Shown here: positions 1-64,000 of the stretch, one piece after another
Position numbering within the stretch: position 1 is the stretch's first letter
Layout: each line of letters begins with the position of its first letter
Source of the DNA: Prochlorococcus sp. AG-402-K10
GTDB taxonomy: Bacteria > Cyanobacteriota > Cyanobacteriia > PCC-6307 > Cyanobiaceae
Length of the DNA: 64,000 bases
Assembly: GCA_003216835.1 (NCBI GenBank)
Contig: QCIF01000001.1
Span: forward strand, 1 to 64,000
Reading direction: 5' to 3'
The notes under the pieces: model-generated
What the model was told of the DNA's origin: nothing
What the model saw: only the letters and a program-made list of their open reading frames with translations
The model's database searches: none
Translations under genes and position numbers: made by a program

Positions 1-160
1 AATAAGTTTTGAAATAATAAATAACCTTTTTCTATCCTTTTAGTACCCAAAAAAGAGAGAATAATAACGGTTATTAAAAAAATTTCTGGAGAATTTAAAC
101 CAAAAAAGTTCATCTAATTTTTATAAACTAAATATACTTTAATACATATTAAAAATAAAG

Positions 161-553
161 CTAATTATTCTCAAATGTTGGTAAATAAAGTTCCCTATTT
201 GATGCAATTAAACCCTCTTCTTTAAAAAATATCTCTAAATCCTCTAAATCTTTTATTTCAACAAAACTACCACATTTTTCTGAAATATTTTTATAAGTAA
301 ATTGCCAAAGATCCTCTAAATATTTATCATCATCAGGAAAAGCTACAAATTTTAAAAAAGTATTATTTAAAGCATATTCACTAGCAAAACCAGAATTTAA
401 TCCTTCATTTATAGCATCACAATAAACCTCTGCAAATCTTTTACCTACTGAACTTTGAGCAGTAGATAAGTCAATATTAGAGCTAGTAGCATAAACATTG
501 GTAGGAGCAATAATAAAAAGTATTGAAAGTAAAAATGAAAATAAAAACAACAA
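161..553 (-). CDS. Small exported hypothetical protein
   Basis: I do not recognise this 130-residue protein. Residues 1-22 form a hydrophobic signal peptide ending at an Ala-type cleavage site (VYA), so the mature part of about 108 residues is probably in the periplasm or thylakoid lumen. The mature part is acidic, has two cysteines (about residues 45 and 93) and no further membrane segment. It stands alone; the dihydrouridine synthase gene begins on the other strand about 155 bases beyond its start. The cysteine spacing would allow a disulfide, but this is inference. Confidence 0.6.
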   Translation of the reverse strand: MLFLFSFLLSILFIIAPTNVYATSSNIDLSTAQSSVGKRFAEVYCDAINEGLNSGFASEYALNNTFLKFVAFPDDDKYLEDLWQFTYKNISEKCGSFVEIKDLEDLEIFFKEEGLIASNRELYLPTFENN

Positions 554-707
554 AGAATAATTACCAATAACAAGATATAGATTATATAATTTAACAAAAA
601 TATTATCTAATTATGACTACTTAAAAAAGTACATATAAATTTCCTAAAGATAGAAAATAAACAAATTATACATTCTAGCTATTCATTTATAATCTATTAA
701 GATAAAG

Positions 708-1727
708 ATGAGATTAAAAATGAGCTCAAACATAAAATTGATAGGAAAAGGGATTAATAGAATAATTAAAAGTAAGGTTATGTTATCTCCTTTGGCAGGA
801 GTTACAGATAACATATTTAGGAAAATTGTTCGTAAATGGGCACCAGATTCCCTTCTTTTTACAGAAATGATAAATGCATCAAGCCTAAAGCAAGGTTTTG
901 GAAACATGAAAATTAAACAACTTGAATGCGAAAAGGGACCAGTGGGAGTGCAAATTTTCGACAATAGATTATTCGCTGTTTCTGAAGCAGCTAAACAAGC
1001 AGAAGGTTATGGAGCTTATTTAATTGATATAAATATGGGCTGTCCAGTAAAAAAAATCGCCAAAAAAGGAGGCGGTAGTGCATTAATTAAAGACCGTAAA
1101 TTAGCTATCGAATTAGTAAAAAGAATTGTAGATTCAGTTGAAATACCAGTCACTGTAAAAACAAGACTTGGATGGGATAATAAAGAAGAAAATATTGAAG
1201 ATTTTTTATTAAGACTCCAAAATGCGGGAGCATCTATGATTACATTACATGGGAGAACCAGGAAACAAGGATTTTCCGGAAAAGCCGATTGGGAAATGAT
1301 TGGGAAGCTTAAAGATAAATTAGAAATTCCATTAATTGCTAATGGAGATATAAAAGATACATCTGATGCCATAAATTGTTTAACGCAAACAAATGCTGAT
1401 GGTGTAATGATAGGAAGAGCAATACTTGGATCGCCATGGAAACTAGGAGAGATAGATTACGCATTAAAAGGAATTAAAGGTTTTAAAGAGCCAAATATTG
1501 AGGAAAAATTAATGTTAATTATTGAGCATTTAGAAGAGTTAATAAAAGAGAAGGGGGATCACGGTTTATTAATAGCTAGAAAACATATTTCATGGACCTG
1601 CAAGAATTTCTCAGGAGCCACAAAATTCCGTGAAAACTTAGTAAGATCGAATGATCATAGAGAAGTTAAAGAATTAATAAATTTAATGATTAAAACTTTA
1701 AAAAAAGAAAAAACAATATTAACTTGA
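708..1727 (+). CDS. dus: tRNA-dihydrouridine synthase (DusB-like)
   Basis: FMN-dependent enzyme that reduces uridines in the tRNA D-loop to dihydrouridine, using NADPH. The TIM-barrel signatures are in order: the FMN-site segment SPLAGVTDNIFRKI near residue 27, the catalytic-cysteine motif NMGCP (Cys112), the Lys/Arg segment VKTRLG, the LHGRTR motif near 180 and the phosphate-binding DGVMIGRAILGSPW near 235. Length (339) is typical. The ATG at 708 is used; a second ATG at 720 is an equally plausible start and would remove four residues. A DUF2470-type gene follows after 18 bases and may be co-transcribed. This is the only clear core gene in the first 11 kb. Confidence 0.93.
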   Translation: MRLKMSSNIKLIGKGINRIIKSKVMLSPLAGVTDNIFRKIVRKWAPDSLLFTEMINASSLKQGFGNMKIKQLECEKGPVGVQIFDNRLFAVSEAAKQAEGYGAYLIDINMGCPVKKIAKKGGGSALIKDRKLAIELVKRIVDSVEIPVTVKTRLGWDNKEENIEDFLLRLQNAGASMITLHGRTRKQGFSGKADWEMIGKLKDKLEIPLIANGDIKDTSDAINCLTQTNADGVMIGRAILGSPWKLGEIDYALKGIKGFKEPNIEEKLMLIIEHLEELIKEKGDHGLLIARKHISWTCKNFSGATKFRENLVRSNDHREVKELINLMIKTLKKEKTILT

Positions 1728-1745
1728 AGAATAATTTATAATTAA

Positions 1746-2000
1746 ATGAAAATAATTAGTTCAACAGTAAGTAAAAGAATTTGTGATCATATGAATAAGG
1801 ATCACCTTGAATCAGTTCATAAATACCTTATACATTATGGGAAAATAGTGAATTTCAAACATGCATATATGGAAGAAATTAATAACAAATTCATGAAGAT
1901 TAAATATGACGAAAATTCAGCAATTATAAATTTTAAAAATGAAATATCAGAAGATGATATTCATTCAACATTAGTAGCAATGATAAAAGATATTGAATAA
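1746..2000 (+). CDS. DUF2470-type small protein
   Basis: An 84-residue protein that begins with a stretch like the DUF2470 domain: RICDHMNKDHLESVHKY resembles the conserved 'hMN.dH...l..y' pattern. This domain is also found at the C-terminus of HugZ-type heme-binding proteins and of some chloroplast proteins. The two histidines of the HMNKDH motif (residues 15 and 20) are present. A heme or tetrapyrrole link is suggested only by the family. The gene lies 18 bases after dus on the same strand, so the two may share a transcript. Confidence 0.7.
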   Translation: MKIISSTVSKRICDHMNKDHLESVHKYLIHYGKIVNFKHAYMEEINNKFMKIKYDENSAIINFKNEISEDDIHSTLVAMIKDIE

Positions 2001-2034
2001 ATAAAATTTGATATTTAAGTAAGGAAAGATTTAA

Positions 2035-2196
2035 TTATTTTTTTTCATAGTAATCCGTAATTTTTTTACAGTCTTCAAAGGAAAGCATACTTAATCTCGA
2101 AGATGCTTTACAATTTAATATTGCACAAATAGCTAACAAATCCGAACTGTCTACATTAAGTGCTTCTGAAAGTTCTAATACTCTAAGTCCTTTCAT
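2035..2196 (-). CDS. Small protein resembling the IF-2 N-terminal domain
   Basis: A 53-residue ORF. It opens MKGLRVLELSEALNV, followed by SSDLLAICAILN and LSMLSFEDCKKITDYY. This order (L..LS.ALNV.S.DLL.ic..L.....s....ls.e.c.kI) resembles the small helical IF2_N module found at the start of translation initiation factor IF-2 and in some small bacterial proteins. Here it stands alone, with three cysteines. The free-standing form could be a small nucleic-acid- or protein-binding factor; the function is unknown. The opposite-strand DUF2470 gene ends 34 bases away, so the two genes converge. Confidence 0.55.
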   Translation of the reverse strand: MKGLRVLELSEALNVDSSDLLAICAILNCKASSRLSMLSFEDCKKITDYYEKK

Positions 2197-2244
2197 AATT
2201 TATAAAAAACGTTTCTTTTGGGATTAGCATTTTAAATTTATTTT

Positions 2245-2568
2245 CTAATCCTTTCCAAAACCGGCAACAAATGGGAATGTTTGATCATCACCGAATATAT
2301 CTTTTAAGGAAGGTTTTGGTTTCTCAATTTTATTGTTTGGATCTTCTTTTATTTCTTCTATTTCTTTAGAAGTTTTATTTTCTATATTATTTTCTATATT
2401 ATTTTCTTGATTATTTTCTAGATTATTTTCTAGATTATTTTCTATATTATTTTCTATATTATTTTCTATATTATATCCAATATTATTGTCTATATCTTCT
2501 GCAAAAAGTTCACCAACAGTGAAAAATACTGATAAAACAATTACGAATAATAAAACAATCCTTTTCAT
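2245..2568 (-). CDS. Exported Asn/Glu-repeat protein
   Basis: A 107-residue protein with a signal peptide (residues 1-23, ending LFA), then an acidic stretch, then about ten repeats of a four-residue unit N-[IL]-E-N (about residues 28-64), then a Lys/Glu/Pro-rich linker and a short C-terminal segment FGDDQTFPFVAGFGKD. The repeat is encoded by a 12-base tandem array. I do not recognise a family. The low-complexity middle suggests an extended linker, and the conserved-looking tail may be the functional part. Copy number of the repeat should vary between strains without changing the frame. Confidence 0.55.
   Translation of the reverse strand: MKRIVLLFVIVLSVFFTVGELFAEDIDNNIGYNIENNIENNIENNLENNLENNQENNIENNIENKTSKEIEEIKEDPNNKIEKPKPSLKDIFGDDQTFPFVAGFGKD
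2377..2496. repeat. 12-bp tandem minisatellite inside a coding region
   Basis: Eight near-identical copies of the 12-base unit ATTTTCTATATT (variants CTTGATT and CTAGATT) run head to tail from 2377 to 2472. Two degenerate copies follow to 2496. On the minus strand the unit encodes the N-[ILQ]-E-N repeats of the exported protein at 2245-2568. The unit length is a multiple of three, so slippage changes protein length but not frame. Confidence 0.9.
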
Positions 2569-2673
2569 AGAAAAAATTTAATTACTACTATTCTGATATG
2601 CCCAGAAAGTTAATTGTAAAAAATTTATTATTTGAATACAAAACTAAATAAATAAAATTTTCTCTAAAAAAAT

Positions 2674-2880
2674 CTATTTACTTAACTTATTTCTATTCAG
2701 AAATCTCATAAAAAAATAGATTCCAATTATTAAAAGAATTGCCATTGAGTATTGATATAGAAATACATAAACGAGATATACCAAAAAAGGAAATAAACAG
2801 GCTCTTTTAAAATTTATCTTTTGCTTTGGCGACATTTTTCTCCAATTTAAATATTCTTCCCACTGAAATATCTTTTTCAT
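2674..2880 (-). CDS. Small single- or double-span membrane protein
   Basis: Taken from the ATG at 2880 (68 residues, MKKIFQWEEYLNWRKMSP...). A longer reading from 2910 adds the basic peptide MFNRKYRGRK. A cationic N-terminal part is followed by two closely spaced hydrophobic stretches (about residues 28-58) and a basic tail. No family is recognised. It is similar in style to the other small membrane proteins in this part of the window and is probably a real but poorly characterised gene. Confidence 0.5.
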   Translation of the reverse strand: MKKIFQWEEYLNWRKMSPKQKINFKRACLFPFLVYLVYVFLYQYSMAILLIIGIYFFMRFLNRNKLSK

Positions 2881-3025
2881 TTTTCTTCCTCTATATTTTC
2901 TATTAAACATAAATTTATAAATATAAATAGAATTATTTTTATTTTAATTAAGAATAATCATAAGCAATATAATTTATAGTATTTATTTGTTTATAAATAT
3001 AAAAATATAGTTTTTAAATTTAAAT

Positions 3026-3448
3026 ATGAAATCGAAATCAGTTTGGAAAATAAATAAAATTGTACTGCCACAAAATTCAGATCATGCTGGAGTTATGTGG
3101 CATGGAAATTATTTTAATTGGCTTGAAGAAGCACGAATAAATGCCCTTTCCCAAGTTGGCTTAAATTACTTTGATCTAACACAAAGAGGGATTGATTTGC
3201 CTTTAATCAATTCTTCCATAAAATACATCAAGCCATTATATCTAGGTGATAAAATAATAATTGAAAGCATTTTTAATATAAGCAAAAGTCCCAAAATAAA
3301 TGTAAATTCAAAATTTCTAAACGATAAAAAAGAGGTTTTAACTACTGCAGAAGTAAATATGGTTTTAATAAATAAAGATAATTTCTCTATTATAAGAAGA
3401 AGGCCTGAATTTTTATCAAAAGCATTTAAGAAATTAAATTCTTACTAA
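3026..3448 (+). CDS. Hotdog-fold acyl-CoA thioesterase (YbgC / DHNA-CoA type)
   Basis: A 140-residue single hotdog domain. Near residue 20 the segment DHAGVMWHGNYFNWLEEAR matches the 4-hydroxybenzoyl-CoA thioesterase pattern D.aG..yhgnYl.w.e.aR, including the catalytic acid (Asp at the start of the motif) and the His/Asn pair. The central long helix and the strands ending in AEVNMVLIN fit the family. In cyanobacteria a member of this family hydrolyses 1,4-dihydroxy-2-naphthoyl-CoA in phylloquinone synthesis. That role is plausible here, but the neighbourhood gives no support. Other acyl-CoA substrates remain possible. Confidence 0.8.
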   Translation: MKSKSVWKINKIVLPQNSDHAGVMWHGNYFNWLEEARINALSQVGLNYFDLTQRGIDLPLINSSIKYIKPLYLGDKIIIESIFNISKSPKINVNSKFLNDKKEVLTTAEVNMVLINKDNFSIIRRRPEFLSKAFKKLNSY

Positions 3449-3588
3449 CTAAAAGCAGTAATTACTATATTGTGCAGCTCTGAAAATATTTAAATGATTC
3501 TATAAAATAAATTTAGATATATTAAAAAAAACAGAAAAATCAATACTTAAAATTTAATTGCTTATAATTCAATTAGATATAATTTAAG

Positions 3589-3840
3589 ATGGCAATCTAT
3601 CTAAAAATAACTAACCCAACAGAGGTAGTAAAAAAAAAGACATCAAAATGGCTTACAGATATTACACCTAAAAGAATTGATAGAAAGCTTGTTGAAGACG
3701 AAGTAATAAAAGGTATTATTGATCAATTAACTTTAGAAGGAATTAAAGGAGAAATATCAGCGATAAATGGTATTGAATTAAAAGATTCTAAATTAATTAC
3801 AAAAAATAATTTTGTAATAAGAAAAACCAAAACTTTTTGA
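3589..3840 (+). CDS. Conserved-looking hypothetical protein
   Basis: An 83-residue basic protein beginning MAIYLKITNPTEVVKKK. It has mixed charge, no membrane segment, no cysteines and no motif I recognise. It lies 22 bases before the membrane-anchored Mrr-type nuclease on the same strand, so the two may form a small operon. A role with the nuclease can only be guessed from position. Confidence 0.5.
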   Translation: MAIYLKITNPTEVVKKKTSKWLTDITPKRIDRKLVEDEVIKGIIDQLTLEGIKGEISAINGIELKDSKLITKNNFVIRKTKTF

Positions 3841-3862
3841 CTTCTAAATATTGTATATTTTC

Positions 3863-4735
3863 ATGATAAATATTTTTATTCTATTTATTATATTTCTAAT
3901 TTTCATCTCTTTTAAAATAGTTAAAAATTACTTAAAAAACAAGAAAAGGCTTAAATTAAATAATGCTCTGAATGCAAATTATTTTATTCAAGTAATTACT
4001 AACTTAATAGAAGAAAATAAATATAATTTATTAGAAGAAAGGATAAGACTAATTAATATAGATGCATACGGAAATGAAGATCTAAATAAGTGGATTGGCA
4101 ATCCTCCGCTTGATCCTAAAACTATAGAGTTAAATATTAAAAGTGGTTCTAAGAAATTTAAAGAAGGAATTCCATACTTTTGGGAAAAAGTTATTATAAA
4201 AAAATTTGAAACCCCAGAATTGTTTTTCGATAAGTGGAGATCATATGTACTTGTTAATCCCACTATTGATGATGAAATACTTGGTCAAAGAAGACAACTT
4301 GAAATTGATGATTGGTTTGTATTTATAGCGAGTCAAATAGAGAAATCATGCTTAAACATATTAAAAAATAATTCTTTAAAGAAAACCAATGAAAATTATA
4401 ACAAAGGTATTAATTTTGAAAATAAATGTATGGAAATACTGAAGACTTCTGGCTGGAAAGTTAAAGAAACGCCATGTTCAGGAGATCAAGGAGTTGATCT
4501 AATTGCCTCAATAGATGGATTTAGAGTATGTATTCAATGTAAAAATCATGAAAAAGCTATAGGGAACAAAGCTGTTCAGGAAATTTCTGCTGGAAAATTA
4601 TATTGGAAAGGAACTCATGCAGTATTAGTATCAAAATCAGGATTTACAAAAGCTGCTCAAAAGCTGGCAAATGCAAATAACGTAGAATTAATACATGAAT
4701 CGGAACTAAAAGATTTAAAAAAATTTATTAATTAA
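3863..4735 (+). CDS. Membrane-anchored Mrr-type endonuclease-domain protein
   Basis: A 290-residue protein from the ATG at 3863; a TTG four codons upstream is possible. Residues 2-20 form one hydrophobic helix followed by a very basic stretch, so the rest should face the cytoplasm. Residues of about 90-170 contain a region of unknown type (WIGNPPLDPKTIEL...). The last 100 residues are an Mrr-like PD-(D/E)XK domain: FENKCMEILK helix with Glu, then SGDQGVDLIAS (catalytic Asp), then VCIQCKNHEKAIGNKAVQEI (the QxK motif) and the HAVLVSKSGFT strand. All key residues are present. This domain occurs in restriction enzymes for methylated DNA and in DNA-repair proteins. No methylase or helicase gene is nearby. 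Confidence 0.75.
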   Translation: MINIFILFIIFLIFISFKIVKNYLKNKKRLKLNNALNANYFIQVITNLIEENKYNLLEERIRLINIDAYGNEDLNKWIGNPPLDPKTIELNIKSGSKKFKEGIPYFWEKVIIKKFETPELFFDKWRSYVLVNPTIDDEILGQRRQLEIDDWFVFIASQIEKSCLNILKNNSLKKTNENYNKGINFENKCMEILKTSGWKVKETPCSGDQGVDLIASIDGFRVCIQCKNHEKAIGNKAVQEISAGKLYWKGTHAVLVSKSGFTKAAQKLANANNVELIHESELKDLKKFIN

Positions 4736-4781
4736 ATTTCATATTAACTATATAAGTTATATTTATAAAAAAATTATTTTT

Positions 4782-4907
4782 ATGGACTATACAAAAATTT
4801 TTTTAATCTTAGGATTTAGTATCGCAATATATATAGTTTTTTTATTCTTAGGTTTTTTACTTAGAGATAAGAACTTAATCGCACAGAGTATTAAAAAAGA
4901 AAAGTAA
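4782..4907 (+). CDS. Tiny single-span membrane protein (41 aa)
   Basis: ATG at 4782. Residues 4-27 form one hydrophobic helix (IFLILGFSIAIYIVFLFLGF) followed by a polar tail RDKNLIAQSIKKEK. This size and layout resemble small photosystem or cytochrome-complex subunits, but no specific family is recognised. It lies 46 bases after the nuclease gene on the same strand. Confidence is limited by its length. Confidence 0.4.
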   Translation: MDYTKIFLILGFSIAIYIVFLFLGFLLRDKNLIAQSIKKEK

Positions 4908-5042
4908 CAACTTTTCAACTACATTCTTACGAAAGGAAGTTTATTTCTTTTTGCGCATAATTTATAAAAATTTAAAAAATAACAATAAAATAAGTTGATA
5001 TTTTAAAAACATCACAAATTTAAATAGAAATAAAATTTATAT

Positions 5043-5336
5043 ATGAAAAAGATATCTAGATTTTTAAAAAGTTTTTTTTTCATATCTATTTGGTTGATGA
5101 TATCTTCATATTTCATTGATTTTTGGAATACCTTTCATTGGGAATATATTTATCTGAATTTAAACTCAATCTTTGACAAAGATTTATGGTTAATTTTAAA
5201 AAGAAATTTATATGGAATAGATATTGGATATTGGTTAGAAGAAGCATTAAAATTCATTTCATATGAAATACCAAAGGAGTCGTTTAAATATTTGCCCATA
5301 TATTATTTTTTAAAGTGTATTTGGATTAAAAAATAA
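5043..5336 (+). CDS. Small membrane-associated hypothetical protein
   Basis: A 97-residue protein with a basic N-terminus, one hydrophobic segment (about residues 11-26), then an aromatic-rich region with many Trp, Tyr and Phe and a basic end. The first 30 residues could also be an uncleaved signal anchor. I do not recognise the family. It stands alone between two intergenic regions of more than 100 bases. Confidence 0.45.
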   Translation: MKKISRFLKSFFFISIWLMISSYFIDFWNTFHWEYIYLNLNSIFDKDLWLILKRNLYGIDIGYWLEEALKFISYEIPKESFKYLPIYYFLKCIWIKK

Positions 5337-5464
5337 ACTTTCATTTTAAATATTTAATAAATTCATCTAATTGTTCTTAGAGTTCAATCTAAAATTTATA
5401 GAAAATTGAAAAGTGAACGAATACTCAACCATATGCTATATTCTAGCCAGTATATGTTGATTTG

Positions 5465-5749
5465 ATGACAAAGAGCTACTGGCTAAAAAAAATCTCAATA
5501 GGAAACTCAGATCAATTTCTGGAATATATAAGAACGGTTTTACCATGGATAAAATCCGTTGGGGGGAAAATAGTAAAAAGAGATATAATACAAGAATCTA
5601 ATTCAAGTAAATGGGATGGTGGACAATTAGGTTTAGTAATAGAATTTGAATCAAAGCTTGTTGCTAAAAAAGCTTTTTATTCAGAGGTTTTTCAGAATTA
5701 CCTCTATTCAAGAAATTTACTGGAACTTGTTACTATCAGTACTCTTTAA
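5465..5749 (+). CDS. DUF1330-type protein
   Basis: 94 residues from the ATG at 5465 (a TTG lies one codon upstream). The pattern YWLKKISIGNSDQFLEYIRTVLPWIKSVGGKIVKRD fits the ferredoxin-like dimeric alpha/beta-barrel fold of DUF1330, and LVIEFESKLVAKKAFYSEVFQ matches the family's second half (l..FpS...A...y.s..yq). Biochemical function of the family is not known. A TATATT element about 25 bases before the start could be its -10 box. Confidence 0.7.
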   Translation: MTKSYWLKKISIGNSDQFLEYIRTVLPWIKSVGGKIVKRDIIQESNSSKWDGGQLGLVIEFESKLVAKKAFYSEVFQNYLYSRNLLELVTISTL

Positions 5750-6074
5750 AAATAGATTTCTCACAAAACTCCTTAAAATTTTAAAAAGAAAAAGAATTAA
5801 TAAATTATAATTTTTTTAATATTTGCAATCTAATTAAACATGGAATATTAAAATAGTTGATTTATAAAGTTGGAAGTTATTTAGGTGATCTACACCTTAT
5901 CTAGGCTGGAATAATAATGTATTAAGACATTTTATAAGAAATATACCTTAATAACTTAATAAGTTTAAGTCATTTTTAAAGAAGTATTGGTTTAATAATT
6001 AATCTGAAAAGTTAATTAAAGCTATCTTATAAAGGTTAGGAAGGAATATATTCCAAAAAATTGTTTATAAAAAT
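5750..6074. other. Intergenic stretch without a recognised gene
   Basis: I see no credible ORF in either strand. A short inverted repeat (AGGTG-ATCTA-CACCT) lies near 5890, followed by a somewhat GC-richer patch for this region (TATCTAGGCTGG), and could belong to an untranslated RNA or a decayed element. There is no clear T-tract terminator beside it. Confidence 0.3.
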
Positions 6075-6254
6075 TTAAAAGATATCAAGAGTTTTTAAAT
6101 AATAATAACCACCTATTAAGACAGGTAATAATATTCCAATAAAAAGAAAAAAAGATTTTCTTGATTCTCCTGGTGAAATGGGAGTTATTTCAGGTTCAAT
6201 TGCAAATCCATTTTGCCTTCCTCCACTTTCAGTAGTATATCCTTTTTTATTCAT
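6075..6254 (-). CDS. ssl1498-family light-harvesting-like small protein
   Basis: A 59-residue protein. Its N-terminal part, YTTESGGRQNGFAIEPEI, closely follows the YTTE.GGRLNNFA.EPK pattern of the cyanobacterial ssl1498 family, as I remember it. A single membrane helix follows (about residues 36-52, FLFIGILLPVLIGGYYY). The family is annotated as light-harvesting-like and is expected in the thylakoid membrane with a cytoplasmic N-terminus. Its biochemical role is not established. No partner gene lies next to it. Confidence 0.75.
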   Translation of the reverse strand: MNKKGYTTESGGRQNGFAIEPEITPISPGESRKSFFLFIGILLPVLIGGYYYLKTLDIF

Positions 6255-6337
6255 GAAAATTAAAAACTCACCTGATTATCCCATGAATAAATTTTTTCAA
6301 TAAATATTTTTACATTTAGAATTATCTTCTTAATTAT

Positions 6338-6577
6338 TTAATAATTAATTTCATACTTTGATCTTAATTTAGCTGCATTTTTAAGTAAAAAAAGAAATTC
6401 TTTTCTTCCATTTTCATATTTAGCTTGACTAATTAATTCAGTATATTTTTTTTTAATTTCTTTTTTTTTCAATTTACCTTTTATTTTTTTTAATATTATA
6501 ATTTGAATTAAATATAATTTTGTATAAAAAGTATCAAAATAAATTCTTAATTTTATTAAATACTCATGTAAAAACAC
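6338..6577 (-). CDS. Small basic hypothetical protein
   Basis: A 79-residue, strongly basic ORF with a hydrophobic-aromatic N-terminal half, a poly-Lys segment around residues 33-44 and a C-terminal helix (EFLFLLKNAAKLRSKYEINY). No family is recognised. The Lys run comes from an A-rich stretch, and such composition can arise by chance in this DNA, so coding status is uncertain. Confidence 0.35.
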   Translation of the reverse strand: MFLHEYLIKLRIYFDTFYTKLYLIQIIILKKIKGKLKKKEIKKKYTELISQAKYENGRKEFLFLLKNAAKLRSKYEINY

Positions 6578-6624
6578 ATGATTGATTTGCTTTCATTTTC
6601 CATAATAATTTGATATTCGTTAAC

Positions 6625-6804
6625 TTATTTATAGTAATTAACTAAGTCTATTATTAATATCGCTAATAAAAAAAAACCTAATATAATTGGCAAATATGGA
6701 AATTTATTCAAGATTCTATTCAATTTTACTTTAGATTCATTATTATCTATTCTCTTTTCTCTTGGAGGTAAACCCATCTCTTCTCTTCTTTTTGCTTCTC
6801 CCAT
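6625..6804 (-). CDS. DUF2839-like small membrane protein
   Basis: 59 residues from the ATG at 6804, which begins MGEAKRREEMGLPPREKR. The MGEAKRR opening is the hallmark of a cyanobacterial family (DUF2839 and relatives). One membrane helix follows (about residues 38-55). A longer reading adds MCLN upstream but would spoil the family start. Function is unknown. Confidence 0.65.
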   Translation of the reverse strand: MGEAKRREEMGLPPREKRIDNNESKVKLNRILNKFPYLPIILGFFLLAILIIDLVNYYK

Positions 6805-6929
6805 GTTTAAACACAATTTAAATTTATATTATATATAGGGTATTACTTATGTTTAGGAAACAACTAATATTAACTTTAGTTAATTAAAAATATATTTTCG
6901 TTATATTAGAACATATCTTCAAAAAAATA

Positions 6930-7037
6930 ATGAGAGAAGTTGTTTGGTCAGTAAATATAATGATTGCTATTCTAATCACTGGCATAATTTGGGTTCTATA
7001 TTACATTTTTACTTATGATCAGGAATATACCTCTTAA
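6930..7037 (+). CDS. Tiny single-span membrane protein (35 aa)
   Basis: ATG at 6930. The peptide MREVVWSVNIMIAILITGIIW and onward is one membrane helix with a short polar tail ending DQEYTS. It is six bases upstream of the Nif11-type gene on the same strand, which suggests coupling. No family is recognised; it is too short for certainty. Confidence 0.4.
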   Translation: MREVVWSVNIMIAILITGIIWVLYYIFTYDQEYTS

Positions 7038-7042
7038 ATGTA

Positions 7043-7222
7043 ATGTCTGATAAAGACCTAAAGAAATTTTTAAAAAAAATAGAGCAATTAAATCTTATTG
7101 CCCAGCTTGTAAAAGAAAATCCTCAAAAAAGAAGAGAGTTATCAAGATGCAAGAATCATGAAGAAGTAATTAACTTAACTACCAAATGGGGATATGAAAT
7201 TGGCAAAAGATGGGGCGAATAA
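7043..7222 (+). CDS. Nif11-domain small protein
   Basis: 59 residues. The order LKKFLKKIEQLNLIAQLVKE, then a short basic linker, then NHEEVINLTTKWGYEIGKRW matches the Nif11 domain (f...l..d..L...l......eev..lA...Gye.). In marine cyanobacteria Nif11 modules serve as leader peptides of prochlorosin lanthipeptides. Here the reading ends at the domain: there is no Gly-Gly cleavage site and no Cys/Ser/Thr-rich core. It is therefore more likely a free-standing Nif11 protein than a precursor. No lanthipeptide synthetase is visible in the window. Confidence 0.7.
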   Translation: MSDKDLKKFLKKIEQLNLIAQLVKENPQKRRELSRCKNHEEVINLTTKWGYEIGKRWGE

Positions 7223-7320
7223 TTAATTTAAATTTTATTAACAGGATTATGAAATTTAACATTGAGTCATAAATTTAATTTCTAGAATCTTCACATAAAA
7301 ATTGTAATTAAATTCTAATT

Positions 7321-8064
7321 ATGAAAGAAACTGATGAGATAAAAAAAAAGATTTTTCAAATCGCTGCCGTAACTGATAGAGGACAAAGACTAAATAAATT
7401 AATAGCTCCAGTCTATCAAGACAAACTAATTGAAATGGTTGATTTAATAGAAAGTCTTAAAATTTACAGCTCAGAAATATCAGAGGAATCATTATCTGGA
7501 GAATGGGAATTAATTTATTCAAATGTTGAATTATTCCGTAGTTCTCCTTTTTTTCTTGCTATCGAAAAAGCATTAAATAATGAATTTAAAAGTAATCTTT
7601 TTTTTAAATTGCATCAATTACAAGTTGGATCATTTGGTATCTCTACAATTGGAAGAATTGTTCAAAAGATTGATTTTGATAAAAAAGAATTTATATCAAC
7701 ATTTGACACTACAATATTTGGGCTCACAACAATCCCCGTTTTAGGTTGGTTCAAACTTTTGCCTACTTTTGGAGGAAGAGTTATTACCTTGTCAGAAAAT
7801 TTGGTCTTAGAGGATAAGTTGCTCAAAATGAATTTGAAGAAAACCAAAGTATCTAAAATTGATGGGCTTAATAAAATTCCTTTATTCAGTAAATTACTTA
7901 TGGAGAGGTGGTACCCAGTTAAAGAAGTATGGGAAAAATTACCTTGGAATAAAGTAAGTCCATCATGCTCATTATCAATAAATTATATAGATGATGAATT
8001 AAGAATAACGAAAGATCTATATGGAAATATTTTTATTTATATAAGGCCAACAAAATCAATTTAA
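7321..8064 (+). CDS. PAP/fibrillin-family (plastid-lipid-associated type) protein
   Basis: A 247-residue protein. The N-terminal helices (IKKKIFQIAAVTDRGQRLNK) and the following LSGEWELIYSNVELFRSSPFF segment match the lipocalin-like PAP/fibrillin family of cyanobacteria and plastids. The family associates with thylakoids or lipid globules and binds lipids or prenylquinones. The C-terminal YIDDELRITKDLYGNIFIYIR is the usual closing strand pair with D.LRi.rg..g..fv. No signal peptide is present, as expected for a peripheral protein. Confidence 0.8.
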   Translation: MKETDEIKKKIFQIAAVTDRGQRLNKLIAPVYQDKLIEMVDLIESLKIYSSEISEESLSGEWELIYSNVELFRSSPFFLAIEKALNNEFKSNLFFKLHQLQVGSFGISTIGRIVQKIDFDKKEFISTFDTTIFGLTTIPVLGWFKLLPTFGGRVITLSENLVLEDKLLKMNLKKTKVSKIDGLNKIPLFSKLLMERWYPVKEVWEKLPWNKVSPSCSLSINYIDDELRITKDLYGNIFIYIRPTKSI

Positions 8065-8155
8065 GAAAAATAATCGACCTAAAGCTTAATTTTTTATGAA
8101 ATAACAAACCTTTTTTATTAATTTAAGTTATGTTCATAATGAACATTTTTAAATT

Positions 8156-8470
8156 ATGATTAATAAACAAGAAAAAAATTCTGTTGTAAGAGGAATATTT
8201 TTAATAGGAGGTTGGGGCCTTGGCTTAGACAGATTCTATGAAGGTGATAAGAAAGGAGGAGTTTTATCAATAATAGGTTGGAGTATTACCTTATTTAGCT
8301 TCTTATTTCTCAAATGTTCGGGATATGAATACGTTGATGGTGTAAAAAATTATTCTGATTATTCTCCTAATCCTTTAATTATTCTTCCATTAATTGCAGG
8401 TGCTTATGGAGGGTTTCTCATAATTAAAAAAGCGTTTAAATTAGCTAAGCAGTTTGAAAATGCTGAATAA
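8156..8470 (+). CDS. TM2-domain-like membrane protein
   Basis: A 104-residue protein with two or three membrane segments. The sequence GGWGLGLDRFYEGDKKGGVLSI resembles the TM2 domain, whose signature is a first helix ending G..G.DRFY.G....G.lk. A third hydrophobic stretch (about residues 72-90) follows a polar loop. TM2 proteins are widespread and have no agreed bacterial function. The gene is monocistronic as far as can be seen. Confidence 0.7.
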   Translation: MINKQEKNSVVRGIFLIGGWGLGLDRFYEGDKKGGVLSIIGWSITLFSFLFLKCSGYEYVDGVKNYSDYSPNPLIILPLIAGAYGGFLIIKKAFKLAKQFENAE

Positions 8471-8484
8471 AATTGATTTAAAAG

Positions 8485-8646
8485 TCAAGATAATAATCCA
8501 GTACCTTGTAAGAACAACTTAAATAAGAAAATTACTAACAAATTTACTATAGCTAAAGCTACAAATCCATTTCGCTTATTTACATCTAACTTTTTAATTA
8601 AATTAGAGAGGTAAACCACTGGATTTTCCAGTTCATTCTTATCCAA
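8485..8646 (-). CDS. Small membrane protein, possibly a diverged high-light-inducible type
   Basis: A 53-residue ORF that requires a TTG start at 8646 (MDKNELENPVVYLSNLIKKL and onward). The C-terminal half KRNGFVALAIVNLLVIFLFKLFLQGTGLL has one membrane helix. It loosely recalls the Hli pattern (NGr.Am.gf......tGqG.l), but it lacks the Glu-Arg pair that binds chlorophyll in real Hli proteins. It could also be unrelated. No ATG start exists in this frame, which lowers confidence. Confidence 0.4.
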   Translation of the reverse strand: MDKNELENPVVYLSNLIKKLDVNKRNGFVALAIVNLLVIFLFKLFLQGTGLLS

Positions 8647-8744
8647 GTTTTCTAGATTTATTAATTTGACATGAAAATATCATAGTTTCTTTAAAGAATC
8701 AAAAATGTAAAGGAATAGTTAAGAAAGAATAACTATATTTATAC

Positions 8745-9095
8745 TCACAATATTCCTGCATTTTTTAAGTAGGCCTTACCAATATTTGCAATTGCTAAAA
8801 AGACACTCAAATTAATCAATAAGATTATTAGTAAAGCTAACATTTTTTGATTAGGATTTGTTGTGATCCCATCAATTCCTTCATTACGGAATCTCTCAAA
8901 AAGAGATTTTATGGGTAGTAATTTTAATTCTTGGGAATTAAGATTTGATTTTTGTTGTAAAACATTTTGATCACTTGATTTTTCAAGGAATTCAGAAAAT
9001 GCTTGGACATTTTGCTCATTTTTAATGTCTTTCTCAATCTTAGGGGATGATTCTTTTGAATTATCTTCCTCATTAGTTAGTTTTGATTCTTCCAA
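8745..9095 (-). CDS. C-terminally anchored acidic hypothetical protein
   Basis: A 116-residue protein. The first 60 residues are acidic and Ser/Asn/Gln-rich. A basic amphipathic segment (IKSLFERFRNEG, near 62) follows, and one membrane helix lies near the C-terminus (about residues 86-104). It therefore looks tail-anchored with a cytoplasmic N-terminal domain. No family is recognised. Confidence 0.5.
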   Translation of the reverse strand: MEESKLTNEEDNSKESSPKIEKDIKNEQNVQAFSEFLEKSSDQNVLQQKSNLNSQELKLLPIKSLFERFRNEGIDGITTNPNQKMLALLIILLINLSVFLAIANIGKAYLKNAGIL

Positions 9096-9262
9096 ATTAG
9101 TTATAAATTCTAGGTATATATTACACTATAAAAATATACTCTATAAATTACTGAGAGGGTTTACTATCATTAAAATACTCTTTTACAAAATAGTATATTT
9201 TATTTATCCTATGGAAATTTAATAATTTTAAACTAAAACTATTAAATTATTTTTTATTTTAT

Positions 9263-9466
9263 ATGCTTGATAAAAATACAAAAAAAAAATGTGAAAATAA
9301 TCCTTCAATAAGAGACCTCAAAATTAGAAATATTGAACATGCTATTGATCAAGCTGAAAAAATTATTAAAGAATCAAAAGTTGGTTCAGCTGAATTAAGT
9401 TTTTTAAAAAGAAAAATATGTGACTCATTGCAAGATTTAGAGATCCTATACTTAATGAAAAAATAA
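9263..9466 (+). CDS. Small helical hypothetical protein
   Basis: A 67-residue, highly charged protein predicted to be nearly all helix (IRDLKIRNIEHAIDQAEKII, then AELSFLKRKICDSLQDLEIL), so it may form a helical hairpin. No signal peptide or membrane helix. No family is recognised. Confidence 0.5.
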   Translation: MLDKNTKKKCENNPSIRDLKIRNIEHAIDQAEKIIKESKVGSAELSFLKRKICDSLQDLEILYLMKK

Positions 9467-9522
9467 TAAGGAATATATAATAAAAATAATTATTAAAAAA
9501 AGATTTGCACCTTATGTAAATT

Positions 9523-9807
9523 TTATTTTTGATCTAATTTGTGATCAATAAAGTTAATCAAAGGGATCATAAAATTAGCATTTATACCAACAGTGCACCA
9601 TATATACGTGATAAAAAAAAGAATTTTTATATATAAATTAGGAGGTAAGGTAATAAATATTTTTAAAAACCCACCAATAAATAATATTAATATTCCAATT
9701 TGCAAAAGGCCTTTAGCTATCCAAATAATTCCATGTTTTTTTATATTCTTATAGGACCAAAAAGAAAGTAAACCTAATCCTAGTAAGAAAATAAGCTTTA
9801 TTATCAT
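9523..9807 (-). CDS. Small multi-span membrane protein
   Basis: A 94-residue protein with about three hydrophobic helices (residues 2-18, 33-53 and 58-78) and short basic loops. No family motif is recognised. Confidence 0.5.
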   Translation of the reverse strand: MIIKLIFLLGLGLLSFWSYKNIKKHGIIWIAKGLLQIGILILFIGGFLKIFITLPPNLYIKILFFITYIWCTVGINANFMIPLINFIDHKLDQK

Positions 9808-9942
9808 TTTTCATATAATATTTTCTAATAATAATACCTATTAGAATGCAAGTTATAAATTATTACTTTTTTTCTAAGGAAATTTTATAAATATAAAAAA
9901 GCTAGAAAGATAACATCATAATATAATTATGATCGACGGTTA

Positions 9943-10326
9943 CTAAAACATCTTTTCTTTTAATAAATCAATTCTGTTTTGATTTACTCCTAAGTCGCTT
10001 TCACCAACTCTTGATTCTGATCTTATTAGCAATTTTTTTAATTCAGGTAAATAAGACACCTCTAAGTCGTCAACATACTTCATCCATTTGCTAGTTACCT
10101 CAGCATGAAGATAATCTCGATTAAGTTCTACAATTTCTGTGCGTGGAGTAATTGCAATAATTGATTGAATTGCTTCAAAAGGATTCTCACTATTTCTAAC
10201 ATCCCATTCTTCTCTTACACAGTGAGCAACTTCTATACACGGTTTTAACTCTACTTGATAGGCCAATGATGACTCAGGATATAGAAAACTTGTAAACATT
10301 AAAATAATTAGATAAATTATTTTCAT
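9943..10326 (-). CDS. DUF1499-type exported protein
   Basis: A 127-residue protein with a signal peptide (residues 1-22, ending SLA). The mature part fits DUF1499: PCIEVAHCVREEWDV at the start, then AIQSIIAITPRTEIVELNRDYLHAEVTSKWMKYVDDLEVSYLPE, and an ESRVGESDLGVNQNRIDLL end (S.SR.G.sDlGvNr.Ri). Function of the family is unknown. A terminator-like hairpin lies 32 bases upstream of its start, separating it from the small-RNA region. Confidence 0.75.
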   Translation of the reverse strand: MKIIYLIILMFTSFLYPESSLAYQVELKPCIEVAHCVREEWDVRNSENPFEAIQSIIAITPRTEIVELNRDYLHAEVTSKWMKYVDDLEVSYLPELKKLLIRSESRVGESDLGVNQNRIDLLKEKMF

Positions 10327-10353
10327 AAATCTAATAAATTTCCAAAATACTAA

Positions 10354-10462
10354 TAAAAAAAAGATCTCTCAATGAGAGATCTTTTTAATAAACTGATTTA
10401 AATCAAGTGTATCCTTGTTTCCACTGATTAAAATCAGTTCCTCCTACACACTTTTCTAATAT
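10354..10462 (-). ncRNA. Candidate small RNA with GGAAACA motif
   Basis: On the minus strand this stretch holds two near-palindromic hairpins (ACTGATT-type arms at 10422-10437 and 10392-10405) around the segment GTGGAAACAAGGATACAC, and ends in a strong hairpin with a T tract. There is no ORF. The GGAAACA loop recalls the Yfr2-type RNAs of Prochlorococcus, which carry that sequence in an unpaired loop, but only one copy is present here and I cannot confirm membership. The 5' end is a guess. Confidence 0.35.
10358..10386. terminator. Bidirectional intrinsic terminator
   Basis: Perfect 13-bp inverted repeat (AAAAAGATCTCTC / GAGAGATCTTTTT) with a three-base loop. Runs of T follow the stem in both directions, longer on the minus strand. 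It is placed to end a leftward transcript just before the DUF1499 gene. Confidence 0.75.
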
Positions 10463-10527
10463 CCCATCAATAACAGAAGAATGCGATACATATTAGGACT
10501 CTATATTAACTGTCACATAGCAAGAGA

Positions 10528-10603
10528 AACAAAAAGTACTCAAAGAATTACCTTGAGTACTTTAAAGTATCAGAAAAAATGTGTGAGGAGTTTCTGATAG
10601 GTA
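10528..10603 (-). ncRNA. Candidate Yfr1-like small RNA
   Basis: On the minus strand the 11-base sequence ACTCCTCACAC (10581-10591) is identical to the core of Yfr1. It lies largely in the loop of a hairpin whose 9-base arms (TATCAGAAA at 10591-10599, TTTCTGATA at 10568-10576 read on the minus strand) pair perfectly. An 11-bp terminator stem (10533-10543 with 10553-10563) followed by TTTTTG comes next. An AT-rich -10-like element (TAGATTAT) lies just upstream at about 10603-10610. No ORF exists. The layout (exposed core plus terminator) is that of a trans-acting small RNA. Ends are approximate. Confidence 0.55.
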
Positions 10604-11049
10604 TAATCTACTCCTCGAGTAATTTAAAAGCTTAGAGTATAAATTACTAATTATTCTTTAATCTGCAAATAAATCTCTTTCATCTTCAAAAATATAAATA
10701 ATATGCTTTATTTTGTATTAAACCAAATCTTATAAAAATAGTTTTTATTATTTCTACAATTTTTCTTGTTTATATTTTTGGGGAAATTGTAATATATTCG
10801 ATTAATTATATAGCTAAAAATCCAGATAAATACTTACATATTCATAAGAATCTATAACTTAATATACTTTATATTTAGGGAATATATTCATAAATAATTA
10901 ATAGAATTAATACATAATTAATTCACTGCAATTTAAGAAAACTAATAATAATTTTCTAAACGAAATTCTCTAAATTGAGTATAAATCCACTTCAAATAAG
11001 TAATAAAAATGATTTATATATATAAATAAAGATAGATTTTGCTATAAAA
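10604..11049. other. Intergenic stretch, no gene with a standard start
   Basis: About 445 bases of very AT-rich DNA. A hydrophobic open frame runs from about 10725 to 10859 on the plus strand (IKIVFIISTIFLVYIFGEIV and onward), but it has no ATG, GTG or TTG. I see nothing else that I can support. Confidence 0.3.
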
Positions 11050-11184
11050 ATGAAAAATACATCAATTATTACTCTTGATAGGCCTTTTAAAGAATTTAAA
11101 AGTGAACATAAATATCAAATCCTCGAGGATTATTGGAAGAAAAGAAAGAAGGAATGTGAAAAGAATCTCTCAAAATTTTGCTAA
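11050..11184 (+). CDS. Small basic hypothetical protein (44 aa)
   Basis: ATG at 11050. The peptide begins MKNTSIITLDRPFKEFKSEH and ends in a Lys/Glu-rich helix with two cysteines. It sits nine bases upstream of the next gene on the same strand, so the two may be translated from one message. No family is recognised. Confidence 0.4.
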   Translation: MKNTSIITLDRPFKEFKSEHKYQILEDYWKKRKKECEKNLSKFC

Positions 11185-11193
11185 CTTGATATT

Positions 11194-11442
11194 ATGAATT
11201 TTATTTTTTCCCTTTTATTAGCTGCTGTGATGTGGGTCCAAGTTCCACAATGGGACGCTGATTGGTCAAAATGTGCTGTTGATGTTCCTGATGCATCGTG
11301 TCACTGGTATGTAGCTTCACCTGATAATACTTTTGGGGAAGGTTTTGACTGGGAAGAAGCTCCATGGTTTGACGCTAATGGCTTACATGATGTTGCACAA
11401 ATCAGCAAGGAATCTGTTGTTGAAAAGCTTCAAAATAATTAA
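11194..11442 (+). CDS. Small exported Trp-rich protein
   Basis: An 82-residue protein with a short hydrophobic N-terminus (residues 2-16). The mature part is acidic and unusually rich in Trp and Asp (WVQVPQWDADWSKCAVDVPD, later GFDWEEAPWFDANGLHDVAQ), with two cysteines that could pair. GC content is higher than in its neighbours, which suggests stronger selection or expression. I do not recognise the family. Confidence 0.55.
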   Translation: MNFIFSLLLAAVMWVQVPQWDADWSKCAVDVPDASCHWYVASPDNTFGEGFDWEEAPWFDANGLHDVAQISKESVVEKLQNN

Positions 11443-11582
11443 TTTATTTTTTTCTTCAATTAACTATAAAAGTATTTTAATTTAATTTTTTAATGGTTAA
11501 TTTTAAATTAAGTTCAAAAAATATATGTGTATCTAATTGAGCTGAAGCATTAACTTCTGACTGAAAATTTAAAATTTATTAA

Positions 11583-12365
11583 TTAGCGAAATTTAGGAAT
11601 CAAAAGTGATGCAACGCAAATAACACTAATCGCGGGGCCAGGAGATAAGTTAAAAATAATCGAAAGAATAAAACCTAATAATGAGATACATAATCCAAAA
11701 AACGATGACCTAATCATTGCAATTCTGAGACTTTGAGCCTTATTTAGGCCTAACAAGGTAGGGGTTGAGAGAAGTGCAATTACAAGGATTACTCCAACAG
11801 CTGACATCGAGCTAACAATTACTAATGCAGTAGTGAAGCTAAGGGCAAGATTTAATAAAGAAACATTTATACCACTAGCTGATGCACCTTCTGGATCTAA
11901 TCCAACATATACAACTTTTTCGTATCCGAAAGTCATCAAAATTATAAAAGCTAGAAATGCAATTATTGTTCTAAGTAAATCACCAAAATTTGCTGTCAAC
12001 AAATCTCCAAATAGTACTGCCTCCAAATCTATTCTTATTCCGAGTAGAGGAATAATAAGAACTCCAAATCCAAGCATTCCAGCAAGAATAGTATTCATAA
12101 CTGCTTCATAATTTTCACTTTTTCTATTAGTTAAACTTTCAGCAAATACAGAGCCTAGAAGACCACTAATAACTCCTCCAATAGAAGGATGTACTCCTAG
12201 TGCTAGTGCTAGTGCTAGTCCAGGCAAGACACAATGAGAAATTAAATTAACTTGTAATAATCTTTTATGAGTGATTAATACAGTTCCCATTGCTGGGCAT
12301 AAGATTCCTGTAAAAACAGTTATTATTAATGGAACAAGCCACCAGTTGTTATTTATAAAAGACAT
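11583..12365 (-). CDS. znuB: Zinc/manganese-type ABC transporter permease (ZnuB-like)
   Basis: Membrane permease of the ABC-3 family, which moves Zn or Mn ions together with the ATPase and binding protein encoded nearby. The 260 residues form about seven to eight helices. The family pattern is visible: LITHKRLLQVNLISHCVLPG near residue 28, then GYEKVVYVGLDPEGASASGI near 147, and VGVILVIALLSTPTLLG near 190. Its start codon is only 17 bases from the zur start on the other strand, so its promoter would lie within zur or it is read from the znuC promoter. A (GCTAGT)-type repeat codes for an Ala-Leu run near residue 50. Zinc rather than manganese is inferred from the Zur-type regulator and box. 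Confidence 0.87.
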   Translation of the reverse strand: MSFINNNWWLVPLIITVFTGILCPAMGTVLITHKRLLQVNLISHCVLPGLALALALGVHPSIGGVISGLLGSVFAESLTNRKSENYEAVMNTILAGMLGFGVLIIPLLGIRIDLEAVLFGDLLTANFGDLLRTIIAFLAFIILMTFGYEKVVYVGLDPEGASASGINVSLLNLALSFTTALVIVSSMSAVGVILVIALLSTPTLLGLNKAQSLRIAMIRSSFFGLCISLLGFILSIIFNLSPGPAISVICVASLLIPKFR

Positions 12366-12382
12366 TATTTGAATGATTCGTT

Positions 12383-12817
12383 ATGATCGAAAATACGAGA
12401 CATAAAAAGATCGTGAAAACTATGATGAGTAATACTGACATTACCAAAAGACAAGAACAACTTCTTGAGGAACTTGATAGATGCGATGATGAATTGAGCG
12501 GACAAGAGTTGCATCGGCAATTGATTAACAAAGGAAAATCTATGGGTTTGACAACTGTTTATAGAAATCTGCAAATTTTGATAAAGCATGGCTTAATTCG
12601 TTCTAGACACCTTCCAACAGGTGAGGTTCTTTATACTCCTGTTGATAGAGATATTCATCATTTAACCTGTGTTCAGTGCGGAGAGACATCGAGAATGGAA
12701 GGTTGTCCTGTAAAAGATATTCAAACTCCTAAAAAAAATCCAGAAAAGTTTCAACTTTTGTTTCATACACTCGAATATTTCGGCCTTTGCCAAAACTGTT
12801 ATCAGGCCCAGAATTAA
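12383..12817 (+). CDS. zur: Fur-family repressor, Zur type
   Basis: Zinc-responsive repressor. 144 residues from the ATG at 12383; an ATG at 12425 is an alternative. The winged helix (SGQELHRQLINKGKSMGLTT then VYRNLQILIKHGLIRSR) is followed by the metal-binding part: HHLTCVQCGETSRMEGCP, and a second pair CQNC near the C-terminus. These two CxxC pairs hold the structural zinc. The setting (permease on one side, ATPase and binding protein on the other, a palindromic box between the last two) makes zinc control of this cluster the natural reading. It should bind DNA when zinc-loaded. Its promoter must lie within the first part of znuB. Confidence 0.87.
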   Translation: MIENTRHKKIVKTMMSNTDITKRQEQLLEELDRCDDELSGQELHRQLINKGKSMGLTTVYRNLQILIKHGLIRSRHLPTGEVLYTPVDRDIHHLTCVQCGETSRMEGCPVKDIQTPKKNPEKFQLLFHTLEYFGLCQNCYQAQN

Positions 12818-12830
12818 AAAGAAACATTTT

Positions 12831-13601
12831 CTAATCACAGATATTATTTTTATTTATTGCGCTAATGTTTATAGAATTTAATTTATCTTTTATTGAATCA
12901 GGACTACCAACGGCCAAAACAGTTTTATCAAGAACTATTACTTGATCATAATTATTTAAAGATTCTCCCCAATCATGGCTGCTGACAAGCAGAGAAAGAC
13001 CCGCATCTGCAAGTTGACGAACAATTTTTAGAAAATCTTCTTTAGCAGGAGGGTCCAATGCGGCGCAAGGTTCATCAAGAAGAAAAATTTTAGCAGGGGA
13101 CATAAGAGTCTTTGCTAGAAGAGCCCTTTGTTGCTGTCCACCTGAAAGAGAATCGAGTCTTCTATTAGCCAAGTTTGCTATACCAACTCTTTGCATAGTC
13201 GCCTCTAATTCACAACATTTATTGATCCAGGCATTAGGATTTGTTAGAAGTGCCTTGATTTGAAAGGGTGCATTACTTCTAGATTTTGAATACTTTATTT
13301 GTCCAAGAGATACTAGTTTTTCTACTGTGATTGGAAACTTCCAATTCATAGAACTTCTTTGAGGCATAAGTGCAACAAGAGATCTTGATTTATATAACTT
13401 GTCCCCATCAATTTTTATTTCCCCTTTGTCTGGGGCATTTTGTCCTTGAAGTATTTTAAGAAGAGTAGATTTACCAGCTCCGTTTGGACCAACTAGCGCT
13501 GTTAAAGTTCCAGGTTTAATCTCAACTGATACTTTATTTAAAGCTGGCTTACTTTTTTTAGTGTATGAATAGGTTAAATTTTCAGCGACTAAAGTAGCCA
13601 T
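12831..13601 (-). CDS. znuC: Zinc ABC transporter ATP-binding protein (ZnuC-like)
   Basis: A 256-residue ATPase that powers the ZnuB-like permease. Walker A GPNGAGKST (38-46), Q-loop around MPQRSS, signature LSGGQQQRALLAKTL, Walker B KIFLLDEPCAALD and the switch His in SSHDW are all present. It points left, converges with the end of zur (13 bases apart) and is divergent from the binding-protein gene. A Zur-like box lies in the 134-base region between them, so both directions can be repressed together. Read-through past its end would cross zur in antisense and reach znuB. Confidence 0.92.
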   Translation of the reverse strand: MATLVAENLTYSYTKKSKPALNKVSVEIKPGTLTALVGPNGAGKSTLLKILQGQNAPDKGEIKIDGDKLYKSRSLVALMPQRSSMNWKFPITVEKLVSLGQIKYSKSRSNAPFQIKALLTNPNAWINKCCELEATMQRVGIANLANRRLDSLSGGQQQRALLAKTLMSPAKIFLLDEPCAALDPPAKEDFLKIVRQLADAGLSLLVSSHDWGESLNNYDQVIVLDKTVLAVGSPDSIKDKLNSINISAINKNNICD

Positions 13602-13671
13602 TAATTAATTTTTAAAATATTCACTTTATAAGCTTACCAATAATAAACGCTTCGTATTCTTTTCATAACAA

Positions 13672-13698
13672 TTGACACCTTTACTTGTAAGTTATAAT
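13672..13698 (+). promoter_or_regulatory. Likely promoter of the zinc-binding protein gene
   Basis: A perfect -35 hexamer TTGACA (13672-13677) and a perfect -10 hexamer TATAAT (13693-13698), spaced by 15 bases, which is a little short. The Zur-like box begins one base after the -10 box, so the repressor would cover the transcription start. Confidence 0.6.
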
Positions 13699-13699
13699 G

Positions 13700-13716
13700 A
13701 AAATGATTATCATTTT
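13700..13716. promoter_or_regulatory. Zur-like operator
   Basis: Perfect 8-1-8 palindrome AAAATGAT-T-ATCATTTT. It resembles the Zur box consensus of cyanobacteria (TGATAATNATTATCA type). It lies between divergent znuC and znuA and directly follows the -10 box of the latter. Confidence 0.75.
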
Positions 13717-13735
13717 TTGGTATCAATAATTTTTT

Positions 13736-15196
13736 ATGTCAATTTTCAAAAGCCTTTTATTAGATAAAAAAGGTTCAACTAAGTTAATTATCAAAAATTC
13801 TGTAATCGCAGCGTCTTTTATTTTTTTAGGTTTTGGGCAAGATGTACTAGCTAAAGGAAAATCATATGTGGCTGTAGAACCATTGGTTTGTGATTTAGTT
13901 AAATCAATTGCATTACCTTCAGATAATGTCACTTGCTTAGTTGATAGGAAGCAAGACGTACATGACTTAAAGATAAATCCAAGACAAGCTCAATTACTAA
14001 ATAGTGCAGATAAAGTATTCACTCTTGGAAAAGAAATGACTCCAAGCATGAGGAATTGGGAAAGTAAAAAGAAAACTGTTGTGGTAGGTGTAAGTGCAAT
14101 AGACGTAGATGATCACTCTGATCATGAAGGACATAGTGACCATTCAGACCATGGTGGGCATGATGATCACGCTGAAGGATCTTTTGAATGGGCAGGTAGA
14201 TTCTATCTAAAAAAAGGTAACTATACTTGGTCTTTTGCAAAAGTTGATGGCGAATATGCAGATCCTGCAATGAAGATGGTAATACTTAAATCTAACGATA
14301 TAGAGAGATCTGAAGATTTAGCGAAAGAACTATTAGGAGCTAAAGAAAAAATAAATAAGAAAGACAAAGGAACTTTGACTGCAAATAATAAAGCTTATGT
14401 TCTTAAATTTGATCAACGAAAAGATAGCTCCGTTTTTAACGTGGAGATCAAAGATGATGGTCAATATATATTTTTTACTGAACATATGCCTTTTGAGTTT
14501 GAGGCAAATGAACACTTTTTCAAAGATGTTTTAAATAGCGATGTCGAACCATTAGCGCAAGTACCTGATGAAGGAGAGGGGCATCATCACCATCATGACC
14601 ATGGTGGTCTGGATCCTCATATTTGGCATGATCCACATAACATCATAAAAATGGGCAAAGTTGTTAAAAATAGTTTAAAAAAAGACATTTCAATTTTTAA
14701 TAGAGATGACAGAAAATTAATTAATGAGAAATTCAATAATCTCGATTCGTTATTAGAAGACTTAGATTCTTGGATTGTTGAACAAGTAAGCTCTATCCCA
14801 GAATCGAAAAGAGTAATTGTTTCTAAACACAAAGCAATGGAATATTACGGAGATGCTTTTGGTTTTGAAACAATCAGTTTACTAGATTTTCTTGGAGATT
14901 CCTCAAGTTTGAGGCCTGATAATATAAAGTCTGTACTTGCTGAGCTTAAAGAAGACAATGTTTCAGTTCTTTTCCCAGAACAAAAACCAACCTCTAAATT
15001 ATTAAGAAATCTAAGCAGACAAAGTTCTATTCCTATTTCTTCTAAGCAAATATTTGTTGACGGGTTAATGATGGATGGGAACACAGTTTCAGTAGCTGTT
15101 CACAATACTTGCACTATCGTAAATTCTCTAGGAGGATCATGCGATAAAAAAGCTGGTTCAAATATAGAAAGCAGTTGGGAGAAACTATCTAATTAA
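13736..15196 (+). CDS. znuA: His-rich zinc ABC transporter binding protein (ZnuA-like) with inserted domain
   Basis: Periplasmic receptor that hands zinc to the ZnuB/ZnuC transporter. Residues about 15-39 are the signal segment (ending VLA). Ligand positions of the SBP_bac_9 fold are seen at DVHDLK (His76), DPHIWHDP (His295) and SKHKAMEYYG (His365). It is long for the family (486 versus about 300). Between the first lobe and the DPH motif there is a His/Asp-rich stretch (about 125-146), a domain of about 107 residues (150-256, FEWAGRFYL to EFEA) and a second His cluster (about 283-289, HHHHHDH). The inserted domain resembles part of the GTPase encoded downstream. A Zur-like box sits 20 bases before the start codon. 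Confidence 0.88.
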   Translation: MSIFKSLLLDKKGSTKLIIKNSVIAASFIFLGFGQDVLAKGKSYVAVEPLVCDLVKSIALPSDNVTCLVDRKQDVHDLKINPRQAQLLNSADKVFTLGKEMTPSMRNWESKKKTVVVGVSAIDVDDHSDHEGHSDHSDHGGHDDHAEGSFEWAGRFYLKKGNYTWSFAKVDGEYADPAMKMVILKSNDIERSEDLAKELLGAKEKINKKDKGTLTANNKAYVLKFDQRKDSSVFNVEIKDDGQYIFFTEHMPFEFEANEHFFKDVLNSDVEPLAQVPDEGEGHHHHHDHGGLDPHIWHDPHNIIKMGKVVKNSLKKDISIFNRDDRKLINEKFNNLDSLLEDLDSWIVEQVSSIPESKRVIVSKHKAMEYYGDAFGFETISLLDFLGDSSSLRPDNIKSVLAELKEDNVSVLFPEQKPTSKLLRNLSRQSSIPISSKQIFVDGLMMDGNTVSVAVHNTCTIVNSLGGSCDKKAGSNIESSWEKLSN

Positions 15197-15207
15197 ATTT
15201 TATTATA

Positions 15208-15224
15208 AAAACGATTTTCATTTC
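15208..15224. promoter_or_regulatory. Weak second Zur-like operator
   Basis: AAAACGATTTTCATTTC matches 14 of 17 positions of the perfect box at 13700-13716. A TATTAT sequence (15201-15206) ends one base before it, the same geometry as the -10 box and operator upstream of znuA. It lies 50 bases before the COG0523 GTPase start. Confidence 0.5.
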
Positions 15225-15274
15225 TAAATATTACTATTATATGAAAGTATTATTTATTGAGTAAAAGCCATTAA

Positions 15275-16630
15275 ATGAGTATTAAAGAGAAAGTCCCTGT
15301 TACCATCCTTACTGGATTTTTAGGTTCAGGTAAAACTACTCTCCTTAATAGAATATTAAGTGAAGAGCATGGGAAAAGAATAGCAGTAATCGAAAATGAA
15401 TACGGTGAAGTAGGTATAGATCAAGGACTCGTAATTAATGCTGATGAAGAAGTATTTGAGATGTCAAATGGGTGCATTTGTTGTACTGTTCGCGGTGATC
15501 TAATAAGAGTCCTTGGAAACCTTATGAAAAGAAGAGATAAGTTTGACTATGTTTTAGTAGAAACGACAGGATTAGCAGATCCTGGGCCAGTTGCTCAGAC
15601 TTTTTTTATGGATGAAGAAATTAGTTCCGAATTTACTCTCGACGGAATTGTGACTTTAGTTGATGCTGCACATATTGAGCAGCAACTAGGAAGGAGTGAT
15701 GAAAGTTCAGAACAAGTTGCATTTGCAGATGTTCTTGTCCTTAATAAAACTGATTTAGTCTCTGATGATGCATTAGATACCCTTGAATCAAGATTGAGAG
15801 ATATGAACCGAATGACTCGAATTATTAGAGCAGAGAATGCCCAAGTACCAATTGAAACAGTCTTAAATCTTAGTGCATTTGATCTCGATCAGATTCTTAA
15901 GCGCAGGCCTACGTTCCTTGAACCCGAGTATCCATTTGAATGGACAGGTGTTTACGATCTTGCTGCAGGTAAATATGAATTAATTCTAGAAGAAGGACCC
16001 GATCCTGAAATGTCATTAGTAGCTTTTACAAATCAAGGCTCAACCGAGGAAGAACTTAAAGATGGTGCTGAATCCTCTGTCAGACTTTATGCAGAAAAAG
16101 CTAAAAGTCTAGAACCTGGGAAGAGTATTCCATTTGGAGAACATATAAATCTTCAATTGGAAGATAAGGGGAATAAATCATTCATCCTGAACATAGAAAA
16201 GCCAACAAAAATAGGTTTGTTTACGCAACACACCGCTGAAGAATTCAATATGAAAGTAGTAAAGATTGATGTAAACAATTCAAAAGAGATTCACTTCAAT
16301 GTTGAAAGGTTCTGGCAGGCAGAGCACGAGCATGATGATGAAGTAGGTTCAATTGCAATAGAACACTTTGGAGACGTTGACCCAGAAAAACTAAACACTT
16401 GGATGGGTAGGCTGCTCTCAGAAAAAGGGGTGGATATATTCAGAACTAAAGGTTTCATAAGTTACTCAGGCAACCCAAGAAGAATAGTATTCCAAGGAGT
16501 ACATATGTTATTTACCGCACAACCTGATAAAGAATGGGGTAACGAGCCTCGGCGAAACCAACTTGTTTTTATTGGTAGAAATTTAGATAAGAAAGAGATG
16601 CAAGAAGGCTTTGATAAATGCCTGATATAG
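15275..16630 (+). CDS. COG0523 (CobW/Zng1-type) GTPase, probable zinc metallochaperone
   Basis: G3E GTPase with Walker A GFLGSGKTTLL (14-24), the metal-binding CxCC motif in NGCICC (Cys67, 69, 70), ETTGLADPGP (96-105, switch/Walker B region) and NKTD (157-160, guanine specificity). The C-terminal CobW_C part (about 335-445) carries HEHDD (351-355) and ends RNQLVFIGRN. Between the two lies an extra segment (221-324, FEWTGVYDL to EEF) that resembles the insertion of the upstream binding protein. The family inserts or delivers metals. The zinc cluster and a possible Zur box suggest zinc, not cobalamin. The next gene overlaps its end by 13 bases. Confidence 0.87.
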   Translation: MSIKEKVPVTILTGFLGSGKTTLLNRILSEEHGKRIAVIENEYGEVGIDQGLVINADEEVFEMSNGCICCTVRGDLIRVLGNLMKRRDKFDYVLVETTGLADPGPVAQTFFMDEEISSEFTLDGIVTLVDAAHIEQQLGRSDESSEQVAFADVLVLNKTDLVSDDALDTLESRLRDMNRMTRIIRAENAQVPIETVLNLSAFDLDQILKRRPTFLEPEYPFEWTGVYDLAAGKYELILEEGPDPEMSLVAFTNQGSTEEELKDGAESSVRLYAEKAKSLEPGKSIPFGEHINLQLEDKGNKSFILNIEKPTKIGLFTQHTAEEFNMKVVKIDVNNSKEIHFNVERFWQAEHEHDDEVGSIAIEHFGDVDPEKLNTWMGRLLSEKGVDIFRTKGFISYSGNPRRIVFQGVHMLFTAQPDKEWGNEPRRNQLVFIGRNLDKKEMQEGFDKCLI

Positions 16631-17691
16631 AACCATTTAGCCCAAGAGGTATGTTCCATGAGGGATGGACCGCAGAAGTTAATGATTACGCCATAGCTTG
16701 TGGTTGGGCCCTTAAAGGAAAGCAATTTATCGTGGGTGACGTAGCAGGAGGTCTTTTCGCATTTGAAGGAGATACTGGAAAAATTATTTGGGAAAAAGAA
16801 AAAATACATTCTGGTGGTCTGCTAGAAATGTCCATCCATCCAGAAGGTGAAATTTTTGCGACATCAGGTCAAGACGGAAATGTACAAATTTATAATTGCC
16901 ACGATGCTAAATTAATCAAAACACTTGATCTTGGTAAAGGTTGGGTAGAACACCTCAAGTGGTCCAATGACGGCTTGTTTCTAGCAATAGCATCATCAAG
17001 AAAAGTTTATGTTTTTAATGAATTAGGTGAAGAAAAATGGATTTCAGATGAACATCCAAGCACAGTAAGTGCAATCACATGGTCAAATAAAAACGAGTTA
17101 GCAACTGCCTGCTACGGTAGAGTGACCTTCTTTGACATAGTTAACAATAAAACTAATCAAAAACTCGAGTGGCAAGGATCATTGGTATCAATGGAATTAA
17201 GCCCTGATGGAGATATAGTCGCCTGCGGGAGTCAAGACAATTCAGTTCATTTTTGGAGAAGATCAACTGGAATGGATGCTGAAATGACAGGCTATCCTGG
17301 AAAACCAAGTCACCTTTCTTTTGATGACAGCGGACAATTGTTAGCAACTAGTGGAAGTGAAAGAATAACAGTCTGGAGCTTTATAGGTAATGGTCCAGAG
17401 GGAACCATGCCAGGAGAGCTATGTCACCATACAGAACCGATTTCTAGTCTAGCCTTTTCAAATAAAGGTATGCTTGTAGCTTCGGGCTCCAGAGATGGTT
17501 CTGTGGTTGCTAGTTTCCTAAGAAAAGATGGTAATGGGGATCCTGTAGGTGCTGCATTCGCAGGAGATTTAGTAGGAGCAATATCATGGAGACCTGATGA
17601 TTGCGCACTTGCTGCAGTTAACGCAAAAGGTAAGGTTAATGTATGGAAATTCAAAGTTCGTACTAATCTTTTTTCAAAAGGTTTTAAATAG
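16618..17691 (+). CDS. WD40-repeat protein linked to the zinc GTPase
   Basis: A 357-residue protein made of about seven WD-type blades, with repeated patterns such as LEMSIHPEGEIFATSGQDGNVQIYN, SMELSPDGDIVACG, DNSVHFW and SSLAFSNKGMLVASGSRDGSV, so probably one beta-propeller. There is no signal peptide, hence it is cytoplasmic. Its ATG overlaps the end of the GTPase gene by 13 bases, which implies translational coupling and a shared task. Beta-propellers are usually docking platforms. A partner role for the GTPase or for a zinc protein is inference from position only. Confidence 0.8.
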   Translation: MPDIEPFSPRGMFHEGWTAEVNDYAIACGWALKGKQFIVGDVAGGLFAFEGDTGKIIWEKEKIHSGGLLEMSIHPEGEIFATSGQDGNVQIYNCHDAKLIKTLDLGKGWVEHLKWSNDGLFLAIASSRKVYVFNELGEEKWISDEHPSTVSAITWSNKNELATACYGRVTFFDIVNNKTNQKLEWQGSLVSMELSPDGDIVACGSQDNSVHFWRRSTGMDAEMTGYPGKPSHLSFDDSGQLLATSGSERITVWSFIGNGPEGTMPGELCHHTEPISSLAFSNKGMLVASGSRDGSVVASFLRKDGNGDPVGAAFAGDLVGAISWRPDDCALAAVNAKGKVNVWKFKVRTNLFSKGFK

Positions 17692-17711
17692 ATAAATACA
17701 ACTTAAGAAAT

Positions 17712-17864
17712 TTACCAATAGTTTGATTTTAAATGCCTTTCCATGCAAATAAACTCGCAGTCATTGTCTATACCCTTTGGATGAATATCACAATATGAAA
17801 GGCATTGAAAATATTCATCTATAGGATTGGATCTATCATTATTATCAACTTTGGCATTTTTCAT
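17712..17864 (-). CDS. Small twin CX3C protein (50 aa)
   Basis: ATG at 17864. The peptide contains CLSYC, then eleven residues, then CEFIC, i.e. CX3C-X11-CX3C within two short helices. This spacing is typical of helical hairpins held by two disulfides, or of small metal sites. No signal peptide is present. It lies 20 bases beyond the WD40 gene, facing it. The link to the zinc cluster is positional only. No named family is recognised. Confidence 0.5.
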   Translation of the reverse strand: MKNAKVDNNDRSNPIDEYFQCLSYCDIHPKGIDNDCEFICMERHLKSNYW

Positions 17865-18136
17865 AATAAAAAATTCCTCAATATACTTAAAAATAAGATA
17901 GGCGAATTAAATATCAAAATAAATGAGCAAAATTTACTAAATATCTTAAAAAGATTTAAATTTTAAATTTTTTACTTCAGACTAAATTTATAAATACGAT
18001 TTATCTCTAATAAAAAAAACAATACATTACCACTTTCGGACATTTTGGTATAAAAAGCAATGCGTATAAAAACGGATTGCCATTAGATAAAATTTTTCTT
18101 AATTTTATATTGTTGAGTTCTAGGAGGTCTTTCAAA

Positions 18137-18169
18137 ATGATCGATAGCCTGCCAGAAATTTCGGAATAA
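18137..18169 (+). CDS. Mini-ORF with strong ribosome-binding site (10 aa)
   Basis: MIDSLPEISE, preceded by a full AGGAGG at 18122-18127, an unusually strong Shine-Dalgarno for this genome. The spacing of nine bases to the ATG is good. It may be a leader peptide or chance. It lies in the same putative transcript as the 29-codon frame. Confidence 0.25.
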   Translation: MIDSLPEISE

Positions 18170-18210
18170 CTCGAACTAATTTAATTAACTGCTCCAATTA
18201 TTTTTTATTA

Positions 18211-18300
18211 ATGTCTAAGCTTCCTTCTTCCGCATCGTTTAGGTGCCCTATAAGAAACAAGCCTAATTCTAGAGTTTTTGCCCCAGTTAAGAACAATTAG
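18211..18300 (+). CDS. Candidate 29-residue peptide
   Basis: ATG at 18211. The peptide is basic and begins MSKLPSSASFRCPIRNKPNS. Base composition is less AT-rich than the flanks, and a terminator follows about 95 bases later. No Shine-Dalgarno is obvious. The higher GC could instead reflect RNA structure. Confidence 0.3.
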   Translation: MSKLPSSASFRCPIRNKPNSRVFAPVKNN

Positions 18301-18394
18301 TTAAATTTGGTGAGCATTAGCTGAATAGAGGTTATTAACAAGGCTCAATGATATATGTGCTTTATTAACTTCAGAAAATAAAAGTAATAGTTAA

Positions 18395-18423
18395 AAGAGG
18401 GCTTTTATAAGCTCTCTTTTTTT
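18395..18423 (+). terminator. Intrinsic terminator
   Basis: A 10-bp stem AAGAGGGCTT / AAGCTCTCTT with one G-U pair, a four-base loop and a following run of T. It ends the putative short transcript that starts near 18110. Confidence 0.7.
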
Positions 18424-18491
18424 ATCTAAAAATTAAGATAACACTATTATAGATTTATAGATAATAATTGAAGAAATCAAATTTTAAAGTG

Positions 18492-18776
18492 ATGGTTAAA
18501 TATTATTGCCCTTATTGCAATCCTAAGTATCAATTTGAAAAACAAAATCAAAAAGGTTCTCTAATTTGTGGCTTATGCGGAGAGGATCTTGTAAAAAAAC
18601 CAATTATTAGGTTGAACCAAATAATTGCTTTTATTGCAATTGCTTCTTTACTTTTACCTTTAATTTATACTTTTATTTTTATAATTAAAAGTCAAATAAA
18701 GCTTCCTAAGAAAAATTACCAAGCAAATATAAACTTTAGGATAACCACAAAAGATCAATTTCAAAAAACAGATTGA
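18492..18776 (+). CDS. Zinc-ribbon single-span membrane protein
   Basis: 94 residues from the ATG at 18492; a TTG eight codons upstream would add MKKSNFKV. It opens with a four-cysteine zinc ribbon (YYCPYCNPKYQF ... LICGLCGEDL: two CxxC pairs, about 18 residues apart). A basic linker and one long hydrophobic helix (about residues 44-70) follow, then a polar tail. The ribbon should face the cytoplasm. No specific family is recognised. Confidence 0.6.
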   Translation: MVKYYCPYCNPKYQFEKQNQKGSLICGLCGEDLVKKPIIRLNQIIAFIAIASLLLPLIYTFIFIIKSQIKLPKKNYQANINFRITTKDQFQKTD

Positions 18777-18790
18777 AAATTTTTTGAGGA

Positions 18791-19024
18791 TTAGCCTCTA
18801 CAAAGTGATTTATTTAAACATGAATTATTAATATCAATCTCCTCTTGATCATAAACATTATTTAAATTTTGCTCATTAATTATAGCTTTATCATTTGAGT
18901 AGCAATGATCTTTACAACCCCCATTAAGAAAATTATGCGGATATAAATGGGGAATATATGCTAAATATAGTAGAAAGATTAATTTAAAAATTTGATATGT
19001 ATTTTTTCTTATTTTTAATATCAT
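18791..19024 (-). CDS. Small exported Cys-containing hypothetical protein
   Basis: The ATG at 19024 is used (77 residues, MILKIRKNTYQIFKLIFLLY and onward), which gives a signal peptide and avoids overlap with the upstream gene; a start at 19087 is also open. The mature part has four cysteines in two groups (GGCKDHC, and NSCLNKSLC near the end), which suggests disulfides or metal binding outside the cytoplasm. The family is unknown. Confidence 0.45.
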   Translation of the reverse strand: MILKIRKNTYQIFKLIFLLYLAYIPHLYPHNFLNGGCKDHCYSNDKAIINEQNLNNVYDQEEIDINNSCLNKSLCRG

Positions 19025-19056
19025 TTTCCCAAAAATTTCTAAGTCAATAATATCAG

Positions 19057-19293
19057 TTAATTCCAAGGAGTGTTTATAAGTCCCCATATATCAAAGAAGA
19101 AAAATAAAACTGCAATAAATACAAGATCCCAAGCTCTTTCCTTAAAAGCCCAAGGGGCAATAAAAACTTCACCAAGTCCATGAAGTGCGGCACCAAAAGG
19201 GATATGATCTAAGACAAGCAAACTGTGAGAGAGAATAAAAAGAAAACTTGCTAAATATCTAAAAAAAACAAATTGCAAATTTCCAGAAACCAT
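19057..19293 (-). CDS. Small membrane protein
   Basis: A 78-residue protein with two or three hydrophobic helices (about residues 9-30, 34-48 and 55-70) and conserved-looking GLGEVFIAPWAF in the middle. It lies 32 bases upstream of the small exported protein on the same strand. No family is recognised. Confidence 0.55.
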   Translation of the reverse strand: MVSGNLQFVFFRYLASFLFILSHSLLVLDHIPFGAALHGLGEVFIAPWAFKERAWDLVFIAVLFFFFDIWGLINTPWN

Positions 19294-19491
19294 TTCTTTA
19301 TATTTTTAAAAAATATACATCAAAGAATAAAATAGTCAAATAGATCCATTAATTAGATATCCATTTTGGTATTAATAAATACTAATAAAGATTTAAATCT
19401 AAAAAAAATATTATAAGCAAAGTAAATTAAAAATTTTTCTTCTTTTTTAGTTTCAACTGATACGTTTTTTAATGTATTTATCTGTTTTCAT

Positions 19492-20034
19492 TTGTTTAAT
19501 ATTTTAAGGAAATTGAATTCAAGTTTAGTAATCGAAAATTTTACATCAAAGAAATCAGATTTTTTTGAATTGATAAGTTATGAAAAGTTTCGAGATACAA
19601 AAAATGTTAAATTTTTTGATATAAGCATAAATAAATCTAATTGCAGAGATTTAGTTATTCATAATGGTCCTGCAATTAGCCCACCTAATGATGAAGAATT
19701 AGGGAATTGGGCATTTTATATACACCACAACCAAGAAGATAATCTATTAGCTATTTCTGGAGGAAGAACATTCTTTCTGGTTAATTTTGGTTGGGAGTAT
19801 CCTTTTTATAAAGTTAGATTAGATTCCTGTGGATATATATTAAGAATCCCAAGAGGTACTTTCCATAGATCAGTTTCTGATAACAACGGTTCTATAGTTT
19901 TAAATCAAGCAATAAGAGACAAAGGAGCTACAGTAGAATCTGAATTTAAAGTAATTAATATCAAAGATAATAAAAAGTTACTTGATTGTATAAAAAATCT
20001 AAAGCCAAAATTTAAATTTTTTAGTGTTAAATAA
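19492..20034 (+). CDS. Cupin-like hypothetical protein
   Basis: A 180-residue protein with a TTG start at 19492; no ATG exists upstream in frame. The core HNGPAISPPNDEE, AFYIHHNQEDNLLAISGGRT, then GYILRIPRGTFHRSVSD and NQAIRDKGATV reads like a single cupin barrel: an HH pair followed by the IPRGTFHRS turn that commonly ends the second cupin motif. Metal ligands could be the HH and the later His. A sugar epimerase-like role is possible but unsupported. Confidence 0.5.
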   Translation: MFNILRKLNSSLVIENFTSKKSDFFELISYEKFRDTKNVKFFDISINKSNCRDLVIHNGPAISPPNDEELGNWAFYIHHNQEDNLLAISGGRTFFLVNFGWEYPFYKVRLDSCGYILRIPRGTFHRSVSDNNGSIVLNQAIRDKGATVESEFKVINIKDNKKLLDCIKNLKPKFKFFSVK

Positions 20035-20117
20035 TTTTAAAAACATCGTCCAAATTTATATATAAATAAAAATAATTATTTAATTGTTATAAAATAATTT
20101 TATTGCAATATTTTAAT

Positions 20118-20636
20118 ATGACATTTTTTAGTTTTATAAAATATTTTTTATGTTTAACTTTCTCTTTATTGATTTTATCTACACCAGTTTTTGCTGGAGC
20201 AAATGTCGCTGTAAAAGGTGAAGGAGACGAAGTTCCAAGTTATGTAAGATCTGATATAACAGGATACGATTTTCATGGAGAGGATCTACATTTATCATCT
20301 ATCGCAGGAGCAGTCGCTAGGGATGCTGACTTTAGTGACGTTGATTTACATGGAACTACATTAACTTTATCAGATCTAAAAGGTTCCAATTTAAATGGCA
20401 TAGATCTTACAGATACCCTCTCTGATAGAGTCAATTTCCAAAAAACTGACTTAAGAAATGCAGTTTTAGTTAATATGATTGCATCAGGAAGTAGTTTTGC
20501 TGGTGCACAAATTGAAGGAGCAGATTTCAGTTTTGCAATTCTTGATAGTGAGGATCAAAGAAAACTTTGTGATATTGCAGAAGGTATAAACCCAACAACA
20601 GGAGTTTCAACAAGAGAAAGTCTTGAGTGTAATTAG
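20118..20636 (+). CDS. Exported pentapeptide-repeat protein
   Basis: 172 residues from the ATG at 20118. Residues 1-26 form a signal peptide ending VFA, which fits the thylakoid lumen or periplasm. From about residue 50 there are A(D/N)LXX-type pentapeptides (ADFSDVDLHGTTL, GSNLNGIDLT, VNFQKTDLRNAVL, GADFSFAIL), enough for about three coils of a right-handed beta-helix. A short C-terminal cap with two cysteines (KLCDIAEG ... SLECN) follows. Lumenal pentapeptide proteins are known in cyanobacteria; function is mostly unknown. Confidence 0.8.
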   Translation: MTFFSFIKYFLCLTFSLLILSTPVFAGANVAVKGEGDEVPSYVRSDITGYDFHGEDLHLSSIAGAVARDADFSDVDLHGTTLTLSDLKGSNLNGIDLTDTLSDRVNFQKTDLRNAVLVNMIASGSSFAGAQIEGADFSFAILDSEDQRKLCDIAEGINPTTGVSTRESLECN

Positions 20637-20646
20637 TTAGCTTTAA

Positions 20647-21000
20647 TCATAAATATAGTCTATTACCATCAACATATTTATAAATTCTTTGATCTTCATC
20701 CATATATATCAGTTCATCATTTAACTTTGATTTTTTAAATTTTGAGAGTCTTGCTCTATGTATATTAGACTTTCTTTTTATGATTTCTTCATTATCATAA
20801 TCTTCAATCCTTATATTTAAATTTGGGTTCGAAGTGGCTTTTTCATCTTCTCTCAAAAAAATTTTTTCAATATTTTTTTCCTTACTAAGAAGTTTTGTTT
20901 TAAATTTAAAAAGATTATTTTTCTTTAATCGTTTAGAATTTATATTTTTATAAATCATTATGATTATTGCTAAAACTAAAAATATCAAAAATATAGTCAT
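20647..21000 (-). CDS. Membrane-anchored basic hypothetical protein
   Basis: A 117-residue protein with an N-terminal anchor (residues 2-17) followed by a very basic cytoplasmic domain (KNINSKRLKKNN, KRKSNIHRARLSKFKKSK) and an ending YMDEDQRIYKYVDGNRLYL. It lies two bases from the next upstream gene on the same strand, so the two are probably co-transcribed. The family is unknown. Confidence 0.55.
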   Translation of the reverse strand: MTIFLIFLVLAIIIMIYKNINSKRLKKNNLFKFKTKLLSKEKNIEKIFLREDEKATSNPNLNIRIEDYDNEEIIKRKSNIHRARLSKFKKSKLNDELIYMDEDQRIYKYVDGNRLYL

Positions 21001-21002
21001 TT

Positions 21003-21194
21003 CTATTTAATTTTAATTTTTATATCAACACCCAGATTACTTTTAGTGGTTAAAATTTCTTTTTTAAATATACCATAAGAAAAAATTTCAGATAACGTTT
21101 TCAGTGATTTAAAAAATATAAAAACAATAAATAAAAAGAAAACTATCAAGTTTTCTACAAGATAGTTTTTATTTTTATTTTTCAAACTACTCAT
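21003..21194 (-). CDS. Small single-span membrane protein
   Basis: 63 residues with one hydrophobic helix (about residues 13-28) and basic flanks. It sits between a PfkB-type kinase (14 bases upstream) and the basic anchored protein (two bases downstream), so the three genes probably form one leftward operon. No family is recognised. Confidence 0.5.
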   Translation of the reverse strand: MSSLKNKNKNYLVENLIVFFLFIVFIFFKSLKTLSEIFSYGIFKKEILTTKSNLGVDIKIKIK

Positions 21195-21208
21195 AAAATT
21201 TAAATTAA

Positions 21209-22075
21209 TTAATTCTCATTTATTTTATATGGACCAAAGCATTGACTAGCTTCTCTGCCCAATAATTTAGCAAGACTTAAGATTTTTTCTATACTCCATT
21301 TTGATGATAAGCCATAAAGGATACCTGCAGCAAAGGCATCACCACAGCCATAAGAATCTATTTTTGGTTTGGTGTTTATAAGAGCCTTATATCTACCTCC
21401 TGGATATACTATCCCACCATATTCTCCCTCAGTTTTAATAATTAATTTAGGCTTTATAGAAATTTCAGACAAGGAAAAAACTTCTCCAGGATCTAGATTG
21501 CTCCCTATTAATCCATCTAAAAAAACATTTGATTTATTAATTGTATTTAATCCTACTCTTGGAGTTGTACAAAGTGATTCTGCAATTCTGGCTTTTTTAA
21601 ATGTCTCTGAATCAGAAGCTGTGATAAAGATTCCATCCATTTTTTCAAATATATTCCAATCTAACTTGTCTTTATAAGTTGGGGCTAATCTCTCTCCAAT
21701 AACAGTAATAGATCTTTCCCCATTCGAATCAATCAAACTAAACCCTTTTCTAGTTGGTTTATCTCTCCATGCAACATGTAACTTCATTCCATAATTAGAA
21801 AGAATTTTAAAACTTTGTTCTCCATAATAATCATTACCTAAAGAGGTAAAAAAGTGGACTTGATTCTCGGTTAAGTCAGAAAGAGTTTTTGCTATAACAG
21901 ATCCTCCACCGGCAGGATATTCTATTGATTTTTCTGAATGAGAAATAACACCTGGTTTTGGCAATTGATCAACCTTTAGAAAATTCATCCATTCAACATG
22001 ACCTACTACAGCAAAATTTAACTTGCCCTTCTTAAATTTATAATCTTTAATTGAACTTTTTTTTTCTAGAATCAT
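21209..22075 (-). CDS. PfkB-family sugar or nucleoside kinase
   Basis: A 288-residue ribokinase-type enzyme. The N-terminal signature is visible as PAGGGSVIAKTLSDL (substrate binding), and the ATP/catalytic motif IDSYGCGDAFAAGILYG near residue 245 carries the catalytic Asp. The middle KTEGEYGGIVYPG matches the nucleotide-binding strand. The phosphorylated substrate cannot be told from the sequence. It is the first gene of a probable three-gene leftward operon. Confidence 0.82.
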   Translation of the reverse strand: MILEKKSSIKDYKFKKGKLNFAVVGHVEWMNFLKVDQLPKPGVISHSEKSIEYPAGGGSVIAKTLSDLTENQVHFFTSLGNDYYGEQSFKILSNYGMKLHVAWRDKPTRKGFSLIDSNGERSITVIGERLAPTYKDKLDWNIFEKMDGIFITASDSETFKKARIAESLCTTPRVGLNTINKSNVFLDGLIGSNLDPGEVFSLSEISIKPKLIIKTEGEYGGIVYPGGRYKALINTKPKIDSYGCGDAFAAGILYGLSSKWSIEKILSLAKLLGREASQCFGPYKINEN

Positions 22076-22116
22076 TATATTCTAAATACTATTATTAAAT
22101 TAAATATTTTTGGCTT

Positions 22117-22488
22117 GTGAATTTATTAAGTATTCTAAAAGATAAAAAACAAATACTTTCTTATCTTTACCTTTTTCTATCAATTTTAGGAGCGATACTT
22201 CCAATGTTGGCAAATTTTGATTTTGCTATGGAATATGGAAATAGTTTTGATATTAACAACTTTATTTCACTAGCAAATGCTAATCCTGCATCCAAATCAA
22301 TTTCTAGAGACTTATTAATTGGAGCTACTGCAGTTTTTATATGGATAGTAAATGAATCTAAAAGATTGAATATTAAAAATATGTGGATTGTTTACTTTGG
22401 AACTTTTCTAATAGCTTTTGCATTCTCCGCACCTTTTTTCTTGTTTCTAAGAGAAAGAAGAATTATTGAATTAGAAAAAATAAATTAA
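22117..22488 (+). CDS. DUF2834-type membrane protein
   Basis: A 123-residue protein with a GTG start at 22117. Three hydrophobic helices are seen (about 14-35, 65-85 and 91-112). The pattern SRDLLIGATAVFIWIVNESKRLNIKNMW is typical of DUF2834, a small three-helix family of unknown role. Its end overlaps the end of the MFS gene on the other strand by four bases. Confidence 0.65.
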   Translation: MNLLSILKDKKQILSYLYLFLSILGAILPMLANFDFAMEYGNSFDINNFISLANANPASKSISRDLLIGATAVFIWIVNESKRLNIKNMWIVYFGTFLIAFAFSAPFFLFLRERRIIELEKIN

Positions 22489-23714
22489 AATAATTTTTTA
22501 AATAAAATTATAAAAATTATCAAACAAAAGCAAGAAATAGATAACCAAATTATTGAAGCATTACCATAAAAATCTAATGCTCTTCCAGAAATAAAAGGTC
22601 CAAAGAAATATCCCATGGCAAAACATTGAGATAATAAAGCAAGAGCGTATCCTTTTTTATTGGGAGGGGCAATCCTGAAAACGACATCTGTTGATGTAGG
22701 AAGAAAGGAAGAAGTACCTAAAGTAATTAGTATTAATGAGAAAAAGATTAAATAAAAAGCTGAAAATTGTAAATAGCTAGATATGAATAAAAATAATGAA
22801 GCAATAGAAAAGCTTAATAGACTAAATTTTAATCCAAATAACCTTCCTCTTTTTGATATCCATGAACCAACTGGCCATTGTAAAAACAGCAATAAAATCA
22901 ACTGAAATGAAATTATATAACTTATAAATTGTTCGCTTAATACTTTTCTATAAACCCCTCCTTTAACAAGGTCTAGAGGTAATGTAACTTGAATTAATGC
23001 AATAGAAGTAGTTAATAAAATAATAGATAGAATTATTAGAATGGAATTTTTATTCCATCTATTTTGATTCAATGTTATTAGATCTTTAGAATTTCTTTGA
23101 AAATTTACTAAAGAATTTTGGATTGAATGGTGATTTTGTAAAATCAAAAATATTATGAAGAACATACAAAAAATATCATTTACAAAAATCGCTTTGGAGT
23201 AGATAAAATTAGTTAGAAATCCTCCTAAGAAAACTCCCATAAATATTCCTAAAGCCTCTGCAGTTCTTACCAGAGAATAAGCTTTTCTTGTATCAATTGG
23301 ATTACAAAAATAAGGCACACCAAACTCAGCAGCTGGCCAATATATTCCAGCTGCTGCTCCAACAAAGGATTGTCCAAGTATGTAAAGATAAGTATCCTTA
23401 GAAAAAATCAGAAAAAATCCTGCAGCAATACTTATAATTGAAGAGGCAATTAATGGGTATTGTATTTTCCCTGTTTTATTTAAATAATTACCTGTAAATA
23501 ATCTTGTTATGGTACCTATAATTGCTGAGATACTAAAACCTAGACCAATTTCTGTTGCCGAGAGTCCAATATCATTAAAAATAAGTGATGTTAAATAAAT
23601 GACACCTCCAGCCCCAAATGAAGCAAAAAATCTTATTTTAGTTATTAACCTTAAATGGAATGGAAATTCTATCCACCAATATTTGGCAATTTGAAAACTA
23701 TTTGGATTAATCAC
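22485..23714 (-). CDS. MFS-type transporter
   Basis: A 409-residue membrane carrier with about 12 helices in two halves. The loop after the second helix (FTGNYLNKTGKIQYP) and the matching GSWISKRGRLFGLK after helix 8 are the duplicated MFS signatures. Substrate is unknown; drug or sugar-type efflux is possible. It uses a GTG start at 23714. The neighbouring hydrolase begins two bases away on the other strand, so the promoters of both genes must overlap coding DNA. Confidence 0.82.
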   Translation of the reverse strand: MINPNSFQIAKYWWIEFPFHLRLITKIRFFASFGAGGVIYLTSLIFNDIGLSATEIGLGFSISAIIGTITRLFTGNYLNKTGKIQYPLIASSIISIAAGFFLIFSKDTYLYILGQSFVGAAAGIYWPAAEFGVPYFCNPIDTRKAYSLVRTAEALGIFMGVFLGGFLTNFIYSKAIFVNDIFCMFFIIFLILQNHHSIQNSLVNFQRNSKDLITLNQNRWNKNSILIILSIILLTTSIALIQVTLPLDLVKGGVYRKVLSEQFISYIISFQLILLLFLQWPVGSWISKRGRLFGLKFSLLSFSIASLFLFISSYLQFSAFYLIFFSLILITLGTSSFLPTSTDVVFRIAPPNKKGYALALLSQCFAMGYFFGPFISGRALDFYGNASIIWLSISCFCLIIFIILFKKLF

Positions 23715-23716
23715 AA

Positions 23717-25270
23717 TTGAAATTCATTTTTATATTTGTTTTAAGTTTTTGTAGTTTTTTTATAGCTAATAGTTCTGCCAAAGCAGCCGAAAAGATAAAT
23801 ATTATCTTTGAGGAGATGAAAATCCCTATTAATATAGAGCAACTATCAAAACTAGAAAAATACGAGGAAGATTCTAAAGAAGTAATAGGTTGGTTTAAGA
23901 AAAATGGATTTTCAAGAGTTTTTGAGTTAACAAAATTTTTAAAATTCCCAATTTTCAAACAAGAAGGTTTAAACAGACAATTATTACGTAGTTGGGTAGG
24001 CAGAAAAATCCTTTCAGAATTAAGTAAAACTATAATAGTTCCTAATGATAAAGATGGCATTGAAGTTTTCAATACTATTGAAAATTTATTAGATGATAAA
24101 AAGCAAATTTCCACCTTGGATATCATACAAGCTTTACCTACAGAAGAAATATTATTAGATATTGAAAATCTAATATTGATAATTTCCTCTTGGAAAAAAG
24201 AATTAGTTATACAACAAAATCTCATTCTGAAATTAAATGAGCTAAAAATATCAAATACAGAATCTTTAAAAAGTATCAAAGACAAAGTCAACTCAAATCT
24301 TATATCAATAAAAAAGAAAATCTATTCACCTCATCGAGTGGAACCTGTAGAAATTGAATTATGGAAAAGTAATAAAGAATCACCTGATAAAGAACTAATT
24401 ATTTTTATGCCAGGGCTAGGAGGCGATATTAATAACTTCAAATGGATTGGAACAGAATTAACTCAAAGAGGATGGCCTGTTATTTTTTTACATCATAAAG
24501 GAAGTAATTCAAATACTTTTTCACAAGTTCTTGAAGGTAAAGAATTAATTCCAGGCAGTAAAGACTTTTTCTTTAACAGGATCAAGGATCTAGATGCAGT
24601 GTTAAAAGCACACAGGAATGGAAGTTTTGGGTTAGAGAATGACTCTTATATCTTAATGGGACATTCACTTGGTGCGTTAATAGCACTTTTATATGAGGGA
24701 GGAAAACCATTAGACGGACTTGAGAATAGATGTGATAATGCACTAACAGATTTTGGTGTAACAAATTTATCAAAATTTGTTCAATGTCAATTAAGTGAAA
24801 TCCCAGTTACTGAAAAAATTCATCCAAAGAAGGCAAATGCGATAATAGGATTTAATGCTTTTGGAAGCCTAATTTGGCCAAAAGAAAAAAGTTCAGGAAT
24901 CGATGTACCTATCCTTCTTATAGGGGGTACCTATGATCTAATTACACCATTGATAGGAGAACAATTTAAAGTGTTTTTATCTGCAAATAATTCAATGAAT
25001 AGGTTTCTAATTATTGAAGGTGCAAGTCATTTTTCTCCAATTAGAATAGAAAATAATTTAGAAGGAAATAATGACGTCTTCAAAATTAGGGGGCCTTTTA
25101 TTGGTGCAGATCCAAAGTCAGTTCAAGATTTATCATTAAAAACTTTAACAGCATTTATTAATAACCTTAAGAATGAAGAAAGCCTCAAAATATTTGCAAA
25201 CAAGAGAGAAATTAAGCTTGATTTTCATCTTTTAGATAGAAAGATTATAGACCAAATATCTAAAGATTAG
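23717..25270 (+). CDS. Exported alpha/beta hydrolase with DUF1400-type N-terminus
   Basis: A 517-residue protein from a TTG start, which is needed to include the signal peptide (residues 1-24, ending AKA). The first 150 residues (AEKINIIFEEMKIPINIEQL and onward) match the DUF1400 helical region that precedes lipase-like hydrolases in cyanobacteria. The hydrolase part has an oxyanion region FMPGLGG, a nucleophile elbow GHSLGA (Ser317), an acid in GTYDLITP and a His in GASHFS. It probably acts on an ester outside the cytoplasm. It resembles platelet-activating factor acetylhydrolase-type enzymes, but the substrate is unknown. Confidence 0.75.
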   Translation: MKFIFIFVLSFCSFFIANSSAKAAEKINIIFEEMKIPINIEQLSKLEKYEEDSKEVIGWFKKNGFSRVFELTKFLKFPIFKQEGLNRQLLRSWVGRKILSELSKTIIVPNDKDGIEVFNTIENLLDDKKQISTLDIIQALPTEEILLDIENLILIISSWKKELVIQQNLILKLNELKISNTESLKSIKDKVNSNLISIKKKIYSPHRVEPVEIELWKSNKESPDKELIIFMPGLGGDINNFKWIGTELTQRGWPVIFLHHKGSNSNTFSQVLEGKELIPGSKDFFFNRIKDLDAVLKAHRNGSFGLENDSYILMGHSLGALIALLYEGGKPLDGLENRCDNALTDFGVTNLSKFVQCQLSEIPVTEKIHPKKANAIIGFNAFGSLIWPKEKSSGIDVPILLIGGTYDLITPLIGEQFKVFLSANNSMNRFLIIEGASHFSPIRIENNLEGNNDVFKIRGPFIGADPKSVQDLSLKTLTAFINNLKNEESLKIFANKREIKLDFHLLDRKIIDQISKD

Positions 25271-26289
25271 TACTCTATTCTAGGATCTAGTAAAGCAATA
25301 AAAATATCCACAAGAAGATTTAGAGAAACTATCAATAATGAAGTGATAATTACTATCCCTTGAACTAAGGTGTAATCTCTTTGCGAAATTGCTTCATGTA
25401 ACCTTAACGCGATACCAGGCCATGAAAAAGTAACTTCAAACAAAAGTGCGCCTCCTGCTAATGAAGCAATTGTTAAACCAGAGATAGTAACTATTGGCAA
25501 AAGTGCATTAGGTAATGCATGATTTAGAATTATTCTTCTTCTCGAAACACCCCTAGTAATAGCAGCATTTACATAATCGCTTTTTAATGACTTATCTAAA
25601 TTTATTCTTAAAGATCTACTAAATATTCCGCTTAAAAGAAACCCTAAAGTTAAAGAAGGTAGTGCAAGATGATAAAGGCCCTCTCTCAAACCAATAAAAT
25701 CATTAGAAAGAAAACTATCTAATACTAAAAATCCAGTTATATGATGTTGATTTTGAAAAATTGGAAATCTTCCACCAATAGGAAAAATATTAAAATATAC
25801 AGAGAATATTAATTGAGCCAACATAGCCCCCCAAAAAGGGGGGATAGCATATGAAGCGATACCAATTATTCTAATAATATAATCACCTCTTTTCCCTTTA
25901 TACCTTAATCCAATAAACCCTAGTGTGAAACCTATTATGATTGCACTTAATATTGAAAAAAACCCAAGTTCAAGGGTTGCAGGCAATGACTTAAGAATAA
26001 TATTCAAAACTGGCTCTTCAGTACTTAAAGACTGCCCAAAATTTAGATGTAAAATATTATTAATATAAGTTATGTATTGATCTAAAACAGGTTCATTCAA
26101 TCCCAATCTGTTTCTAAGCATTTCCCTTGAAACTTCATCTGCCCCAGAACCAAGGATCGCATCAACTGGATCTCCAGGAGCAATTCTTAATAAAATAAAA
26201 ACTAATGTAGATATTACCCATAGCATTAATGGTATTAAAGAAAGCTTTAATAAGGAATAATTATAAATTTTACTTAGATCTTTACTCAT
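25267..26289 (-). CDS. Peptide/nickel-type ABC transporter permease (DppB-like)
   Basis: 340 residues with six helices. The N-terminal IAPGDPVDAILGSGA matches the DppB/OppB pattern (R..PGDP...), and the cytoplasmic EAA loop AAITRGVSRRRIILNHALPNALLP, which docks the ATPase, is clear. It overlaps the binding-protein gene by eight bases. No second permease or ATPase is next to it in the window, so these must be encoded elsewhere or a homodimer is used. Di/oligopeptides, nickel or other small molecules are possible substrates. Confidence 0.87.
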   Translation of the reverse strand: MSKDLSKIYNYSLLKLSLIPLMLWVISTLVFILLRIAPGDPVDAILGSGADEVSREMLRNRLGLNEPVLDQYITYINNILHLNFGQSLSTEEPVLNIILKSLPATLELGFFSILSAIIIGFTLGFIGLRYKGKRGDYIIRIIGIASYAIPPFWGAMLAQLIFSVYFNIFPIGGRFPIFQNQHHITGFLVLDSFLSNDFIGLREGLYHLALPSLTLGFLLSGIFSRSLRINLDKSLKSDYVNAAITRGVSRRRIILNHALPNALLPIVTISGLTIASLAGGALLFEVTFSWPGIALRLHEAISQRDYTLVQGIVIITSLLIVSLNLLVDIFIALLDPRIEY

Positions 26290-27853
26290 TAATTAACTTA
26301 AGATCGCTCAATGAAATAATTCCTGCTCCATTAAAAGTAGGTTTTGAAATATTATTTTGAGACCATGCTTTTTGAGAAGAAACCCAAATAGGGATATAAG
26401 GTATTGACTCAGAGGCTAATTTTTCAATTTGGAAAAGTTTATCTAACCTTTCAAAACCATTAATTTCTTCACTTTCATTAAATAAGTTTTCTACTTTAAT
26501 TGAGCCCCAAAAACTACCACTTAGAACTGATTGGCCTTTATTACATTTTTCATCATCTATTTCACTACAACTTAAAAGGGGCATTAAATAAGCATTTGGA
26601 TCTGAATAAAGACCAGTCCAATCAAGAATAACTGCTGTGTAAATTCCCGAATCTAGTTTGTCATAGACTGTTGTCGCTTCAACACCATCGAGTTGTATAT
26701 CAATGCAATTATTCAATACGTTTTTTATGTCTTCTTGCCATGTAAGAGCAATAAGTTTATCTGCGGGGACACTGGATCGATAAGTGAGGGGTATATTCAA
26801 TACATTTCCATTGCAATAACCCTCTTTTTGAAGTAATTTTTTTGCTTCTGAAGGGTTATATTTTGGCCACAAATCTTGATTATCTTTTCTAAGTATCGGA
26901 GGGACAATTGATCTTGAGGGAGATCTAAGTCCATAACTTACTTTCTTACTAATTAATTTTCTATTAAAACTTTTTGATATAGCCAACCTTACATTACTAT
27001 TATTTAATGGATAGGCATTTGTTCTAAGACTAATAAAAGTTAATTCTGTGGCTGGACTATTACCCTCTTGAATCTTTTTATTTTTACTTTGCAAACTTAA
27101 ACTATTCCTTTGAATATCATCAATCGAATTTGATAAAAGTACATCAATTTGTTTACTTTTCAAAGCCCCAAAAAGAGAAGATGAATTTGAATAGCTCACA
27201 AAAGTAATACCTTTATTATTAGGTTTCTTTCCCCAATAATTTAAATTCGGATCAATTACTTGAATTTCATTAGAAAATCTACTTAATATATATTTACCTG
27301 TGCCCACAAATTTATCATTTAAAAATTTTTCTGAATATTCTTTATAAAAAGTGGGAGAAATTGGCGTCAGATTTACAGAAGTTAGTAATCCATTTAGAGA
27401 ACTAGATGGTTTTTTGAGATTTATTATTACTTTATATTCGCTAGGCGTATCTATTGATTTAATTTTATCCGCAAGGATATAACTCCTTTTACCAATCTTT
27501 TTAAACCTATCAAAAGTAAACTTAATAGCATTTGAGTTAAAAGGAGTTCCATCGTGGAAAAGAATATCTTTTCTTAAATTTATAAATACTTGAAGTTTAT
27601 CCTCAGAAAAGATTGGCATCTCCGATGCAAGTTCAGGTATTAATTCTCCTTGCGGATTTAATTCATATAATGTATCTCCAAGTGAATTTAATAATTGAAC
27701 TGACTTAAGAGTAGTTGCATTAGCTGGATCTAAGGATTCTATTTTCCCATAACTTGCAACTATGATTTTTTGAGAGGCCTTTTTAGATCCACAAGAAAAC
27801 TGCAACAAGGAAATTATAAATATAATTATTGATAAAAGAATCTTATTTTGCAT
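26282..27853 (-). CDS. Peptide-type ABC transporter substrate-binding lipoprotein
   Basis: A 523-residue SBP_bac_5 protein. Residues 1-21 form a lipoprotein signal ending in the lipobox LQFSC, so the mature protein is lipid-anchored at Cys21. Family features are the N-terminal ESLDPANAT segment, the INLRKDILFHDGTPFNSNAI motif near 92 and NSNVRLAISKSFNRKLI near 295. It is the first gene of a two-gene unit with the permease. Ligand cannot be read from the sequence. Confidence 0.88.
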   Translation of the reverse strand: MQNKILLSIIIFIISLLQFSCGSKKASQKIIVASYGKIESLDPANATTLKSVQLLNSLGDTLYELNPQGELIPELASEMPIFSEDKLQVFINLRKDILFHDGTPFNSNAIKFTFDRFKKIGKRSYILADKIKSIDTPSEYKVIINLKKPSSSLNGLLTSVNLTPISPTFYKEYSEKFLNDKFVGTGKYILSRFSNEIQVIDPNLNYWGKKPNNKGITFVSYSNSSSLFGALKSKQIDVLLSNSIDDIQRNSLSLQSKNKKIQEGNSPATELTFISLRTNAYPLNNSNVRLAISKSFNRKLISKKVSYGLRSPSRSIVPPILRKDNQDLWPKYNPSEAKKLLQKEGYCNGNVLNIPLTYRSSVPADKLIALTWQEDIKNVLNNCIDIQLDGVEATTVYDKLDSGIYTAVILDWTGLYSDPNAYLMPLLSCSEIDDEKCNKGQSVLSGSFWGSIKVENLFNESEEINGFERLDKLFQIEKLASESIPYIPIWVSSQKAWSQNNISKPTFNGAGIISLSDLKLINE

Positions 27854-27876
27854 AATCTTTAAACTAAATTCTTAAT

Positions 27877-28128
27877 TTATTGTGAGAATTGTTCTGAGCA
27901 AAAGAGTTGTAAAGTAATTTGACTTATATCCAAAGCGAATGATTTTTTAGGCACAGAGGTAAAAGGCCACTCTCTTATCCAACAAATTTTCTTTTCTAGA
28001 TTAATTCCTATTACTTGAAATGTCTTTTTACTATTTTTAATTTTTACGCACGCTCCTTTATATAGGGTTTCAGGAAAAATTCGAGAATTATTTTTATTTT
28101 TACGTTCTATTAATTTTGAGTAATTCAT
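27877..28128 (-). CDS. Small cyanobacterial-type hypothetical protein
   Basis: 83 residues, basic first half, no membrane segment. The central YKGACVKIKNSKKTFQVIGI looks like an SH3-like small beta barrel (k.g..Vkv..s...fqViGi), followed by CWIREWPF. Location 23 bases upstream of the binding-protein gene on the same strand suggests co-transcription. No function can be assigned. Confidence 0.55.
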   Translation of the reverse strand: MNYSKLIERKNKNNSRIFPETLYKGACVKIKNSKKTFQVIGINLEKKICWIREWPFTSVPKKSFALDISQITLQLFCSEQFSQ

Positions 28129-28199
28129 TATAGCTGAAAAAATTAAACACTTACTTTCTTCGGTTTAACAAGCTATCAAGGAATTTGCAAATTATTTTT

Positions 28200-29501
28200 T
28201 TAAATACAACTTAATTGACTAGCGATAATTTTAACTTCATTAAGAGAATTAATTTCCTCCTTTGATTTCTTAAAATTCCCATTACTAACTTCATGTGTTA
28301 TAACTACTATTTCTGCTTGATCTTCGCTTGCATCAAGTTGAACAATTGATTCAATTGAAACATCATAATTACCAAAGATATCGCCAATCTTACCTATTAC
28401 CCCAGGGCTATCAATACATATAATTCGAAGATAATTTTTCTTGGTTATTTTTGAAGAATCTATTATGTGGCAATTTCTCCAGAAATCAAAAGCTAATAAT
28501 GGATCAATTGTATTATTATTTTTTATCGAAGTTGCATGAACATTTAATATATCAGAGACCACTGAAGCAGCCGTTGGTCCACTTCCAGCTCCAGGGCCAT
28601 ATAACATTATTTCTCCAAGAGGATCAGCTTCTATCAATAAGGCATTATTTACTCCTTCAACAGTTGCTAAGGGGTGAGATTTAGGTATTAAAGAAGGGCC
28701 CACCCAAATATTTAAAGGAAGTGAATCATTACTATTAATAGGATATCTTTCTGCAAGCGCTAAAAGTTTAATTTCAAATCCTAATTTATTTGCATATTCA
28801 ATGTCTTTAAGATTAATTTTACTAATACCTTCCGTAATTATTGAATCTCTATCGATTTTCCCTCCAAATGCAAGTTCACTAAGAATTAAGATTTTATCTG
28901 CAGCATCATGTCCTTCAACATCTGCGGTTGGATCAAATTCAGCGTAACCTAGTTTTTGAGCTAATTTTAAAGTTTCCATATAATCAGCTTTTTCATTTGT
29001 CATTTTTGAAAGAATAAAATTTGTTGTTCCATTTATTATCCCTACCATTTTTTTTATATGGTTACTTTTAAGAGATCTTTTTAAAGGCTCTATTATTGGA
29101 ATCCCTCCGCATACAGCTGCTTCTGATAAAACATAAACTCCTTTTTGGGATGCAGTCTCGTATATTTCACTTCCATATCTCGCAATTACTGCTTTATTAG
29201 CCGTGACGACAGATTTTCCTGCTCTTAAAGATTTCATAATGATATCTTTAGCTATATCAATCCCTCCCATTACTTCAACAATCACATCAATTGAGGGATC
29301 ATCAACTAATTCAATTGGATTATCTACTAACAAATTATTATCTATGGCGATCTCCCTTTTTTTATTGACATCTTTAACTGCTATTTTCACAATTTCTATT
29401 TCTTTTAATATTGGATGTGAGTCAAATTCTGATCTTAATATTTTATAAATGCCTGTTCCTACAGTTCCAAAACCTACAATACCAATTTTACATTTTCCCA
29501 T
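28200..29501 (-). CDS. hom: Homoserine dehydrogenase
   Basis: NAD(P)H-dependent reduction of aspartate semialdehyde to homoserine, the branch to threonine and methionine. The N-terminal Rossmann motif GFGTVGTGIYK (residues 10-20) and the ANKAVIARYG segment (nucleotide domain) come first. The catalytic region GIINGTTNFILSKM ... AEFDPTADVEGHDAADK follows, with the catalytic Lys in DAADK. A C-terminal ACT domain (about 355-430, RIICIDSPGVIGKIGDIF) suggests feedback control by threonine. The length of 433 is normal. Confidence 0.95.
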   Translation of the reverse strand: MGKCKIGIVGFGTVGTGIYKILRSEFDSHPILKEIEIVKIAVKDVNKKREIAIDNNLLVDNPIELVDDPSIDVIVEVMGGIDIAKDIIMKSLRAGKSVVTANKAVIARYGSEIYETASQKGVYVLSEAAVCGGIPIIEPLKRSLKSNHIKKMVGIINGTTNFILSKMTNEKADYMETLKLAQKLGYAEFDPTADVEGHDAADKILILSELAFGGKIDRDSIITEGISKINLKDIEYANKLGFEIKLLALAERYPINSNDSLPLNIWVGPSLIPKSHPLATVEGVNNALLIEADPLGEIMLYGPGAGSGPTAASVVSDILNVHATSIKNNNTIDPLLAFDFWRNCHIIDSSKITKKNYLRIICIDSPGVIGKIGDIFGNYDVSIESIVQLDASEDQAEIVVITHEVSNGNFKKSKEEINSLNEVKIIASQLSCI

Positions 29502-29536
29502 TTTTATTTCTTGTTTATAATAGATTTAATTTTATA

Positions 29537-29965
29537 TTATTGGACAGACAAAAATTCATTTGCCTGTGACTGCATTTTTAAGAGTATATTTAAAAATCCA
29601 TTTGATCTTGAAGGTGTTAAGCTTGCTTTTAAACCAGTTTCTTCTAAAAACTTCTTGTTTATCTTAACAACGTCTATAGGTGTCAATTCATTCAATCCAT
29701 TTATAAGAAATGCTAGCAAACCCTTTGTTATTAAAGCATCTGAATATCCTTGCCAATATAGCTTACCTCCATGGATGCTAGCTTTTACAAAAACTTCTGA
29801 AACGCATCCCTTAACTTTATTTTTAGGGACCATAATATTACTATCTGGTTCTTCCAATTTTTTACCTAACCATAAAATATATTCGTATTTTCTTTTAGGA
29901 TCTTGTGAATTTTTTAACTTATCAACTAAATTATTTAACTTAATATAGGTTTTTTGATTATCCAT
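29537..29965 (-). CDS. sufE: SufE-family sulfur acceptor
   Basis: A 142-residue protein that accepts sulfane sulfur from the cysteine desulfurase SufS and stimulates it during Fe-S cluster assembly. The catalytic Cys54 is in VKGCVSEVF, and the surrounding YEYILWLGKKL and SDALITKGLLAFL helices match the family. The rest of the suf genes are not in this window. Confidence 0.92.
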   Translation of the reverse strand: MDNQKTYIKLNNLVDKLKNSQDPKRKYEYILWLGKKLEEPDSNIMVPKNKVKGCVSEVFVKASIHGGKLYWQGYSDALITKGLLAFLINGLNELTPIDVVKINKKFLEETGLKASLTPSRSNGFLNILLKMQSQANEFLSVQ

Positions 29966-30001
29966 TCTTCAAAAATTTTATTGATAATGGTAGGCATCTT
30001 A

Positions 30002-30559
30002 TTATACTGATATTTCATTCTCAGTGATAAAACCTGATAAAGGAATATCCCAATAAGCTCTGCTTAATGACTTTATACTTACACAATTAGAAGTTAACAA
30101 ACCAATACATGGAATATTGCGCCAATTTTCATCTTCTCTTAATTTATCAAAATATCCACCACCATAACCTAATCTGACTAGTTTTTTATCAACAGAAAGA
30201 CATGGTATAAAAATCATACTAATCTCTTTATATGTCAATAGCATGGAGTTCTCAGGGCCTAGAATACCTTCAAGATCTTTAGTAAGAGGCTTATCATCCC
30301 AAGAATAAAATGATAGTTTTTTATTTTTTTCACATCTTGGCAAAGCCACAGGAAATTTATCTTTAAGACTTCTAATATCTACTTCATTTTTTAAAGGCCA
30401 ATATATCCCTATGTGATTAATATCATGATTTTTATTAACAAATGATTCTATATACTTTTTCACATTATTCACTACTTTACTCCTATCATTTAATGAGCTT
30501 TCATCTCTTTTTTTTCTAAAAATATTCCTTTCTAAATTCTTTTTTACCGAGATAATCAT
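30002..30559 (-). CDS. 5-formyltetrahydrofolate cyclo-ligase
   Basis: ATP-dependent conversion of 5-formyl-THF to 5,10-methenyl-THF. The start at 30559 (185 residues, MIISVKKNLERNIFRKKRDE) is preferred; a longer frame from 30589 would overlap ruvC by 20 bases. The signature MIFIPCLSVDKKLVRLGYGGGYFDK near residue 125 contains the ATP/Mg site (RLGYGGGYFD), and the early YWPLKNEVD motif is also typical. It follows ruvC by ten bases and is probably co-transcribed with it. Confidence 0.88.
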   Translation of the reverse strand: MIISVKKNLERNIFRKKRDESSLNDRSKVVNNVKKYIESFVNKNHDINHIGIYWPLKNEVDIRSLKDKFPVALPRCEKNKKLSFYSWDDKPLTKDLEGILGPENSMLLTYKEISMIFIPCLSVDKKLVRLGYGGGYFDKLREDENWRNIPCIGLLTSNCVSIKSLSRAYWDIPLSGFITENEISV

Positions 30560-30569
30560 AATTATTAAT

Positions 30570-31043
30570 TTAGTTAAAGCCTTCTTCATTTAATTTTGTC
30601 AGGGCTATTGCTAATGCGTCTGCAGAATCATCAGGTTTTGGAGGTTTATTGAGTTTTAAATTATACATCACTGACTCGAGAACTTCTTTCTTAGATGCTT
30701 TACCTGTTCCAGCAACAGTTAGCTTTATATGAGCTGGTGAATACTCACTAACTTTAATATTTTTTGAAGCTAATACCATCATAATTACCCCTCTAGCCTG
30801 AACGACGCTAATAGTCCTACTAGATTTATAAAAGAAGAATTTTTCCACTGCAGCAATATTAGGATTCCAATGATCTATTAATTCATTAAGATCCTTATAT
30901 ATCTCATATAGTCTAAATTCCTCTTTTTTTTCTTTACTAGTCTCAATCACACCACAGTCTAAAATGATCTTTTTTCCTTTTTGTATATCAATAATTCCAT
31001 ATCCAACTCTTCCTAATCCAGGGTCAATCCCAATTATCCTCAC
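30570..31043 (-). CDS. ruvC: Holliday junction resolvase RuvC
   Basis: Endonuclease that cuts Holliday junctions together with RuvAB. 157 residues. The acidic catalytic set is visible: Asp7 in [12 protein letters not shown], Glu67 in AVEKFFF, and Asp138/Asp142 in [18 protein letters not shown]-type helix [10 protein letters not shown] is normal. It lies five bases after chlI on the same strand. Confidence 0.95.
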
Positions 31044-31048
31044 GGCAA

Positions 31049-32137
31049 TTAAACATTAGTTGATAATTGAAACTTTGAAAGATTATCTTTTTCATCCAAA
31101 TCAAAGACTTTACAAAATGCTTGAATAACTTTTTCACCTGAGTCAACTTGTTCAAGAGGATCTTTTCTTAATCTATGTCGTAAGGAACAAGTAATTACCC
31201 TAGCAATATCTTCTTCTTGAACTTCAGTTCTACCCTCATAGGCTGCAATTGCCCTCGCTGATCTATTAGTAACAATATCTCCACGCAAACCATCAACATC
31301 TAGCTCTCCACAGATTGCAGAAATATTTAATCTAAGATCGTCATCCATTTGAACTGAATTTAATATTTCCTGAGCTTTAATAACTTTTTGTTGAAGGTCG
31401 TCCTGTTGTTTCTCTACTCTTATCGAAAAGGCGTCGGGATTATCATCAAAAGAGGTTCTCTGATCAACAACCTTAACTCTTAATTCTGCATCTCTTACTG
31501 TCTTTACCTCAACACTCATTCCAAATCTGTCTAGTAATTGAGGTCTTAATTCCCCTTCCTCTGGATTGCCAGAACCAATCAAAACGAATCTTGCAGGATG
31601 TCTAACTGAAACCCCTTCTCTTTCAACGGTATTCCACCCAGAGGCTGCTGAATCTAAGAGAACATCTACCAAATGATCATCAAGTAGATTTACTTCATCT
31701 ACATATAATAATCCTCTATTTGCTTTTGCTAACAAACCTGGTTCAAAGGCTTTAACGCCCTCGCTTAAAGCTTTTTCTATATCAATAGTTCCGCATAGTC
31801 TGTCTTCAGTAGCACCTAAAGGCAAATCAACCATTGGTACCTGTTTTTGATCACTCTCTAGAATTTCTCCTTGAACAACTTTTTCTAAAACTTCTCTACT
31901 TTGCAAATCAGGATCAAGCAAGGAGCTATTATAAGGATCGTCTTTAACAACTTCTATTGCTGGCAACAAATCAGCTAAAGCTCTAATTGTGGTTGACTTC
32001 CCAGTCCCTCTATCTCCCATTATCATTACACCTCCAATTCTTGGATCAATAACATTTAATAAAAGAGCTAATTTCATTTCTTCCTGACCAATTACCGCCG
32101 TAAAAGGAAAAACTCTTCTTTTCTTTGTTGTAGTCAC
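31049..32137 (-). CDS. chlI: Magnesium chelatase ATPase subunit I
   Basis: AAA+ subunit that, with ChlD and ChlH, inserts Mg into protoporphyrin IX for chlorophyll synthesis. 362 residues. Walker A is GDRGTGKST (41-49), Walker B is [12 protein letters not shown] near 142, sensor I is [20 protein letters not shown], and the arginine-rich C-terminal helical lid ([13 protein letters not shown]) follows. The gene is in line with ruvC and the cyclo-ligase. Its start is 119 bases downstream of the RNA methyltransferase gene, where its promoter probably lies. Confidence 0.96.
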
Positions 32138-32256
32138 AGGTTTAGTTTTCTTTAATTATCAAATGTTCAATAGATGCTACTTCAGAAAATGTTTTTAGTA
32201 AATATACATATCAAATTGAAACTTCACAAATAAAGTTTTATTTAATTTTATTATTG

Positions 32257-33000
32257 TTAATTACTTTTTGAATTATTCAAGAACCAATTGATTTGATGCA
32301 CAATTCCTCTCAAGATATTCATTTCATGAATTGATGTGTTTGCTCTTAAGATGTATTTTTTAAACTTACTTATTTTAGCCCTAGATGTATGTTTCAAAAG
32401 ATATCCAACCCTAAAGAGCATTTCCTCTATCTCCAAAAAAGATTCATTTATCTGATTTGATGAGGCAAGATCAAAAACTTTTAATTCCTTATGTAAATCT
32501 CTTTTAGGAGATTTATTTAATTCATAAAGTATTATTGAAACTGCATGAGATAAATTTAATGAAGGGTAATTCTCAGAAGAGGGTATATTAATAATCCTAT
32601 GAGCCATAAGCAATTCTTCATTAGTTAAACCTCTATCTTCTCTCCCAAATAAAATTGCTAAATTATTTATCTGTTGTAGAGATAATATCCAGTTATATAT
32701 CTCTTCAGGTGATTCATAGAAAGAATCTTTGCTTTTATCTACTCTCCCACAGGTAGCAAGGACTAAATCACAATCAGATATAGCCTGTTCAAGATTATTA
32801 AAGATTTCACATTTATCAATATATCTTTGACCTTTAAGAGCCATTTTTTTTGCTTCTAAGGAGTATATATCACATTTAGGGGAAATAATTCTTAATTCAT
32901 CAACTTCGAAATTGGCGCATAATCTTGCAATACTTCCCACATTTAAAGGACCATTAGGTTCCACTAATATGACTTTTAAATTTGAATAATTCCTCTCCAA
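32257..33000 (-). CDS. TrmH/SpoU-family RNA 2'-O-methyltransferase (TrmJ-like)
   Basis: A 247-residue SPOUT methyltransferase. Motif 1 is ILVEPNGPLNVGSIARLCANF (Asn/Arg catalytic), motif 2 is LFGREDRGLTNEEL, and motif 3 is NYPSLNLSHAVSIILYEL, which forms the knot. The C-terminal extension of about 80 residues fits TrmJ, which methylates position 32 of tRNAs. Other SpoU members cannot be excluded. It ends one base from the cytochrome gene upstream. Confidence 0.85.
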   Translation of the reverse strand: MERNYSNLKVILVEPNGPLNVGSIARLCANFEVDELRIISPKCDIYSLEAKKMALKGQRYIDKCEIFNNLEQAISDCDLVLATCGRVDKSKDSFYESPEEIYNWILSLQQINNLAILFGREDRGLTNEELLMAHRIINIPSSENYPSLNLSHAVSIILYELNKSPKRDLHKELKVFDLASSNQINESFLEIEEMLFRVGYLLKHTSRAKISKFKKYILRANTSIHEMNILRGIVHQINWFLNNSKSN

Positions 33001-33001
33001 A

Positions 33002-33388
33002 TTAATCCAAGCTATGTAAATACTTTAGTAAATTAGCCATATTTTGAGGATCAATTTCAAAACTTGGCATAGGTGGTGTAAGGCCACCAGTTACTTGTTT
33101 TATGATCTCCTTATCATTAAAACTTTGAGTTATTCTGTGTAAATCTGGTCCTACTAATCCTCTCGCCGTAATTCCATGACATCCAACGCAATTTGTTTTG
33201 AAAAGAGCATTTCCATCTTTAACAGATCCTTCAAGTTCAAGAGTTTTAACAATATATTGATTTGAGTCATGATTCATTAGGTAAATCAGAACACAAATCA
33301 TAAAAGCAACAAGTAAAAAAATAAAAAACCTTTTCCAGTTCTCTTGTTTTCGTTTCTTTTCTGCTGCAGATGATGAAGATGTTGTCAC
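33002..33388 (-). CDS. cytM: Membrane-anchored c-type cytochrome (CytM-like)
   Basis: 128 residues. A basic N-terminus, one hydrophobic helix (about residues 20-38) and then a single class I cytochrome domain: heme-binding CVGCH (67-71) in [16 protein letters not shown], and the axial Met in PPMPSF (Met107). Uncleaved anchor, size and sequence fit cytochrome cM, which is found only in cyanobacteria and modulates respiration and photosynthesis. The start is 55 bases from petG on the other strand. Confidence 0.82.
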
Positions 33389-33443
33389 AAAAAATAGTCC
33401 CTGTGTAACAATTGTGAATAAGAAATTAAAAAAATGCCAGAAA

Positions 33444-33563
33444 ATGATTGAGCCTCTTTTATGTGGAATAGTCTTGGGACTAGTCCCAATTACTCTCTTA
33501 GGATTATTTGTAAGTGCTTGGAATCAATATAGAAGAGGTTCAGGAATCTTAGACATAGATTAA
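33444..33563 (+). CDS. petG: Cytochrome b6f complex subunit 5
   Basis: 39 residues: [20 protein letters not shown] followed by [19 protein letters not shown]. This is an almost exact match to PetG, a single-helix subunit needed for b6f assembly and stability in the thylakoid membrane. It was too short for simple ORF listing. It is divergent from the cytochrome gene and its last 15 bases overlap the end of rsmD on the other strand. Confidence 0.96.
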
Positions 33564-34139
33564 AAAAGTTAACCTTGACTGTCCATAATCTCTAACATCA
33601 ATAGTTTCCCATAAGTTACTTTTTTTAATAACCAATTCAGGTGAGTGTTCACAAATAACTATTGATTCTTTTTTTATAAAATTACAATTAAAGATTTGAT
33701 CTAAAACTAATTCATGGTAATTTGCACCGTATGGTGGATCTAAGTAAATAAAATCAAATTTTAACTTATTAAAATCACTATTTTTAGATAATGAGTTTCT
33801 CTCATGATTTGGTTTTGTCCAAATTAAAACGTCTTTGCAAATAACATCAATATCTTTTTTTCTGCTTTCGATATTCTGAAGTGAAAGAAGATTTTTTAAA
33901 CATATTTTTGAATTGTTTTTATTTTTTTCAATCGCAACAATTTTTTTTGCTCCGTGATTATATGCCTCACAAGATATTGCTCCAGTACCACTGAACAAAT
34001 CTAACCAGTTACTATTCTCTACTCTGTCTCTCAATATGTTAAAAATAGCTTCCCTGACCCTTAAAGTAGTAGGCCTAGTATAAATATTTTTTGGACTTTC
34101 AAGCCTTTTACCTCCTATTAACCTTAATTTTGTCTTCAT
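33549..34139 (-). CDS. rsmD: RsmD-type 16S rRNA guanine-N2 methyltransferase
   Basis: Adds a methyl group to G966 of 16S rRNA in the small subunit. 196 residues. The opening [13 protein letters not shown] and [15 protein letters not shown] are typical. The SAM motif is [29 protein letters not shown], and the catalytic motif DPPY appears in [14 protein letters not shown]. Its last five codons overlap petG in antisense. Confidence 0.9.
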
Positions 34140-34150
34140 ATATCTTGAAA

Positions 34151-34768
34151 TTATTGAATATTTTCAAGCCACCTTCGTAAGAATTTCTCTCCAGTTTTAC
34201 CAGATTTTTCTGGATGAAATTGACAAGCTAATAAATTATCATTTTCAATTATTGCAGTTAATTTTTCATAACCATAATTAACGTTAGCTGCAATTATATT
34301 TGAGTCTTTAGGGACTGCATGATAGGAATGAACAAAATATACCCAATTATTAAATTCACCATCTTTTATTAAAGTATTATTTTTTGTTTGATTTAGTTTG
34401 CACCAACCAACATGTGGAGATCTTTGGTCAAATATACTAGGTATTTTCTTTATTTGACCCTTAATTATACCTAGACCACTAAGTGAACCTTCATCACTTG
34501 ATTCAAAAAGTAGTTGTAGCCCTAAACAAATTCCTAAGAATGATTTCCCGCTACTAATCCAATTCTTAATATGCATTATTAAATCTGTATCTCTAAGATT
34601 AATCATTGCTGGATCAAAGGAACCAACTCCAGGTAGTATTAACGCCTTGCAATCCTTCGATTGATCAATATTTTTAATTAATAAAATTTCTTCTCCAAGA
34701 CTTTCTAGAGATTTTGTTACAGAATGAATATTTCCCATTCCGTAATCTATAAGTCCTATTTTATGCAA
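34151..34768 (-). CDS. hisH: Imidazole glycerol phosphate synthase glutaminase subunit
   Basis: Glutaminase that supplies ammonia to HisF in histidine synthesis. The likely start is the TTG at 34768 (205 residues, giving the usual KIGLIDYGMGNIHSV opening); the open frame continues upstream into trxA, but this is not expected to be translated. Catalytic Cys81 lies in LGICLGLQLLFE, and the His-Glu pair in CQFHPEKSG. It begins ten bases after the trxA stop and is likely co-transcribed with it. Confidence 0.92.
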   Translation of the reverse strand: MHKIGLIDYGMGNIHSVTKSLESLGEEILLIKNIDQSKDCKALILPGVGSFDPAMINLRDTDLIMHIKNWISSGKSFLGICLGLQLLFESSDEGSLSGLGIIKGQIKKIPSIFDQRSPHVGWCKLNQTKNNTLIKDGEFNNWVYFVHSYHAVPKDSNIIAANVNYGYEKLTAIIENDNLLACQFHPEKSGKTGEKFLRRWLENIQ

Positions 34769-34778
34769 AGTTTTATTA

Positions 34779-35102
34779 TCACAAATGCTTAGATAAAGTG
34801 CTTGAAAGGGTAGCTTTTGGAACAGCACCTACAACAGTATCTACTTTTTGACCTCCTTTAAAGATCATTAAAGTTGGGATACTTCTTATTCCATATTGAC
34901 TTGCAACATTTGGATTTTCATCAGTATTTAATTTGAAAACTTTAATTTTTCCTTCAAAGTCTTTAGAAATTTCTTCTACTACTGGTGCTACCATCCTACA
35001 AGGGCCACACCATGGCGCCCAAAAATCAACTAATACTGGTAGATTACTTTGAAGTACTTCTTTGTCAAAAGATGAATCTGTTACGGCTGGAGCTGAAGAC
35101 AT
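34779..35102 (-). CDS. trxA: Thioredoxin
   Basis: 107-residue m-type thioredoxin with the redox site WCGPC (31-35), the cis-Pro in [10 protein letters not shown] and the usual [14 protein letters not shown] helix. It is reduced by thioredoxin reductase and regulates many enzymes in the light. Yfr1 and then guaB lie upstream on the same strand, the standard order in Prochlorococcus. Confidence 0.95.
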
Positions 35103-35193
35103 AATTTAAGTATTCCTTTTAAGAAATTTAGCAGGCTATTCTTTTAAGTGATGATTTCATTACAGATAAACTAATATAAGTAACAAATATCAA

Positions 35194-35247
35194 AAAAAAG
35201 CCCGAATAACGGGCGATTTTGTGTGTGAGGAGTATGGGGGTTAACCC
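35194..35247 (-). ncRNA. yfr1: Small RNA Yfr1
   Basis: On the minus strand it starts GGGTTAACCCCCAT, continues through the strictly conserved ACTCCTCACAC core (35223-35233), and ends in a GC-rich terminator stem GCCCG/CGGGC followed by a T tract (35192-35215). A TATTAT -10 box lies at 35256-35261. Sequence, size (about 54 bases) and place between guaB and trxA match Yfr1, a trans-acting RNA known to repress outer-membrane porin mRNAs in Prochlorococcus. Confidence 0.93.
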
Positions 35248-35328
35248 ATTTTTACATAATAACTCTTAAAAAGGTTTTTGCTGAAAATCAATACGAGAGT
35301 TTTTATAAATAGTTCTCTGTTTTAGATA

Positions 35329-36492
35329 TTATTTACCCATCCCAAGCTGCTGAGCTTTTTGATATACCTTACCTTCTGTTAAAAGTGATGGAGCAATAAC
35401 TATTTCTACATTTTGCATTTCCTTGATGTTTTTAACCCCAAGAGTGCTCATGGATGTCCTTATTGCACCAAGTAAATTATGTGTCCCATCGTCAAGCAAT
35501 GCTGGGCCTTTAATAATCCTTTCTAAAGATCCTGAAGAACCGACTTCAATTCTCGTACCTCGAGGTAATATTGGGCTTGGTGTAGCCATACCCCAGTGAT
35601 AGCCATTTCCTGGAGCACTTGATGACTTAGCTATGGGAGAACCAATCATTACTGCATCTGCACCACATGCTAAACATTTACAAATATCTCCACCAGTAAC
35701 AATTCCACCATCAGCAATAATAGGAATATACTTTCCACTTTCTTGAAGGTAATCATCTCTTGCCGAACGACAATCAGCAATTGCTGTTGCTTGAGGTATT
35801 CCAATTCCTAACACCCCTCTCGATGTACAAGCAGCTCCTGGGCCTATACCAACCATTAACCCAGATACTCCTGCCTTCATAAGCAGATGTGCAACTTCAT
35901 AAGTTACACAATTTCCTGCTATTACTGGAACTTTCAAAGATTGACATAAATTCCTAATACTCAATGATTCCTTTCCTTCCATACCAAGGTGCTCAGTGGA
36001 AACTACAGTACCTTGCAAAAAAAATAAATCTATATTCGAATCAACGAGTGTCTCTCTAAATTTTATAGCGGCTTGAGGAGTTCCACTTAAAGCAGCTATT
36101 CCACCCTTTTCTTTAATTTCATTTATTCTTTTTAATATAAGTTCCTTCTTTACGGGTTCACTATAGATTTTCTGCATTAATGGAACAAATTCATTTTTTC
36201 CAACAGATGAGATTTGGGACAATATTTCTTCGGGATATTCATATCTAGTTTGTATCCCCTCCATATTAAGTACCCCAAGAGAACCTAATTTACTAAGTTC
36301 TATTGCTGTTTTTACATCGACAACGCTATCCATTGCGCTAGCAATAATGGGTACTTCTCTTTTAAAATTGCCTATTGTCCAGGAAGGGTCTGTCAAATCG
36401 TAATCAAGAGTTCTATTCCCTGGTACTAAAGCTATTTCATCAATACCATAAGCCCTTCTGACTTTTCTGTTTAAACCAAGTTCAATATTCAC
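35329..36492 (-). CDS. guaB: GuaB-type inosine monophosphate dehydrogenase family protein (GuaB3 type)
   Basis: 387 residues from the GTG at 36492, which gives the start expected for marine cyanobacteria (VNIELGLNRKVRRAYGIDEI). An upstream reading to 36555 adds 21 residues but is unlikely. TIM-barrel signatures: IASAMDSVVD, the flexible loop GIGPGAACTSRG with the catalytic Cys, and GGIVTGGDICKCLACGADAVMIG (phosphate site). The CBS pair of classical IMPDH is missing, as in the GuaB3 group. The reaction is NAD-dependent oxidation of IMP to XMP. Confidence 0.9.
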   Translation of the reverse strand: MNIELGLNRKVRRAYGIDEIALVPGNRTLDYDLTDPSWTIGNFKREVPIIASAMDSVVDVKTAIELSKLGSLGVLNMEGIQTRYEYPEEILSQISSVGKNEFVPLMQKIYSEPVKKELILKRINEIKEKGGIAALSGTPQAAIKFRETLVDSNIDLFFLQGTVVSTEHLGMEGKESLSIRNLCQSLKVPVIAGNCVTYEVAHLLMKAGVSGLMVGIGPGAACTSRGVLGIGIPQATAIADCRSARDDYLQESGKYIPIIADGGIVTGGDICKCLACGADAVMIGSPIAKSSSAPGNGYHWGMATPSPILPRGTRIEVGSSGSLERIIKGPALLDDGTHNLLGAIRTSMSTLGVKNIKEMQNVEIVIAPSLLTEGKVYQKAQQLGMGK

Positions 36493-36670
36493 GGATTTTT
36501 TAATTATTCTGATTAAATTAACAACTAAAGGTGTAATAAGCCAATTATTATTCAAAAAAAACAGTTTTTTTTCTTATTTGTGTGTAAATGTGAGTATTTG
36601 GCAATTAATTATAAGTTTTTTTTTATTCATTATGACAATCAGTGCTTATTATTAAATAAAGCCTTTTTGT

Positions 36671-39268
36671 ATGTCTGATATTGTTGATTCTGGGGATTCT
36701 GAATTGAGCGAAAACAACGATCGTATCGTTCAGACTGATTTAAGAAAAGAAATGTCTCGTTCATACCTTGAGTATGCAATGAGCGTTATTGTTGGTCGTG
36801 CACTTCCAGATGCCAGAGATGGATTAAAGCCCGTACACAGAAGAATTCTTTACGCAATGTATGAGCTCGGGTTGACTAGTGGAAGGCCTTATAGAAAATG
36901 CGCGAGAGTAGTTGGAGAAGTTCTTGGGAAATACCATCCTCACGGAGACACTGCTGTTTATGATGCCTTGGTAAGGATGGCACAAGATTTTTCTATGCGC
37001 ATGCCTCTTATAGATGGCCATGGAAACTTTGGTTCAGTAGATAATGATCCGCCTGCTGCTATGAGGTATACAGAATCACGCCTGCAATCCCTTACAGATG
37101 AAAGTTTACTTGAGGATATTGAATCGGAGACTGTAGATTTTTCTGATAATTTTGATGGATCTCAACAAGAGCCAACTGTTTTGCCCGCAAGGATACCTCA
37201 ACTCCTTTTAAATGGTTCTTCTGGTATAGCTGTAGGAATGGCTACTAATATTCCACCTCATAATTTAGGAGAATTAATAAGTGGTCTTAAATCAATAATT
37301 AAAAACCCCGAAATCGAAGATAAAGATCTTTTTGAATTAATTAAAGGTCCTGATTTCCCTACTGGAGGGCAAATCCTAGGAAGGAATGGCATTAAAGAAA
37401 CTTTTATAACAGGAAGAGGTTCAATAACTATGAGAGGGGTAGCAGATATTGAACAAATAAAGTCAACTGGCAGAGCAGAAAAAGATGCTGTAATAATAAC
37501 TGAACTACCTTTCCAAACTAATAAAGCAGCTTTAATAGAAAGGATCGCAGATTTAGTTAATGATAAAAAATTAGAAGGCATCTCTGATATTAGAGACGAA
37601 AGTGATCGAGATGGGATGCGTATTGTGATCGAGCTAAAAAGAGATTCCTATCCTCAGGTTGTTTTAAATAATTTATTCAAGTTAACACCTCTTCAAAATA
37701 ACTTTAGTGCAAATATTCTTGCTCTTGTCAAAGGCGAGCCCACAACTCTTTCACTTAGAAAAATGTTAGATGTATTTCTAGATTTTAGAGTTGAAACTAT
37801 TAGAAGAAGAACAAACTTTTTATTAAAGAAAGCAGAAGAAAGAGATCATATTGTTCAAGGCCTATTATTAGCCTTAGATGCTATGGATGAAATAATATCC
37901 TTAATAAGGTCAGCAAAGGATACCAATACAGCTCGAGAAAAATTACAAAACGACCATGAATTATCGGCTACTCAAGCAGAAGCAATTTTGCAAATGCAAT
38001 TAAGGAGATTAACGGCGTTAGAGGCAGATAAAATTAAAGCAGAGCATGATGAACTAACAGCAAAAATAAATAAATACAAAGATATACTTAATGATAAAGG
38101 AAAGATCTTTGAAATAATTCTGACCGAACTTAGTAAAATTGATGAAAAGTTTTCATCCCCAAGAAAAACTAAAATTCTTGATTTAGGTGGCGGCCTGGAT
38201 GATATTGATCTAATTGCAAATGAGAGATCAGTAGTTTTATTGACTGAAGCTGGTTATTTAAAAAGAATTCCTGTTAATGAATTTGAATCCACTAGCAGAG
38301 GGTCTAGGGGGAAAGCTGGCACTAAAACCCAGGGAGATGATGAAGTTAAATTATTCATAAGCTGTAATGATCATGACACTCTTTTGCTCTTCAGTGATAG
38401 AGGAGTAGCATATGCCCTTCCTGCTTATAGAGTTCCCATGAGTAGTAGAACAGCAAAAGGAACTCCTTCTGTTCAACTCCTTCCAATTCCCAGAGAGGAA
38501 CAAATTACCTCTCTTGTATCTGTAGATTCATTTGACAACGAATGTTACTTATTAATGTTAACTAATGCAGGGTTTATAAAAAGGACATCACTTAGTGCTT
38601 TTTCTAAAATACGATCAAATGGATTAATAGGAATTAATTTAGAAGATGGAGATGCTTTGAAATGGGTAAGATTATCAAAAGAAGGAGATAGTGTTCTAAT
38701 TGGATCAAGAACAGGAATGACGATACATTTCAGGTTGGATCTTAATGAATTAAGACCCCTTGGTAGAACAGCTAGGGGTGTTAAATCAATGAACTTAAGA
38801 GATGGCGACAATCTCGTTTCCATGGATGTCTTAACATCCAATCTAGTTGATAAATTAGCAAAAATTGAAGATCCAGTTAAAGAGATTGATTCTGATATCG
38901 AGAGTAATTCGTCTAATGGACCTTGGGTTTTAGTAGCCAGTGCATTTGGTCTTGGGAAGAGAGTACCAGTAACACAGTTTAGGTTACAAAAAAGAGCTGG
39001 TATGGGTTTAAGAGCTATAAAGTTTAGAATAAAAAACGATGCACTTGTTGGGTTGAAGGTACTTGGAGAAGGTGAAGAAATCCTTTTAGTAACAGAAAAG
39101 GGAGTTATTGTAAGAACCAATGCAGATAAAATCTCTCAGCAATCCAGAGCTGCTACTGGAGTAAAATTACAAAAGCTGGATGAGGGAGATCATTTATCTG
39201 AAGTTGTCCTTGTTCCTCGTGAACAAATCAAGGATGAAGATAAATTAATTTCAAGCGAACATGATTAA
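36671..39268 (+). CDS. gyrA: DNA gyrase subunit A
   Basis: 865-residue subunit that cuts and rejoins DNA in negative supercoiling. The N-terminal breakage domain has [24 protein letters not shown] and the catalytic Tyr133 in AAMRYTESR. The coiled coil spans about 360-460. The C-terminal beta-pinwheel (about 500-850) has the repeated blades, and the GyrA-box position reads SRGSRGKAG instead of QRRGGKG. The quinolone-determining Ser is Thr94 here. Transcribed away from guaB. Confidence 0.96.
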
Positions 39269-39291
39269 AAACAGGCATCTAATTAGATCAT

Positions 39292-40503
39292 ATGAAAATA
39301 CTTGATATTTTAATTTTAGGTTCTGGTCCCGCAGCATTATGTTTAGCTTCTGAATTAGCCAAACAGAATCTCAATATTATGGGTATATCAACTAAATCAC
39401 CAAAGGATAAATGGGAAAATACATATGGAATATGGGCATCTGAATTAGAGGAATTAGGATTAGAATCATTGCTATCGCATAGATGGTCAAATACAGTCAG
39501 TTTTTTTGGAAATGGAATAAATGAAAAGGGTAATAATTCTACAGAACATAGATATGATTACGGATTAATAAACCAGGAAGCCTTTCAAAATGAACTTTTA
39601 AAAAAATGTAAAGGTATTGAATGGCTGAATGAAACAGCGAAACAAATCACAGAAGACAAAAACTTTTCTGAAGTTATTTGTTTCTCAGGTCTAAAACTAA
39701 AAGCAAGATTAGTTATTGATGCTAGTGGCCATAAGAGTAACTTTATAAAAAGACCCGCCAGAGATGATGTAGCTCAACAAGCTGCTTATGGAATTGTTGG
39801 TAAATTTTCATCGCCTCCTGTTAATAAGGATCAGTTTGTTTTAATGGATTTTCGACCAGACCATTTAAACAAGGAAGAGAAACTATCATCCCCTTCCTTT
39901 CTTTATGCCATGGATCTAGGTAATGATACTTTTTTTGTTGAAGAGACATCATTAGCTAGTTATCCTGCTTTATCTCAAGATCGCCTTAAAAAAAGACTTT
40001 TTAGCAGATTAGAGAATAAAGGTATCCAGATAAAAGAGATATACCATGAAGAGAATTGTCTGTTTCCAATGAATTTACCTCTTCCATTTAAAAAACAATT
40101 TGTGCTTGGTTTTGGAGGAGCAGCAAGCATGGTTCATCCAGCATCTGGATACATGATCGGATCTTTATTAAGAAGAGCTCCACTACTTGCAGAAAAATTA
40201 GCAATTTATTTAAAAGAACCTGACCAAAGTTCTATTGAATTAGCCTCAAAAGGCTGGGAAGTCTTATGGCCTAATGAATTAACACAAAGACATAAACTTT
40301 ATCAATATGGTCTCCAAAGATTAATGCGTTTTGATGAGAGTAAATTAAGAAGTTTCTTTTCTAGCTTCTTTAAATTATCAACAAAAGAATGGGTAGGTTT
40401 TCTTACAAATACACTCCCTCTCCCAAAATTAATTTATGTAATGAGTAAGATGTTTATAAATTCACCTTTAAAAATTAAACTTGGGATGCTTAATATAAAT
40501 TAA
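39292..40503 (+). CDS. crtL: Lycopene cyclase (CrtL type)
   Basis: Flavoprotein that closes the rings of lycopene to make alpha- or beta-carotene. 403 residues. Dinucleotide motif ILGSGPAALCLASELA (7-22), the cyclase motif QAAYGIVGKF, MDFRPDH, LYAMDLGNDTFFVEETSL (cyclase signature near 200) and GFGGAASMVHPASGYMIGSLLRRAP near 275 are present. Prochlorococcus has two CrtL enzymes (beta and epsilon); which of them this is cannot be decided from the sequence alone, though I favour the beta type. It follows gyrA by 23 bases. Confidence 0.88.
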   Translation: MKILDILILGSGPAALCLASELAKQNLNIMGISTKSPKDKWENTYGIWASELEELGLESLLSHRWSNTVSFFGNGINEKGNNSTEHRYDYGLINQEAFQNELLKKCKGIEWLNETAKQITEDKNFSEVICFSGLKLKARLVIDASGHKSNFIKRPARDDVAQQAAYGIVGKFSSPPVNKDQFVLMDFRPDHLNKEEKLSSPSFLYAMDLGNDTFFVEETSLASYPALSQDRLKKRLFSRLENKGIQIKEIYHEENCLFPMNLPLPFKKQFVLGFGGAASMVHPASGYMIGSLLRRAPLLAEKLAIYLKEPDQSSIELASKGWEVLWPNELTQRHKLYQYGLQRLMRFDESKLRSFFSSFFKLSTKEWVGFLTNTLPLPKLIYVMSKMFINSPLKIKLGMLNIN

Positions 40504-40506
40504 ATT

Positions 40507-42090
40507 TTATTTTTGCCAATCAAGGATATTTATTTCAGGAAAAACTTTATCTTCTTCTTCTATAATCTCCAGAAAATTTAAATCGGTCTTGGATATATTT
40601 TTTAGCATTTCAATTAGTTTCCAGAATCTAAATAAGTGTCTATCAATTCTTTCTTTAGCAAGCTCAGTCGTCGTTCCCGCCCTTAAGATGAAACTCCAAT
40701 CTGATGATTGAGAAAGAAGCAATTCTCTGGCTGCTTGCTTTAATACTCTTATTGAAAATTCATCGTTAAAGCTTTTTGAGGAACACTCAACAAACATTGA
40801 ACCTGCCTTAGTAATCTCAGGAACAATCCAAGAATTCTTATCATTAAGCCAATAGTTATGATATCCCCCTTGGCCCCAGCTTGAAGGAGATGGATCACAA
40901 ATTTGAAGTTTTGGTTTTCCCATTAGAACTTCCTTTAAATTGGTAAGTCTAATGTTATATTTAGTGGATTTTTTTAAAATATTTTCTATAAATATTGGGC
41001 CCTCATACCACCAATGGCCAAACAATTCGGCATCGAATGGAGCTATCAACAAAGGCTCAAAAGATGAGGATACAGATAATTTTTCTAATTGTTTAGATCT
41101 TGATAAAAGATAAATATCAGCATGTTCTTCTGCCTTGATTCTAGCTTCATTTTCTATATAAAAATCTTTTTTACCTAGTGGTATTTTTTCATCAGTAATT
41201 TTATAATATTTAAGACCTAGGGGTCTTACACTTGGGATGCCTTTTTCTTTCAGTCTTGAAGGAGGTAATTCCCAACCTAAGTCTTTATGAAATTCTCTAT
41301 AAACTTGATCGCCTGGGAATCCATCTTTAGCAGACCAAACTGGTAAGGTTGATTCACTATCTCTACCAAAAAAAGCAACTCCATTTTTTGAACATATCGG
41401 AGCATAAACTCCATACCTAGGTCTTGGTGATGCATTTAAAATTCCATGACCATCCAAAACTGCATATCTAATTCCAGAATCAATTAATATTTGATCTAAC
41501 TTCTCATAATAGGCGCATTCAGGCAACCAAATACCTAAAGGATTGATTCCAAGAATCTCTTTATGACTTACTATTGCTGTTTTGATTTGACCTCTAACAG
41601 TTTCAGGATTCTCTCTAAGGATTGGCAAATATCCATGAGTAGCTGCACAAGTGAGAATATCTAAATTTCCAGATTGATTTAAAACTTTAAACCTATCAAT
41701 TAAATTTCCATTATGTTTTTGCCAATATAAATATTTATCATTTAAGTTTTTCATCAAAAATTCAGAGGCAACTTTTTCTTCTTGTGATAAATCATTCAAA
41801 AAATATTTTCTGGTTTCAATCCAAGATGGAAATGTTTCTTTTAGTTGTTCATTTTGTAAAAGAGATAATAATGTTGGAGATAAACTAATCGTTAGTTTCG
41901 TATTTAAGGGATTTTCTTTTTGGGAAGATTCTATGACTTGAAGCAATGGAATATAACACTCTAGTATCGCCTGAAATAACCAATCTTCCTCTAAAGAATT
42001 TTTTTCATTTTTCCTTACGTAAGGAAGATGGGCATGTAAAACTATTGCTAATTTGCCTAAATTGCTTTTATTTGGGTAACTCCCATTCAT
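40507..42090 (-). CDS. GH57 glycogen branching enzyme-type glucan enzyme
   Basis: A 527-residue GH57 hydrolase/transferase. Signatures in order: VLHAHLPYVR (16-25), the catalytic Glu in GIWLPECAYY near 195 and the catalytic Asp in LIAPFDAELFGHWWYEG near 350. The C-terminal DUF1957-type helical domain (SWGQGGYHNYWLND ...) is typical of 1,4-alpha-glucan branching enzymes of this family. It would act in glycogen metabolism together with malQ in this window. The gene converges with the lycopene cyclase (three bases apart). Confidence 0.85.
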   Translation of the reverse strand: MNGSYPNKSNLGKLAIVLHAHLPYVRKNEKNSLEEDWLFQAILECYIPLLQVIESSQKENPLNTKLTISLSPTLLSLLQNEQLKETFPSWIETRKYFLNDLSQEEKVASEFLMKNLNDKYLYWQKHNGNLIDRFKVLNQSGNLDILTCAATHGYLPILRENPETVRGQIKTAIVSHKEILGINPLGIWLPECAYYEKLDQILIDSGIRYAVLDGHGILNASPRPRYGVYAPICSKNGVAFFGRDSESTLPVWSAKDGFPGDQVYREFHKDLGWELPPSRLKEKGIPSVRPLGLKYYKITDEKIPLGKKDFYIENEARIKAEEHADIYLLSRSKQLEKLSVSSSFEPLLIAPFDAELFGHWWYEGPIFIENILKKSTKYNIRLTNLKEVLMGKPKLQICDPSPSSWGQGGYHNYWLNDKNSWIVPEITKAGSMFVECSSKSFNDEFSIRVLKQAARELLLSQSSDWSFILRAGTTTELAKERIDRHLFRFWKLIEMLKNISKTDLNFLEIIEEEDKVFPEINILDWQK

Positions 42091-42314
42091 ATCATTTATA
42101 ATTTATGCTTGAAAAACTTAAAAATATAATTATTATCATTAAGGTAAAATAATCTTTAATTTTTAAGAATACTTTAGTAAACGATATATTTTTTTTAAAT
42201 TTATAAAAATTTAACCAATATTATACGTAATTGTCCAAAAGATACATCGGAATAAATGAATATATAGTAATTTTTTTTTAATTGACTTAATATAAGTTTA
42301 ATTGAAATCAGCAA

Positions 42315-43943
42315 ATGTCCAAAGATCCCGGCAGAATATTGATCTTTGATACAACACTTAGGGATGGAGAGCAGTCTCCAGGAGCTAGTTTAAACCTTGA
42401 AGAAAAGCTTGCAATTGCTCATCAACTAGCCAGATTAGGGGTAGATGTAATTGAAGCAGGATTCCCTTTTGCTAGCCCTGGAGATTTTAAAGCGGTAAAT
42501 AAAATTGCTAATGTTGTTGGTGGAGATAATGGTCCAATAATATGTGGTTTGGCAAGGGCCTCTAAAAACGATATAAAGTCATGCTACGAAGCCCTAAATC
42601 CAGCTCCCAAGAAAAGAATACATACCTTTATTGCAACAAGTGATATTCATCTTAAACATAAACTAAGAAAAACAAGGAAAGATGTTCTTGCCATTGTTCC
42701 AGAAATGGTAAATTATGCTAGATCATTAGTAGATGACGTTGAATTCTCTTGCGAGGACGCTTCAAGAAGTGATTCGGAATTTTTGTATGAAGTAATTCAA
42801 TTAGCAATTTCTGCAGGAGCTACAACAATAAATATTCCTGATACTGTTGGCTTCACGACCCCTAGTGAATTTGGAAATTTAATCTCCGAAATAAACAAAA
42901 ACGTTCCAAATATTGATGACGCAGTTCTTTCAGTTCATGGTCACAATGATTTAGGTTTAGCTGTAGCTAATTTTCTAGAGGCTGTAAAAAATGGGGCCAG
43001 ACAATTAGAATGCACAATAAATGGTATCGGAGAAAGAGCTGGGAATGCCTCTTTAGAAGAATTAGTAATGGCATTACATGTAAGAAAAAGTTTTTTTAAT
43101 AGTTTCTTTAAAAGAGATCCAAATTCACCTACTCCTCTTACAGCTATAAGAACAGAAGAAATAACAAAAACTTCACGGTTAGTTTCAAACCTAACAGGAA
43201 TGAATGTACAACCTAATAAAGCAATTGTTGGAGCTAATGCCTTTGCACATGAATCGGGAATTCATCAAGATGGTGTACTAAAAAACAGATTAACTTATGA
43301 AATTATTGATGCAAAAACTGTAGGTTTGAATAAGAACAAAATATCCTTAGGCAAACTTAGCGGAAGGAGTGCTGTAAGAGCAAGATTGGAAGAATTGGGA
43401 TATGACTTAAGTAGAGAAGACTTGAATGATGCTTTTACTCGTTTTAAAGATTTAGCAGATAGAAAAAGAGAAATTACTGATAGAGACTTAGAAGCTATTG
43501 TTAGTGAACAAGTTCAACTTCCAGAATCTAAATTTCAATTAGATCATGTACAAGTCAGTTGTGGTAATAAGTCTAAGCCTACAGCAACTATAACTCTTAT
43601 AAATACAGAAGAGAATAAACAGGCTACAGCAGTAGCTATAGGTACTGGGCCAGTAGATGCAGTATGCAAGGCTCTAAACTCATTAGCCAAAGTTCCTAAT
43701 GAATTAATTGAGTTTTCAGTTAAATCAGTAACAGAAGGTATAGATGCGTTAGGTGAAGTTACCATCAGGATTAGAAATAATAAAAAAATATATTCGGGTC
43801 ATTCTGCTGATACGGATGTTGTTGTTGCAGCTGCAAATGCTTATATCAATGCATTAAATAGGCTTGTTTTTTCTGAGAAAAAAAAATCTATTCACCCTCA
43901 ATTTGATAATTTAGAAAATTCAGATAAAAAAATAGTTTTATAA
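42315..43943 (+). CDS. leuA: 2-isopropylmalate synthase
   Basis: Condenses acetyl-CoA and 2-oxoisovalerate, the first step of leucine synthesis. 542 residues. TIM-barrel: [16 protein letters not shown] (10-25, metal-binding Asp), [16 protein letters not shown] (metal-binding His pair) and the [19 protein letters not shown] segment. The C-terminal LeuA dimer/allosteric domain (about 395-520, [19 protein letters not shown]) allows feedback by leucine. A 220-base upstream region should contain its promoter. Confidence 0.96.
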
Positions 43944-44041
43944 AATAAAAATAATTAAATTAATTATTGGTATTATTAAGTAGCCTTAAAAAAAGACTCT
44001 TAGTAATGTAGATTAAATTAAATGACAAATGCGAGAAAATA

Positions 44042-44434
44042 ATGAGAGAAAGGTTATTAGGATATTGGTCTCTGGCATGGGCTGGGTTAATAAGTAATAT
44101 AATTGCTCTTCCAATTATCGCCTTAATAATAAGTTTTGGTCCGCCATTAAAAGTAGCAAATATAACTCTCGCTATCAGCCTAGGTTGGCCCGCTGCGATA
44201 GTTGGAATAGTTTCATCCGCAGCTCTTTTAGCTGAAAGAAAATGGGGGGTAACTTTAACTCTAGTATCTCTTTCAATGGTAATTTCTGGAATGGGGCCAT
44301 ATTCTATTATTAGGCTCATCACCCTTAAAGACTTTTTTGGAATTGGCGGTTTTACTCTTATAACTACCCTTTTTAGCACTTTTGCACTCTTTTATTGGTG
44401 CAACCCAAAACATAGAAGAAGTATTAGGTTATAA
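44042..44434 (+). CDS. Small polytopic membrane protein
   Basis: A 130-residue protein with four hydrophobic helices (about 8-30, 38-62, 72-90 and 100-120). It resembles no named family I know, but the regular layout and good codon use support coding. Located between leuA and the HD-domain gene on the other strand. Confidence 0.6.
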   Translation: MRERLLGYWSLAWAGLISNIIALPIIALIISFGPPLKVANITLAISLGWPAAIVGIVSSAALLAERKWGVTLTLVSLSMVISGMGPYSIIRLITLKDFFGIGGFTLITTLFSTFALFYWCNPKHRRSIRL

Positions 44435-44451
44435 ATTCTTATACACACAAC

Positions 44452-45924
44452 TTATGAAAAAGTATTGTTCTTTGTTGTTGGATACTGTATTCTCCTATGT
44501 CTTATTCTTTTCCAAACATTCAAAAAAGCTCTTTTAATAAGAAAAATTTCTCCCTTGGAGAGATCAGAATCATCTAATTGACCATCCTTTTGTCTTGAAC
44601 AAATAATTTTTGATATTGTTTCCAAAGCTTCTCTATCAGAAGCATTAATATTCATAGCTCTTAATGCGGCTTCACATCCATCTGCAAGCATTAATATTGC
44701 TGTTTCTTTAGACTGAGGAATAGGTCCTTTATACCTAAAATCACTAGCATTAATGTTAAGATTTTTTTCTTTGGCTTTATGAAAAAAATAACCCATTTTT
44801 AAAGTACCTTGATGTTCAGGAATAAAATCTGCTATTGATTTAGGTAATCTATTTTTTCTTGCATACTTTAAACCTTCATCAACATGAGCCTGTAAAACAC
44901 AAGCACTTTTAATTGGATCATCTACCTCATCATGTGGATTCTTTGAACCATCCTGATTCTCAATAAACCAGTTAGGTGCATGTAATTTACCAATGTCATG
45001 ATATAAAGCTCCTGTTTTAACTAAATCAATATCGCCCCCAATCATTCTGGTTGCCTCTTCTGCTAAGCAAGAAATCAACAATGTATGCTCAAAAGTACCC
45101 GGAGCTTCAATAGATAATCTTCGAATAAGAGGTTTCTCGTTATCTGCTAATTCCAACAATCTTGCTTTAGTGAGCAATCCAAATATCGATTCAAAAATAG
45201 GCATAAATAATATCGTTAGAAGCATTATTATGGCTAATAAAAGGCTATCTGAAAATATTTCATTATTAGACAAAACAAATACTTCTTTAAAAAGAAAAGA
45301 CTCCTGATCATTACCAATTAGTATCCATTGAGTAAATAATGCCCCAAGTGGAACAAGTATCGATAGTTGGAGTAACTGTGCTCTACTTCTTATTCTTCCT
45401 CCTAGTACAGAAACAACTGATGCACAGACTAAAGAAATAAAAAATAAAGTGTTATTAATGGGAATTGCGGACTCAGGCCAATTTAGGCTGGCTATCGACA
45501 CCCAAGAAAGGGCAGTTATAGTTCCCATTCCTTGCGAAATGATTAAAGCAGGTGGGACAATTATTGATAAGGGACTAATGTTTGAAGAAAAAGTTATTTT
45601 TATAACCTGTACTATCAAAAGAAGAGAAATAATTAAAATAATTTGCCTAAAAGTAATTTTAGGAAGCTCTTTTTTAGAAACCAATATTAAAATCGAACAA
45701 CTAACAAGTACTTCAGTAAAAGTTAAAAGCAAATTTATAATATCTGATTTTTGTAAAGATGATAAAAGTTGAAATTTATAAGATGAAACTAATGAAATTA
45801 AAATGCATATTAAAAAAATTATAAGATTGTCAATTTTTGAAATTCTAATTGGTACTTTTTTTGGAACCTGACTCCTTTTCCAGAAATAAAACGTTTTTTT
45901 TATAATAGTTGTTATGTTTTGCAC
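44452..45924 (-). CDS. Membrane HD-domain phosphodiesterase, PgpH/YqfF-like
   Basis: 490 residues. About seven helices (30-255) are followed by an HD domain: GTFEHTLLISCLAEEATR, then GALYHDIGKL (HD pair), HVDEGLKYARKNRLP and IPEHQGTLKMGYF. This is the core of PgpH-type enzymes, which hydrolyse cyclic-di-AMP in many bacteria. The large extracellular 7TMR-HDED region of those proteins (about 250 residues) is missing here. The substrate is inferred from the family and has not been read from the sequence. Confidence 0.78.
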   Translation of the reverse strand: MQNITTIIKKTFYFWKRSQVPKKVPIRISKIDNLIIFLICILISLVSSYKFQLLSSLQKSDIINLLLTFTEVLVSCSILILVSKKELPKITFRQIILIISLLLIVQVIKITFSSNISPLSIIVPPALIISQGMGTITALSWVSIASLNWPESAIPINNTLFFISLVCASVVSVLGGRIRSRAQLLQLSILVPLGALFTQWILIGNDQESFLFKEVFVLSNNEIFSDSLLLAIIMLLTILFMPIFESIFGLLTKARLLELADNEKPLIRRLSIEAPGTFEHTLLISCLAEEATRMIGGDIDLVKTGALYHDIGKLHAPNWFIENQDGSKNPHDEVDDPIKSACVLQAHVDEGLKYARKNRLPKSIADFIPEHQGTLKMGYFFHKAKEKNLNINASDFRYKGPIPQSKETAILMLADGCEAALRAMNINASDREALETISKIICSRQKDGQLDDSDLSKGEIFLIKRAFLNVWKRIRHRRIQYPTTKNNTFS

Positions 45925-45998
45925 AGAATATAAGTAAATCTATCTGAATAATTTAGAATTATAGTCATGGTAGGTATAAAAAGGAGATGTTTATCTAA

Positions 45999-46895
45999 AT
46001 GTCATTAAAATTAGACGGTAAAAAATTATCTCTTGACATCGAGGAAAAATTAAAAAATTATATATCTGTTAATAAATTAATTGCAAAAAGAAGTCCTGGC
46101 TTAGCTGTAATAAGAATAGGAGAAGATCCTGCAAGTGGTGTTTACGTTAAGAACAAAGAGAAAGCTTGTTCGAGAGTTGGAATTAAGAGCTATATTTTTC
46201 ATCTTAAAGATAAGGTAGAGCAAAAAGAAGTGGAACAATTAATCAATAAATTAAATCTTGATAAAAATATCGATGGGATGTTGCTTCAACTTCCCATACC
46301 AAAGAAATTTGATGAGCAAAGTTTGATAAGTAATATAAATCCAGAGAAAGATGTGGATGGATTAAATGAAAAAAATATTGGAAAGTTAGTAAAAAATGAA
46401 CCTGCCATGAGATCTTGTACCCCCGCAGGGATTGTGAATTTACTCAGGTCCCACAGTATTCCAATTGAAGGAAGGAAAATTGTTGTTATTGGTAGAAGTC
46501 TCTTAGTAGGCAAGCCTCTCTCTCTTATGCTGCTTAATCTAAATGGGACTGTGACGATGACTCATTCTAAAACCAAGAATTTAAATAAACTATGCAGAGA
46601 AGCGGACATTTTAATAGCTGCTGCTGGCAAACCAAATCTGATAGATTCGAGTTTTGTAAAAGAGGGTGCCGTAATAATTGATGTTGGAATACATAGATTA
46701 AAAAGTTCTGATAAAAACAAAACAAGATTGTGTGGGGATGTATTATTAGAAGATGTCATTCCTAAGGTGTCTGCATACACGCCTGTACCAGGAGGTGTAG
46801 GTCCAATGACGGTAACAATGTTACTAGTAAATACTATTGTTAGCTGGCAAAAACAATTTAGTTTATCATCAACTGTTAATGACCTACTGCCATAA
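45999..46895 (+). CDS. folD: Methylenetetrahydrofolate dehydrogenase/cyclohydrolase
   Basis: Bifunctional enzyme interconverting 5,10-methylene-, methenyl- and 10-formyl-THF. 298 residues. [14 protein letters not shown] (catalytic Lys), [25 protein letters not shown], the NADP motif [16 protein letters not shown] and [16 protein letters not shown] are all present. A strong AAAAAGGAG ribosome site precedes it. It starts a rightward set with the prenyl transferase, 36 bases apart. Confidence 0.95.
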
Positions 46896-46931
46896 AGCCC
46901 AAGATGGGGAAAACTCTACTAAAGGTTTCAA

Positions 46932-47834
46932 ATGACTAAAGTTATAGATAATAATTCTGATTTTGAAAAATATCTAAAAGATACAAAAAAAGTCGTAGAA
47001 GAAGCTCTTGATTTTTCCTTAGGACCTGAGAATCCAGAGATACTAAGAGAATCAATGAGGTATTCACTCTTAGCTGGTGGGAAAAGGATCCGTCCAATTT
47101 TATGTTTAGCATCTTGTTCTTTAGCAGGAGGAGAACCCTCTCTAGCTGTGCCGACCGCTGTTGCAATAGAAATGATTCATACCATGTCACTCATACATGA
47201 CGATTTGCCTGCGATGGACAATGATGACTTAAGAAGAGGCAGACCTACTAATCACAAAGTTTATGGAGATGCATTAGCTATTCTTGCAGGTGATGCTTTA
47301 TTAACGAGAGCCTTTGAAATGGTCTCATTAAGAAGTCCTGGTGTTGAACCAAATAGATTGTTAAATGTAATTGGAGAACTTTCCCTAGTCGCTGGAGCAC
47401 CGGGATTAGTTGGTGGTCAGGTTGTTGATCTAGAATGTGAAGGGAAAGAAGTTGATCTAAAAACCCTAGAGTATATTCACCTTCACAAGACTGGTGCTTT
47501 ATTAAAAGCTTGCGTAAGAACTGGGGCAATGATTGCTGGAGCTAATCAGGAATTATTAAAAGCCTTAACAACATATGCGGAGGGAATAGGTTTGGCATTC
47601 CAAATAATAGATGATATTCTTGATTTAACTTCCAGCAGTGAGAAGCTTGGTAAAACAGCAGGTAAAGATCTTTTAGCTGATAAAACTACATATCCAAAAT
47701 TACTTGGAATGGAAGAATCAAAGAAAAGAGCTATTGATTTAGTGAAAAAAGCAAAAACAGCTATTGAACCATGGGGATCAGATGCAAAATATTTATTATC
47801 CTTAGCTGATTTTATTACCAATAGAGATAGATAA
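46932..47834 (+). CDS. crtE: Geranylgeranyl/farnesyl diphosphate synthase
   Basis: Trans-prenyl transferase that builds the C20 precursor for carotenoids, phytol and quinones. 300 residues. First Asp-rich motif [14 protein letters not shown] (about 94-107), GGKRIRP at the start (diphosphate binding), and second Asp-rich motif QIIDDILD near 222. It is followed after 14 bases by the DUF212 gene. Confidence 0.93.
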
Positions 47835-47848
47835 ATAGTTTTTAATTC

Positions 47849-48328
47849 ATGTCAGAACTTTCAGCATTACTAGATAATTCAGTCCTTTTATGGAGTTTAT
47901 TATCATGTTTAATTGCTCAATTTTTTAAAATAATATTTAATTTCTTTTCTACTGGAAAGATTAGATTTGGAATTATGTTTGAAACAGGTGGGATGCCCTC
48001 AAGTCACTCAGCCTTAATAACAGGTGCCACCTCAGGGATAGGTCTTCAATTAGGCTTTGATAGTCCAATATTTGCATTAGCAATTGCTGTTTCACTAATT
48101 ATTATGTATGACGCTAGCGGGGTTAGAAGATCAGCGGGTATTCAAGCTGCCGAAATTAACAAAATATCAAAAAAATTAGATCCAAAAGCAGAAGTGGGGT
48201 TAAAAGAAACCCTTGGTCATACAAAATTGGAAGTTATTGTGGGAAGCTTTCTAGGTCCATTAATAACTTTGCCAGGGATCGTATTTATTGGTTCTCCATT
48301 AAACATATTTAATTTGATAATAAATTAG
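47849..48328 (+). CDS. DUF212 (acid-phosphatase/vanadium haloperoxidase-related) membrane protein
   Basis: 159 residues with four hydrophobic segments. The motif GGMPSSHSALITG resembles the PSGH/SSHS phosphate motif of PAP2-type enzymes, and DASGVRRSAGIQA follows. This is the diverged PAP2-like family DUF212. Next to crtE it might act on a prenyl phosphate, but this is only positional inference. Its stop codon overlaps the stop of the opposite-strand gene by two bases. Confidence 0.82.
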   Translation: MSELSALLDNSVLLWSLLSCLIAQFFKIIFNFFSTGKIRFGIMFETGGMPSSHSALITGATSGIGLQLGFDSPIFALAIAVSLIIMYDASGVRRSAGIQAAEINKISKKLDPKAEVGLKETLGHTKLEVIVGSFLGPLITLPGIVFIGSPLNIFNLIIN

Positions 48329-49716
48329 TGGTCTTGAGAAAAATTAACTTGTGTAGCATCAATAAAATTTTTTGCGGCTTCAGGAGAACTTGGTAAGTGT
48401 AAGTGAATCCAGCTGGCATGTAATCTTTTATCTGACCAACCTTCACCTTTGTATTCAGTGTTCCAAGATTTAATTTCCCAAGGTGCAAATATTTCACTTT
48501 GATTCTTTTGTTTTTGATACTCAATATCTGACAAATAACTATCAATTTCCCAATAATGGAACTCGTGTCCTCTAATTAGTTGATTTTGTTTGATTATTAA
48601 TGTATCTTTTAAACCCTTGATATATCTATAGCCCACTGACAATTTACCTTTTTTAGAATTAAATGGTAATATCCCACTCATTTTATAGCATTCACCACTT
48701 TCATCCTTGATTGAGTTTCCTAAAATCATCATCCCACCACACTCAGCATAAATAAATCCTTTTTTACGAAATGACCTTAATGAATTTAAGCTTTTTTCTG
48801 AATCACTTATTTGATTAGCATATTTTTCAGGAAAGCCACCAGGAATAATAAGAGAAGAGGCCTCATTGGGAATCTCTTCATTATCAAAGATGCTCCATGA
48901 TACTAGCGGTATACCAATTTCATTAAGAAACTCTTTCGTATCAGGGTATTGGAAATGAAAAATTTTGTCCTCTGCAATTGCAACAGGTTTATTTTTGTCA
49001 ATTTTGAAATCTTTAAAACTGCAATTGGTGAGTATTTTTTCATGAGGAGATTTGAGGAATTTACTAAGCAAACCAAAATCCAGATTTTTTTCAGCAAACC
49101 CTGCAAAATATTCAACATCAATTTTTCGATCACTATCCAGAGGAGAAAGTAAACCTAAATTTGCCTTGTTCAGGTTTATTCTTGAATCAGAAGGTAAAAA
49201 ACCTAAAATTTCAATATCTTCATGTTGAAAGACTTCTTTGATTAATTTTTTATGTCTATCAGAATTAACATTATTGAAAATAACTCCTTTTATTGATAAT
49301 CCACTATCGAAATCTCTGAAGCCTTTAAAGAGTGGCAAAAGAGAGGCTACTTGCCCTTTAGCATTAACAATAAAAATTATTGGAGAATCAAGAAGTTTAG
49401 CAACATCTGCTGTACTTGAATAGGAAGTAGATCCTAAGCCGTCAAATAGTCCCATAGCTCCTTCAATCAAGGATAATTCATATTTTGGTGCATATTTAAA
49501 AAAAATCTTTTGGACCCATTCTTCACCACTTAAAAAGATATCTAAATTTCTACAAATGGGCTGTCCAATTGAACTAAGTTGTTGTTGGTCAAGGTAATCT
49601 GGACCCACTTTAAAAGTCTGTATTTTAATTCCTTTTGAAAAAGCCCAACAAGAAATTAAAAGAGATAAAGTAGTTTTCCCACTATCAGTTGAAGGAGAAG
49701 ATATTACACAAGCCAT
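48325..49716 (-). CDS. cobB: Cobyrinic acid a,c-diamide synthase
   Basis: ATP- and glutamine-dependent amidation of cobyrinate (CbiA/CobB family) in corrin synthesis. 463 residues. The N-terminal P-loop is SSPSTDSGKTTLSLL (7-21), GAMGLFDG near 85 is the second nucleotide motif, and the C-terminal glutaminase-like domain has IYAECGGMMILGNS (Cys nucleophile) and GHEFHYWE. The gene lies six bases after opcA on the same strand. Confidence 0.92.
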   Translation of the reverse strand: MACVISSPSTDSGKTTLSLLISCWAFSKGIKIQTFKVGPDYLDQQQLSSIGQPICRNLDIFLSGEEWVQKIFFKYAPKYELSLIEGAMGLFDGLGSTSYSSTADVAKLLDSPIIFIVNAKGQVASLLPLFKGFRDFDSGLSIKGVIFNNVNSDRHKKLIKEVFQHEDIEILGFLPSDSRINLNKANLGLLSPLDSDRKIDVEYFAGFAEKNLDFGLLSKFLKSPHEKILTNCSFKDFKIDKNKPVAIAEDKIFHFQYPDTKEFLNEIGIPLVSWSIFDNEEIPNEASSLIIPGGFPEKYANQISDSEKSLNSLRSFRKKGFIYAECGGMMILGNSIKDESGECYKMSGILPFNSKKGKLSVGYRYIKGLKDTLIIKQNQLIRGHEFHYWEIDSYLSDIEYQKQKNQSEIFAPWEIKSWNTEYKGEGWSDKRLHASWIHLHLPSSPEAAKNFIDATQVNFSQDH

Positions 49717-49722
49717 TTATTA

Positions 49723-51021
49723 TTAATTAAAGCTTTTAAAAATTTGTAAGGCGATTTTAATAGTATTTTCAAAAAGAGGACTGGTATTACCTCTACTACT
49801 TGCTAATAGTTTACTTACATCAGACTCTGATGAAGAAAAAGAATATGGAACAACTTGTTCTATTAATTGCATATCAGCCATACCTCCTGCTTCAAGCCTT
49901 ATACATTCCACCGACTCACATCCAAGAATTACACAAGTGTTATTTTTCTGGACCTCACTAATTTTAGAAATTAATCTCAACCCAATTACTTGACCTAGAT
50001 GAATACTTGGATTTCCTAAAGGTAAAGGATTAATAGAAGTAGAAATTCTTTCCCCATTTTTTCTCTCAAATTCTATCTTCATTAATTCTTTATCCCTTTG
50101 AACTTTTGCAAAAGTCCAGTCAAGCTTATCACTAATCCATGAGATCAAAAACAAAGCTTGAAGTATATGCTCTCCTGCAATATCAACATCAATATCAGAG
50201 ATATGATCTAATATTGGTCTTCTAGCTGGCGGATCAAAAATCATTGCCAATGATTCTCTCCAACTTTTTAAGCGAACCCAATTTAAATCATTAATAGCTT
50301 TGTTTGATTTTCTTAAATAATCTAAAACTTTTAAACATCTATTCGGAGATCCAAGAGCCGTATCGATAATTAATCTAAGACCATGATTTGTAAAATAATC
50401 AAAAATTTCGGGTGATTCATCCAAGCTGCCATTCCACCATAACCAAGACGGTAATTCTTTAATAGCTAATTCATCAATTATTTTTAACCCTTTTTGGTTA
50501 ATTGAATGGGAGTCGCCCCTAATAACAACTAAATCCCCACATATAGGTTGCATTCCAGAACTATCACTTAATGGGCAATAGGCGGATACAAACGTTTTTA
50601 TTTCTGAGTTATTTTTTAATGTTGGTGCTAAAGTTATTAATCTTCTAGGGTTTAATGTACTTATTGAGGATTCAAAGAATTGTCCTCTAAAATCTTCAAA
50701 ATCTTTATTTGATAAATTTTTCTTTAATAAATTGAATAACTCATCGCTATTAATAGAGGTTGTATGAGGAAGACCTGCGTCTAATATAAAATTTTTAGCT
50801 ATTTCTATAATCTCTGGACTCAAATTTCCAGTAATTGGACCATTTAATAATCCAGTCTGTACTAAACATTGTTCAAGCCAAGCAGGCTGCCAAACAATCA
50901 AAGTAAAGGTATTTGCGCCAGAATTATCCTTATCTTCAGAAATCCATAACTGATTAAGATAATCAGAGATTTCTTGATGAGGTAGCTCTAATGGGGTTTG
51001 AAGTGTTAGTTGAGGTTTCAT
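49723..51021 (-). CDS. opcA: Glucose-6-phosphate dehydrogenase assembly protein OpcA
   Basis: 432 residues. It activates Zwf by redox- and oligomer-dependent binding in cyanobacteria. The family features are the N-terminal ANTFTLIVWQPAWLEQ, the central GDLVVIRGDSHSINQKGLK and the C-terminal VILGCESVECIRLEAGGM. It follows zwf by five bases, as usual in cyanobacteria, and both form the oxidative pentose phosphate unit. Confidence 0.92.
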   Translation of the reverse strand: MKPQLTLQTPLELPHQEISDYLNQLWISEDKDNSGANTFTLIVWQPAWLEQCLVQTGLLNGPITGNLSPEIIEIAKNFILDAGLPHTTSINSDELFNLLKKNLSNKDFEDFRGQFFESSISTLNPRRLITLAPTLKNNSEIKTFVSAYCPLSDSSGMQPICGDLVVIRGDSHSINQKGLKIIDELAIKELPSWLWWNGSLDESPEIFDYFTNHGLRLIIDTALGSPNRCLKVLDYLRKSNKAINDLNWVRLKSWRESLAMIFDPPARRPILDHISDIDVDIAGEHILQALFLISWISDKLDWTFAKVQRDKELMKIEFERKNGERISTSINPLPLGNPSIHLGQVIGLRLISKISEVQKNNTCVILGCESVECIRLEAGGMADMQLIEQVVPYSFSSSESDVSKLLASSRGNTSPLFENTIKIALQIFKSFN

Positions 51022-51026
51022 TTTAT

Positions 51027-52556
51027 TTAAGGTCTGCGCCAGAAAATATTATCTTTAGAAAGTAATTGATCAGATTCAGGAGGTCCCCAGGTCATAGATT
51101 CGTAATTGTATAACGGCAACTTCCAGGGGGCATTATCCATCAATTCTATTAATGGCGTATAAAGTTTCCATGCTGCCTCTACCTCATCACTTCTGGTAAA
51201 TAAAGTTGGATCAGAGAGCATTGCATCAGCTAATAATCTTACATAACCTTCATCAGAGGGCTCTCCAAATGATTCATCATAGGAAAATTCCATCTCAACT
51301 GGTCTAGATTTCATTCCAGAACCAGGAGATTTGACTTCAAATTTGAATGTAGCACCTTCATTAGGCTGAATTCTAAGAATAAGTTGGTTTGTTGAAGGGT
51401 TAATTATTGTTGATTCAAATAAATGCACAGGGACATCTTTAAATGTCAAGACTATTTCCCCAAGTCTTTTTGGTAACCTTTTTCCTGTTCTCAAATAAAA
51501 AGGAACTCCTTGCCAACGCCAATTATCAATAAAAACTTTTGTTGCAACATAAGTTTCTGTAGTACTATTTAAATTCACACCATCTTCCTGCCTATATCCT
51601 TTAAGTCGATTTAAACTATTCCCTCCCTCTACATACTGACCTCTAATGCAGCATTTCCATGGTTCACTTTCATCCGCAAGCTTTGTAGCTTGAAGAACCT
51701 TCGCTTTTTCGTTTCTTATTGCCTCCGGCTCAAATTTACCAGGGGGTTCCATTGCAGTAACTGCTAGCATTTGTGTTAGATGATTTTGAAGCATATCTCT
51801 CAAAGCTCCCGAACTTTCGTAATAACCAGCTCTATCTTCAACACCTACTGTCTCAGATGAAGTTATTTGAACACTTGAAATATAGTTTCTATTCCATATT
51901 GGTTCAAAAATAGTATTAGCAAATCTCATAACTAGTATATTTTGAACGGTCTCTTTACCTAAATAATGATCAATCCTATATATCTGACTTTCATCTGCAC
52001 AACTTTGAACTGTTTTATTTAATTTTCTTGCACTTAAATAATCTTTCCCAAAAGGTTTTTCAATTACTATACGACTTTTCTTAGGGTCATCTATTAATCC
52101 AGCGACTTTAAGAGATTTACATCCGCTGGCATAGAAATTTGGTGATACTGATAAGTAAAAGGTTCTGTTACCATGTGTGGCTTGTGATTTATCAATATCA
52201 TTTAATCTTTTAGAAAGCCTTATTACATGATTAATTTGTTGTAAATCCACTGACTCATAGAAAAGATAATTTGAAAATTGTTCCCATTCTTTTTCATTAC
52301 CTAAAATTTGTTCTGACAACTTAACTTTCATCTTTTCCCTAAATTCATCATCAGTCCAAGGTCTCCTTGCACAACCAACTATACCGAATTCACTAGGAAT
52401 TCTTCTTTGCAAAAACAGTTCAAATAATGCTGGTATTAGTTTTCTATGAGTAAGGTCTCCACTCGCTCCAAAAATAACTAAACATTGTGGCGAAATAACT
52501 CTTTCTTGTCGTAAACCTAATCTAAGAGGATTACTTAAAGTTGAATTCATATTCAA
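51027..52556 (-). CDS. zwf: Glucose-6-phosphate 1-dehydrogenase
   Basis: NADP-dependent first step of the oxidative pentose phosphate pathway, used at night. 509 residues. Nucleotide motif FGASGDLTHRKLIPALFEL (29-47), catalytic segment RIDHYLGKETVQN near 195 and substrate site EKPFG are all present. Upstream of opcA. Confidence 0.96.
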   Translation of the reverse strand: MNMNSTLSNPLRLGLRQERVISPQCLVIFGASGDLTHRKLIPALFELFLQRRIPSEFGIVGCARRPWTDDEFREKMKVKLSEQILGNEKEWEQFSNYLFYESVDLQQINHVIRLSKRLNDIDKSQATHGNRTFYLSVSPNFYASGCKSLKVAGLIDDPKKSRIVIEKPFGKDYLSARKLNKTVQSCADESQIYRIDHYLGKETVQNILVMRFANTIFEPIWNRNYISSVQITSSETVGVEDRAGYYESSGALRDMLQNHLTQMLAVTAMEPPGKFEPEAIRNEKAKVLQATKLADESEPWKCCIRGQYVEGGNSLNRLKGYRQEDGVNLNSTTETYVATKVFIDNWRWQGVPFYLRTGKRLPKRLGEIVLTFKDVPVHLFESTIINPSTNQLILRIQPNEGATFKFEVKSPGSGMKSRPVEMEFSYDESFGEPSDEGYVRLLADAMLSDPTLFTRSDEVEAAWKLYTPLIELMDNAPWKLPLYNYESMTWGPPESDQLLSKDNIFWRRP

Positions 52557-52661
52557 AATTATCTTATTTCTAAAATCCTCTTTTTTTAATTAATTAGCTA
52601 CATTTTGTGTCTAAACCAAAAAGTATCAATAAGTTTATATTTAGATTTCAATCTTACAGAG

Positions 52662-53774
<1,113 letters not shown>

Positions 53775-53948
53775 TTAGAATTCTTTTATAAAACACTATC
53801 AATTTGTATATTAAACTGTTTGATTTTTATAAAAATGGTTACGTTTTGAGATCGGAATATTTTAAAAGAAGTTTAATCATTTAAAGATTTTGTAGTTTTT
53901 CTCGGTATAGTAACTCAGTAATATTTTAACTTGATCAAAAACTCAATA

Positions 53949-54485
53949 ATGAATAATTCTCAAGGATCTGAATATCATTCTGAGAATAATGATTACAGGA
54001 CAATTGAGCAAACTATGGAAAAGTTTCCTGGAGGGACGAGAAGACTTGCAGCACAGTTAACAACTACTGCAACTTTTGAATCTCTATGGAATGTTCTAAC
54101 TGATTATGATCGTCTAAATCTTTATATACCAAACCTCTTATTAAGCAAAAAAATATACAAAAAAAATAATAATGTTCATTTAAAACAAGTTGGGGCTCAA
54201 GATTTCCTTGGAATAAAATTTTCCGCTGAAGTAACTATTGATTTATTTGAAGAGAAAGAACTTGGCCTTTTGAAGTTTAGTTTAATTAAAGGAGATTTCA
54301 GAAAATTCGAAGGTAGTTGGAGAATTAAAAAAAACAAAGACAATTCAAAAAACTCATTAATTTATGATTTAACTGTACAAGGTTGTCAATGGATGCCTAT
54401 TGGGATGATTGAGAAAAGGTTAAAAAATGATCTTTCTGAAAACTTGCTTGCTGTTGACAAGCAAGCAAAATTATCAATAATTTAA
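53949..54485 (+). CDS. START/SRPBCC-type lipid-binding protein
   Basis: 178 residues from the ATG at 53949; a TTG lies six codons upstream. The pattern GTRRLAAQLTTTATFESLWNVLTDYDRLNLYIPNLL is the cyanobacterial/plastid SRPBCC (polyketide cyclase-like) family. The family forms a hydrophobic cavity; quinone or lipid binding is possible. Divergent from petH and convergent with the tRNA-Glu gene. Confidence 0.8.
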   Translation: MNNSQGSEYHSENNDYRTIEQTMEKFPGGTRRLAAQLTTTATFESLWNVLTDYDRLNLYIPNLLLSKKIYKKNNNVHLKQVGAQDFLGIKFSAEVTIDLFEEKELGLLKFSLIKGDFRKFEGSWRIKKNKDNSKNSLIYDLTVQGCQWMPIGMIEKRLKNDLSENLLAVDKQAKLSII

Positions 54486-54509
54486 TTCAAATAGCTTAAT
54501 TTTTAAAAA

Positions 54510-54582
54510 TAGCCCCAAGGGGATTCGAACCCCTGTCGCCTCCGTGAAAGGGAGGTGTCCTAGGCCTCTAGACGATGGGGCC
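54510..54582 (-). tRNA. tRNA-Glu (UUC)
   Basis: A 73-base cloverleaf on the minus strand. The anticodon loop CTTTCAC contains TTC, the anticodon stem is CCTCC/GGAGG, the T arm has GTTCGAATC, and the D arm CGTCTAGAGGCCTAGGACA is normal. Acceptor GGCCCCA/TGGGGCT includes one G-U pair, and no CCA is encoded. Besides translation it supplies Glu-tRNA for tetrapyrrole synthesis. Confidence 0.95.
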
Positions 54583-54623
54583 AAGGAAATAACATTATAT
54601 GCTTTTTAAAATTAAGAGCAAAG

Positions 54624-55742
54624 CTATCCTTTCGTCAAGTATTGTTGATCTTTATTTTGGCCTTGCCATACAGGAACTGTAAAATGAAAGCAAGAACCTT
54701 CACCAACTTCAGATACAACCCATATTCTTCCTCCATGAACTTCTACTATTCGCCTGCAAACAGATAAGCCGATTCCAAATCCAGATGTCCCCTCAGATGT
54801 CTGTGGTAGCCGTACTCTATCAAGAAAGATTCTTTTTTGTTCATTTAAAGGAATTCCTGCACCTTTGTCACAAATTGTTATTTCTACCCATTGATTTGTC
54901 TTGTGAATCATTGTGATTTTTATAGAACCAGAATCATTTGAGAATTTAAGAGCATTTTCAATTAAATTTAAAAATACTTGCCTCATTCTTCTCTGATCTG
55001 CAAATACACTTGGAAGATCAGTGGGAATATCAGTATCAATTTGAATATTTCTTAATCTCCAGAACTTTTCTAATTCAAGCATTGCTTCAGCAGTTATATT
55101 ACCCAAATCAATTTTTTGAGGATTAAATAATGCTTCCCATTTAGTTGTACCAACTTCAAGAAGATCTTGAGATAAAAGTTCAATTTCTTCTAAACGTCTT
55201 TTGATTACATCTTGTAATTTTGCTATGTCAATTTGACCTAGTTTCTGACTTTGAATCGCAAGAGTTGCAGCAGTAAGAGGAGTTCTTAATTCATGTGCAA
55301 CCATTCTTAACAATCTTTCTTGCGATTCAATTCTTTTAGTTAGAGTTTCATTTTCTTGTCTTAAGACAAGAAGTTCATCTTCTAAAAGAAATTCTTTTTG
55401 AGTTCTTATTGAATCGATTTTAGAAGATTGCAGATTAACTCCCAAATTTTTTGTTAACCTTTCCTGTGTCCATCTTGGCAACCAAGTCTGAACTTGAACA
55501 AAAAGATTACTTCCAGCAAATACTTGTTTTGGTCCTGGTGAGATCTTTATTAGAGCAGGTATAGCAACTAGTCTATGTAACTCTAAGAGCTCAGGCTGTT
55601 CAGTAGGTTCAGAAATTTGAAGAGATATCTTAAATTCACAATCATCCGATTCTAAATACGTTAATAATGATTTAATGTCTGCACTAGAAAGGTGATTTCT
55701 AGACGCTACAAGTATTAATTTTAGTTCTTTTTTTTCATTCAA
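54624..55742 (-). CDS. sasA: KaiC-interacting sensor histidine kinase SasA
   Basis: Clock output kinase that phosphorylates RpaA when stimulated by KaiC. 372 residues. The first 95 residues are the KaiB-like thioredoxin-fold domain ([19 protein letters not shown]). A coiled coil follows (about 118-142). The kinase part has H-box [13 protein letters not shown] (His150), N box [14 protein letters not shown] and G boxes DKGAGIPL and GFGIGLSVC. Prochlorococcus keeps SasA although it lacks KaiA. Confidence 0.95.
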
Positions 55743-55849
55743 ATCATTCCCCCTGAGGTGTTGAAAAGCTGTTAATCCTTATAAACACATTAAGATATTT
55801 ATAATTATTTTACAGATAAGCTATTAATTATTATAGGACTTATTTATAA

Positions 55850-56392
55850 ATGGTTGTTATTAATCGAAAAGATAGCTTCAATTTTGGACAAAATAATTCT
55901 CCAGAAATTAGTTTAAATAGAAATCTAAAAAGATGGTTCTCTAGAAATATTGGACTTTGGAAATCTAATAGAACATATTTTTTTGAGGAGAAAAAAAAAA
56001 CATATAACCTATGTATGAATATAAATATTGAAACTATTGAAAATGACAAAGAATGGGATTCGACTTATAAATTCAATTGGTATCCTGAAAAAAAATATAC
56101 TTTCTTTGACGAAAATCCACAATATAAAGAGAGAGGTGAAATGCAAGCCTTCTTGAATGGACATCAATTATTAAGAGAAAATTTTTATTTAAGTAACGTT
56201 GAAGGGATATCCAATATTAAGCAAGTAGATGAACATGAAATGATTTTTGAATCTTCATATGATGACTGGTATATTCTCGAGCATACAAGACTCGTTGATA
56301 CAGACAATTATAGATTTAGGGTTATATATTCATGGAATAAAAATAAACTTAAAATTGTAGAAAATCATCATGAAATAAAAATTATTAAGTAA
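55850..56392 (+). CDS. CpeS-like (lipocalin-fold) hypothetical protein
   Basis: 180 residues. WFSRNIGLWKSNRTYFFEEK near residue 30 and FESSYDDWYILEHTRLVDTD, NYRFRVIYSW near 140-165 resemble the CpeS/CpeU bilin-lyase family (W.S.RT... and LYD....E.iwfvD.n.RfRvS). Overall similarity is low. It may be a true bilin lyase, another lipocalin-type binding protein, or only share the fold. No bilin gene is near. Divergent from sasA. Confidence 0.45.
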   Translation: MVVINRKDSFNFGQNNSPEISLNRNLKRWFSRNIGLWKSNRTYFFEEKKKTYNLCMNINIETIENDKEWDSTYKFNWYPEKKYTFFDENPQYKERGEMQAFLNGHQLLRENFYLSNVEGISNIKQVDEHEMIFESSYDDWYILEHTRLVDTDNYRFRVIYSWNKNKLKIVENHHEIKIIK

Positions 56393-56467
56393 GATTAATC
56401 GATGATTTTTAGATTAAAAATAAAAAATGCTATCTTTAATAACATTGATAAATAAATTTAAATTAAT

Positions 56468-56905
56468 ATGAAGTTTTTGCAATTATTTAAGATACTTTCA
56501 GCTCCATTAATTTCTTCAGTTGTTCTTTTCAATACAACTCCAGGATTAAGTACACTTAAAGCAGCCACCAAAACAACTCCTGCCACTGAAAAAGATCTTG
56601 ATTTTTATCAGAAGATGGGAGTTGCTTACGTTTGTTCTGCAAGTGCAAGAGGGAATGATTCGGATTTCGAGAAATCATTAAATGTTGCGGCAAACTTATT
56701 TACTACAGCTTTGGAGCAAAAACATGGAGGCTTTATCAAAGAGGGAAGAAAGAAAGCACAAAAAATTGAAATTAAAAACTTATATAGCAATGTTTTGTTC
56801 CAATTATTAGGAGGATCTATAAAATATTGTGGAGATAATGTTCCTGAGGCAATGAAAAAAGGGTTTAAAGATACGCTAGAAAAGAGACAGGAATTAAATA
56901 AATAA
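56468..56905 (+). CDS. Small exported hypothetical protein
   Basis: 145 residues. Signal peptide of about 33 residues, then helices with two cysteines (Cys56 in AYVCSASARG, Cys117 in IKYCGDNVPE) that may pair. The LNVAANLFTTALEQKHGG segment is regular and well conserved in style. No family is recognised; I would not give an enzymatic name. It converges with prs. Confidence 0.6.
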   Translation: MKFLQLFKILSAPLISSVVLFNTTPGLSTLKAATKTTPATEKDLDFYQKMGVAYVCSASARGNDSDFEKSLNVAANLFTTALEQKHGGFIKEGRKKAQKIEIKNLYSNVLFQLLGGSIKYCGDNVPEAMKKGFKDTLEKRQELNK

Positions 56906-56918
56906 TAATTATTATTGA

Positions 56919-57914
56919 CTATCTAAACATAGAGCTAACTGAACTTTCTTCATGAATCCTCCAAATAGCTTCTCCTAGCATATTTGCAACAGAAAGTACT
57001 TTTAATTGAGGGAAACTCCCTTTCAAAACGACAGGAATACTATTAGTTACAATGACTTGCTCAAATAAATCATGCATACTTAATCTTTCATGAGAAGGAG
57101 GAGAAAATACCGCATGTGAAGCGCATGCAAATATTCTTTTTGCACCCTCTTTTTTCAACAAATTAGCTCCAGAACAAATTGTTCCTCCCGTATCTATCAT
57201 GTCGTCTATAAGGATAGCTGTTTTGCCCTTAACTTCTCCTATTACAGTTAGACTCTCAGCAATATTATGAGCGGCTCTTCTTTTATCAATTATAGCCAAT
57301 GGGGCATCATTCATTAGCTTTGCGAATGCCCTTGCTCTTGCGACACCTCCTACATCGGGAGAAACAACTACAACTTCTTCTAAGTTTAAACTCTCTAAAT
57401 AATCAATTAAAACAGGAGATCCGTAAATATGATCACATGGAATATCAAAATATCCTTGTATTTGAGCAGAGTGAAGATCCATAGCAAGAACTCTATCAAC
57501 TCCTGATTTCTCGAGCAAATTAGCTGTGAGCTTGGCAGTAATAGATTCTCTTCCAGAAGTCTTTCTATCTGCTCTGGCATATCCAAAATATGGAATTACA
57601 GCAGTAATTTGTCTAGCGGATGCTCTTTTGCAAGCGTCAACCATAATCATCAACTCCATTAAACTATCATTAACAGGAGCACACGTAGGTTGTATTAGAA
57701 ATACATCACAACCTCTAATTGATTGTTGGATTTGAACATAAAGTTCTCCATCTGCAAATCTTTTAGATATTAACGGCACATTCTCTATCCCTAAATATGA
57801 AGCTATCTCAACTGCTAATTTAGGATTTGATGTTCCACTTACTAACCTTAATCGACTATTATTTAGATTAAAGTTTGGCTCTTTATTCTGCACTGCCGTG
57901 ATAAAGCTTGTCAC
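56919..57914 (-). CDS. prs: Ribose-phosphate pyrophosphokinase
   Basis: Makes PRPP from ribose 5-phosphate and ATP for purine, pyrimidine, histidine and NAD synthesis. 331 residues. RFADGELYVQI, the PRPP-family motif DDMIDTGGTICSGA near 240 and VSPDVGGVARARAFA (ribose-phosphate loop) are all present. Confidence 0.96.
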   Translation of the reverse strand: MTSFITAVQNKEPNFNLNNSRLRLVSGTSNPKLAVEIASYLGIENVPLISKRFADGELYVQIQQSIRGCDVFLIQPTCAPVNDSLMELMIMVDACKRASARQITAVIPYFGYARADRKTSGRESITAKLTANLLEKSGVDRVLAMDLHSAQIQGYFDIPCDHIYGSPVLIDYLESLNLEEVVVVSPDVGGVARARAFAKLMNDAPLAIIDKRRAAHNIAESLTVIGEVKGKTAILIDDMIDTGGTICSGANLLKKEGAKRIFACASHAVFSPPSHERLSMHDLFEQVIVTNSIPVVLKGSFPQLKVLSVANMLGEAIWRIHEESSVSSMFR

Positions 57915-58172
57915 GAAATTAGCACTATAAAACTATATTATTATCGTAGTCGTTTATGTGAAATTCGCACAGATAAATTAACTTGATTTTGTCAAAAGTC
58001 ACAACTATTGATTTTTAAGCAATAAAGATATCTAAAAATAATTTATGTACACTTTTTAATCTAATCTTTAGTAATTTATAACTTTATTTGTTAATTGAGA
58101 TGAATTTGTATATGTTTAGACTAAAAAAATGTTTTTTATTTGAATTGTAAAAATCAAAATATTTTTAAAGCC

Positions 58173-59690
58173 ATGTCAATAAAATCAATTCTAACTGAAA
58201 AATCATTAGGTATACTGATGCATCCTTCAAGTCTTCCTGGAGGAACTCAGAGTGGTACATTTGGAAGAGAAGCTAAAGTCTGGATTGAAAAGCTTTCAAA
58301 TTATGGTATAAATTTCTGGCAATTTTTACCTCTTACACCAACAGACTCAACTGGATCTCCATATAGTTCGCCCTCTAGTTTTGCTCTCAACCCATGGTTT
58401 CTTGACATTAAAGAATTAATTGAAAAACGTTTTGTATTTATTTCTAAGGAAGAGGAACTAGGAATAAAAAACCAAAATAATTATTTTGATTTTGATTTAG
58501 CAGACAATTTATCGAAAGAATTAGGAGATCATCTATTAAATGCATGGGAATACCAATCTGAACAAAGAAAAAAAGACTTTTTTGAATGGATTAAAAATAA
58601 TTATTGGGTAGAAGATTATTCCATATTTATGGTCATAAGAGAAGAGTTCAATATGCTGCCTTGGTGGAAATGGCCTATACAATTTAAAGAGGGGAATATA
58701 GAGTCTTTGAGACCATGGATAGAAAAAAATAAAGAAGCAATACTTATAAAAAAATTAATCCAGTGGCACCTAGACAATCAATGGAAAACAATTAAAAAAT
58801 TTGCGAAATCTAATGGAATTAACCTAATTGGGGATTTACCTTTTTATGTTTCAAGAGACAGTGTTGATGTCTGGAAAAACAAAAAACTTTTCTCGGTAAC
58901 TCAAAATGGAGATTTACTCTTTCAAAGTGGTGTTCCTCCTGATTATTTTTCCTCTACAGGACAACTATGGGGTACTCCAACTTATTGCTGGTCAAAACAT
59001 AAAAGCGAAAACTTCGATTGGTGGAGAAGGAGATTTAGAAGGCAATTTGAACTGGTGGACTTTTTAAGGTTGGATCATTTCAGGGCTTTATCAGGATATT
59101 GGAGAGTTGAAGGTAATGCTAAGACTGCAATTAATGGCAAGTGGATAAATTCTCCGGGGAGAAGAATTTTAAACATTTTGAAGAAAGATTTAAAAGCTGA
59201 TCATTTACCTATTATTGCTGAAGACCTTGGTGTTATAACAGCTGACGTAGAAAAGTTACGGAAAAATTTCGAACTACCAGGAATGAAAATTCTACAATTT
59301 GCTTTTGATGGAAATCCACACAACCCTTATCTACCAAATAATATCGAAGGAGAGAATTGGGTGGTTTATACAGGTACTCATGACAACTCTACCTCTAAAT
59401 CATGGTGGGAAGGCTTAGATAACAACGTTAAAACAAAACTAAATGATGATTATAAACTTTTTAATAATCCTTCTTGGGATTTAATGGAAATTGGAATGAA
59501 GACAAAAGCTAATCTATTTATCGCCCCAATACAAGATATTTTATCTTTAGATGACACTTGCAGATTAAACACCCCTGGAACAATAAAAAATAACTGGAGA
59601 TGGAAATTGAATAAAACCTTAGAAGAGATAGAACCTAAGCTAAAGGACTTTAGTGAACTTGGAAAGAATTGTGGGAGAATAAATGATTAA
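58173..59690 (+). CDS. malQ: 4-alpha-glucanotransferase
   Basis: Transfers alpha-1,4-glucan segments in glycogen/maltodextrin use. 505 residues from the ATG at 58173; the frame continues 11 codons up to a TTG. GH77 signatures: GDLPFYVSRDSVDVW, RLDHFRALSGYW (catalytic Asp), IAEDLGVI (catalytic Glu), and GTHDNSTSKSWW. It works on the same store as the GH57 enzyme encoded at 40.5-42.1 kb. Confidence 0.94.
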   Translation: MSIKSILTEKSLGILMHPSSLPGGTQSGTFGREAKVWIEKLSNYGINFWQFLPLTPTDSTGSPYSSPSSFALNPWFLDIKELIEKRFVFISKEEELGIKNQNNYFDFDLADNLSKELGDHLLNAWEYQSEQRKKDFFEWIKNNYWVEDYSIFMVIREEFNMLPWWKWPIQFKEGNIESLRPWIEKNKEAILIKKLIQWHLDNQWKTIKKFAKSNGINLIGDLPFYVSRDSVDVWKNKKLFSVTQNGDLLFQSGVPPDYFSSTGQLWGTPTYCWSKHKSENFDWWRRRFRRQFELVDFLRLDHFRALSGYWRVEGNAKTAINGKWINSPGRRILNILKKDLKADHLPIIAEDLGVITADVEKLRKNFELPGMKILQFAFDGNPHNPYLPNNIEGENWVVYTGTHDNSTSKSWWEGLDNNVKTKLNDDYKLFNNPSWDLMEIGMKTKANLFIAPIQDILSLDDTCRLNTPGTIKNNWRWKLNKTLEEIEPKLKDFSELGKNCGRIND

Positions 59691-59706
59691 GATTGTATGG
59701 AAAAAT

Positions 59707-60201
59707 TTATTTTTCGTTTATATTTTCTTTAATATTCTGAATCTCAATAATACTTACATTAGAAGCAAAATATCTTTTTAGAATAAATATCGTCAAAACC
59801 AACAATAAGAAATACAAAATACTTCCTACCCACGAATTAATAAAATCAAATTTTTTGACTAAAATATTTCTTCTATATTTCTTAGAGTTTTTATTTTCAT
59901 TTATTATTAAGCCTGAAAGACTATTTTTTCTTAGAGATAAACAGTCCTCCAATTTCAATAATATTGATCTTATAAAGGGATATTTAGGACGAATGTGTGC
60001 AATATTATTTTCAATCGATTTTATTGTATATTTTGGAATCTTTGACAATCGAGATAATTCTTCAATAGAAATATTCTTTTGAATTCTTGCTTCTTTTATT
60101 ATTTTTCCTATTTCATCATATTGACTAACCACTTTATCAAAGGTTCTATGATTATCAATTTTTGACTTATTTTTTAAAAATAGATTTTGAAATATTTTCA
60201 T
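59707..60201 (-). CDS. RodZ-like helix-turn-helix membrane protein
   Basis: 164 residues. An N-terminal Xre-type HTH (about 30-90: IGKIIKEARIQKNISIEELS, then RLSKIPKYTIKSIENN) is followed by a basic linker, one membrane helix (about 128-146) and a short outer tail. This is the layout of RodZ, which links MreB to the membrane, but the usual longer outer domain is missing. A membrane-bound regulator is the other reading. The gene ends 16 bases from the malQ stop on the other strand. Confidence 0.6.
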   Translation of the reverse strand: MKIFQNLFLKNKSKIDNHRTFDKVVSQYDEIGKIIKEARIQKNISIEELSRLSKIPKYTIKSIENNIAHIRPKYPFIRSILLKLEDCLSLRKNSLSGLIINENKNSKKYRRNILVKKFDFINSWVGSILYFLLLVLTIFILKRYFASNVSIIEIQNIKENINEK

Positions 60202-60326
60202 TTAATTTTATAAAATCCAGAAATATTTTTCTTTGACTAATCAATATCTATATATAAATAATTTAATATAATATTAATCAATTAGTAAATCAAAAATCAA
60301 AATTTAATGACATGATATAAATCAAA

Positions 60327-61985
60327 CTAAGCAGGAGATATAATACTTTGAACTGCACTTTTTGCAATATTTAATGGGCTAAAAGTTTCTCTAATTAAAC
60401 TTAAAAGTTTTTTTGCATCTTTTAGTTCTAATTTGTCATCTTTTATCAAACTTAGTAAAAGATTCTTTCTAACTTCAGATCCTTTTTTACTTACAAATAA
60501 TTTAATCCCAGCATTTGCTACAGGTATTAAATCTGCATTTATAGTTTCAGAATCTTTAAATAAAATATTTAATAAACTTTCAACTTTTTCTATTTGTATT
60601 CTTCCCTTATTATCAAAAACAACTTCTAAAAGAATTTCTACAATTTCATCTGAATTGTCTGTTAAAAGTTTCTTCGCAATATAAGGATATGCAACTTTTA
60701 GAATTTTAAACTCAGGATCGAGTCTTAAAGCTAAACCTTCTTGACTAACTACTGCCCTTATTATTAAAGCGAATCTACTGGGGACTCTAAAGGGGTAAGA
60801 GTACATTAGTTTTGAGAATTTATCAGTTACATTTTTTAGATTAAAATCACCCACGTTAGCATTTAAAGAACCTCCGAGAATCTCTTTAAGAGGTTCCACA
60901 ATTTGATTAAGGTCTTGTTCCTTAGTTAAAAAGCCTAATTTCTGAAAATCTTTAGCTAGAAGTAGATATTGTTCATTTATTATGTGCACAATTGCCTTAA
61001 TAAGAGTAAGCCTATCTGAATTTGTAATAGTGTCCATCATTCCAAAATCTATATATGCTAAATGTCCGGAATCTGTGCTTCCTCCTTTTAAAGCAAACAT
61101 GTTTCCAGGATGGGGGTCTGCATGGAAATAGCCATGTTCGAATAATTGTTGTAAACCACTTATTACACAAGTTTTTATAAAAGAAGCAGGAACCAAATTA
61201 TTTTTCTCTAATATTTCCCTATCTCTCAATTTAACTCCATCAATCCAAGATGTTGTAATAACCCTTTTTGAGGAAAAATCTTTTTCTAAATTGGGTATAA
61301 AGACATTTGGATTAGATTTGAATAAGTCAGCAAACTTCAGCGCATTTTTTGCTTCTTTTTCATAGTCAATTTCCTCAAAAAGGGCTTTACCAAATTCATC
61401 TATTATTTCTCCAATTCCAACACCTATATTTAATGGCAAGAATGAGGAAAAAGTAGTTGCTAAAATTTTTAGAATTACAATATCTCTCCTAATAAGGAAG
61501 TATAAATTAGGTCTCTGAACTTTTACAGCGCAATAATTATTATTTTTTGTTTTAGCTTTATAAACCTGACCTAAACTAGCTGAAGCTAGAGGAGTATCTG
61601 GGAATTCATCAAATAGTTCATTAGCAGGTGCTCCTAGTTCCTCTTCAATTATTTTTAGAGCGATTATATGTGGAAAAGGCGGAAGATTATCCTGTAAATT
61701 TGTTAATTCTGTTAACCAATCTTGCCTTACCAAATCAGGTCTAGTTGATAGGGCCTGACCTAATTTAATAAAACAAGGTCCTAAATCTGTAATTACATCA
61801 AAAAGATGTTTTGAAAGATTTTTCTGTACATTTTTATTTTTACTGTTACCTTGAAAAAGTATTCTTAAAAAAAGAAAAAATAAAGTTAAAAGGATATATA
61901 ACACTCTTGGGATAAAAATCCATGGCCTTAAGATCAACCAAATCAAATCTCCTTTTGGTGAGTATTCTGAATAAGGAATTGCCAT
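60327..61985 (-). CDS. ABC1/AarF/UbiB-family kinase-like protein
   Basis: 552 residues. Atypical kinase fold: ASASLGQVYKAKT (the Ala-rich loop of the family), AVKVQRPNL (Lys), FEEIDYEKEAKNA, GYFHADPHPGNMF (catalytic loop) and YIDFGMMD (Mg site). UbiB-type proteins of cyanobacteria and plastids are tied to quinone and tocopherol metabolism in membranes. A C-terminal hydrophobic stretch may help attachment. It is divergent from the decarboxylase gene, 65 bases apart. Confidence 0.87.
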   Translation of the reverse strand: MAIPYSEYSPKGDLIWLILRPWIFIPRVLYILLTLFFLFLRILFQGNSKNKNVQKNLSKHLFDVITDLGPCFIKLGQALSTRPDLVRQDWLTELTNLQDNLPPFPHIIALKIIEEELGAPANELFDEFPDTPLASASLGQVYKAKTKNNNYCAVKVQRPNLYFLIRRDIVILKILATTFSSFLPLNIGVGIGEIIDEFGKALFEEIDYEKEAKNALKFADLFKSNPNVFIPNLEKDFSSKRVITTSWIDGVKLRDREILEKNNLVPASFIKTCVISGLQQLFEHGYFHADPHPGNMFALKGGSTDSGHLAYIDFGMMDTITNSDRLTLIKAIVHIINEQYLLLAKDFQKLGFLTKEQDLNQIVEPLKEILGGSLNANVGDFNLKNVTDKFSKLMYSYPFRVPSRFALIIRAVVSQEGLALRLDPEFKILKVAYPYIAKKLLTDNSDEIVEILLEVVFDNKGRIQIEKVESLLNILFKDSETINADLIPVANAGIKLFVSKKGSEVRKNLLLSLIKDDKLELKDAKKLLSLIRETFSPLNIAKSAVQSIISPA

Positions 61986-62050
61986 TTAATTTCAAAGATA
62001 TTAAAGAAGAATTTCTATTTAGTTCATTCTATATAGGTCAATAATACTTC

Positions 62051-63445
62051 ATGAGTATTTCATCATTTCTAACTAAGAAATTTTTAAAGTCGCTTTTTTT
62101 TCCGGCGCATAATAGAGGAAAAGCTCTACCAAAAAAATTAATCAAAATCTTGAAAAAGCGCCCTGGGTTTTGGGATTTACCTGAACTACCTGAGATTGGT
62201 TCGCCACTGACCAATACGGGATTAATTGCAAAATCGCAAAAAGAACTTTCGAAAAGATTTAAAACAAAAAGATGTTTTTTTGGTGTTAATGGCGCATCTG
62301 GGTTAATTCAATCAGGAATAATTGCAATGGCTAAACCTGGCGAATATATTCTTATGCCTAGAAATGTTCATATAAGTGTTATTAAAACTTGTGCCATGCA
62401 AAATATAATTCCAATTTTTTTTAATATAGAATTTTCATCAAAGACAGGTCATTACAAGCCAATAACTAAAAAGTGGCTTAAAAAAGTATTTAAAAATGTA
62501 GATTTCAAAAAGAAAAAAGTTGTTGGAGTTATTTTAGTCAATCCATATTATCAGGGATATGCTGCAGAAATAGAACCCTTAATTGATATCTGCCATCAAA
62601 ATAATCTGCCTGTTTTAGTCGATGAAGCCCACGGTGCTTATTTTCTTTTTTGTCAGAATCTTAATTTACCTAAATCTGCTCTGAAATCAAAGGCTGATTT
62701 AGTAGTTCATTCTTTGCATAAGTCACTTAATGGACTGACCCAAACATCAGTACTTTGGTATCAAGGAGATTTAATAGAAGAAAGTCATTTAATCAGAAGT
62801 GTTAACTTATTTCAAACTACTAGTCCAAGTTCTCTTTTACTTTCTTCTTGCGAAGAATCTATAAAAGACTGGCTGAATAAAAAAAATCTATCAAAATATC
62901 AAAAAAGGATTTTGGAAGCAAAAGCTATCTTCCAAAAATTACTTAGAAAAAACATTCCTCTTATTGCAACTCAAGATCCATTAAAAATAATCTTAAACAC
63001 ATCTAAGATTGGAATCGATGGTTTTACCGCTGATAGTTATTTTTATAAAAATGGACTTATTGCTGAATTACCTGAAATGATGACACTTACTTTTTGCTTA
63101 GGTTTTTCAGACCAAAGTGATTTCATTGCTTTATTCGAAAAAATATGGATGAAATTACTAAAGGAATCTAAACATTTTAAAAAGTTTAAAATGGTAAAAC
63201 CACCTTTTAAATTAATTGAAACTCCAGATATACCTATTGGAGTTGCTTTGAGAAGTAAAACCAATACGATTTTGCTGTCTGAATCCTTGGGTCAAATTTC
63301 TGGCGATATTATTTGTCCTTATCCGCCAGGGATACCATTAATCGTTCCTGGAGAAAGAATAAATCAAAATAGGCTCAATTGGATAAAGAATCTAAGTATG
63401 TATAACAAAGATCTGGTAAATTCTTATATAAGAGTTTTAGAATAG
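62051..63445 (+). CDS. Orn/Lys/Arg decarboxylase (fold-type I PLP)
   Basis: 464 residues, the short type without the N-terminal wing domain. The PLP segment VLVDEAHGAYF (Asp) and VVHSLHKSLNGLTQTS (Schiff-base Lys) are clear; CPYPPGIPLIVPGERI near the C-terminus is the family closing motif. It yields cadaverine, putrescine or agmatine; which one cannot be decided. Followed after 12 bases by cdsA. Confidence 0.9.
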   Translation: MSISSFLTKKFLKSLFFPAHNRGKALPKKLIKILKKRPGFWDLPELPEIGSPLTNTGLIAKSQKELSKRFKTKRCFFGVNGASGLIQSGIIAMAKPGEYILMPRNVHISVIKTCAMQNIIPIFFNIEFSSKTGHYKPITKKWLKKVFKNVDFKKKKVVGVILVNPYYQGYAAEIEPLIDICHQNNLPVLVDEAHGAYFLFCQNLNLPKSALKSKADLVVHSLHKSLNGLTQTSVLWYQGDLIEESHLIRSVNLFQTTSPSSLLLSSCEESIKDWLNKKNLSKYQKRILEAKAIFQKLLRKNIPLIATQDPLKIILNTSKIGIDGFTADSYFYKNGLIAELPEMMTLTFCLGFSDQSDFIALFEKIWMKLLKESKHFKKFKMVKPPFKLIETPDIPIGVALRSKTNTILLSESLGQISGDIICPYPPGIPLIVPGERINQNRLNWIKNLSMYNKDLVNSYIRVLE

Positions 63446-63457
63446 TAGAAATCAAAT

Positions 63458-64000
63458 ATGAGAGTAAGAAGCGGATTACTTATAGGAATTTTCGGGCTCA
63501 TTGTTGTTTTATTGGGTGATTGGTATTTCACAATAGCTATTGCATTACTTACTTATTTAGCATTATTAGAATTCTTTAGAATGGCAGAATTTACAGGAAT
63601 AAAACCGGCTACAAAAACTACATTATTTTCATGTTTAATTATTATAACTTCTACTTATCTTGAAACAACAGGTTTAATTGATAAGGAAATAGCTAACTCC
63701 ATTCTGCCAATTTGCTCTGTAGGAATATGTACATGGTTACTGTTACAGCCAAAATCAGGAACTATTTCTGATATTGCAGCATCTATTTTTGGATTATTCT
63801 ATTTAGGTTTTTTACCTAGTTATTGGATCAAATTAAGGGCATTAGAAACTGGCCTAAGTAATTCTGGGGTGACTTTATTATCTAACTTCTCAAATTCTAT
63901 AGGTCTCTATTTAACTTTAACTTCTTGTTTTTTAATTGTAGCTAGTGACATTGGATCTTATTTTATTGGAAAGTCATTTGGGAAAAGGTCACTTTCACCT
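63458..64000 (+). CDS. cdsA: Phosphatidate cytidylyltransferase (partial, cut by window end)
   Basis: The first 181 residues are visible. It opens MRVRSGLLIGIFGLIVVLLG and continues through several helices with conserved LGFLPSYWIKLRAL and the start of the signature ASDIGSYFIGKSFGKRSLSP (the full motif S.kDigAY..Gr.fGk..l.p). CdsA makes CDP-diacylglycerol, the precursor of PG, which thylakoids need. The gene runs on past position 64000. Confidence 0.9.
   Translation, partial: MRVRSGLLIGIFGLIVVLLGDWYFTIAIALLTYLALLEFFRMAEFTGIKPATKTTLFSCLIIITSTYLETTGLIDKEIANSILPICSVGICTWLLLQPKSGTISDIAASIFGLFYLGFLPSYWIKLRALETGLSNSGVTLLSNFSNSIGLYLTLTSCFLIVASDIGSYFIGKSFGKRSLSP

Follow-up and report, generated by a model that had tools for sequence, protein, structure and literature searches.

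The question raised by this locus is what kind of RNA carries a second copy of the pairing motif known from Yfr1. The window, i.e., the whole stretch of 64,000 nucleotides from contig QCIF01000001.1 of Prochlorococcus sp. AG-402-K10 that was analysed here, holds ACTCCTCACAC on its minus strand at 10581-10591 and again at 35223-35233, both exact and both where a sequence-only reading had reported the Yfr1 core, and a match to this motif appeared in none of 100 dinucleotide-shuffled versions of the window. That reading had proposed another RNA, of different build, which could share, compete for or shift the targets of Yfr1. The features on which the answer depends are listed below.

10520..10598, minus strand: Yfr10-family sRNA, orthologue of MED4 Yfr18, with a hairpin carrying the Yfr1 motif and a terminator-like stem (RF02362, synteny)
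10568..10599, minus strand: 5' hairpin of 9 bp with the motif in its loop (fold)
10581..10591, minus strand: ACTCCTCACAC, the Yfr1/Yfr10 pairing motif (exact sequence)
10533..10563, minus strand: 13-bp terminator-like stem with a T-rich tail (fold, terminator scan, alignment)
10599..10665, minus strand: putative 5' part of a longer primary transcript, its outer end (10665) approximate owing to gaps in the alignment (analogy with MED4 Yfr18, PMC2518516 Table 1, and alignment)
10511..10517, minus strand: TGTGACA element, situated between the RNAs and possibly belonging to a yfr2-type promoter (sequence)
10386..10453, minus strand: Yfr2-family sRNA (Rfam Cyano-1), Yfr5-like (RF01701, 74.1 bits, gathering 41)
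10441..10451, minus strand: GTGTGTAGGAG, in the 5' part of the Yfr2-family RNA, nearly complementary to the motif (sequence)
10358..10386, minus strand: terminator-like stem of the Yfr2-family RNA (terminator scan)
35197..35249, minus strand: Yfr1, flanked by the putative guaB and trxA ORFs (RF01116, 43.0 bits, gathering 38)

The motif copy at 35223-35233 lies in Yfr1, identified by its RF01116 match. The flanking ORFs at 35329-36555 and 34779-35102 are taken from their translations to be guaB and trxA, respectively, which agrees with the site that the sequence-only reading had given for this RNA. RF01116 matches 78 genomes, and the score of this Yfr1 is the lowest of all; every other genome except one scores 50-59. 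Its motif is intact.

The copy at 10581-10591 is built differently. Folding of 10520-10601(-) gave -22.4 kcal/mol (z -5.9, equalled by 0 of 200 shuffles), with a 9-bp stem closing a 14-nt loop that contains the motif except for its first A, which is paired, and with a second stem, of 13 bp and ending in a T-rich tail, 3' of this hairpin; the 9-bp stem and the order of elements described earlier were recovered. The terminator-like stem at 10563-10533 is one of two found, where 0.0 were expected in a 461-base region and 0.3 in an 801-base region. The window has four Rfam matches at gathering score, namely Yfr10, Cyano-1, Yfr1 and one tRNA, and the Yfr10 model (RF02362) matches 10520-10598(-) with 52.6 bits against a cut-off of 43; the Yfr1 motif inside a hairpin loop, by which the Yfr10 family is recognized, is present in this element. 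An additional RNA that carries the Yfr1 core in another architecture had thus been rightly proposed, but the family had already been named and published: the element is a member of the known Yfr10/Yfr12/Yfr18 family (RF02362).

Only exact copies of the motif stand out in this genome, because the number of matches with one mismatch (11) is the same as that of a backward-read control (11); exact copies of the backward-read motif numbered 0 in 15 genomes. A third exact copy, at C1:105996-106006(-), lies antisense within a 98-codon ORF and was dropped as probably due to chance. Sequences complementary to the motif with up to two mismatches occur eight times in the window, which is within chance, as 27 of 100 shuffles reach that number. 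In a near-complete relative, G211, Yfr1 matches RF01116 with 52.4 bits and lacks an exact ACTCCTCACAC, the sole exact copy in that genome being the one in its Yfr18-type RNA.

The neighbour of the element matches Cyano-1 (RF01701), which we take to be the Yfr2 family. This equation is supported by a genome, G135, whose RF02362 matches comprise 346661-346738, identical to the published MED4 coordinates of Yfr10, as well as 383217-383296 and 972241-972321(-), overlapping Yfr12 and Yfr18, respectively (PMC2518516). On account of this agreement G135 is taken as MED4, and its four RF01701 matches, at 346, 383, 654 and 972 kb, adjoin the published places of Yfr10, Yfr12, Yfr15 and Yfr18. The MED4 neighbours are given there as Yfr10-Yfr2, Yfr12-Yfr4, Yfr15-Yfr3 and Yfr18-Yfr5, and each of three Yfr10-type genes adjoins a Yfr2-family gene (PMC2518516).

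For HL-adapted strains, Yfr10 homologues are described as encoded upstream of Yfr2 homologues (PMC6778093), and this layout is present here, with the Yfr2-family RNA at 10386-10453(-) on the same strand as the motif and its model start 127 nt downstream of it. The neighbour is at the same time a nearly complementary partner of the element, differing from it in that it holds the opposing motif GTGTGTAGGAG rather than the Yfr1 motif. TGTGACA lies 62-66 nt ahead of the model start in 45 of the 51 RF01701 matches found in near-complete genomes (here at 10517-10511); its conservation suggests a separate promoter for the Yfr2-family RNA, and we would guess at a link with the CGRE1/GntR site that PMC6778093 mentions. 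Promoter scans of 10000-10800 found no sigma-70-like site directly upstream of either RNA. On one 25-kb single-cell contig, QCEN01000015.1, the tandem pattern occurs twice (L057 and L091), about 13.5 kb apart and on opposite strands, which means that the locus is truly duplicated or that the pattern is an artefact of assembly.

The neighbourhood at 9943-13601 codes for a DUF1499 protein, an ABC-3 permease, a Fur-family regulator and an ABC ATPase (Pfam), and may, in our reading, be a zinc or manganese uptake locus. Of the eight ORFs flanking the element, six were found in a 7.0-kb stretch of G135 at the 972-kb locus (L173), including those for DUF1499, the ABC-3 permease (91.9% identical) and the Fur-type protein, and this stretch overlaps the published coordinates of MED4 Yfr18 (PMC2518516). 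None of the eight was found around the Yfr10 and Yfr12 loci, for which the stretches were shorter (4.0 and 3.5 kb). Since the flanking genes match the 972-kb locus only, the element is identified by synteny as the orthologue of MED4 Yfr18, and its neighbour as that of Yfr5. At least 118 contig stretches with the tandem pattern, two of them from one contig, each include two or more of these flanking ORFs, and the nearest among the matches listed is from Prochlorococcus sp. AG-363-P06, with 96.2% identity over 5947 aligned bases.

With MED4 Yfr18 the element shares the exact motif, its position in a hairpin loop, the flanking genes and a same-strand Yfr5-type RNA that follows immediately, whereas the sequence outside the motif and stems has drifted and the motif is followed by CACACAT instead of CACACAC. 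MED4 Yfr10 has the Rfam family, the hairpin and a downstream Yfr2-family RNA in common with the element, but it differs in locus and flanking genes and in the distance from motif to Yfr2-family model start (147 nt versus 127 nt). MED4 Yfr18 was published as a 105-nt RNA with its 5' end 74 nt ahead of the motif and its 3' end just past the first hairpin, and Table 1 gives transcript products of 29 and 76 nt, next to 78 nt for Yfr10 (PMC2518516). The mapped transcript and the Rfam model therefore span different stretches in MED4, and by analogy the same mismatch may hold in the present genome.

In a set of 101 genomes of the genus, of which 30 are near-complete, RF02362 was found in 81 genomes (79 above the cut-off; 28 of the near-complete ones), RF01701 in 85 (28) and RF01116 in 78 (30). 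RF02362 was also found in eight of 121 genomes drawn from the family, five of the genus and three of other genera, which indicates a narrow range of the model, bearing in mind that stricter filters, by which weak matches are lost, applied to searches of more than 40 genomes. The 51 RF01701 matches are all those in the 28 near-complete genomes, picked regardless of the motif, and the 450 nt upstream of each contained the motif exactly in 30 cases, with one mismatch in seven, with two in five and with more in nine, i.e., with at most two mismatches in 42 of 51. By spacing, 26 matches have the motif 120-135 nt from the model start with up to two mismatches (Yfr18-type class; exact motif in 23), 17 have it at 138-155 nt with up to three, and eight fall outside both. 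These classes are defined by distance, with flanking genes examined for part of the Yfr18-type class, which occurs in 26 of the 28 genomes; either class occurs in 27.

In six stretches of the longer-spaced class (L198, L211, L219, L221, L234 and L240) the motif reads ACTCTTCACAC or ACTCTTCGCAC, and the Yfr2-family 5' end next to it has GTGTGAAGG in all but L234, where it has GTGTGAAGA. The two may form a drifting pair. Among motif variants set by eye against the Yfr2-family 5' end, some changes keep a G-U pair and others break the pairing, and no claim is based on them. A blastn search of a phage collection with 10340-10620 gave no match at 1e-5. The pattern of motif plus arm was met in nine viral contig stretches, none with an Rfam match at gathering score, and these were accordingly taken as chance or unrelated.

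Conservation in relatives had been named as a check of the hairpin and motif. Besides the exact motif in 23 of 26 rows, 92.1% of cells are paired in the 26-row alignment, compared with at most 53.4% when the partners are slid. The covariation score is 0.106, against at most 0.059 for slid partners, and 0 of 500 shuffles reach it. The inner eight pairs of the loop hairpin are paired in 96.6% of cells, nearly invariant and free of double changes, and the terminator-like stem is paired in 89.3%. Double changes were seen at four pairs, all in the terminator stem, a number that is also obtained with partners slid by -3, -2 and +1 and exceeded with -1 (five; range 2-5). As the loop hairpin is nearly invariant and double changes are no commoner than with slid partners, both stems are kept mostly by conservation, to which covariation adds little. 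A wider alignment of 26 rows, hand-picked from 43 with near-identical rows left out, combined 11 of the 26 Yfr18-type rows with 15 of the 17 longer-spaced ones (the latter class including L232, with three mismatches); it showed no covariation in the loop hairpin, its score being reached by 185 of 500 shuffles. The 40 nt ahead of the hairpin region are conserved as well (mean 0.89 versus 0.989 for the motif).

Regarding the pairing between the two neighbours, co-folding of the Yfr18 loop with the Yfr5 5' end, assumed to lie two bases ahead of the Rfam model, gave 15 bp with one bulged C and a net -14.0 kcal/mol, and co-folding of Yfr1 with the same end gave a net -16.0 kcal/mol, both values being without a shuffle control. 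When Yfr5 nt 1-20 was shuffled 200 times, the duplex energy, calculated with internal folding ignored, was reached five times with Yfr18 and 25 times with Yfr1. A bulged-C pairing had been proposed in 2008 (PMC2518516, section 10). In MED4, as described in PMC6778093, Yfr2 and Yfr1/Yfr10 capture each other in pull-downs; Yfr2 keeps Yfr1 and Yfr10 off the ppa mRNA in primer extension and footprint experiments with synthetic RNA, and relieves Yfr1 repression in a GFP reporter in E. coli. Yfr1 and Yfr10 have overlapping but distinct targets (almost half of those of Yfr1 and two thirds of those of Yfr10 are unique to one RNA), Yfr2 interferes with both, and Yfr10 goes up during dark acclimation (PMC6778093). 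These target data answer, for the family, the main question of the sequence-only reading.

We therefore put at about 93% the probability that the element is Yfr18, a Prochlorococcus sRNA from the Yfr10 family, whose gene stands head-to-tail with, and ahead of, that of the Yfr2-family RNA Yfr5. Its loop motif would pair with mRNAs, as do those of Yfr1 and Yfr10, and would be titrated by the nearly complementary 5' ends of Yfr2-family RNAs. For the element itself, the analysis established the family match, the hairpin, the terminator-like stem, the synteny, the tandem arrangement and the possibility of pairing. What is established in MED4 is the Yfr18 transcript (PMC2518516) and, for Yfr10 but not for Yfr18, an interaction with Yfr2 and mRNAs (PMC6778093). 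The copy in the window is probably transcribed, and by analogy Yfr18 would act like Yfr10.

Other readings of the motif were weighed against this one. Yfr1 (RF01116) shares the ACUCCUCACAC motif with the element, and the identity of all 11 nt would fit a redundant duplicate of Yfr1 with the same target set. In Yfr1, however, the motif is unpaired between two stem-loops (PMC6778093), and in the window's own Yfr1 it folds as unpaired after a first stem; the copy at 10581-10591 lies instead in a hairpin loop, away from the guaB-trxA site and in another Rfam family, and the target sets of Yfr1 and Yfr10 overlap only partly (PMC6778093). A duplicate of Yfr1 is thus highly improbable and was rejected on structure and locus. 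Of still smaller, nearly negligible probability is a transcript of the plus strand that would serve, as suggested earlier, as a perfect anti-Yfr1 sponge, and it too was rejected, its support not going beyond chance. That strand necessarily complements the motif exactly, and one promoter-like site (10088-10115) lies ahead of the motif on it, inside the stretch of a neighbouring ORF, but such sites are at chance level in 10000-10800 (five found, 5.0 expected), both RF02362 and RF01701 match the minus strand, and a known, near-complementary partner already exists in the same-strand Yfr2-family RNA, which the sequence-only reading had passed over. The promoter scan, which found no site directly upstream of the minus-strand RNA either, does not decide between the strands.

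The tandem could also be expressed mainly as one self-folding read-through transcript, in which the ratio of terminated to read-through product would set the free amount of Yfr18 and Yfr5. The common strand and the distance of 127 nt from the motif to the start of the Yfr2-family model are consistent with this, as is the 270-nt Yfr10-Yfr2 precursor listed for MED4 (PMC2518516 Table 1), but that entry concerns Yfr10-Yfr2 and not Yfr18-Yfr5, a terminator-like stem separates the two RNAs, and the conserved TGTGACA suggests that the Yfr2-family RNA has a promoter of its own, so that we consider read-through as the main product unlikely. A related and quite doubtful proposal is that Yfr18-Yfr5 is a self-titrating unit, with seed RNA and antagonist made from one locus, a read-through product that pairs with itself, and free RNA set by terminator efficiency and the intervening promoter. 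Such a unit would then be found just once in this genome, which is 94.6% complete and in which RF02362 and RF01701 each match a single site.

The identification of the element as Yfr18 has little weight as a discovery, since the family, the motif, the partner and the Yfr10 targets are all in print. It is an ordinary and correct re-discovery, the element, its motif, its site next to a gene of the Yfr2 family and the interactions within the family having been published, and what the present analysis adds is the exact identity of the element together with the counts. In this genome RF02362, RF01701 and RF01116 each match once, although at 94.6% completeness a copy could be missing, compared with one Yfr1, three Yfr10-type and four Yfr2-family RNAs in the MED4-like G135. 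The genome may hold the Yfr1/Yfr10/Yfr2 network in a naturally small form, and the result is useful as annotation.
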